Positions 1 through 32,417 of a stretch of DNA of 32,417 nt are shown in pieces (position 1 is the first letter of the stretch; every line of letters begins with the position of its first letter). Under the pieces are notes generated by a model. It ran no database searches and was not told the DNA's origin. It saw only the letters and a program-made list of their open reading frames with translations. The stretch is from Clostridiaceae bacterium (lineage in GTDB: Bacteria; Bacillota; Clostridia; Acetivibrionales; Acetivibrionaceae), in contig JAAYPF010000053.1 in the NCBI GenBank assembly GCA_012519925.1, positions 1-32,417 on the forward strand, written 5' to 3'. A program made the translations under genes and the position numbers.

Positions 1-64
1 GCATTACATTAACAGCAATAAACATCCCTAGTACCAATCTCGCAACTTTTCTTTTCCTATTCAT
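1..64 (-). CDS. N-terminus of an exported protein (partial, runs off left edge)
   Basis: The reverse strand opens an ORF with ATG at 62-64 behind a good ribosome site (GGGGAGG, 6 bases before the start). The 21 visible codons begin MNRKRKVARLVLGMFIAV, a positively charged N-region followed by a hydrophobic core. This is the typical start of a Gram-positive signal peptide or a single membrane anchor. Nothing past the signal is in the window, so the function is unknown. It is divergent from the xylanase at 645, with about 580 bp between, so the two may share a regulatory region. Confidence 0.6.
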   Translation of the reverse strand, partial: MNRKRKVARLVLGMFIAVNVM

Positions 65-644
65 TTTAGACCTCCCCATATAAAAATTATTTTAACATGA
101 AATAATGTAGCATACGGCTTTTACTTTGTTAATTCCTACTTATAATGTGATTATTTAAAGCAAAATCGTAACATTGTACATTCATATTCACTAATAAATA
201 AGTATATCATAAATTTTTCCACTTATATATACAAAAAAAGCCCAAATTTTAACACCTTAAATGAGTAAATTTTAGCTATTATTATCAAAATGACAAATTT
301 AACACACTCTCTGCTAATTAATCTTCATAATTATACAATTAGATCAGTAATTTGACAGGTACTTTCGATTCTTCCCCTTTTTTTCGTACCATCTACTTTT
401 TACTTTATATATTGCATCACTTATATCCTTTAATAGTTCTTTCCCTTTCCATATTATCGCCCTTTAATAATTCGATTTCAAAACTTTTCGCTCTCAAATA
501 GGAGACTTTTTAAAACAAATAGGTTAGAATATATATATACCATTTTTATAATACTAATTCTATAAGTCACTCAGACCATTTCAAAAATTTTCAATTAAAT
601 AGTAATGCAATAAAAAATATACTATGGATAAGGAGAAATAAGCT
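65..644. other. AT-rich divergent intergenic region
   Basis: This 580-bp spacer lies between the leftward exported protein and the rightward xylanase. I see no ORF with a ribosome site. It holds a plausible sigma-A promoter for the xylanase near its right end (524-552). A short inverted repeat (GGTAC near 358 and GTACC near 386) encloses a pyrimidine-rich stretch. Nothing else in it can be assigned. Confidence 0.6.
524..552 (+). promoter_or_regulatory. Putative sigma-A promoter of the GH10 xylanase
   Basis: TTAGAA (524-529), a 17-base spacer, then a perfect TATAAT (547-552). This gives a leader of about 85 bases before the ATG at 645. The -10 and spacing are good and the -35 is weak, which would suit an activated promoter. 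Confidence 0.45.
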
Positions 645-1883
645 ATGGTAGAAAATACCAAAAACATTAATAATCCCCGAATGGGAACTACTAAACTAAA
701 GCTTGTTACTGCTGACGGGTCACCTCTTGCAAATAAGCATGTAATGGTAAAACAAACAAAGCAAAAATTTCTTTTTGGATGTGGAGAGTTTACCTCTATT
801 GCTTATGCGAATAATGAATTTGAAGGTGAGGCTAAGGAAAAAATTGAAGAACGTTATGAAAAGTTCTTTGATTTATTCAATTCTGTAACATTGCCCTTTT
901 ATTGGGGAAGGTTTGAGGGTGTAAAAGGCGAGCCTGATACTAAAAGATTAAAACAAGCAGCACAGTGGCTAAGCTCTAAAGGTTTAGCTCTAAAAGGTCA
1001 TCCCCTTTGCTGGCACACTGTCACAGCACCTTGGCTTCTTGATATGAGTAATTCAGAAATACTATCCACTCAACTTGATAGAATACACCGAGAAGTTACA
1101 GACTTTAAGGGTCTGATTGATATGTGGGATGTAATAAATGAAGTTGTAATAATGCCTATTTTTGATAAGTATGATAATGGAATTACACGAATTTGTAAAG
1201 ATATGGGTAGAATAAAGCTTGTTCGGGAAGTATTTAGTGCCGCGAGAAAATCTAATCCTGACGCAACACTACTCATAAATGATTTTGAAACTTCCGAATC
1301 CTATGATATTTTAATAGAAGGTTTATTAGAAGCAGGTATCCAAATAGATGTTATAGGAATACAATCCCATATGCATCAAGGTTACTGGGGCGTTGAAAAA
1401 ACTGAGGAAATTCTTGAGAGATTTTCTCGCTTCAAGCTTCCTATTCATTTTACTGAAAATTCGTTGGTATCCGGTCATATTATGCCTCCAGAAATCGTTG
1501 ATCTAAATGATTATCAAGTTTCCGAGTGGTCCTCCACTCCAGAAGGTGAAGAACGCCAAGCACAAGAGGCAGTTTTACACTACAAAACTCTCTTTTCCCA
1601 TCCATTAGTGGAGTCTATAACATGGTGGGATTTTGTAGATGGTGAATGGCTTAAGGCTCCATCAGGGTTTATTACAAGGGATAACAGGGTTAAGCCTGTG
1701 TACAATGAACTTCATAAGCTAATAAAAGATGAATGGTGGACAAAACCTATTAACCTTGTTACCGACGAAAACGGTTGTTTTGATGTGTCAGGTTATCTTG
1801 GTGAGTATGAGTTCTCTCTCGATGGCAAGAACAAAACTTTTACTCTAGATAAAAGCAATGAAACTGTTGTTATAACTATATAG
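645..1883 (+). CDS. Endo-1,4-beta-xylanase, GH10 family, apparently cytoplasmic
   Basis: GH10 enzymes cleave internal beta-1,4 bonds of xylan with retention. The (beta/alpha)8 signatures are in order: a substrate-binding H119-P-L-C-W123-H124; the acid/base motif W161-D-V-I-N-E166; Q240-S-H242; the strand-7 nucleophile in H-F-T-E271; and WWD at 326-328. An N-terminal segment of about 50 residues and a C-terminal beta-rich tail (about 365-412) flank the barrel. No signal peptide, dockerin or CBM is visible. The protein therefore probably acts inside the cell on imported xylo-oligosaccharides, unlike most clostridial xylanases. The start is supported by AAGGAG nine bases before the ATG. A hairpin terminator follows immediately. 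The family is certain; substrate and location are inferred. Confidence 0.93.
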   Translation: MVENTKNINNPRMGTTKLKLVTADGSPLANKHVMVKQTKQKFLFGCGEFTSIAYANNEFEGEAKEKIEERYEKFFDLFNSVTLPFYWGRFEGVKGEPDTKRLKQAAQWLSSKGLALKGHPLCWHTVTAPWLLDMSNSEILSTQLDRIHREVTDFKGLIDMWDVINEVVIMPIFDKYDNGITRICKDMGRIKLVREVFSAARKSNPDATLLINDFETSESYDILIEGLLEAGIQIDVIGIQSHMHQGYWGVEKTEEILERFSRFKLPIHFTENSLVSGHIMPPEIVDLNDYQVSEWSSTPEGEERQAQEAVLHYKTLFSHPLVESITWWDFVDGEWLKAPSGFITRDNRVKPVYNELHKLIKDEWWTKPINLVTDENGCFDVSGYLGEYEFSLDGKNKTFTLDKSNETVVITI

Positions 1884-1895
1884 TTAATTTATTAG

Positions 1896-1939
1896 GCCGT
1901 AACAAGTAATGGCTTTATACTTGTTACGGCTTTTCTTTT
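1896..1939 (+). terminator. Rho-independent terminator after the xylanase
   Basis: GCCGTAACAAGTA (1896-1908) pairs perfectly with 1918-1930 around a 9-base loop and is followed by TTTTCTTTT. The right arm overlaps the last codon and stop of the convergent lipoprotein gene. The reverse strand lacks a clean T run, so it probably works mainly rightward. Confidence 0.88.
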
Positions 1940-2880
1940 AAGAAAATTTGTCTAATACCTTTTATCCTCTTCATATAGTAATCCGAATGCAATTGAGCCC
2001 TGTCAATACAGCCCTTTGCCTTATTTGCATATATAAAATAGTCGTTCCCAACGTAAATACCAATATCCGATACATCCGCTAAATCTTCATTAGCACTAAA
2101 AAATATTAAATCACCTGGCTCTAAGTCATCCACGCTATCAAGTCCATCTTTTATATATTCAAACTGATCTAAAATATTTCTTGGCAATTCAATACCATTT
2201 ATCCGTGCACTTATATAGGCTACTCCTGAGCCATCTACACCTTGCCATGCACTTGACCCTCCCAACAAATACTGTGTATCTCTAAACTTTTCAACTGTAG
2301 CAGCAAAATCCTCAGCTGACGTAATAGGAATTGCTGAATCTGCACCAATTAGAATTGTATCTTTCTTTTCAACCCAACCGGTTAGTTTTCCAGGTACTAT
2401 AACTTCATAATAATTTTTCTTTTTATCCTTTACAAAAAACTCAGTCCCCATCGAGACATCTTTTAAGGTAGCCCCTCCTCCATAATTGGTATAAACAGTC
2501 TTTTTTTTACCGGTTATAACAATTCTCTCGGTATATAGTTCTTTTTTCACGCTTGTACAATCTCTATCTACAAATTTTGAACGAAGCCATCCTGTGCTAC
2601 CATCAATTGTTTCTACTCTAAACCAGCCATCTATCTCTTCAAGAATGGTAACAGGTTGATTAAACAAGCTTTGAGTTATTCTTTCCGAATTGATATCAGC
2701 CTCTTTAAAAATATCAACAACCGTCTCAATTGCAACTGCTTTATTCTTATATCTTTCATTAATAAGTGCTTCAGCTTGTTCCTGTGACACCTCTGAACTA
2801 GCTTCCTGAGACACACTGCAACCAGCAAATACTTGTATAGCTATTAATAAATATAATAAAGTAATCTTTATTTTACTCAA
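1924..2880 (-). CDS. Lipoprotein with two SH3-like domains and a catalytically degenerate NlpC/P60 domain
   Basis: The protein has a lipoprotein signal with lipobox V17-F-A-G-C21, two bacterial SH3-like domains (about 50-105 and 118-175) and a C-terminal NlpC/P60 fold (about 190-312). Active NlpC/P60 peptidases cut D-Glu-to-diamino-acid bonds in peptidoglycan with a Cys-His-His/polar triad. Here D-C-S-G reads D216-G217-S-G, the His of H-V-G-I-Y reads D272-I-G-I-Y, and the third polar site reads Tyr (I283-Y284-A). The fold is otherwise well kept (LLGGSS, ELPR, LEPGDLIFF). It is therefore probably a non-catalytic wall-binding or regulatory lipoprotein. The start is TTG with GAGGAG six bases upstream. 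It lies 32 bp after the SbcC-like gene and is probably co-transcribed with it. Confidence 0.85.
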   Translation of the reverse strand: MSKIKITLLYLLIAIQVFAGCSVSQEASSEVSQEQAEALINERYKNKAVAIETVVDIFKEADINSERITQSLFNQPVTILEEIDGWFRVETIDGSTGWLRSKFVDRDCTSVKKELYTERIVITGKKKTVYTNYGGGATLKDVSMGTEFFVKDKKKNYYEVIVPGKLTGWVEKKDTILIGADSAIPITSAEDFAATVEKFRDTQYLLGGSSAWQGVDGSGVAYISARINGIELPRNILDQFEYIKDGLDSVDDLEPGDLIFFSANEDLADVSDIGIYVGNDYFIYANKAKGCIDRAQLHSDYYMKRIKGIRQIFLKEKP

Positions 2881-2912
2881 GGCAAACTCCTCTAATGCTA
2901 ATATTGTATATC

Positions 2913-5540
2913 TTATTTCAATTCTATTATATTTATATTGTTATTGCAAACAAATTCCGCCATTTCAATCTCCCTTGACTTACAAGTAAAAAATATAATT
3001 TGTCTTTCCCTAGAAATTTCATTTAATAATCTTATTGTATCTAAAGATCTTGCATCATCATACTGTGATAATATTTCATCAATAATAAGAGGTAATTTCT
3101 CGGATTTTTTCTCTATAGTTTGAACTAAAGCAATTCTTAATGCTAGATACATTTGATCCACAGTCCCACCACTAAGAACAGAGATTGGAACTATATCCTT
3201 TAAATAAGGATCAGTCGTTCTTAATACAAAATTTTCATCAACTTTAAGTTCTTCATATCTACAATCTGTTATAGACCTTACAATTTTTGATACATTGTTG
3301 TTTAAAACAGGAGCAAAATCTCTTTTTATTTCGTTATTAGCCTCTTCTAAGACCTCAAGAGCAGTTTTTAGTGAAAATCCTATTTCCTCAAGCTTTTCTT
3401 TACTTACTTCTAGGTCTCTTATGTCCTCTTCAAGCTTTTCTAATTCATCATTTTCATCGTTTAGTAGTGTGAACATCATTTCCTTTTGCTTGAGCATAAG
3501 CTGCTTTTCACTAAGCCTGTCATAAATATTTTGTGTAAACTTTTCCATTTGCTGTTTTGTCTCTTCTATACTTAAATCCAGTATGGTTTCCATTAATGTA
3601 TCATAAGTAATACTATCAATTTCATCCTCAGGGTAAATTGTCTTTATTTTATAGGCATATATATCAAGATTTTCATATAATTTTTCAATCTTCTTCTCTA
3701 AATCACATAAAATTTCTGTCAATTCCTCATTATTGCTTACCTTTTGTCCAGATATTGAATACGCTCTATTATTGAGGTTTTCAATTTGTTTATTTATTGA
3801 GTTGAGCTTATCTTCTGCGTTCCTTAAATAGGGTTCTGTTTCTCTAAACTTATTTACGGCACAACGGAATTCTTCAATTTGCTCTTTTTTAACTTCTACC
3901 TCTATTGAGTTAATTATTTTTGCAGCAATGAGTTTTTCTTTGATGGATTTTGATATTTCTTTAATCTCATAGCAATTCTTTTCTAACTCTGATTCCAACT
4001 CAATTATACGCTCCTTTTGACCTTTTAGTTCATAAACTTTACTTTCATATAAAACCTTCTTTTTTAAGAATTCATCAATATTGTCAATTTCAAGCATTTT
4101 AAACATTTCTGCCTGTTTTAACTTTTGATTTTCCACCTTTGCTAGTAATATTTCTACCTTTGAGTCCGATTCATCCTTTTTCTCCTTAAGAGAAATTAAC
4201 TTCTTATTATTAATCGACCTTAAGACAACCATCATAAAAAATATAACAACGAGGGCAAGTACTCCTATAAGGCAAATAGGATTTTTATTTAAAAAATAAT
4301 AATAAAACAAAACCGATAAGAGTATACAAAGGGCAGCTATAATAGAAATTATAGCTATTCTCTTAGATCTAAACTTGCTAATTTCGACTTGTATTTCAGA
4401 ATTTCTGTTTCTTTCCAAATTAAATTCAGAACTAGGCTCTGTATCAGATAAATTTATATCCTTATAAATATCAAAAGCTCTATACCCTTCTAATAAAACT
4501 TCCGTTTGTCCAACGCTTTTTTTTAACTCTTCAATCTCCGCTAAAATCTTAGTATTTTTATCCTCTAGGTTTTCATACTTTGTATAATTAATATATAAAT
4601 CATCGACATCATTAAATCCAAATTTAGAAAAACTCGCTAGATGTTCTTTTATTTCTTCATATTTACTTATACTTTTTCTTAAATCGTCATAAACTTTACT
4701 AAACTGATAAAGCTCAATAATAATATCATTTAAGTCTTTTTTATTTCTTTTATATGTCTCAAGCTCTTCTCTCAATTTTACAATCTCTTTTGCAAACTGT
4801 ATAACCGTTTTTCCTTCTTCAAGTTTGCTTATTTCATTGTTTAGAACAGCTATCTCCTCTTCCACAGAAAACAACGATCCTTTTACCTCAAGCAAGCTCT
4901 CCCTCTTTGTGTTTAATTCATCCAATCTCTTATTTATTATATCAAGAGGACGTGTAGAGGTTTTATCGGTACCTACATTTCTTTTCATCGCCTCTTTTAT
5001 TGCTTCACAAGCACTTAAATAGGATACATCTTCAGAACCTGTTTCATATATATTTGAGAGACTATCTATTAAGTCCTTGCTTTTAGAAGTATCAATTTTC
5101 GTTGCCATCTGTCCTATGTATAAGGTTTTTTCAAAACAAGCTTCCGTAAGACCAATATGTCTTATAGCAAAGAGAGGACCTTTGTCTTTACTTTGATCAA
5201 AGGTCTTTGTTATATCTTTATATAAAAAATCATATACCCTAGTTTCGCCATTCTCAAAATTTCTCTCAACTTTAAAAGCTTGTCCGTTATCTAAGACATA
5301 TCTCAAGCTACCTTTATATTCCTTTCCAATCCAAGGTCTATACTTCTTAAGAGGGGCATATACCTCTCCCTTTAGACTCCTCCCTCCTTTTAGGGAATAG
5401 AACATAGCTTTTATAAAAGCTTGTATTGTAGACTTACCAGATTCGTTTGCACCAAATACAATATTAAACCCTCTTCCGAACTCAATTTCAAGGTTATTAA
5501 TTTTTCCAAATCCCTTAATGTATATTTCTTCTATTCTCAT
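2913..5540 (-). CDS. yhaN: Membrane-anchored SbcC/Rad50-like AAA protein (YhaN type)
   Basis: This is an SMC/Rad50-type ATPase with head halves at the two ends and a coiled coil between. The N-terminus carries Walker A G30-A-N-E-S-G-K-S-T38 in the F-G-x-G-A-N-E-x-G-K-S-T context of the YhaN/RecF-like group. The C-terminus carries signature L789-S-G-G and Walker B L-P-L-I-I-D821-E822. Coiled coil fills about 200-390 and 445-770. Two hydrophobic segments (about 395-416 and 421-441) sit at the tip in place of a zinc hook, so the apex is probably inserted in the membrane. The upstream gene encodes the matching phosphoesterase. SbcCD complexes process DNA ends and hairpins; the role of the YhaN/YhaO branch is less clear. 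The start has AAGGG 7 bases upstream. The family is firm and the symbol is by analogy with Bacillus. Confidence 0.85.
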   Translation of the reverse strand: MRIEEIYIKGFGKINNLEIEFGRGFNIVFGANESGKSTIQAFIKAMFYSLKGGRSLKGEVYAPLKKYRPWIGKEYKGSLRYVLDNGQAFKVERNFENGETRVYDFLYKDITKTFDQSKDKGPLFAIRHIGLTEACFEKTLYIGQMATKIDTSKSKDLIDSLSNIYETGSEDVSYLSACEAIKEAMKRNVGTDKTSTRPLDIINKRLDELNTKRESLLEVKGSLFSVEEEIAVLNNEISKLEEGKTVIQFAKEIVKLREELETYKRNKKDLNDIIIELYQFSKVYDDLRKSISKYEEIKEHLASFSKFGFNDVDDLYINYTKYENLEDKNTKILAEIEELKKSVGQTEVLLEGYRAFDIYKDINLSDTEPSSEFNLERNRNSEIQVEISKFRSKRIAIISIIAALCILLSVLFYYYFLNKNPICLIGVLALVVIFFMMVVLRSINNKKLISLKEKKDESDSKVEILLAKVENQKLKQAEMFKMLEIDNIDEFLKKKVLYESKVYELKGQKERIIELESELEKNCYEIKEISKSIKEKLIAAKIINSIEVEVKKEQIEEFRCAVNKFRETEPYLRNAEDKLNSINKQIENLNNRAYSISGQKVSNNEELTEILCDLEKKIEKLYENLDIYAYKIKTIYPEDEIDSITYDTLMETILDLSIEETKQQMEKFTQNIYDRLSEKQLMLKQKEMMFTLLNDENDELEKLEEDIRDLEVSKEKLEEIGFSLKTALEVLEEANNEIKRDFAPVLNNNVSKIVRSITDCRYEELKVDENFVLRTTDPYLKDIVPISVLSGGTVDQMYLALRIALVQTIEKKSEKLPLIIDEILSQYDDARSLDTIRLLNEISRERQIIFFTCKSREIEMAEFVCNNNINIIELK

Positions 5541-5630
5541 ATCTAGTCCCTTTTTTTATACAATTACTCTCCATAAAAATCCGCTTCTTTTATAACTTTG
5601 ATTATTTCTTTCGTAATGTAATCTACAGCT

Positions 5631-6764
5631 TTATAACTCTTCTATTTTCCCTTTTTCAAGAGCTTCCACTCCGTAATAAAGAGATTTCATCAATAGATAT
5701 TTTTCTTTTTCGTTCTTAGCCTTACCAATCATTTCCATAAGCTTCGTGACATATAATCCCTTTAATCCCGGTTCATTTTTTAATTCTTCATAGTCATAAG
5801 TGGGAATGGTTCTATCTTCCACATTAACATAAAATAAACTCTCGTCCAACAATTCCTTAATTTTTGTACCGTCTATCTTTACTTCTTCCTTTGTACAACC
5901 TTTTAAAGTAACATCAAGCAGAGTATTTTGAGGAGCTAAGTCGCCCAATAAAGATTGAATTATTTCTGCTCCTTCCTCGTTACTTTGTATATCTTCAATA
6001 TTAACACTAACAGATTTATAATGTCTACGGCTTACGTTTATGTGCTTTATATTCAATAGCTCTTTAGATATTGTACCCACAAGAATACAATGTTCGCCTT
6101 CTTCATCAAACCCTAGAGGTTCAGGGCTTCCTGGATTGTAAATTGTCCCTTTTTGTCCAATGTTATCTTTCCTGTTGTGGAAGTGTCCAAGGGCTATATA
6201 ATCCATATTAAGATTCGAAAGCTCTTCACTAGTAAGCAAATTATATGCCTTTTTTGTAAAATTCATATCAACAGTACCATGCACTAGAAGAATATTTAGC
6301 ACTTCATTATTAACCGTTTTGATTTCATCCCTTATAAAGCTATCTTTATAAAATCCCTCAAAGCCTAATCCATAAATACATGTATTTAATTCTTTAATTT
6401 CTATTTTAGGTCTTTCATCTGATAATATAAAGACATTATCGCTCCATTCGAAATTCTTGTAATACGAGTTGTTTAAATATGGATCATGATTACCAGGGAC
6501 AATAAAAACTTTTGTACGCTCAATCTCCATAAATTTATTATTAATGTGCTTTATTGTAGACTTTTTTACATATAAGTGCTCGTACAAATCACCACTTATC
6601 AAAAGCAAATCTGCATTTTCCCTTTTTGTTATATCAATAATATCGTCAAATACCTCTAAAAGATCTTTCCTTCTTCGAGCTACTATAGCATTATCGGATC
6701 CTAATGATCTAAACGGACTATCTAAATGTAGATCTGAAAAATGTACAAACTTTAACCTTTTCAT
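5631..6764 (-). CDS. yhaO: DNA-repair type metallophosphoesterase (YhaO/SbcD-like)
   Basis: Calcineurin-like phosphoesterase of the SbcD/Mre11 group. Metal-binding motifs are present in order: F-S-D11-L-H13 near the start, S-G58-D59-L, G-N92-H93-D94, L-V-H-G and G-H-F-H. About 120 further residues form the cap region. I chose the ATG at 6764 (377 aa) because GAGGTAGGA lies just upstream. An upstream in-frame ATG at 6785 has no ribosome site. It sits between FapA (43-bp gap) and the SbcC-like ATPase (about 90-bp gap) and is probably the nuclease partner of the latter. After its stop, 25 codons in another frame are open, which may mean the C-terminus once ran longer; this is weak. Confidence 0.87.
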   Translation of the reverse strand: MKRLKFVHFSDLHLDSPFRSLGSDNAIVARRRKDLLEVFDDIIDITKRENADLLLISGDLYEHLYVKKSTIKHINNKFMEIERTKVFIVPGNHDPYLNNSYYKNFEWSDNVFILSDERPKIEIKELNTCIYGLGFEGFYKDSFIRDEIKTVNNEVLNILLVHGTVDMNFTKKAYNLLTSEELSNLNMDYIALGHFHNRKDNIGQKGTIYNPGSPEPLGFDEEGEHCILVGTISKELLNIKHINVSRRHYKSVSVNIEDIQSNEEGAEIIQSLLGDLAPQNTLLDVTLKGCTKEEVKIDGTKIKELLDESLFYVNVEDRTIPTYDYEELKNEPGLKGLYVTKLMEMIGKAKNEKEKYLLMKSLYYGVEALEKGKIEEL

Positions 6765-6806
6765 AAATAATCCTACCTCTATCATAACTTGAACTGTCCA
6801 GATTCA

Positions 6807-8399
6807 TTATAACTGCTCAATTTTCCCATCCTTTAAGTAAAAGCAAACATTATTTATTTCACTACTAATCTTTTCTGTAATATTCTTTATTTCTAGAATC
6901 ACACCAGGATATGCTTTTTTCGTTATTGTTATCTCTCCTTCACCTTTAGTTCGAAGTGCACTTACTATGAGCTTTCTTTCACGTTCTAACCCTTTAAGCT
7001 TATCTGCTATACTTAAAAATTCCGATTTTGCCCATTTATATCTTTCCCTTTGCTCATCAACTAGATTTGTTTTATTGCTAAGAATAATTATATCTTGTCT
7101 AACCTTTATCAACTCATTTTTTAAAAGTTCAATTTCACTTATTAAATTTTCAAGTTTTTCCTTATATTCTTCCCTATTAAACCCAATAACTGAAATTACT
7201 GTTTTGTTTTCATTTTCAGAACCTATACTTGAAGCTACAACTTTTACTTCTGCTTGAATATTTCCACCAATTATCTGACTTTTTGATGAATCAAAAATAA
7301 CTTCTTTTGCCTTTATATTGCTATTTCTACAGTAAAACCCTATATGAACGCTTCCTTCACAAATAATAGTAGCATCCGATACAAATTTTGTGTAAATATC
7401 TCTCTTCGATTTGATAACCGCTTTATTCTTTCCAGCTATTCCACCTATAATGTTGATACTTCCGTCAATACTTATAACTTCTCTTACACTTCCTATGCCG
7501 TACTCTCCTAGTATTTCTATATCCTTTGTTGCTTTAACGGTGAAATTATCTTCAATAGTACCCTGTACAGTAAGATAGCCATCAAAATCAATATTTCCAA
7601 CCTTAAAATCCACATCACCATCTATCTCTAAATGGTTAGATACGCTAATTTTATCTCCATCATATTGAACAGCCCCACTCCTTAAAGCGTAAAGAGTAGT
7701 AACTCCATTTTTATGCTCTTCTCTAACCGAGCCTTTGTCGTATTCAAGTGGGTACATTTTACCATTAGCAGCTTGAATAATCATTCCCTTAACGGTCCTT
7801 CCAGGTATACCTAAAGTAGGATCTTTTCTTTCTCCTAGCCACTCACCAGCCTGCACCCTGTTTATCAAACTTAATTCATAATGATCTACTTTCCCATCCT
7901 CTTTTACTTCAGGCTTTGCCTCTTTTATTTCATACATCTTTATCACAGAGTCTACTCCCTTTTCAGGAGCTATCCCCTCTGCTACTAATATCTGTTTATT
8001 ATTGCATAGATTACTGACCAATATATCAGACTTTACTCCAAAGATTATACCTTCATCTTTCAGCTTTTTCATAATTTCTTTTACAAGTCTTAGCTTTGCA
8101 TCCCCTTCAAGCTCATCATCAGACACAGAAAGTTTTATATAGGCTTTTAGCTCATCACTTGATATTTCTATTGCTATTCTTTCTTTAATTTCCCCAAACT
8201 TTTCTAAAGGTCTAGGTGCAAATAGAATTGCATTCTTAATAACAATAAAACTAGTTATCTTTATATTGGAATATCTGCTTATAAAATCGTTAAATTGGGC
8301 AACAGACATGCCTTTTTTGTACGATTCTATATAAAAATCTGATCCTCTTCGGATTATTTTTATATATTCCGATGAATAAATAGTTTCATCTTTAATCAT
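6807..8399 (-). CDS. FapA/DUF342 family polymer-like beta-helix protein
   Basis: 530 aa. An N-terminal alpha/beta part (1-150) precedes the conserved DUF342 segment with the motif G-I-P-G-R-T-V-K-G near 205 and A-N-G-K-M-Y-P-L. Repeated short beta strands (about 250-420) suggest a right-handed beta helix (for example E-I-D-G-D-V-D-F, I-E-I-L-G-E, I-I-G-G-I). A coiled coil (about 425-485) and a short C-terminal domain follow. In some gamma-proteobacteria FapA-like proteins assist polar flagellar placement. No flagellar gene is near, and in Clostridia the role is unknown. GAGG lies 8 bases before the ATG. The next gene begins 43 bp downstream, so an operon with the SbcCD-like pair and lipoprotein is likely. 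Confidence 0.8.
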   Translation of the reverse strand: MIKDETIYSSEYIKIIRRGSDFYIESYKKGMSVAQFNDFISRYSNIKITSFIVIKNAILFAPRPLEKFGEIKERIAIEISSDELKAYIKLSVSDDELEGDAKLRLVKEIMKKLKDEGIIFGVKSDILVSNLCNNKQILVAEGIAPEKGVDSVIKMYEIKEAKPEVKEDGKVDHYELSLINRVQAGEWLGERKDPTLGIPGRTVKGMIIQAANGKMYPLEYDKGSVREEHKNGVTTLYALRSGAVQYDGDKISVSNHLEIDGDVDFKVGNIDFDGYLTVQGTIEDNFTVKATKDIEILGEYGIGSVREVISIDGSINIIGGIAGKNKAVIKSKRDIYTKFVSDATIICEGSVHIGFYCRNSNIKAKEVIFDSSKSQIIGGNIQAEVKVVASSIGSENENKTVISVIGFNREEYKEKLENLISEIELLKNELIKVRQDIIILSNKTNLVDEQRERYKWAKSEFLSIADKLKGLERERKLIVSALRTKGEGEITITKKAYPGVILEIKNITEKISSEINNVCFYLKDGKIEQL

Positions 8400-8565
8400 A
8401 TTATAATCCTCATTTCACAAAGGTTTTCTTTCGCTTATTTTTATATAAGATCTAACAATGAATTTATCGGATAAAATCCATTTTAAATAAAGGTATGTTT
8501 TAAATTAGGACTAAATAGTTAACTAATAAAATTTATTAAACACCTTGTAAACTCACAGCTTAATA

Positions 8566-9348
8566 CGCATTAGTTCTTCTTTTTTGCCTTTCTTCTAACA
8601 CATTTTCAAGAGCTGTGGCTTCATTAACAACACTTTCAATTTTTTCAAGCATTTCCTGGGACTCCATACTAAGCCCAATCTGATGCTTAAACATGCTTAC
8701 TGTACTCTTAATATAATCTAACTTCGTGTCTATTCTCTCTAGTTCGTGCTTTTCTTCTTTAATTCTAGATAGTATTTTCTCATCCATTTCTATAGTTTTC
8801 TTAAGGTCTTCATATACCTTTTGATCGTTTATAAAATTGAGCTTCCTTGTATTTTGACCTATTCTGTCCATTATAGGGCTTATATTGGTTTGGTTAAGCT
8901 CTCTGCTTCTTTTGCAAAAATTTCTTAAAAGCTTAATATATGTTATAACTAGGTTTAAGGTTTGTTCGGTTACTCTTTCCTTTAGATAGTTAGGAGCATC
9001 TTTTGAATAAACTCTTAATATTTCATTTTTGTCTTTCATAATTGAACACAATTTTTTATAATAAGCTTCATTAGTATACCTTTTTGTCTCATCAGCCAAT
9101 TTTATACACGTTTCATTAAGTTCTTTTATGTGTTTTTCCTTGGTTTTGTGAATAAAATTATCCTGAAACTTTTTACTTGTAAAACTCTGCAAGGAAAAGC
9201 CAGCATAAATTGCAAAAGTTGCCAAAAATGTTATATACCCACTATCTACATGGTTGTTATTTAAATAAAAGGAAAGACCCATAAGTATTACAAGTATTCC
9301 TATATTTCTATAGCTTGTCAACGATCTTATTAAAAGCTTAAATTTCAT
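8566..9348 (-). CDS. Membrane protein with N-terminal TM pair and coiled coil (XpaC-like architecture)
   Basis: I choose the ATG at 9348 because AAGGAG lies 5 bases upstream. An in-frame start 60 bases earlier would begin inside an intergenic hairpin. Two hydrophobic segments (about residues 13-29 and 38-54) are followed by about 200 helical, charged residues with heptad-like spacing. This outline, and the segment rich in Y-x-K-L-L-R, resembles XpaC-type proteins found with TelA or stress genes, but the match is by eye and weak. It follows pspA in the same direction. With the AAA+ ATPase it may form a membrane-associated stress module. No catalytic motif is visible. The stop codon lies close to 8560. 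Confidence 0.6.
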
Positions 9349-9376
9349 GTTATCTCCTTTTATCATATTATTACAC

Positions 9377-9406
9377 GGACACACCTCTTTTATAAGAGAT
9401 GTGCCC
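9377..9406. other. Intergenic hairpin between pspA and the membrane coiled-coil gene
   Basis: GGACACACCTCTT (9377-9389) pairs with AAGAGATGTGCCC (9394-9406) around a 4-base loop. The stem is 13 bp with two wobble or mismatched positions depending on strand. No T run follows on the reverse strand, so it is more likely an mRNA-processing or stability element, or an attenuator, than a full terminator. Confidence 0.6.
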
Positions 9407-9462
9407 ATTTAATTTCCTTAATTTAATTCTATTTAAAACCTACTTTAATAAACAAAAGAAAT

Positions 9463-10242
9463 CTATTCACTCAACTTATTTTCATTTCTTTCTTTTTGTT
9501 CTACTGATTCCTCATTCGTAACAGGCGGTGCTTCAACCTTTTCCTTAACTTCAAAGCCCTGTCCGCCTCCAAGCATTGCTTCCGCTCTTGCACGTGCTCT
9601 GTCACGGGCAGAATTCATGTCAAGTTTTTTAAGTTTAAGATCCATATTGTCATTGTTAAGCGACTCAATAGCATTAGCCTTTGCTACTTTTTTGTTAACA
9701 ATTTCTCTTGCTCTGTCCATATCCTCATTTATACTTCCAACCTTATTGTTCTTTGAAGTATATTTAGCATTAACAGAGTTTATATTCTCTTTGAGTGCCG
9801 CCATCTTTTGCTGACTCTTCAAAGTCTTTAATTCGTTTAACTTTGTATTCATCTCTGACTCAAATATCTTATAATTCTCCCTAATTGCATCTACTTCTCT
9901 CATTGCATTATCATAAGTAGCCTTATGGGTATCATAAACTGTTTGATATTCCTCTTCTTGTATAAGGAGTTCAACTAGCACTTCCTTATCCCCTAGCTTT
10001 TGTGCAGAGTCTATTCTTGACTTTATAGCATTTAAATTTTTCTCAGAATTCTTCATTTCAATTTTAATCAATTCTGCATTTGTTTGAATTTCTATTATCT
10101 GCTGTTCTGCTTCTTTTCTTGCCTTGCCGATTTGATTCTTTATATCTTCAAAAAGTAGTTCTGGATTGTTTTCTTCCAATCCTCCAACAAACTGCCCAAA
10201 AAATCCTCTAATCAAACTTCCTATTCTACTAAAAAAGCCCAT
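9463..10242 (-). CDS. pspA: PspA/IM30 (ESCRT-III superfamily) membrane-stress protein
   Basis: 259 aa, almost wholly helical. The start MGFFSRIGSLIRGFFGQF is an amphipathic membrane-binding helix of PspA/Vipp1 type. The E-N-N-P-E-x-L region follows, then the long hairpin coiled coil (about 35-220). Unlike typical PspA, the tail (from about 225) is a charged, Pro/Glu-rich linker. PspA/IM30 proteins belong to the ESCRT-III superfamily and build oligomeric scaffolds on damaged membranes. AGGAGG lies 9 bases before the ATG. The gene follows a Cdc48/Vps4-like AAA+ ATPase by about 120 bp and precedes a membrane coiled-coil gene. That order suggests an ATPase that remodels the PspA polymer (inference). 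Confidence 0.85.
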   Translation of the reverse strand: MGFFSRIGSLIRGFFGQFVGGLEENNPELLFEDIKNQIGKARKEAEQQIIEIQTNAELIKIEMKNSEKNLNAIKSRIDSAQKLGDKEVLVELLIQEEEYQTVYDTHKATYDNAMREVDAIRENYKIFESEMNTKLNELKTLKSQQKMAALKENINSVNAKYTSKNNKVGSINEDMDRAREIVNKKVAKANAIESLNNDNMDLKLKKLDMNSARDRARARAEAMLGGGQGFEVKEKVEAPPVTNEESVEQKERNENKLSE

Positions 10243-10364
10243 GCAAATTACCTCCTATAATAATATGGCTTAGTATTAATTTATAACAAATAAACAACAT
10301 TGTAAACTATGAAAATCAAAAATTCAAAAAACTACCTCTAGACTTTACCTCTATAGGATTGTTT

Positions 10365-11990
10365 CTAATAGGTACAAGCATTAGTATTACTTCTTTCATC
10401 TAGTAGTCTTTTGTATCTTTCCGGTAGTAAATCTTTATCATCACACTCCTCAATAGCGAGCATTGTCATGTATTCAACCTGTTGTGTACTTGGTCTACAC
10501 CTCGAAATAGCCTCATTAAGAACTGTAGAAGTAAGCACCGTACCTTCAACATCGTCTTCATTAGCAAGTTCATAAGCTTTTCTCACAACAGTCTCTATTT
10601 CAGCTCCTGTGTAGTTCTCTGTTTGCTGTGCAAATGGAAGAAAGTCCTCAATATCCGTCTCAAAACCGAATTTCTTAATCATAATCTTAAAAATTTGTGC
10701 CCTTTCCCCCTCTTCAGGCAACAATATAGGGATTTTTTTGTCAAACCTTCCTGCTCTCTTTAAAGCAGGATCTAAAAGATCCGGTCTATTTGTTGCAGCA
10801 ATGAATATTATTCTCCCTCTATTATTTGTATTACTGGTAAACTGTAAAAATTCACTAAATATATTTCTACTCACTCCGCTGTCATTTCCATCTCCTCTTC
10901 TAAACGCCGTATCTATTTCATCAACAAATACTATAACCGGCTCTTGCGATTGTGCGCCTAAAAGACATTTCTTAAAATTCTTCTCACTCTCTCCAACATA
11001 CTGTCCTAGAATTCTTGACATATCAATTTTGACACAATTAAAACCACTTGATTTTGCCAAAGCATTAACTAAAAGAGTTTTTCCCGTTCCTGATGGTCCA
11101 CACAAAAGTATTCCCATTGGTACCCTTCTCAAATCCCCTTCTTTTATTGGCTTAACTATGTTTTTCATAAGGTAATTCTTGGCTTTTTCCATTCCACCTA
11201 CATCATCAAAACTGATTACAGGATAAATGAACTCTAAAACATCCCCATACTCTTTTTTTAGTACAGAATGCTTTTTCTCTTTAATAAAATCGAAGCTTAT
11301 AGCCACATTTTCGGATTCCGCTTTTAGTTTTATATCCTTAATTGCCTTTTTACTTAACCCTGAAGAAAGTTTGGAAAACTCATCTATCGTTAGATCCATC
11401 TTAATATTATTTTCTTCTACAAGGTATTTAATATATTTTTTACGCTCCTCTTCATCAGGAAGTTCAACAAGTATAGGTTCAACTCTGTAAGAGGATCTTA
11501 ATATTTCAGAATTTACCTCTGCTAAAGTATTGGCCAACATAAATATACAGCTTCCTACAGAAGATATCTTAGCATCATTTGACCACTCGCATAGCCAAAT
11601 TAAGTCAAGCTTTTCTTCCATAGACAAGCTTCCTAAATCCCCTGGTGGAATTATCTTATCAACATAATCTATAAATAATGCCATTTTAGTACTTTTTAGT
11701 GCAATATCTATATAGGGGAATATCTTTGAAGGCAATGAATTTAAGAGGTTAACCGCCTTATTCGAGGTAATCTTATGGAACTCCTTTTCCATGGATGCCT
11801 CATAAAAAGTAAGACCCTTTGATATATCATAGAATGCAACTATACCAAATTCTCTCTGTTTAATAAATTCATCGTAGATATACCTTTCAAGACTTCTATA
11901 ATTGTCGACTACATCTCTTATATTAAAATATAAAATAAACTCGTGCGAAATACCTGCTCTATACGTATTTAAGAATTTTTGATACCACAT
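10365..11990 (-). CDS. Cdc48/Vps4-type AAA+ ATPase with degenerate first AAA domain
   Basis: Using the ATG at 11990 (541 aa; GGGAG six bases upstream; an in-frame start 21 bases earlier has no ribosome site), the C-terminal half is a canonical classical-clade AAA domain: D-D-V-G-G-M, Walker A G-P-S-G-T-G-K304-T, pore-loop region Y-V-G-E-S-E, Walker B V-F-V-D357-E358, sensor A-A-T-N401-R-P and second-region-of-homology R-A-G-R-F-D. The N-terminal ~230 residues keep a Walker B-like L-F-I-D-Y-V-D and a sensor-1-like M-L-A-N-T but no Walker A. This looks like an inactive AAA domain, as in Ycf46-type proteins. The next gene downstream is pspA. A role in extracting or disassembling PspA assemblies is inferred. 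Confidence 0.85.
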   Translation of the reverse strand: MWYQKFLNTYRAGISHEFILYFNIRDVVDNYRSLERYIYDEFIKQREFGIVAFYDISKGLTFYEASMEKEFHKITSNKAVNLLNSLPSKIFPYIDIALKSTKMALFIDYVDKIIPPGDLGSLSMEEKLDLIWLCEWSNDAKISSVGSCIFMLANTLAEVNSEILRSSYRVEPILVELPDEEERKKYIKYLVEENNIKMDLTIDEFSKLSSGLSKKAIKDIKLKAESENVAISFDFIKEKKHSVLKKEYGDVLEFIYPVISFDDVGGMEKAKNYLMKNIVKPIKEGDLRRVPMGILLCGPSGTGKTLLVNALAKSSGFNCVKIDMSRILGQYVGESEKNFKKCLLGAQSQEPVIVFVDEIDTAFRRGDGNDSGVSRNIFSEFLQFTSNTNNRGRIIFIAATNRPDLLDPALKRAGRFDKKIPILLPEEGERAQIFKIMIKKFGFETDIEDFLPFAQQTENYTGAEIETVVRKAYELANEDDVEGTVLTSTVLNEAISRCRPSTQQVEYMTMLAIEECDDKDLLPERYKRLLDERSNTNACTY

Positions 11991-12144
11991 ATTCGGCTCC
12001 CTAAAAAACATAATATATATAGCTATTATACACTAATACTATTATATTTTACCATAATATCTTTCATATCAAAAGTAATATCCTCAAAATTCTTTGGATT
12101 GTTAATTCTCTCAATTTAACAGAATAAATAATTACATTATTGAA

Positions 12145-12157
12145 ATGCTATTAGCAT
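12145..12157. promoter_or_regulatory. Palindrome upstream of the HMA protein (possible operator)
   Basis: ATGCTA-T-TAGCAT lies just before the AT-rich TAATAT that could serve as a -10, and 23 bases before the start codon. Its position suits an operator, perhaps for a metal-responsive repressor, but it does not match the known CopY or CsoR motifs. Confidence 0.3.
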
Positions 12158-12179
12158 AATATAAAACAAGGAGGCAAAT

Positions 12180-12386
12180 ATGAAAACAGCTACTTTTAAT
12201 ATTCCTTCAATATCTTGTAGTGCTTGTTCAAGTAAAATAAAAGAAAGTGTTAAATCCCTCACGGGGATAGAAGATGTTTCAGTTGATTTAAAAAGCCAAC
12301 AAGTTAGAGTTGATTATAACCCTGATAATATTATGCCAAAGGATATTAAAATGCATATTTCCCAAATGGGATATGAAATAATTTAA
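12180..12386 (+). CDS. Heavy-metal-associated (HMA) domain protein, CopZ-like metallochaperone
   Basis: 68 aa, one complete HMA ferredoxin-like fold (beta-alpha-beta-beta-alpha-beta). The metal-binding loop reads I-S-C13-S-A-C16, the C-x-x-C that binds Cu(I) in CopZ/Atx1 proteins. The usual Met before it is replaced (S-I-S-C). The C-terminal M-G-Y-E-I-I is typical of the family. AAGGAGG lies 6 bases before the ATG. It is divergent from the AAA+ gene, with no copper ATPase adjacent. Copper buffering or delivery is the likely role, though other soft metals are possible. Confidence 0.88.
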   Translation: MKTATFNIPSISCSACSSKIKESVKSLTGIEDVSVDLKSQQVRVDYNPDNIMPKDIKMHISQMGYEII

Positions 12387-12394
12387 CTATATAT

Positions 12395-12553
12395 TAGGCC
12401 ACTTCAAAAAATAACTATGCACCCTGTCCTTTTATAAACTTCGATTTGCATTTTTTGCATTTCAAAATAGTGTTCTTCTGTTGAAAGCTTTCAAGCCTTC
12501 ATGATAGGTGCTGTGACTCAATTATCGTATAGAATATTTTTTGAAATGGCCTA
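12395..12553. repeat. MITE-like element with 19-bp terminal inverted repeats
   Basis: TAGGCCACTTCAAAAAATA (12395-12413) and its inverted partner (12535-12553) match at 18 of 19 bases. The 159-bp body has no ORF but contains a perfect internal palindrome TTGAAAGCTTTCAA (12481-12494). Related sequence recurs at 14450-14565, with smaller pieces near 14273, 16199 and 17734. It lies between the convergent HMA and gntR genes, so it may double as a bidirectional terminator. Confidence 0.7.
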
Positions 12554-12558
12554 GTCTT

Positions 12559-13236
12559 CTACTTTAAATTTTTAATTGCTTTAATTATTACCTTTTCTTG
12601 ATTATTTATATGAGTTTGAGCACATGCTTGTGCCTGATCAAAATTCCTAGCCGATATAGCATCACAAATATCTTCATGCTCCTTAATAAGATTTTTAGGA
12701 CTGCTATAGTCTTTAAGATATATAACCCTAAAACGCTGAACTTGCTCCCTAAGATTGTTCGCTATCTGTAGGAGTCGATCATTTCTTGATGCACGATAAA
12801 TCAATTCATGAAATTCAACGTCTTTCTTTATTGTACCATGCAAATTGTCTTTGTTGGCATAATTAACAAACTGTGCCTGGATCTGCCTTAATTCCTTAAT
12901 CTCCTCATCAGTAATTCTTTCTGCTGCAAGTCTTGTAGCAAGACTATCCATAGATGCCCTTACCTCTAAAACATCCATTATGTCTTTTACTGAAAGTTCT
13001 GCAACATGAGCTCCTTTTCTCGGAAGCATATCAACAAGACCTTCAAGTTCAAGCATTCTTATAGCTTCTCTGACAGGAGTACGGCTCACACCCATTTTTT
13101 CAGCGAGTTTGACTTCCATAAGGCGCTCTCCAGGCTTCAACTCACCGGTTATAATTGCTTCCCTTAATGTATCAAATATTACCTCTCTTAATGGTTTGTA
13201 ATCATTTAAATTTACCTTTGAAAGCTTACTAGCCAT
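12559..13236 (-). CDS. GntR-family transcriptional regulator, FCD (FadR) subfamily
   Basis: 225 aa. An N-terminal winged helix (about 15-80; G-E-L-K-P-G-E-R-L, L-A-E-K-M-G-V-S-R-T-P-V-R-E-A-I-R) is followed by an all-helical FCD ligand domain. The FCD metal-site residues are present: D and H in K-D-V-E-F-H, H in K-E-H-E-D-I-C, and H in Q-T-H-I-N-N-Q. Such proteins sense small carboxylates. The start lies 7 bp after the ispE stop with its ribosome site (GAGG) inside the ispE end, so the pair is translationally coupled. A tandem TTGTATACA-type site of the kind FCD regulators bind lies upstream of nifJ in this window. A link between them is inference. Confidence 0.92.
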   Translation of the reverse strand: MASKLSKVNLNDYKPLREVIFDTLREAIITGELKPGERLMEVKLAEKMGVSRTPVREAIRMLELEGLVDMLPRKGAHVAELSVKDIMDVLEVRASMDSLATRLAAERITDEEIKELRQIQAQFVNYANKDNLHGTIKKDVEFHELIYRASRNDRLLQIANNLREQVQRFRVIYLKDYSSPKNLIKEHEDICDAISARNFDQAQACAQTHINNQEKVIIKAIKNLK

Positions 13237-13243
13237 ATTTACC

Positions 13244-14113
13244 TCATCTCTCCTCGTAATATGTTTCGGTTAAAATACAGTTCCACCTGTCATCCCTGTT
13301 GATATTTTCATAAGCCTTCTGAGCAGTTAACCTGTTTTCAAAAATGCCAAAAACCGTCGGACCACTTCCACTCATCATACTACCTAAAGCACCAAGTTTA
13401 ACAAGCTTTTCTTTTATTTCGCAGATAATTTCGTATTTTTTTATAGTAACGGATTCCAATACATTAACCATTTTATTGCAAAGGTTTTGTAAATCCCTTT
13501 TTTCAATCATGCTAATAATATAATCTGTATGTGGTCTTGAGGTTATTTTCTCTATATTCAGATTCTTATATACCCATGCTGTTGAAACAGAAATTTTAGG
13601 TTTCACAAGCACTATATCCACATTACTAAGAGGTTTGATATCTGTAAGAAGCTCTCCTATACCTTCTGCTAACATCGTCCCACCTTTTATACAAAAAGGA
13701 ATGTCTGCTCCTATAGTTTTTCCTAACTGCATCAATTCTTCTTGCCGTAAATTAAGAGAAAATAATTCGTTCATTCCCTTCAAAACAGCGGCTGCATCAG
13801 CACTACCACCTGCAAGTCCTGCTGCAACAGGTATGTTTTTAGCTATTTTGATATCAATACCTTTTTGAAGGTCAAACTTGTCCATCATAAGTTTTGCAGC
13901 TTTATATGCAATATTATCACTGTTTGACGGAACCCATTTTTTGTCACAGGATATTTTTATATCGCTTTTTTCCGTTTGACTAATAAATACTTTGTCATGC
14001 AAACTTATTGATTGCATAATCATTTGTACATCATGATATCCGTCTTCTCTTTTTCTTAACACATCAAGTGACAAATTAATTTTTGCTCTTGCTTTTATAC
14101 ATATAGAATTCAT
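13244..14113 (-). CDS. ispE: 4-diphosphocytidyl-2-C-methyl-D-erythritol kinase
   Basis: GHMP-family kinase of the MEP isoprenoid pathway; it phosphorylates the 2-hydroxyl of CDP-methylerythritol. Seen: the N-terminal K-A-R-A-K11-I-N-L motif, the GHMP ATP loop P95-V-A-A-G-L-A-G-G-S104-A-D106, G-A-D-I-P-F with the catalytic Asp, and C-terminal M-M-S-G-S-G-P-T. The length of 289 aa is normal. AGGTG lies just before the ATG. In Bacillus ispE also lies near veg and yabG, so this order is an old conserved neighbourhood. Confidence 0.95.
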   Translation of the reverse strand: MNSICIKARAKINLSLDVLRKREDGYHDVQMIMQSISLHDKVFISQTEKSDIKISCDKKWVPSNSDNIAYKAAKLMMDKFDLQKGIDIKIAKNIPVAAGLAGGSADAAAVLKGMNELFSLNLRQEELMQLGKTIGADIPFCIKGGTMLAEGIGELLTDIKPLSNVDIVLVKPKISVSTAWVYKNLNIEKITSRPHTDYIISMIEKRDLQNLCNKMVNVLESVTIKKYEIICEIKEKLVKLGALGSMMSGSGPTVFGIFENRLTAQKAYENINRDDRWNCILTETYYEER

Positions 14114-14562
14114 TTTTCACCTAGTACTTCATATTATGGATTTAAATATCTTTCAAATTTCTATGTTTAAAAATCAATATAACCTTTAGGTCAAAACGCC
14201 CCTCACAGAAGAATAAATGCTTCCAGATAGAGGAACATTATTATACTGTGCTAAAAAAGAAACTCAATTTTTTTGAAATGGTCTAACCTAATCAATACTT
14301 TCATGTTTTTATATTATATACAAAATACAAAGCGTTTTCAATAAAGACTCTTCTTTTATCCCTTTTAATTTTTTCATTTTGTTTAGATGAGCCTAAAAAA
14401 GCTTTGCAACGTCCATATCAAAAAATTGGATTTTTTTAACCGAAAAATAATTTCCCTCTGCCTGAAAGCTTTTATAATTTCATGATGGGACTTAGACCAT
14501 TTCTTAAAATCTAGTCTAATTAGGTTCATAACCTGATTATTGTATAAATTTTTGAAATGACC
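14114..14562. other. Intergenic region with a degenerate copy of the repeat family
   Basis: 449 bp upstream of ispE with no ORF I can support. GAAATGGTCTAA (about 14275-14286) is inverted as TTAGACCATTTC (about 14492-14503), and the right part (14450-14565) aligns with the right half of the 12395 element. A small-SASP gene (sspF) occupies the equivalent place in Bacillus but is not seen here. Confidence 0.5.
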
Positions 14563-14565
14563 TTA
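14450..14565. repeat. Second, diverged copy of the MITE-like repeat
   Basis: The blocks CTGAAAGCTTT, TTCATGATGGG, CTGATTATTGTATAAA and TTTTTGAAATGACCT occur in the same order as in the 12395-12553 element. An insertion of about 35 bases is present that itself contains an inverted TAGACCATTTC. The right end reaches the stop codon of the SPOCS gene. Confidence 0.5.
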
Positions 14566-16137
14566 TTGTGAAATTTTTGATTTCCTAGGAATCATTACTT
14601 GTTGTCCAGGAACAATATTATCCTCTTCACTTAAATTGTTTGTTTTTTTAATGTTATCCACAGTTGTATGGTATTTTTTCGCAATTTTCCACAAATCATC
14701 ATCTGGTTGTGAGAAATAAATAACTATACTTGGGCTTTCAGTCTTTTTATCTTCAAGAGGATTCTCTGTAACCTTTGTAATTAAAGGCAATTGAACTGAA
14801 TCAATAACTTTTATACATACATTTATAATTACTCTTATTTCAACTTCACTTGCAGATATCATGCTATAATTACAATGCTCAACTTCAAGTTCTACTTCGC
14901 AATTCATTTTAGGATTTATTTCGTTTACCTCAATATTTTGCTTAAAAGGAACTTCGCAATCATAGCACGAAATAGGCAGTTCGCTATTATTCGCTAAGTA
15001 AAGTATGCTATTGTTTACTGCCCCTTCTAACGTTACAGTCCCTTCTCCTATATTGCATTCCAACATACTTGGTTTTGAAAGAACGTTAAATACCTGAGCT
15101 ATTTCAGGACTATCCCCATCAATATTAACTGTATCCTTAACAATTATCTGATTTTTTTCTTTTCCAACTATTTTTTTTGTATTAAAAGACTTTTGTTCTA
15201 TATTCAGTTTCCTACTTAGGCTGTACGCATCCGCTAATACATCTATTTCTCTTCTTTCGTATGCTTGTGCTTTTAACATCAATTCAACTTCTGAGCTTAA
15301 AATTCTCAGTTCCCCATCATTGTCTTCTGCTGCTCTGAAAGAGTAATTTATGACCTTATAATCAACTTCACAGTCACACGCCTCATTAACCCCTTGTATT
15401 TCGATAAACTGTGTAAAAGGTAATTCATGTTCTATAAACTGAATACTATTTTCCTCATCATCGGCTATGTACAGTGTTAATACATTTAAATCTCCTTTTG
15501 CAATTATTTTATTATCGGCTACCTTATAGTCTTTTCCAACTACTTTGACATCACTTCTCAATATTTCTTTAATAGTTGGCTTGCCAGCAGGAATTTCTAT
15601 TGACTCATTAACAATGCAGTAGGCATTATTTTCCCCTAAGGTACTATTTACATCAATATTGTCTTTTAGAACCTCAATATCTTCAAGTCCATCTATATTG
15701 TTTACAAAATTTTGTTCAACTTCCTCGCATACCTTAACATTAAACTTTAATATTGCTTTAACCTTAATTTTTCTTCCGTATAAAATTTCATAGTCTAGAT
15801 GCTCTATTTCACATTTTACATTTGACTTCAATCCGTATCTTGCATTTAATACATCCACACTATATGAAAATTCATTACTTGTATTTATACTTCTAACCTT
15901 ATTACTTTCATCCTCTGAAATGTAAAGTATTTTATAACGGATGGCACCATTTACAGCAACTTTATCCTGTAAAACCTCCGAGCTTTTTTCATATATCTCG
16001 CCATCTATTAAAAGAATACGAGCTGCATCAGGATTTGTATCAGGAACAATTATGTCATGCTCAACTATTGTCTGTGCAGTGTCTTCGCCCACAAGATTAT
16101 TGATTTTAACTGATTCTTTTACAAGCTCAAGAGACAT
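14566..16137 (-). CDS. SPOCS (DUF3794) and LysM domain protein, probable spore-coat or cortex factor
   Basis: Start at the ATG at 16137 (524 aa), preceded by AGAGGAGG; an in-frame TTG upstream overlaps that site and is rejected. Three DUF3794/SPOCS repeats lie at about 10-150, 160-300 and 320-450; they are beta-rich with recurring D-x-V-x-V-x-G and L-P-F-x-Q motifs. A C-terminal LysM domain (about 475-522; D-L-W-K-I-A-K-K-Y, I-V-P-G-Q-Q-V-M-I-P) should bind peptidoglycan. DUF3794 occurs in SpoVID/SafA-like coat proteins and is widespread in sporulating Clostridia. Neighbours veg, yabG and ispE support a sporulation-period role. The stop codon is at 14563-14565. Confidence 0.85.
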
Positions 16138-16338
16138 CTTCAATCCTCCTCTAAACAAAAATATTGTTTACAAACTTTACGTAAGGTGACTAAAAAAACA
16201 AATGGTCTATTGTCCTTTCAAAAAATATGATTGATGGGTTTTGTGACCTAAATGATAATAACACCTTAGTAAATCTGCTTTATGCACTTTAATAATATAT
16301 ATGACAAGGTATATAAAATATTCCATGTATAAAAAATA

Positions 16339-16375
16339 AATAAAAGAGCACTACAAAATATAGCACTCTTTTATT
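16339..16375 (-). terminator. Terminator after veg
   Basis: AATAAAAGAG (16339-16348) pairs with CTCTTTTATT (16366-16375). Read on the reverse strand, the stem is followed by the T-rich TTTATTTTTTA. It lies 45 bp beyond the veg stop and separates veg from the SPOCS gene. Confidence 0.7.
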
Positions 16376-16418
16376 ATAAATTTAAATCTTTAATTTAATC
16401 CTCTATACACTTGACATC

Positions 16419-16682
16419 TCAGCTTACTTGAATCTTTTTATTATCCTTACATATAACAATTTCGACAGCCTTCGTAAGTATATCTGTATAACTGTATGAA
16501 ACTCTTCTTGTTGCCTCGTAATCGTTTTCAAATTTTACTACGAAGATGCTAGGATAGGTGTTTTCAAGTATTCCTTCTTTGATAAAAGCCTTTTTTCTAC
16601 CTTTATTTGCTTTTAATTGAATCTTCTGCCCTATGCATGTTTCTATATCTCTCTTAATCTGAAACAAGCTACTCTTCTCCAT
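16419..16682 (-). CDS. veg: Veg protein
   Basis: 87 aa with the full Veg signature: I-K-R-D-I-E, G-x-K-I-Q-L-K-A-N-K-G-R-K-K, E-G-I-L-E-N-T-Y-P-S-I-F-V-V and the R-R-V-S-Y-S-Y-T-D motif. Veg is a small, highly expressed SH3-like protein conserved in Firmicutes. In Bacillus it influences biofilm gene expression and spore outgrowth. GAGGTGA lies before the ATG. Two tandem consensus sigma-A promoters lie just upstream and a terminator follows, so it is probably a strongly expressed single-gene unit. Confidence 0.95.
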   Translation of the reverse strand: MEKSSLFQIKRDIETCIGQKIQLKANKGRKKAFIKEGILENTYPSIFVVKFENDYEATRRVSYSYTDILTKAVEIVICKDNKKIQVS

Positions 16683-16712
16683 GTTTGAATCACCTCATCT
16701 TCTGTTTGCATC

Positions 16713-16741
16713 ATTATATCACAATAAGAGCAACTTGTCAA
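16713..16741 (-). promoter_or_regulatory. veg promoter P1, perfect sigma-A consensus
   Basis: Read on the reverse strand: TTGACA (16741-16736), 17-base spacer, TATAAT (16718-16713). This exact consensus with ideal spacing lies about 30 bases before the veg start. It parallels the famously strong Bacillus veg promoter. Confidence 0.85.
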
Positions 16742-16751
16742 AAAAATATAT

Positions 16752-16781
16752 ATTATAACAAGGAAAATTTGTTGATGTCAA
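16752..16781 (-). promoter_or_regulatory. veg promoter P2, second consensus sigma-A promoter
   Basis: Read on the reverse strand: TTGACA (16781-16776), 18-base spacer, TATAAT (16757-16752). It is in tandem 40 bases upstream of P1. Confidence 0.75.
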
Positions 16782-16802
16782 GTATTTTTTTTATAAAACC
16801 TA

Positions 16803-17674
16803 TTATTTATATGGTTCTAATGGATATCCATCCCTATATTTCCCCCTTGTTTCCACTCCTCCTATCCCCTTAAACCCAGTAATTGTAGTGCTTACAACCT
16901 CCTCAGGTGAAATTATTCTATCTATCCCAGTAAACGCAACTTTTTTACATACATAAACTGGATCCAAAGCATGAATTAGAACCCTATAGGGCGCACTTGC
17001 AAAATTAGCTCCTGCCTCAATAATTTTATGGTACATTGATTGACAAGCACCCGCAAAAATTACAAGTCCATCAAAATTACTATCGTATCTTCTTGCCTCT
17101 TTAACTGCATCAATAAAATATTTTGAGTTCCTGTAATTGTCTATCCTACTATAGCCATTTTCATCCTTTATTACACCGTCATGACCAGTTAAAACAAGAA
17201 TGTCCGGTTTATGTTTCATTAATAATTCATACACCTTTAACGGCTGGTCTTTTTCTTTCACATGTACTCCTACAGCCTCTATACCAAGGTTTCTATACTT
17301 CTCAAGACATGTTTTAAGATAATCATTATCTCCATCAATATGAAGTACCTTACCAGGTCTTTGAAACTTTAGGTCCTTATTTATGCTCTGGTCACGATAG
17401 AATTTTTTTTTTGCACATTCCTATATCCCATAGGTTGTAAACTCCTCATTTTCACATTAATTTTATTGTTTACCTTTTCACTGTATGCCCTTACATTAGA
17501 TTCAGGCTGTAAAACAAGATCCGATTCAGGTGCATCGGCCTCTAGTCTGTAGCAAATCCCTCTTAAAACGACTATTTCATTTCCACCCTCTTTTTTTATA
17601 TCTACAACTTTAAAAAGAATATCCGAGTTATAGGATTTTCTGCCCACAACATCTCCAATTTTTAATTTACTCAA
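16803..17674 (-). pseudogene. yabG: yabG sporulation protease, frameshifted in a poly-A run
   Basis: YabG is a sporulation-specific cysteine peptidase that processes coat proteins. The first ~87 codons (M-S-K-L-K-I-G-D-V-V-G-R-K-S-Y) read from a TTG at 17674 with GGAG eight bases upstream. At a run of ten A (reverse strand of 17403-17412) the frame closes after 'SIVTRA'. In the next frame the protein continues without interruption: V-Q-K-K-K-F-Y-R-D-Q, P-G-K-V-L-H-I-D-G-D, D-I-L-V-L-T-G-H-D-G, F-A-G-A-C-Q-S, H-A-L-D-P-V-Y. With one extra A it would be 290 aa, the same length as Bacillus YabG as I recall it. It may be a true mutation, a homopolymer sequencing error, or a site rescued by transcriptional slippage. 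CATATTAT (17717-17710) resembles a sporulation sigma -10. Confidence 0.85.
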
Positions 17675-17834
17675 AACTCTCACTCCATAAAATTCCTATC
17701 CTAATATACATAATATGCAGTTTTTTATTTATGGTGATTTTTTGAAAGGGGAATGACCCTTACTGCCACTGTATAGAACTTAATAGCTTTCTATGCGGTA
17801 TGCCTTCAAAATAAATAATAATAATATGTGGCTA

Positions 17835-17864
17835 TTGAAAATTGTTATTATTAAAAGTTATAAT
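17835..17864 (+). promoter_or_regulatory. Putative sigma-A promoter of fhs
   Basis: TTGAAA (17835-17840), 18-base spacer, TATAAT (17859-17864). This gives a leader of about 85 bases. Confidence 0.55.
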
Positions 17865-17900
17865 GTACTATAAGCATAAGTATTGTAAAAAGCATTGAAT

Positions 17901-17933
17901 ACCAATTATTTTTAACACTTCCCAATAATTGGT
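17901..17933 (+). promoter_or_regulatory. Inverted repeat in the fhs leader
   Basis: ACCAATTATT (17901-17910) is perfectly repeated in inverse as AATAATTGGT (17924-17933), 13 bases apart. It lies between the predicted start of transcription and the AGGAGG of fhs. It could be an mRNA hairpin or a protein site. It does not resemble the known THF riboswitch. Confidence 0.45.
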
Positions 17934-17955
17934 TATATATTAGGAGGTAATGTAA

Positions 17956-19626
17956 TTGCTAACAGATATACAAATAGCTCAGTCATGTAAGATAGAACCT
18001 ATTGTTGAAATTGCAAACAAACTTGGAATTTCTGAAGACGAATTAGAATTATACGGAAAGTATAAAGCCAAACTGTCGAATGAACTATGGAAAAGGCTTA
18101 AAGATAAAAAAGATGGAAAGTTGGTATTGGTAACTGCTATAAATCCTACTCCAGCCGGTGAAGGCAAAACTACAACTACTGTTGGCTTAGGACAAGCTTT
18201 ATCAAAGATAGGCAAAAAGGCAGTGATTGCATTAAGAGAACCATCATTAGGTCCTGTTATGGGTATAAAAGGTGGAGCAGCAGGTGGAGGTTACTCCCAA
18301 GTTGTTCCTATGGAAGATATAAATCTTCATTTCACAGGAGATATGCATGCTTTAACGGCTGCTAATAATTTGTTATCGGCTGCTATAGATAATCATATTC
18401 ACCAAGGAAACAGCCTGAACATAGACGTTCGCCAAATCGTTTGGAAAAGGGCAATGGATATGAATGACCGTGCTTTAAGAAACACAATTGTAGGACTTGG
18501 AGGAAAAACTGACGGCATGCCTAGAGAGGATGGCTTTCAAATTACCGTTGCATCTGAAGTTATGGCTATATTATGCCTTTCTATGGACCTTATGGACTTA
18601 AAAGAACGTCTTGGCAAAATAATTATAGGATACAATTATGAAGGAGACCCTGTTACTGCAAAAGATTTAAAAGTTAACGGAGCTATGACACTTCTACTCA
18701 AAGACGCTATTAAACCAAACCTTGTCCAAACATTGGAAAATACACCCGCTATTATGCATGGAGGACCCTTTGCAAATATAGCTCACGGGTGCAATAGTAT
18801 AATGGCTACAAAAATAGCATTAAAACTTGCAGATTACTGTATAACTGAAGCAGGATTTGGTGCTGATCTCGGTGCAGAAAAGTTTTTTAATATCAAATGT
18901 AGGATGTCAGGGTTAAAACCAGATGCAGTCGTACTTGTAGCAACAATAAGGGCATTGAAATATAATGGCGGACAAAAAAAGGAAGACCTTGGATTGGAAA
19001 ACATTAACGCTTTGAAATTAGGCTTTGTAAATCTTGAAAAACATATTGAAAACATTAAAAAGTTTGGACTACCAGTAATGGTTGCTATAAACCACTTTGA
19101 CAGTGACACCTTAGAAGAAATTGAATACGTTAAAAATAGCTGCAAAAATATGAATGTTGAAGTTGCCTTCTCGCAAGTTTTCTCAAAAGGTGGCGAAGGA
19201 GGTCAAGAACTTGCTGAAAAGCTCATTTCTCTGTTGAATACAACTGAGTCTAATTTTAAACCAATTTACGATACAAACTTGCCTATCAAGGAAAAAATCG
19301 AAATTATTGCTAGGGAAATTTACGGAGCAAAAGCAGTTATGTATTCACCTCAAGCAGATAAAACAATTAAGAAAATTCAAAATATGGGGCTAGATAAATT
19401 GCCTATATGTATGGCTAAAACTCAATACTCTCTTTCGGATAATCCGTCACTTTTAGGTAGACCAAAAGACTTCGACATTACTGTTAAAGAATTAAAAATA
19501 TCCGCTGGTGCAGGATTTATTATTGCCCTGACAGGTGATATATTGACAATGCCAGGACTACCAAAAGTACCAGCTGCTGAAAAAATCGATATAGATTCAT
19601 CAGGGGTAATACAAGGTCTGTTTTAG
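17956..19626 (+). CDS. fhs: Formate-tetrahydrofolate ligase
   Basis: This enzyme activates formate with ATP and tetrahydrofolate to give 10-formyl-THF. It supplies one-carbon units for purines and, in acetogens, the methyl branch of the Wood-Ljungdahl pathway. It has normal length (556 aa). Seen: P-loop T65-P-A-G-E-G-K71-T-T-T-T; the following [26 protein letters not shown]; and the C-terminal [10 protein letters not shown]. The start is TTG with AGGAGG eight bases upstream. It is monocistronic, between a promoter and a hairpin. Confidence 0.97.
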
Positions 19627-19653
19627 TAGACTTTCTTCATAATTAGCAATATA

Positions 19654-19693
19654 GGAATGCTGAAAAACTAATTCTTGCTTTTTTCAGCATTCC
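19654..19693 (+). terminator. Hairpin terminator after fhs
   Basis: GGAATGCTGAAAAA (19654-19667) pairs with TTTTTCAGCATTCC (19680-19693), a 14-bp stem whose upper part is A:T. No long T run follows on either strand. It lies between convergent fhs and the cotS-like gene and may serve both weakly. Confidence 0.6.
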
Positions 19694-19765
19694 TTAATAG
19701 ATAGTTTGAATTTTTCTATATCAAATGCGATAATAGTTATTAGCTTTCACTTAAAGAATAATCAA

Positions 19766-20752
19766 CTAATACAAAGAATTATAATTATCAAGGAATTTTT
19801 TATGGTATTCAATCTCATCTATGACTTCTAATAACTTTTTCTCAAAAGTCTTATCTCTCCAACATCTTCGGCTATTGTAATACTTATTTACAACTCTCCA
19901 AAACTTTTGAGGAAATTGAAGCATGATTTTCATAACAATAAATTCTTCTTCCGATATAGATTCCACTGACTTATATGCATCAATTATAACTTTTGCTTCA
20001 TTTATATCCCAGTAACATTTTCTCATTTTGCGCCTCAACAGGTTTGCTATATCATAAACCTTCAATTCAAAACTACATAAACTGAAGTTGATAATTGATG
20101 TTTCATTATCATCTATAATTATATTACTGTGTGTATAATCATGGTGGCAAAACAGCCTCTCTTTTCGCGTTTTTTCAACTAATTCTTTATATTTTGAATC
20201 TGTAATTAGTTTAATGGCCTCTTCACCTAAACTATAAAAGTAATCAATATACTGTAATATTAAATAATCAAGACTTCCTTTTTCTTTACGTGCTGCTTTT
20301 TTTACTCTCTGTATCTCTTCTAATCTTCGAGTAAATTGACCTGGAAGTTTTCCCAAATCATCTTTAATCAAGGCTTTCTCAGGCGGTACATAACCCCTTG
20401 AGGAATTGTGCATTTGTGCAAGAGCTTTTGATGCTTTTATTACATCCTCCCTTTTATCAAGATCACATTCTCTACCTTTAACAGAATCAGTAACCGCATA
20501 ATATATGCCATCAATATTTATATATGGAAGTCCTTCTCTATTACAAATAAATCTATCAATATTGCGAAAATTATTTGTAAATAAATGTTCTTTAGCCCCA
20601 TGAACAAACCATATTCTTCCTGGAGAAAAGTTTAATTTTCTTAAAACTTTTTTACCTGCCGAACTATCAACTATAAAAAAATCCTTAAAAGGAATAATAT
20701 TTGTTACTGTAAAATCATACTCTTGCGACATCTCATTGCGTAAATCACTCAT
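19766..20752 (-). CDS. CotS-family spore-coat protein (kinase fold)
   Basis: 328 aa of the CotS/YutH/YsxE group, which has the aminoglycoside-phosphotransferase fold. Seen: the Lys-rich K-K-V-L-R-K near 35; G-R-E-C-D; catalytic-loop F-C-H-H204-D205-Y-T-H-S-N210; then I-I-N222-F-S where active kinases have D-F-D/G; and D-I-A-N-L-L-R-R. Catalytic Asp and Asn are kept, but the metal-binding Asp of the DFG position is Asn. Activity is therefore doubtful. Family members are found in the spore coat. GGAGG lies ten bases before the ATG. It is convergent with fhs. Confidence 0.8.
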   Translation of the reverse strand: MSDLRNEMSQEYDFTVTNIIPFKDFFIVDSSAGKKVLRKLNFSPGRIWFVHGAKEHLFTNNFRNIDRFICNREGLPYINIDGIYYAVTDSVKGRECDLDKREDVIKASKALAQMHNSSRGYVPPEKALIKDDLGKLPGQFTRRLEEIQRVKKAARKEKGSLDYLILQYIDYFYSLGEEAIKLITDSKYKELVEKTRKERLFCHHDYTHSNIIIDDNETSIINFSLCSFELKVYDIANLLRRKMRKCYWDINEAKVIIDAYKSVESISEEEFIVMKIMLQFPQKFWRVVNKYYNSRRCWRDKTFEKKLLEVIDEIEYHKKFLDNYNSLY

Positions 20753-20943
20753 CGTAATTTGACCTCCACTTTATTGGTACAGCCCATTAATCTAAATATA
20801 TGCAATTAAAACGAATGCTAGAATTTGTTTCGCAGCAAAAACTTGTTCTTTTGTTTTGAAGCTTTTTTAGCACCCTCTTTTAGGCTCTAATAATTAATAA
20901 TGCATGGGTTATTTCATAATCGTACTAACGAAAAATAGATTCA

Positions 20944-20968
20944 AAATAAAAAAACCTTATTAAGGTTT
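20944..20968 (-). terminator. Terminator after the 88-aa ORF
   Basis: On the reverse strand AAACCTT and AAGGTTT (20968-20962 and 20958-20952) form a short stem with a 3-base loop, followed by TTTTTTTATTTT. A related palindrome, CCTT-ATC-AAGG, sits 26 bases upstream (20981-20991). The arrangement supports leftward transcription of the small ORF. Confidence 0.55.
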
Positions 20969-21033
20969 ATGATTTAATATCCTTATCAAGGTCTAAAACT
21001 TTTCTTTCTATATAATGGAGATATAAATAAATT

Positions 21034-21300
21034 TTAATTAAGATTCATTTTTACATCCGAAAATCCTCTGCTTTTAATCAAATAATTTATTGTAAAAAGT
21101 TTTCTTATTCTGTTTAAAAAATCTCTATCTATATACAAATCCGACATTTCTGTATTCAAGAAATTTTTCAAAAAATCAATCTTTATGTCTGAAAGTAACG
21201 AGTATGTACAAATATTAATTTTCCCGTTTAGCACATTTCCTTGACACAACTCAATAAATTTAACTGATTCACTCAGAAGTCTTATCTTTGCATACATCAT
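21034..21300 (-). CDS. Hypothetical 88-aa protein
   Basis: I do not recognise this protein. It is mixed alpha/beta, without signal peptide or membrane segment. It begins M-M-Y-A-K-I-R-L-L and has a Lys/Asp-rich helical middle (D-I-K-I-D-F-L-K-N-F-L). AAGGGTGA lies 13 bases before the first ATG, a little far for a ribosome site. A good leftward terminator follows its stop after about 60 bp, which favours a real gene. It stands alone between the cotS-like gene and the XRE/receptor/peptide group. Confidence 0.45.
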   Translation of the reverse strand: MMYAKIRLLSESVKFIELCQGNVLNGKINICTYSLLSDIKIDFLKNFLNTEMSDLYIDRDFLNRIRKLFTINYLIKSRGFSDVKMNLN

Positions 21301-21778
21301 TTCTTAATAATCACCCTTCCATAAATATTTCAATTAAAATTTTCTACCTTTGAAATAGGATTGACAGAATAAATATTCTTCGATCTCGGAGAAATACTTC
21401 CATGCAAGAAATATAAAACGAACAAAAATTCCTTAACCTCAAGAAAATTCCCTTGTCTTTTTATAGTCCTAATAGAAATACTTTACTTACACAGTTTAAC
21501 TCATGCTTACATATATGTCAACATATAACATTAATTTATGCTAACAAACTACTAAATATCTATATTTAGAACTAATATTTCAAGGTAATAAAAAAACTGT
21601 CAAATGGAGTTTTTTAAAAAAAGTGCTGATATTTGTTTGTAATATAGCTTTTTGCTTATGAATTTTTTAAGGCTTAAATTTTTTATATAATAACAAAATT
21701 TTATTATCTTTACTTTACAATAGATGTAAAAGGTTGTATATTATTGATGAGTAACAAATTGAAAATTTAGGTGATCTT
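21301..21778. other. AT-rich intergenic region upstream of the XRE regulator
   Basis: 478 bp, divergent between the 88-aa ORF and the XRE gene. No ORF is supported. The right end carries the XRE promoter and palindrome. The stretch 21498-21545 is rich in TTACATATATG/CATATAAC-like motifs that could be further binding sites. Confidence 0.5.
21714..21742 (+). promoter_or_regulatory. XRE gene promoter with overlapping operator-like palindrome
   Basis: TTTACA (21714-21719), 17-base spacer, TATATT (21737-21742). The -35 is also the left half of TTTACA-N5-TGTAAA (21714-21730), a 17-bp palindrome in the spacer region. That is the usual place for a self-repressor site. It lies 36 bases before the start codon. 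Confidence 0.6.
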
Positions 21779-22498
21779 GTGAGTGATTTAGGAAAACTCT
21801 TCCGAGAGATAAGATTAAGTAAAAATTGGTCAATAAGACAAGCAGCTAAAAATATGGGTATAAGTTATTCATATTTAAGTATCTTAGAGAAAGGTAAGGA
21901 TCCTCGAACTGGGAAAAACGCTAATCCTAAGCCAGAAATGCTGAAGATAATCTCTAAAGCATACAACTACCCTTATGAGGAACTTATGAAAACTGCAGGC
22001 TATTTAAATGACGACCATAATTTTACGAGAAAATTTGATTTGACCATATTTGCGAATAACTTAAAGTTAATAATGGGTAATATGGAGATAGAAACGCTAT
22101 CAAAGGATATCTACGATAAAACTAGATACCGAATAATACCCGACCAAATTAAAAGTTACTTAAAAGGTGACATACAACCATTTCCTGGCACTATAAATAT
22201 TTTGAGTAAATATGCTCAAGTACGCACAGATTTCTGGTTTAGATATAATACTGAACAAACCCTCATAGATGAAAAGAAAAAATATAAAGAAAATTTATTA
22301 GAATCGGCTTGTGAACATTTTAGTAATGAATATATAAGGTTTTCTGATTTACCTGACAATATTAAGCAATTTACAATAGATAAAGAAAACCACGCATATC
22401 TAAAAGCAGTGATAGAAGCCAAAATGAAAGGTATCAGTCCACATACACTAAAGCTTCTTATACAAACCATTGCAAATGAAATAGAATCGTACAAATGA
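21779..22498 (+). CDS. XRE-family transcriptional regulator
   Basis: 239 aa. The N-terminal Cro/C1 helix-turn-helix (about 4-62) includes L-F-R-E-I-R, S-I-R-Q-A-A-K-N-M-G-I-S-Y-S-Y-L-S-I-L-E-K-G. The segment from about 80 to 150 (N-N-L-K-L-I-M-G, L-S-K-D-I, I-K-S-Y-L-K-G-D, I-L-S-K-Y-A) looks like a second, looser HTH-like fold. The helical C-terminus (about 160-239) may bind a partner or peptide. The start is GTG with AGGTGA five bases upstream. It is the first gene of a group with an AgrC-like receptor and an AgrD-like peptide. A self-regulatory palindrome overlaps its promoter. That it controls the peptide is inference. Confidence 0.88.
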   Translation: MSDLGKLFREIRLSKNWSIRQAAKNMGISYSYLSILEKGKDPRTGKNANPKPEMLKIISKAYNYPYEELMKTAGYLNDDHNFTRKFDLTIFANNLKLIMGNMEIETLSKDIYDKTRYRIIPDQIKSYLKGDIQPFPGTINILSKYAQVRTDFWFRYNTEQTLIDEKKKYKENLLESACEHFSNEYIRFSDLPDNIKQFTIDKENHAYLKAVIEAKMKGISPHTLKLLIQTIANEIESYK

Positions 22499-22596
22499 CT
22501 TTTTTACAAAAATAAATGCCTACTTGATAATAATTTAGGAAACATTTAGTTTATGTGTTTATTACGTATAATAACCAATATAAGGGCGTGTTAGCT

Positions 22597-23436
22597 ATGT
22601 GTAACTCATTTTTAAGTTTATTATTAATTAGTATTCCTGAGTCGTTTTTAGCCGGAATACTGAGCATACTTACAATCGGAAAGTTTTCCTATTTGAAAGA
22701 AGACAAAAAGAATATAATAAGGCTTTTTATTTACTCTATAATCTCTGCAGTATTATCTTTTTATTTTCATAATAGAGTATCCACTGAAGAAAGCTTTTTA
22801 GTATATGTGTTAATTACACCTTTGCTCTTTATATTTATATTAAAACTTAATCTATCCGAATCAATCATAGCTTCAATATTCGGACTTACAATACAGGTTG
22901 CAACAGAAGTAATATGGCTTTCACTTGCCCAACCTTTCATATCTAATAGTATTGATATTATTTACTCAAATATAGGCCTACTATTTCTTCTTTCTTTACC
23001 AACTCGTTTGCTTCAGTTAGCTCTAGTATTTATTTCCTACAAATATAATATTAGAATAATTGATATAGAAAATAAGGATACAAAAAAAAGAGAATATTAT
23101 ATAAAACTTATAGTATATGCTTTATCCATTGGAACATTGGTATTTTTAGCTTTTCTATTGACAAAAACACTGGTTTTTGAAAAAACAAATGACTTTTTAT
23201 CTATAGATGGCTTTTTAATTAGGATAAACATATATTTAACTCTTTTTGTAACTGTAATCCTTACTTTAGCCGTAAAAAATACAAGTGATTATTTTAAAAA
23301 TAAAAGTAGATTAAATAATAATGAATTTTTGCAAAACTTAGAGTATATATCTGATCTTATGAAAGAAGAAAATATGACCGAGGCAAAGGATGCTATAGAA
23401 AGCCTTAAAAAGTATTTGCAAAACAATGAAGTGTAA
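22597..23436 (+). CDS. AgrC-like polytopic membrane receptor lacking the kinase domain
   Basis: From the ATG at 22597 (AAGGG ten bases upstream) the protein is 279 aa; an in-frame GTG at 22555 would add 14. Six to seven hydrophobic segments fill about residues 5-235, the layout of the AgrC sensor domain. The last ~40 residues resemble the Spo0B-type dimerisation/phosphotransfer helix of AgrC kinases. However, the phospho-acceptor H-D is N242-E, followed by F-L-Q-N-L-E-Y-I-S-D-L. No ATP-binding domain follows. It lacks the AgrB His and Cys signature, so it is not the processing peptidase. It lies 98 bp after the XRE gene and upstream of an AgrD-like peptide. A receptor or signal-titrating role is inferred. 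Confidence 0.65.
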   Translation: MCNSFLSLLLISIPESFLAGILSILTIGKFSYLKEDKKNIIRLFIYSIISAVLSFYFHNRVSTEESFLVYVLITPLLFIFILKLNLSESIIASIFGLTIQVATEVIWLSLAQPFISNSIDIIYSNIGLLFLLSLPTRLLQLALVFISYKYNIRIIDIENKDTKKREYYIKLIVYALSIGTLVFLAFLLTKTLVFEKTNDFLSIDGFLIRINIYLTLFVTVILTLAVKNTSDYFKNKSRLNNNEFLQNLEYISDLMKEENMTEAKDAIESLKKYLQNNEV

Positions 23437-23742
23437 GTAATGTGTTTTATTATTTAAATAAAATAGACAGAAGCAAAACCTGCAATTGGACTAGTAGATT
23501 GTGTTAAGTCAAACAGCAGAGTTATGTCTTCTCAAAAGAATCTTACGCTATGATACACCCAATACAAAAATTTGCTTAATAGTTTTTTTTAAGAAAAATT
23601 GTATTAATATATATCTACATTAATATAGTAATATAAATAGGCATCTGCAAAAAGCCATGATGATTTGGGCTGTAAATAAATGTTAGAACTGTAAAGTGGT
23701 CATTCTTTTTCATCGTATTTAATTTCACGAAGGTCAGGAGTG

Positions 23743-23809
23743 GAGTTTCTTGGAGTATAGGAATTTTTTAAAAAACTATTTTTGTAAATCCCTATACTTC
23801 AAGAAATTC
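23743..23809. repeat. 19-bp inverted repeat/hairpin upstream of the peptide gene
   Basis: GAGTTTCTTGGAGTATAGG (23743-23761) is complementary, allowing two G:U pairs, to CCTATACTTCAAGAAATTC (23791-23809), around a 29-base loop. There is no adjacent T run or stop codon, so it is not a simple terminator. Confidence 0.65.
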
Positions 23810-23975
23810 GGGTTTGTCATTTTGATAGACGTCTTTAGATTCTTCATAAATGTCTAAAAGTGAAATTTGATTAAAAAGTTTTATCACTTGTTTCACTTCT
23901 TTTCTGTGGAAATATTGGGTTAATAACTATATTGTACACTTTTTTGAGGGAGAAATAATAGTAATATACTGATAC

Positions 23976-23996
23976 AGCCCTTTGACTTCAAGGGCT
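23976..23996 (+). promoter_or_regulatory. Short hairpin in the leader of the AgrD-like gene
   Basis: AGCCCTT and AAGGGCT form a perfect 7-bp stem with a 7-base loop, 55 bases before the start codon. It could be an attenuator or mRNA-stability hairpin. Confidence 0.45.
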
Positions 23997-24050
23997 ACAG
24001 CATTTTACAAATAACAAAAGTAATACAAAAATTAGGGGGGTACTATTGAA

Positions 24051-24191
24051 ATGAAAAAAACACTTGAGGTAATTGCGGTTATTTTAACTACACTTGCTGT
24101 TGTTTCTGTGAGTACAGCATCTTGGTTTTTCTTCTACCAGCCAAATGCTCCAAAAACAATTCAACACTATGAAATAAACAAGTTTTCCTAG
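24051..24191 (+). CDS. AgrD-like cyclic autoinducer pre-peptide with Ser at the ring position
   Basis: 46 aa, behind AGGGGGG ten bases upstream. It has the AgrD three-part layout: a Lys-started hydrophobic leader helix (about 1-23), a short core S24-W-F-F-F28, then a tail opening Y29-Q-P-N-A-P34-K. Clostridial AgrD peptides have C-x4 followed by (H/Y)-Q-P-x-x-P. Here the ring residue is Ser, which would give a lactone rather than a thiolactone, as known for the Staphylococcus intermedius group. The predicted signal is a five-residue ring S-W-F-F-F with uncertain N-terminal tail. AgrB, needed for maturation, is not in this window. A receptor-like protein and an XRE regulator lie upstream. Moderately sure of the family; the mature product is inferred. 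Confidence 0.7.
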   Translation: MKKTLEVIAVILTTLAVVSVSTASWFFFYQPNAPKTIQHYEINKFS

Positions 24192-24204
24192 AAAACAAAC
24201 TAAA

Positions 24205-24236
24205 ATATGCCACACTATGTACATAGTGTGGCATAT
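24205..24236. terminator. Perfect 32-bp palindrome terminator between the peptide gene and nifJ
   Basis: ATATGCCACACTATGT (24205-24220) is followed directly by its exact inverse (24221-24236). On the reverse strand TTTTAGTTTGTTTTC follows, a good nifJ terminator. On the forward strand the T run is weaker but it could also stop the peptide transcript. Confidence 0.85.
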
Positions 24237-24253
24237 CTTGGTTTGTTATAATA

Positions 24254-27200
24254 TTATTTGTAAAGATCTACTAGTTTTAATAAATGTTCATAACGCTCTA
24301 TAGCAGCCTTTTCAGATTCCTTAAAGAGCTTTTCCGCACGCTCTGGGAATGTACGAGTCAAACGTGTAAAACGTGTCTCATTATTCAAAAACTCCTGATA
24401 AGTTCCATCACCTGGCTTAGATGTCAAGGTAAATGGATTCTTACCTTCAGCTTTAAGAGCAGGATTGAAGGAGAAAAGATTCCAGTAACCGGAAGCAACA
24501 GCCTTCTTCATTTCGTCCTGACAGTGATTCATTCCACCTTTAACTCCATGAAGTTCACAAGGAGCATAAGCAATAATCAAGGATGGTCCATTGTAAGCTT
24601 CTGCTTCTGCTATTACCTTAATAGCCTGAGCAGGACTAGCACCAAGAGCAATCTGTGCTACATAAACATATCCATAACTCATAGCAATTTCAGCAAGATT
24701 CTTTTTACCAATTTCTTTTCCTGAAGCAGCAAACTGACAAACCTCTCCTATTGTAGAAGCTTTAGATGCCTGACCACCTGTATTTGAATACATCTCTGTG
24801 TCAAATACCATTATATTTACATTTTCACCTGTTGCAATTACATGGTCAAGACCACCAAAGCCTATATCATATGCCCAGCCGTCACCACCAAAAATCCAAA
24901 CAGATTTCTTAGCAAGATATTTTTTCTTTTCAAGAACTTCTTTAGACGCTTCACAACCTGCCTTAGCTGCCTTTTCAAGCTCAACAACTAAAGCATCCGT
25001 TGCTGGTGTATTTTCTTTTGTACTATCCTTAGTTTCCATAAACTTAGCTATAGCAACCTTTAGTTCTGCAGAAGCTTTGTCTGAAGCAGCTATTTTTTCA
25101 AGCTTATCAATTGCCTGGTCACGAATAACTTTCTGTCCAAGATACATACCAAATCCGTGCTCTGCATTATCTTCAAACAAAGAGTTAGCCCAAGCAGGAC
25201 CCCTTTGTGAATCCTTATTTACTGTATATGGACTAGTCGCAGCAGGACCTCCCCATATGGAAGAACAACCAGTAGCATTTGATATATACATTTGCTCACC
25301 AAACAGTTGAGTAACTAAGCGAGCATAAGATGTTTCAGCACATCCTGCACAACTCCCTGAAAACTCAAGAAGAGGCTGATTAAACTGAGATCCTTTTGCA
25401 GTAGTCTCAGCTGGCACTCCAGGCTTCTTACCTACATTTGCAACGAGATAATCAAATACAGGCTGTTCATGAAGTTGTGATTCTTGAGGCACCATCCTGA
25501 TAGCATCCTTTGGACATACTGTGATACATTCTCCACAACCCATACAATCCATAGGAGTTACACTCATTGTGAATTTATACTCACTAGCCTTTGGCTTTGT
25601 ATCAGCAAGTTTGATATTTGAAGGAGCCGCTTTAATTTCCTCTTCGCTCAACATAAATGGACGAATTGTAGCATGTGAACATACAAATGCACAGCTGTTA
25701 CACTGAATACATTTCTCTGGGTACCATTCAGGAACAGTTACCGCAGTAGCACGCTTTTCATAAGCAGAAGCACCATGCTCAAATTCTCCGTCCGCAATAT
25801 CTTTAAATGCAGATACAGGAAGACTATCACCATCCATTAATGAAATTGGAATCATAAGCTCTTTAACCATTTTAACCGTCTCAGAACGACCAACAAGTTC
25901 ATAAGCTTTTGGATCTGCTTCAGGGTTTGACCATGAAGCTGGAACTTCTACTTTATGAAGTGCAGTTACACCGGCGTCAATTGCTTTGTAGTTCATTTCA
26001 ACAATTGCATCACCTTTCTTACCATAGGACTTCTTTGCAGCATCTTTCATGTATTTTATAGCATCATCAATCGGCATTACATTTGCTAATTTAAAGAAAG
26101 CTGCTTGAAGAATTGTATTGGTACGTTTACCCATTCCAATTTCAATCGCCTTATCAATAGCGTTTATTGTATATAGCTGAATATTGTTATCTGCAATATA
26201 TTTTTTTGCAGCAGCATTCAATTTAGTGGACAACTCATCATCAGACCATTGGCAGTTAATCATGAAAATTCCGCCTGGCTTAACATCCTGTACCATTTTG
26301 AAGCCTTTAAGAACATATGACGGATTATGACATGCAACAAAATCAGCTTGATTTATATAATAAGGACTTTTAATTGGCTTATCTCCAAACCTTAAGTGTG
26401 AAATAGTTACACCACCGGTTTTCTTGGAATCATATTGGAAATATGCCTGAATATATTTATCTGTATGATCACCAATTATCTTTGTAGAATTCTTGTTAGC
26501 TCCTACAGTACCATCTCCACCGAGACCCCAGAACTTACACTCTACTGTACCTGCCGCAGCAGTAATAGGAGCAGGCTTAACTTCTGGCAAACTTAAGTTG
26601 GTAACATCATCTACAATACCTATTGTAAAACGTGGCTTAGGATCATCTTTCTTAAGTTCTGTATAAACAGCAAATACTGATGATGGAGGAGTGTCTTTAG
26701 AACCAAGCCCATAACGACCGTTTGTTACCACTATATCATTAAGTCCTGCTTCACGTAATGTTGATACAACATCAAGGTACAATGGTTCAGCTAATGCACC
26801 AGGTTCTTTCGTACGATCAAGTACTGCAATTTTCTTTACTGTTTTAGGAAGAACCTTAAGCAAACTGCTTGAAACCCAAGGACGATATAAACGAACCTTG
26901 ATAAGTCCAACTTTCTCACCAGCAGCATTTAAATAATCTACAACTTCCTCTGTTACATCACAGAATGATCCCATAGCAACAATAACACGGTCAGCATCTG
27001 GAGCACCATAATAATTAAACAGATCATAATTTGTGCCAAGTTTTTCATTTACTTTTTTCATATATTTCTCAACAATAGCAGGTAATTCATCATACATTGT
27101 ATTACATGCCTCACGATGTTGGAAGAATACATCTCCGTTTTCATGGGAACCACGCATTTTTGGATTCTCAGGATTTAACGCTTTTTCACGGAAAGCTTTT

Positions 27201-27799
27201 ACTGCATCCATATTGCACATTTCTTTTAGATCTGAATAATCCCATACGTCAATTTTTTGCATTTCATGGGATGTACGGAAACCATCAAAAAAACTAATAA
27301 AAGGAATTCTTCCTTCAATTGTAGCAAGGTGTGCAACTGCACTTAAGTCCATAACTTCCTGAGGATTTGATTCAGCTAACATAGCAAAACCTGTCTGACG
27401 ACAAGAATATACGTCACTGTGATCACCAAAGATATTCAAAGCATGTGTAGCTATAGTACGTGCTGACACATGAAATACACTAGGAAGCAATTCACCAGCA
27501 ATTTTATACATATTAGGAATCATAAGAAGAAGTCCCTGTGAAGCCGTAAATGTTGAAGTTAAAGCACCAGCAGCAAGAGAACCGTGAACAGTTCCTGCAG
27601 CTCCAGCTTCAGATTGAAGCTCAACAACTTTAACTTGGTTACCAAAAATATTTTCTCTACCTGCAGCGGACCATTGGTCAACAAAATCGGCCATTGGGCT
27701 TGAAGGTGTAATTGGATAAATGGCAGCAACATCAGTAAAAGCATACGCTACATGAGCAGCAGCTGTATTGCCGTCCATTGCTTGTTTAGTTCTTGACAT
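24254..27799 (-). CDS. nifJ: Pyruvate:ferredoxin (flavodoxin) oxidoreductase, single-chain
   Basis: This enzyme oxidises pyruvate and CoA to acetyl-CoA and CO2 and reduces ferredoxin, the central step of clostridial fermentation. The full-length single chain (1181 aa) contains fused alpha, gamma, delta and beta parts. Seen: I-Y-P-I-T-P-S-S near 28; W-G-L-G-G-D-G-T-V-G-A-N-K in the gamma part; two 4Fe-4S motifs (C697, C700, C703, C707 and C752, C755, C758, C762); proximal cluster cysteines C817, C820 and C845; TPP motif G-G-D-G-W-A-Y-D near 971 with Y-S-N-T-G-G-Q. AGGGGG lies nine bases before the ATG. A tandem TTGTATACA site lies about 65-90 bp upstream and a palindrome terminator lies downstream. 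Confidence 0.98.
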   Translation of the reverse strand: MSRTKQAMDGNTAAAHVAYAFTDVAAIYPITPSSPMADFVDQWSAAGRENIFGNQVKVVELQSEAGAAGTVHGSLAAGALTSTFTASQGLLLMIPNMYKIAGELLPSVFHVSARTIATHALNIFGDHSDVYSCRQTGFAMLAESNPQEVMDLSAVAHLATIEGRIPFISFFDGFRTSHEMQKIDVWDYSDLKEMCNMDAVKAFREKALNPENPKMRGSHENGDVFFQHREACNTMYDELPAIVEKYMKKVNEKLGTNYDLFNYYGAPDADRVIVAMGSFCDVTEEVVDYLNAAGEKVGLIKVRLYRPWVSSSLLKVLPKTVKKIAVLDRTKEPGALAEPLYLDVVSTLREAGLNDIVVTNGRYGLGSKDTPPSSVFAVYTELKKDDPKPRFTIGIVDDVTNLSLPEVKPAPITAAAGTVECKFWGLGGDGTVGANKNSTKIIGDHTDKYIQAYFQYDSKKTGGVTISHLRFGDKPIKSPYYINQADFVACHNPSYVLKGFKMVQDVKPGGIFMINCQWSDDELSTKLNAAAKKYIADNNIQLYTINAIDKAIEIGMGKRTNTILQAAFFKLANVMPIDDAIKYMKDAAKKSYGKKGDAIVEMNYKAIDAGVTALHKVEVPASWSNPEADPKAYELVGRSETVKMVKELMIPISLMDGDSLPVSAFKDIADGEFEHGASAYEKRATAVTVPEWYPEKCIQCNSCAFVCSHATIRPFMLSEEEIKAAPSNIKLADTKPKASEYKFTMSVTPMDCMGCGECITVCPKDAIRMVPQESQLHEQPVFDYLVANVGKKPGVPAETTAKGSQFNQPLLEFSGSCAGCAETSYARLVTQLFGEQMYISNATGCSSIWGGPAATSPYTVNKDSQRGPAWANSLFEDNAEHGFGMYLGQKVIRDQAIDKLEKIAASDKASAELKVAIAKFMETKDSTKENTPATDALVVELEKAAKAGCEASKEVLEKKKYLAKKSVWIFGGDGWAYDIGFGGLDHVIATGENVNIMVFDTEMYSNTGGQASKASTIGEVCQFAASGKEIGKKNLAEIAMSYGYVYVAQIALGASPAQAIKVIAEAEAYNGPSLIIAYAPCELHGVKGGMNHCQDEMKKAVASGYWNLFSFNPALKAEGKNPFTLTSKPGDGTYQEFLNNETRFTRLTRTFPERAEKLFKESEKAAIERYEHLLKLVDLYK

Positions 27800-27864
27800 T
27801 TTTTTCTTCCCCCTTTTTACTATTTGGCATTTTTTTTTAACATTTCAAAACTTTCTTGTAAAGA

Positions 27865-27888
27865 TTGTATACATTACAGTGTATACAA
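27865..27888. promoter_or_regulatory. Tandem GntR/FCD-type operator upstream of nifJ
   Basis: TTGTATACA (27865-27873) and its exact inverse TGTATACAA (27880-27888) are separated by six bases. Each half is itself nearly the 10-bp palindrome TTGTATACAA, the kind of site bound by several FCD-type GntR regulators. On the reverse strand TTGTGT-N18-TATACA could form a promoter overlapping this site, which would give repression. The bound protein is unknown; the window does encode an FCD regulator at 12559-13236. Confidence 0.65.
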
Positions 27889-28216
27889 AGTACATTCTTA
27901 TGCACACAATGGTTTCCTTTGTGTTTGCTTAATCTTCTTTCATGAAAGTTAGAAGAAATGTTGGTATAAGTTTAATAAAATTTTATTTGAGAACCAAAAT
28001 TTTAACAACCCCACCTGTTAAATTTTAAACAAAGTTTTTATTTATCATTACTATTTTATCATTTTTTTATAAAAAAACAAAGTCTAAATTTATTGGAATT
28101 GCAAAGTCATGTCCTTTTTTATCCTCACCCCTCTTTATCAATTCATTTAGCTCTACTAAATAAAAGTACCTATAAATTTCTCGCGTGTTAAATTGGATTG
28201 CTAGAATAAGGATTAA

Positions 28217-28388
28217 CCTAGAGAACAAGAAAATTCGCATCGTTCATAAATTTTCTTGTTCTCTAGGTAACCCTATGGTTCCCTTCGACGGATGCTTGGT
28301 ATCCTAGGTTGCATAGGCGAGCAGTGCAGTGTAGCGAAACGAACAGCCTGAGCACCCTCCTTGAACCTTGAAAGGGGAATACCCTTTC
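28217..28388. ncRNA. Candidate structured RNA or mobile-element remnant
   Basis: This is a GC-richer island in an AT-rich spacer with several possible stems: a perfect 19-bp stem (28217-28235 with 28249-28267, 13-base loop); CCTATG/CATAGG (28272-28277 with 28312-28317) enclosing GGAT/ATCC (28290-28293 with 28301-28304); GTGC/GCAC near 28323-28354; and GAAAGGG/CCCTTTC (28370-28376 with 28382-28388). No ORF is supported and no known riboswitch core is recognised. Strand and function are unknown. Confidence 0.4.
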
Positions 28389-28447
28389 CAAACCCCAGTA
28401 TAAAAATTTACTATAAAACAATACACTTTTTAGAAAATGAAAAAGAC

Positions 28448-28480
28448 AAAAGCTAAGGGATTTGATTCACCTTAGCTTTT
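28448..28480 (-). terminator. Terminator of the porGDAB operon
   Basis: AAAAGCTAAGG (28448-28458) pairs with CCTTAGCTTTT (28470-28480) around an 11-base loop. On the reverse strand it is followed by GTCTTTTTC. It lies about 135 bp after the porB stop. Confidence 0.75.
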
Positions 28481-28614
28481 ATACTAATCCTTAGGTCAAG
28501 TAATTGCGTCACTTGACACTAAAGCAATTTTCACTTTAATTAGATTTGTTTTATCGGTTATAACTTTTATAATGTAGGGTTTTTAATAATATATCTATAC
28601 TTCAAAATTTTGAC

Positions 28615-29553
28615 TTAATTAAGCTCCTCTGCTAATGTAATTAGTTCTGCCCATCTTTTATCAACTTCCCTTTGTATTTCTTCTATCATTTGCTCGTTTC
28701 CCGGTCTGAATAAATGCTTAAATCTCCCCTGAACTTTGAGGAACTCTTCTACAGGTAGTTTATTTTTGGGTTTATAATTTATTATATACTTACCATCTAT
28801 AACTTCATATAATGGCCAAAAGCAGGTTTCTATTGCTAGCTTGTTTATTTCCATCAGATCAGGAGTATCATACTGCCATCCTCTCGGGCATGGTGCTAAA
28901 ACATTTAAAAAGGCAGGTCCTTGTGTATAAATTGCTTTTTCCGCCTTTTCATATAAGTCTTTCATATTCCCTATGGCTGCTGTTTGAGCAACATAAGGAA
29001 TATGATGGTTAACCATAATTTCTGTAAGGTCTTTTCTCCACTGCTGCTTTCCATGTTCTTTTCTGCCTGCTGGTGAAGTAGTTGTATCTGCATATTTAGG
29101 TGTTGCAGAAGATCTTTGTATTCCAGTGTTCATGTATGCTCCATTATCATAGCAAACATAAACCATGTCATGCCCTCTCTCCATTGCTCCAGAAAGTGAT
29201 TGCAAACCGATATCATATGTTCCGCCATCGCCACCAAATGCTATAAATTTCGTATCATCCTTTATTTTCCCTCTTCTCTTCATTGCCTTATAGGCAGCTT
29301 CCGCTCCTGCTACTGTAGCACCTGAGTTTTCAAAAGCATTGTGTATAAATGAATCCCTCCATGCAGTATAGGGATATATGAAAGTACTGACCTCCAAACA
29401 TCCTGTTGCAGCTCCTATAACAGCGTGATCTTCAGGCTTTAAAGCCCTCAATGTCTGTCTAACAACTACCGGGGCCCCACATCCTGCACACATCCTATGT
29501 CCCCCGGTTAATCTTTCAGGTTTTTTAGCTACTTCTTTTAACTTATACGCCAT
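28615..29553 (-). CDS. porB: Pyruvate/2-oxoacid:ferredoxin oxidoreductase, beta subunit
   Basis: 312 aa. This subunit carries thiamine diphosphate and a 4Fe-4S cluster. Seen: M-C22-A-G-C25-G-A-P; A-T-G-C-L-E; TPP motif G-G-D-G-G-T-Y-D-I-G-L-Q with D-N-G-A-Y-M-N-T-G-I-Q-R-S; and A-P-C-P-R-G-W supplying the last cysteine. It is last of four genes in gamma-delta-alpha-beta order, 12 bp after porA, with AGGAGG before the ATG. Pyruvate is the likeliest substrate; another 2-oxoacid is not excluded. Confidence 0.95.
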   Translation of the reverse strand: MAYKLKEVAKKPERLTGGHRMCAGCGAPVVVRQTLRALKPEDHAVIGAATGCLEVSTFIYPYTAWRDSFIHNAFENSGATVAGAEAAYKAMKRRGKIKDDTKFIAFGGDGGTYDIGLQSLSGAMERGHDMVYVCYDNGAYMNTGIQRSSATPKYADTTTSPAGRKEHGKQQWRKDLTEIMVNHHIPYVAQTAAIGNMKDLYEKAEKAIYTQGPAFLNVLAPCPRGWQYDTPDLMEINKLAIETCFWPLYEVIDGKYIINYKPKNKLPVEEFLKVQGRFKHLFRPGNEQMIEEIQREVDKRWAELITLAEELN

Positions 29554-29565
29554 TTATCACACCTC

Positions 29566-30750
29566 CTATTCTCTTACACCAAGGTAGTTGTATACTGAGT
29601 CCACCTTGTCCGTATTTATAATTTCAAATAACTTGTTAAAAACAATTTCAATATCTGTAGTTTTGACATCTCTTCCGCCTAATCCGTAAATGTAATTGAT
29701 TACTTTTGGTGAAAGAACACCCTTAGCATACATTGCACTTGTTACCTCAGTAAACAAAGGACCACCTGCTGCATTAAATCCTTCCGATTTATCCATTATT
29801 GCAATAGCTTTATACTTTTTTAAAGCTTCAGCTAGCTCATCAGCAGGAAAAGGCCTAAATACTCTTAGCTTTAATACAGCTATTTTTTTACCTTGTGCTT
29901 TATACTTGTCAGAAACATATTTGGCAGTACCAGCAGTAGAATTCAATAAAATTATGGCTGCCTCAGCACCATCTGCATTATATTCTTCAAAAAATTCATA
30001 TTTTCTTCCCGAAATCTTATAAAACTCTTCAGCCACCTCCATTATAACCTTTTTGGCATTTACCATTCCCTGTGCTTGTTGTCTTTTGTGTTCAAAACAA
30101 TGTGTAAAATGGTCTAGAGGACCAACCGCTATTGGATTATCTTTATTTAATAAGTACATTTCAGGCTTGTATTCCCCTACAAATGCTTTAACCTTGTCAT
30201 CCTCAATTAATTCAATGTTTTCTATAGCATGAGAAGTTATAAATCCATCCTGACAAACCATTACAGGAAGTAATACGTCAGGATGTTCCCCTATTCTGTG
30301 AGCCATTAGCATATTATCATATGCTTCCTGATTATTTTCCGAATACAATTGAATCCATCCTGAATCTCTAGCACCCATAGAATCACTATGATCATTGTGA
30401 ATATTTATTGGTCCAGACAAGGCCCTATTTATACACGCCATTACTATAGGCAATCTTGAAGCTGCTGCAATATAGAGTATTTCCCACATAAGAGCCAAAC
30501 CATTTGCTGAAGTAGCTGTCATTGCTCTACCACCTGCAGCCTGTGCACCTACACAAGCAGACAAAGCACTATGTTCCGATTCAACTGCTACAAACTCTGA
30601 ATCTACAACACCATCTGCAACATAAGTTGAAAAATATTGAGGTACTTCAGTGGATGGAGTAATTGGAAAAGCAGCGACAACATCAGGATTTATTTGCTTC
30701 ATGGCAACAGCCGTAGCTTCATTACCGCTCATTCTTTCTCTAATTGACAT
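29566..30750 (-). CDS. porA: Pyruvate/2-oxoacid:ferredoxin oxidoreductase, alpha subunit
   Basis: 394 aa. It forms the pyrimidine-binding and domain II/III part of the enzyme. Seen: A-F-P-I-T-P-S-T-E near 30; V-E-S-E-H-S-A-L-S; A-T-S-A-N-G-L-A-L-M-W-E; and N-D-H-S-D-S-M-G-A-R-D-S-G-W, all conserved in POR alpha chains. AGGAGG lies eight bases before the ATG. It follows porD by 12 bp and precedes porB by 12 bp. Confidence 0.95.
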   Translation of the reverse strand: MSIRERMSGNEATAVAMKQINPDVVAAFPITPSTEVPQYFSTYVADGVVDSEFVAVESEHSALSACVGAQAAGGRAMTATSANGLALMWEILYIAAASRLPIVMACINRALSGPINIHNDHSDSMGARDSGWIQLYSENNQEAYDNMLMAHRIGEHPDVLLPVMVCQDGFITSHAIENIELIEDDKVKAFVGEYKPEMYLLNKDNPIAVGPLDHFTHCFEHKRQQAQGMVNAKKVIMEVAEEFYKISGRKYEFFEEYNADGAEAAIILLNSTAGTAKYVSDKYKAQGKKIAVLKLRVFRPFPADELAEALKKYKAIAIMDKSEGFNAAGGPLFTEVTSAMYAKGVLSPKVINYIYGLGGRDVKTTDIEIVFNKLFEIINTDKVDSVYNYLGVRE

Positions 30751-30762
30751 ATTGTATACCTC

Positions 30763-31071
30763 CTATTTTCCTTCCTCTACAAAATCAATGGCATCAAAGG
30801 GACACACCTTCACACATACGCCACATCCTTTGCAGTGATCATAATCAAAATCTACTCTTTTTCCTTCTTCATTAATTAATATTGCTGTGTCAGGACAAAC
30901 TGGATAACATAATAAACATTGAGTACATTTTTCCACAATCCAAATAGGCTTCATTGACCGCCAATCTCCGGTATTATAAAGATGTGCATTTCCTGCATAA
31001 GGTATAGTACCGCCTTTTGTTGTTTCTTTCCAGGTTACATCTGTAGATACATCTTTTAGTTTTTTACTCAT
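30763..31071 (-). CDS. porD: Pyruvate/2-oxoacid:ferredoxin oxidoreductase, delta (ferredoxin-like) subunit
   Basis: 102 aa. It has two 4Fe-4S motifs, C49-x2-C52-x2-C55-x3-C59 and C80-x2-C83-x2-C86-x3-C90, each ending in Cys-Pro. These relay electrons from the TPP site to ferredoxin. The N-terminal ~40 residues (T-W-K-E-T-T-K-G-G, N-T-G-D-W-R) are typical of the delta chain. The start overlaps the porG stop by four bases (ATGA), so the two are translationally coupled. Confidence 0.95.
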   Translation of the reverse strand: MSKKLKDVSTDVTWKETTKGGTIPYAGNAHLYNTGDWRSMKPIWIVEKCTQCLLCYPVCPDTAILINEEGKRVDFDYDHCKGCGVCVKVCPFDAIDFVEEGK

Positions 31072-31646
31072 ACTACCTTTACCTCCTGCATTGATCTTTC
31101 AAGTGCCTTTATATTACCATCAACAACTTCAGGCTTTTTAGCAAATTTATGCTTGAAGGATTTCACCATGTTATTTAAAAACTCCTGTTCATCCATTATT
31201 TTGCTTACTTTAACAACTGCCCCTAGCATAGGCGTATTAGGGAAATATTTACCTAGTGTGTCAATAGATATTGATCGTGCATCTATTGTGCATATCTTTC
31301 CTTTATATCCTTTTAATAAAGGCTTTAATTCATCCGGTGTCTTTGTGGTATTAATAATAATAGCTCCATCTACTTTTAGTCCTGAAGTCACATCCACTGC
31401 TGTAATCAATGTATCATCCACTACCACTACATAGTCAGGCTCGTAAATATTGCTATGGATAGTAAGTCTTTCTTCACTAATCCTGTTATAAGCTGTAATT
31501 GGTGCTCCCATTCTTTCTGGTCCATACTCGGGGAAACCTTGAATAAACTTTCCTGTATTAAATGCAGCGTCAGCTAATAGCAATGATGCAGTCTTAGCAC
31601 CTTGTCCACCACGTCCATGCCATCTTATCTCGACAACTTTTCCCAT
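31068..31646 (-). CDS. porG: Pyruvate/2-oxoacid:ferredoxin oxidoreductase, gamma subunit
   Basis: 192 aa and the first gene of the operon. Seen: the glycine-rich start W-H-G-R-G-G-Q-G-A-K-T-A; F-P-E-Y-G-P-E-R-M-G-A-P; and Y-V-V-V-V-D-D-T-L, all standard in POR gamma. It helps bind CoA. AGGAGG lies before the ATG. The gamma-delta-alpha-beta order is that of heterotetrameric PORs of archaea and thermophilic bacteria. Confidence 0.95.
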   Translation of the reverse strand: MGKVVEIRWHGRGGQGAKTASLLLADAAFNTGKFIQGFPEYGPERMGAPITAYNRISEERLTIHSNIYEPDYVVVVDDTLITAVDVTSGLKVDGAIIINTTKTPDELKPLLKGYKGKICTIDARSISIDTLGKYFPNTPMLGAVVKVSKIMDEQEFLNNMVKSFKHKFAKKPEVVDGNIKALERSMQEVKVV

Positions 31647-32250
31647 TATTTAAACCTCCTTTTTTGTAAACCACTTATTGTAGCCATATAAAGCCGTTTT
31701 AAAAAATAACCTTTCCTAAATTAACATTGCAGTAAGCCCTTTAAAGCAATTTCTTTTAAAGAGGCAATTTCATAATTTTATGAAGTTAGCACCCTTTGTC
31801 AAACTTTTAAAATACAAATTTCTATACTCCTAAATTACTTAAACCATGAAAAAAACTTTACAAGAGCAAAATTATTTTTCATGATATTAAATGAATTATA
31901 TTAAGATACAATATAGAAACTTTATCGCATTCAATATATCTATAAAAAATATTTTGTCCATAAACTTTTAATCAAATTCACATATAGGATTTCTTTTTAG
32001 ATTATTTAAAAAGACCTTCAATTTATGAAATAGATTTTTTCCATAAATCTTCAGAATTGATGAGAATTTTCTTATATTTGCATTTAAATATTTCATTAAG
32101 ACGGTTTTTTTAAAACAGCAAAATAATGTTCCTAATGAGTGGAGATCTTTAATATTTCAATTATGGTCTTTAATACAAATATTTATTATGCTGTATTTTA
32201 AATAACTATTGACTTTTTGTTTTTTGGTAACTACCAGTTAATGTGTGTAT
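31647..32250. other. AT-rich region between porG and the insertion sequence
   Basis: About 600 bp with no supported ORF. It should contain the porG promoter (TACAAT near 31686 on the reverse strand is a candidate -10). Close to the IS end are overlapping short palindromes TGGTA-AC-TACCA and TAACT-ACC-AGTTA (about 32225-32240), preceded by TTGACT. Confidence 0.5.
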
Positions 32251-32317
32251 GCTAATATAAAAGTGACCCCTTTAGTGGGGAAACGCTAGCGAAAAATGAC
32301 CCCTTTCAACAAAAAAA

Positions 32318-32353
32318 TCCTGTAAAATCATAATGTATGTATGATTTACAGGA
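32318..32353 (+). promoter_or_regulatory. Hairpin covering part of the transposase ribosome site
   Basis: TCCTGTAAAATCAT (32318-32331) pairs, with one bulged base, with ATGATTTACAGGA (32341-32353). The right arm includes AGGA of the AGGAGG ribosome site (32350-32355). The fold would limit translation of the transposase. Confidence 0.6.
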
Positions 32354-32364
32354 GGTTGGAAGGC

Positions 32365-32417
32365 GTGATAATAGGAGTGGATATTTACCAAAAAATAAGA
32401 TATATGTATCAAGTTCA
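32365..32417 (+). CDS. N-terminus of IstA-like transposase (partial, runs off right edge)
   Basis: A GTG start with AGGAGG nine bases upstream opens a frame to the end of the window: about 17 codons reading (M)-I-I-G-V-D-I-Y-Q-K-I-R-Y-M-Y-Q-V. The pattern I-x-x-x-x-x-Y-Q-K-I-R-Y-M-Y matches the start of IS21-type IstA proteins, just before their helix-turn-helix. The short length limits certainty. Confidence 0.6.
   Translation, partial: MIIGVDIYQKIRYMYQV

Follow-up and report, generated by a model that had tools for sequence, protein, structure and literature searches.

An XRE regulator, a kinase-less AgrC-like receptor and an AgrD peptide encoded together, with no adjacent AgrB, in a Clostridiaceae bacterium

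The agr system (agrBDCA) of staphylococci and clostridia includes the sensor AgrC and the precursor AgrD, which contains a five-residue Ser/Cys ring and a QP..PK tail. In Clostridium autoethanogenum a receptor-peptide pair without agrB, agrD2-agrC2, has been described; in the part of that report available to us a distant AgrB is assumed and AgrC2 is presented as a putative histidine kinase (PMC8748961). For Clostridium thermocellum the secretion of a predicted agr-type lactone was shown in 2017, with the mature peptide observed by LC-MS/MS, and growth was slowed by the ring form of the lactone, not by the linear form; the available part of the report names no AgrB, AgrC or AgrA candidate for this orphan lactone (PMC5322536). 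The locus described here resembles the agr system in encoding a homolog of the AgrC sensor and an AgrD with the same type of ring and tail. Unlike that system, it lacks the phospho-accepting histidine, the ATPase domain and an adjacent AgrA, any AgrB would be unlinked, and an XRE gene is present instead. The pair without agrB is shared with C. autoethanogenum, as is the assumption of a distant AgrB, but the receptor has no kinase part.

The locus is located in a window (the whole stretch of DNA that was analysed) of 32,417 nucleotides and consists of three genes on the + strand: an XRE-family regulator of 239 residues with a GTG start (21779..22498), a polytopic membrane protein of 279 residues (22597..23436, with a possible GTG start at 22555) and an AgrD pre-peptide of 46 residues (24051..24191). 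The ORF list confirms these three rightward genes at the places where the original prediction had put them, and the trio is real. No adjacent AgrA (LytTR response regulator) is present in the ORF list between 20752 and 24254, where the remaining ORFs are at most 92 residues long and were judged by length alone. A terminator-like 14-bp palindromic stem, without strand assignment, separates AgrD from a convergent gene ending at 24254 (24205..24236); two such stems were found against 0.8±0.8 in shuffled sequences, both being this same stem, one per strand. The gap between receptor and AgrD is 614 nt in this genome, compared to 36–282 nt at the other 25 family loci, and AgrD may therefore have its own promoter here.

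The relationship of the polytopic protein to AgrC is evident from a profile comparison, in which a receptor profile of 22 rows matches eight AgrC kinases with a probability of 98.9 and an E-value of 3.9e-17 over 261 columns. The alignment stops where the ATPase part of the kinases begins. The last receptor helix continues into a His-less Spo0B-like hairpin (residues 240–274, approximately), and there is no ATPase domain. The tail, NNEFLQNLEYISDLMKEENMTEAKDAIESLKK, is matched to the His-box hairpin in the AgrC kinases, with an asparagine where these have their invariant histidine; the profile match and this substitution bear out the polytopic protein with a His-less Spo0B-like helix that had been proposed. 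None of the 26 family receptors has a histidine at the phospho-acceptor place, and the residue pair preceding the conserved glutamate is NN (12 receptors), TN (1), GR (12) or GI (1). No Pfam family is detected in the protein at E≤1, and no kinase family occurs among the Pfam matches of 22 scanned receptors; in the eight AgrC-type kinases that served as positive control, HATPase_c_5 was found in all. The AF2 model of the receptor (pLDDT 74, pTM 0.61) gives no Foldseek match below 1e-3, and the GPCR and ABC rows returned by VIA-align, with Z-scores of 8 or less, were taken as non-specific matches of the kind that helical bundles give. The structure search showed no AgrC row, which does not count against AgrC homology, and a profile search of PDB sequences with the receptor gave no match. 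With the phospho-accepting histidine and the ATPase lost, the receptor is unable to work as a histidine kinase on its own, and may act without phosphorylation.

The 46-residue ORF matches the AgrD profile TIGR04223 with 41.4 bits (cut-off 19) and was aligned with 25 other AgrDs of the family; the profile search thus places it inside AgrD, as originally assigned. Its predicted cyclic lactone is S-W-F-F-F, followed by YQPNAPK, with ring boundaries inferred from the analogous C. thermocellum peptide, which was observed by LC-MS/MS (PMC5322536).

The XRE protein consists of an N-terminal HTH_3 domain (E-value 1.9e-10) and further helices, including a C-terminal helical pair (AF2 model with pLDDT 78.5 and pTM 0.44). 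It shares the N-terminal HTH with repressors of the SinR, DdrO and RghR type (SinR E-value 6.5e-8; Foldseek), from which it differs in its length of 239 residues and its further domains. A SinI-like antirepressor hook at the C-terminus is not claimed, since nine C-terminal pieces were scanned against Pfam without any match to SinI. No TPR family, as in an RRNPP-type C-terminal peptide-binding domain, is found by Pfam at E≤1, and superposition with PlcR, PrgX and ComR yields TM-scores of only 0.20–0.22 of the target. Upstream of the gene lies a promoter-like site on the + strand (TTTACA, 17 nt, TATATT; 21714..21742), of which the −35 element is overlapped by an exact inverted repeat, TTTACA-N5-TGTAAA (21714–21730), a possible XRE operator. 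Promoter-like matches in the region, 22 against 18.1±4.0 expected, are not above chance, and with two mismatches the repeat occurs five times in the window compared to a chance mean of 6.8. The predicted self-operator thus exists as an exact repeat, but it is found above the XRE gene in only two of 13 family genomes, this one and G002 (the closest of two other genus members by receptor and XRE identity), which makes it a weak candidate.

A search for relatives returned none with a single receptor as query and 13 with a receptor alignment. In 14 family genomes AgrD lies downstream of all 26 counted receptors; a 63-residue receptor fragment in G001 is excluded from this number, a G001 locus-2 receptor without its N-terminus is included, and the family loci share ancestry, so that the counts are not independent. 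Half of the receptors (13 of 26) belong to locus 1, and all 13 of these are preceded by the XRE gene. The other 13 belong to a second receptor-AgrD locus, locus 2, where no such XRE gene occurs within about 1.5 kb of the pair (0/13). As a consequence, the XRE gene does not adjoin every such receptor, and at locus 2 the receptor must work in another way or through a partner encoded far away. All 13 named loci (Acetivibrio, Herbivorax and MAGs), partly from the same genomes as the family set, likewise have AgrD. Receptor homologs are consistently found beside a peptide gene; together with the AgrD match of the ORF, this means that neither of the two outcomes named in the original prediction as refuting it was obtained. 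The conserved neighbourhoods support the proposed link between the three genes, with the receptor-AgrD pair constant and the XRE gene at locus 1 only.

The C. thermocellum AgrD Clo1313_2818 can be related to locus 2. The residue numbering in the available part of its description (A24, S25, F29, Y30 and P35; Verbeke et al. 2017, PMC5322536) fits the locus-2 AgrD of genome G013, read as 40 residues, and does not fit the other two AgrDs of G013. Compared with that part of the paper, two features are added here: the AgrD ORF is preceded, at a distance of 82 nt, by a kinase-less receptor gene, and G013 contains two AgrB genes, one beside nadA and one in a radical SAM-AgrB-AgrD group. Judged from sequence, the published orphan lactone fits the locus-2 AgrD, and the neighbouring gene would be its unrecognised candidate receptor.

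Outside the family, AgrD is found beside 34 of 35 kinase-less receptors in the order. This count includes L169, where AgrD overlaps by 64 nt; the automatic distance rule had passed over this locus, and it was added by hand. L138 and L147 could represent opposite ends of a single gene in G050, and L147 is cut by a contig end, so that its missing AgrD and kinase are not informative. A model built on family XREs only detects an XRE gene near 19 of these 35 receptors, with 12 strong matches (at least 42 bits) and seven weak ones (13–20 bits) that cover little beyond the shared HTH. The gene order is collinear at 10 of the 19 loci and convergent at nine. The same model finds none near seven kinase-bearing relatives and has no hits in 144,361 control bases. 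A broader model, partly built from the XREs of the same loci, detects 23 of 35, with an HTH hit also at one of seven kinase loci and one of ten control loci. These counts point to AgrC-type sensing without an attached kinase in at least 37 of the 58 genomes of the order.

The original prediction described the trio as being without AgrB, which holds for the locus itself, but relatives carry AgrB elsewhere in the genome. No AgrB match is present in the contig of the window at E≤1, and none over the cut-off in this draft assembly. AgrB is carried by 11 of the 14 family genomes, and in seven of seven inspected relatives it adjoins nadABC, beside nadA, a site that coincides with a contig end here: the nadA contig (C229) begins 271 nt before nadA. 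An agrB gene spaced as in G002 and G004 (296–297 nt) or G013 (1483 nt) would be off-contig, the spacing in G007 (266 nt) is borderline, and with that of G001, G003 and G009 (162–189 nt) the end of agrB would show. The contig end and the spacing in G002, the closer of the two other genus members, favour an assembly gap, and missing AgrB as real biology was set aside as unproven. Of the 37 genomes that encode kinase-less receptors, 33 also contain AgrB, and AgrB, receptor and AgrD share one cassette at L152, L163, L164 and L172.

The reading that we prefer, with a probability of roughly 0.5, is a variant agr-type signalling system with AgrB acting in trans, a kinase-less receptor and, at locus 1, the XRE protein as output; gene content, homology, the loss of histidine and ATPase, and the conserved neighbourhood are its observed parts. 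AgrD would be made at this locus, its leader probably being cleaved off behind ...STA, and an AgrB encoded elsewhere, as beside nadABC in relatives, would close the Ser-W-F-F-F ring. The lactone may then be sensed outside the cell by the polytopic receptor, which appears to descend from the AgrC sensor domain and to retain the transmembrane bundle and the short Spo0B-like hairpin without phospho-accepting histidine or ATPase. The most likely output at this locus is the XRE protein encoded just upstream; the hairpin or inner loops could hold or release it when the peptide binds, and the operon and other targets would then be transcribed more or less strongly. In six of 36 receptors examined (L134, L138 and L147 left out) the tail is only 6–21 residues long, which offers an XRE protein little binding surface.

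These short or missing hairpins also weigh against an alternative in which the XRE protein is not under the control of the receptor. The receptor would instead titrate the peptide or join a histidine kinase encoded elsewhere in mixed dimers, so that phosphate signalling stays and the XRE protein regulates its own operon only. The dimerising hairpin is kept, locus 2 has no XRE gene, and possible partners exist: in this genome an intact Spo0B-type kinase of 290 residues (L216, 1567–2439), which has few membrane helices and a normal RHDFMNHL box, the GHKL scan listing a strong match at C220:84618 (45.5 bits), and in several family genomes AgrC-type kinases of about 450 residues (e.g., C1:1594006 in G013, and a 451-residue frame at C7:489913 in G001). 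However, the top-scoring GHKL hit in this genome is only a frame of 158 residues lying 123 nt away from the end of a contig, and the XRE genes recur in two gene orders, and we consider this alternative unlikely, though a serious one. That recurrence weighs likewise on the somewhat less probable view that the XRE gene does not belong to the system and only receptor and peptide are linked. The family model is negative at 13 of 26 family and 16 of 35 non-family receptors, and seven of its 19 non-family positives are weak; against this, strong matches at 12 of 35 non-family loci in both orders stand beside none at kinase loci or in control DNA, and XREs from three convergent loci align over their full length with 29–35% identity.

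The constant adjacency to AgrD, in a locus that encodes no AgrB, would also suit a helper in peptide maturation or export, a partner or substitute of AgrB rather than a sensor. This is improbable in view of the homology to AgrC sensors, the lack of any column with cysteine in at least eight of 26 receptors (a single histidine column reaches 11 of 26), and the AgrB genes that accompany most such receptors in the same genome, in some cassettes side by side. That the kinase half is gone might finally point to a decayed agr locus losing a truncated AgrC, which is very hard to reconcile with frames of 271–297 residues that are open in all 26 copies, from three genera, and with conserved tail residues.

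Searches of the literature brought up no earlier description. The preferred reading extends, as a tentative proposal of a little under even odds, to a widespread clade of AgrC-derived receptors in these Clostridia that have given up the phosphorelay and pass the peptide signal directly from a membrane bundle to an XRE repressor, with one AgrB serving several AgrD-receptor channels per genome and some receptors almost without a cytoplasmic output part. The host group comprises cellulose-degrading bacteria, among which C. thermocellum is studied for turning plant biomass into fuel. With a candidate receptor gene named beside the C. thermocellum AgrD, and with both AgrB genes of that genome located, the pathway is testable by a few deletions. 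The finding suggests that a cyclic peptide may be heard without the usual phosphate relay, AgrC-type sensing apparently being detached from the kinase in these genomes.

The locus comprises three rightward genes on the plus strand, placed as in the original prediction: an XRE regulator with an HTH_3 match in a Pfam scan (21779-22498), a polytopic protein (22597-23436, the receptor) without a Pfam match at E≤1, and a 46-aa ORF (24051-24191). The proposed membership of this ORF in the AgrD family is borne out by the AgrD model TIGR04223, on which it reaches 41.4 bits where 19 is the cut-off, and its predicted ring is S-W-F-F-F. The gap between receptor and AgrD is 614 nt, compared with 36-282 nt in the 25 other loci of the family (14 genomes of Acetivibrionaceae, including that of the window). 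It contains an imperfect 31-nt inverted repeat at 23743-23809, which is possibly an inserted element. The locus is flanked by an APH-family gene (19766-20752; Pfam scan) and an 1181-aa ORF (24254-27799) which we take to be pyruvate:ferredoxin oxidoreductase. On the minus strand, two neighbouring ORFs (16803-17261 and 17381-17683) look like the pieces of a split gene for the sporulation protease YabG.

The polytopic protein is a kinase-less relative of AgrC. The seven longer matches to the receptor profile in the order Acetivibrionales and an eighth kinase (L099) all contain HATPase_c_5, a GHKL-type ATPase domain, and are therefore AgrC-type kinases; seven of them also have a SPOB_a match. A profile of 22 receptors, compared with the profile of these eight kinases, gives a probability of 98.9 and an E-value of 3.9e-17 over 261 columns; the alignment spans the membrane part together with the first hairpin and ends at the start of the ATPase part. 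At the position of the invariant histidine of the kinases the window receptor has an asparagine, in agreement with the His-less Spo0B-like tail originally described. In all 26 family receptors the residue pair before a conserved glutamate is NN, TN, GR or GI, so that the histidine position, the second of the pair, holds N, R or I. The AF2 model of the window receptor (pLDDT 74, pTM 0.61) is a helical bundle in which the last long helix leads into a short hairpin; comparisons with solved structures were not informative. Most receptor tails retain a small helical hairpin, but in 6 of the 36 receptors examined (L148, L150, L154, L158, L191 and L192) the protein stops 6-21 aa past the last hydrophobic segment.

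A profile built from six receptors matches all 14 family genomes, with 27 matches, of which 26 were counted after leaving out a 63-aa fragment; the counted set includes one receptor without its N-terminus, the locus-2 copy (see below) of G001, where ORFs resembling an insertion element part it from a 5' fragment (L017, L043). Thirteen of the 26 have an XRE gene upstream, as in the window (locus 1), and 13 do not (locus 2). The window genome contains both types: its second AgrD over cut-off, of two found by the AgrD model on the whole genome, lies at C66:47011-47121, downstream of a second kinase-less receptor that is 22% identical to the first. The predicted ring is S-W-L-I-F, and no XRE is recognised within 1.5 kb upstream of this receptor. 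Genomes with species names were scanned as well, some of them family genomes under their names; in the loci obtained, from Acetivibrio mesophilus, A. alkalicellulosi, A. straminisolvens, Herbivorax sp. and MAGs, AgrD is present at 13 of 13 and XRE upstream in all seven locus-1 copies; since family and named loci share ancestry, these counts are not independent trials.

Within the order, the receptor profile matches 39 of 58 genomes. The 42 matches outside the family, all fetched, comprise the seven kinases, with frames of 441-463 aa, and 35 kinase-less receptors from 23 genomes in 11 families, which together with the family places such receptors in 37 of 58 genomes; a wider profile adds G016 (L184) and G018 (L192). 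Receptor homologues consistently lacking a nearby peptide gene would have spoken against the predicted pairing, but AgrD lies downstream on the same strand in 26/26 family receptors and directly downstream in 33 of the 35 others by rule, or 34 including L169, the remaining one (L147) ending at a contig edge. The same rule finds AgrD downstream of 0/7 kinases. Across the class, matches at E≤1e-8 occur in 34 of 391 genomes, up to six candidates having been scored in each. Sixteen class loci were examined, 13 of them outside the order; one of these (L191) has the receptor-AgrD-convergent XRE arrangement of the order, and most others differ.

The XRE gene also recurs with the receptor. A model built from family XREs alone finds a match within 1.5 kb of 19 of the 35 kinase-less receptors outside the family, versus 0/7 kinases, and none in ten control loci totalling 144,361 bases. 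Twelve matches score at least 42 bits; the other seven, at 13-20 bits, show hardly more than an HTH in common. Of the 19, ten lie on the strand of the receptor and nine are convergent, beyond AgrD; in the convergent loci L174-L176 the XRE can be aligned with that of the window along its full length, at 29-35% identity. That the XRE recurs in two gene orders speaks for a functional link with the receptor. The N-terminal part of the window XRE is related in sequence to SinR and DdrO, and in that part its model resembles the repressors DdrO, SinR and RghR. A locus in G008 (L100) has an AgrB-AgrD pair and a convergent XRE, with no receptor recognised between them.

The processing protease AgrB, originally noted as missing from the locus, is not found over cut-off in the window genome either, but 11 of 14 family genomes carry it. 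In all seven stretches inspected (G001, G002, G003, G004, G007, G009 and G013) AgrB adjoins genes that we take to be nadA, nadB and nadC, with one intervening gene in G013. On its other side lies an rRNA operon, directly in G001, G002 and G013 (L093, L092 and L094, where the unlinked agrB sits between the 5S end of the operon and nadA) and, in G003, a 5S gene past one ORF; no rRNA is found there in G004, and the contigs of G007 and G009 end at that side. Such a site tends to be a place of frequent draft-assembly breaks. In the window genome nadA starts at base 272 of contig C229. With the 297-nt agrB-nadA gap of G002, the closer of two congeners, agrB would fall barely beyond the contig edge, whereas with the 162-189 nt of G001, G003 and G009 its end would be visible, and none is recognised; agrB may thus be either absent from this genome or hidden by an assembly gap. 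Across the order, AgrB is over cut-off in 33 of the 37 genomes that carry kinase-less receptors, the exceptions (G000, which is the window genome; G005; G006; and G050) being assemblies of about 250-400 contigs. Cassettes L152, L163, L164 and L172 also contain AgrB. In L150 a kinase-less receptor with AgrD is preceded by three short stretches resembling AgrB, which suggests that an agrB has decayed there.

Homology, gene content and neighbourhood of the window locus are established, and the most likely reading is that an AgrD peptide made there would be closed into a ring by AgrB in trans and sensed by the kinase-less receptor, with the XRE protein as the probable readout. At locus 2 the partner must be a different or a distant one. 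In the leading alternative the receptor forms a mixed dimer with a histidine kinase encoded elsewhere, so that phosphate signalling is kept. Among nine GHKL matches in the window genome, the second-ranking one (L216 1567-2439, contig C220) is intact, a Spo0B-type histidine kinase of 290 aa with few membrane helices and a normal RHDFMNHL box, and a possible partner for a hairpin-only sensor. The best match, a frame of 158 aa, lies 123 nt from the end of contig C54 (L211/L217); relatives carry longer kinases, and in L213 the corresponding gene is in two frames. Searches of open-access literature brought up no description of AgrC receptors that lack the kinase and are paired with AgrD and XRE.

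A precedent for AgrB acting in trans comes from C. autoethanogenum, in which a remote AgrB is assumed to serve a peptide-receptor pair (PMC8748961). We take G013 to be C. thermocellum, in part from its group of radical SAM, AgrB and 54-aa AgrD genes, as reported for Cthe_1309, 1310 and 3348 (PMC3880215). According to Verbeke et al. 2017 (PMC5322536), C. thermocellum Clo1313_2818 yields a secreted cyclic lactone from S25 to F29, with cleavage at A24|S25 and residues Y30 and P35; the ring form, but not the linear form, slows growth, and the authors name no AgrB, AgrC or AgrA candidate. In its 40-aa form the locus-2 AgrD of G013 has A24, S25, F29, Y30 and P35, a match in residue numbering; the other two AgrDs of G013 do not fit. 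The locus-2 AgrD thus fits a lactone of proven existence, which makes the locus-2 receptor a candidate for sensing it.
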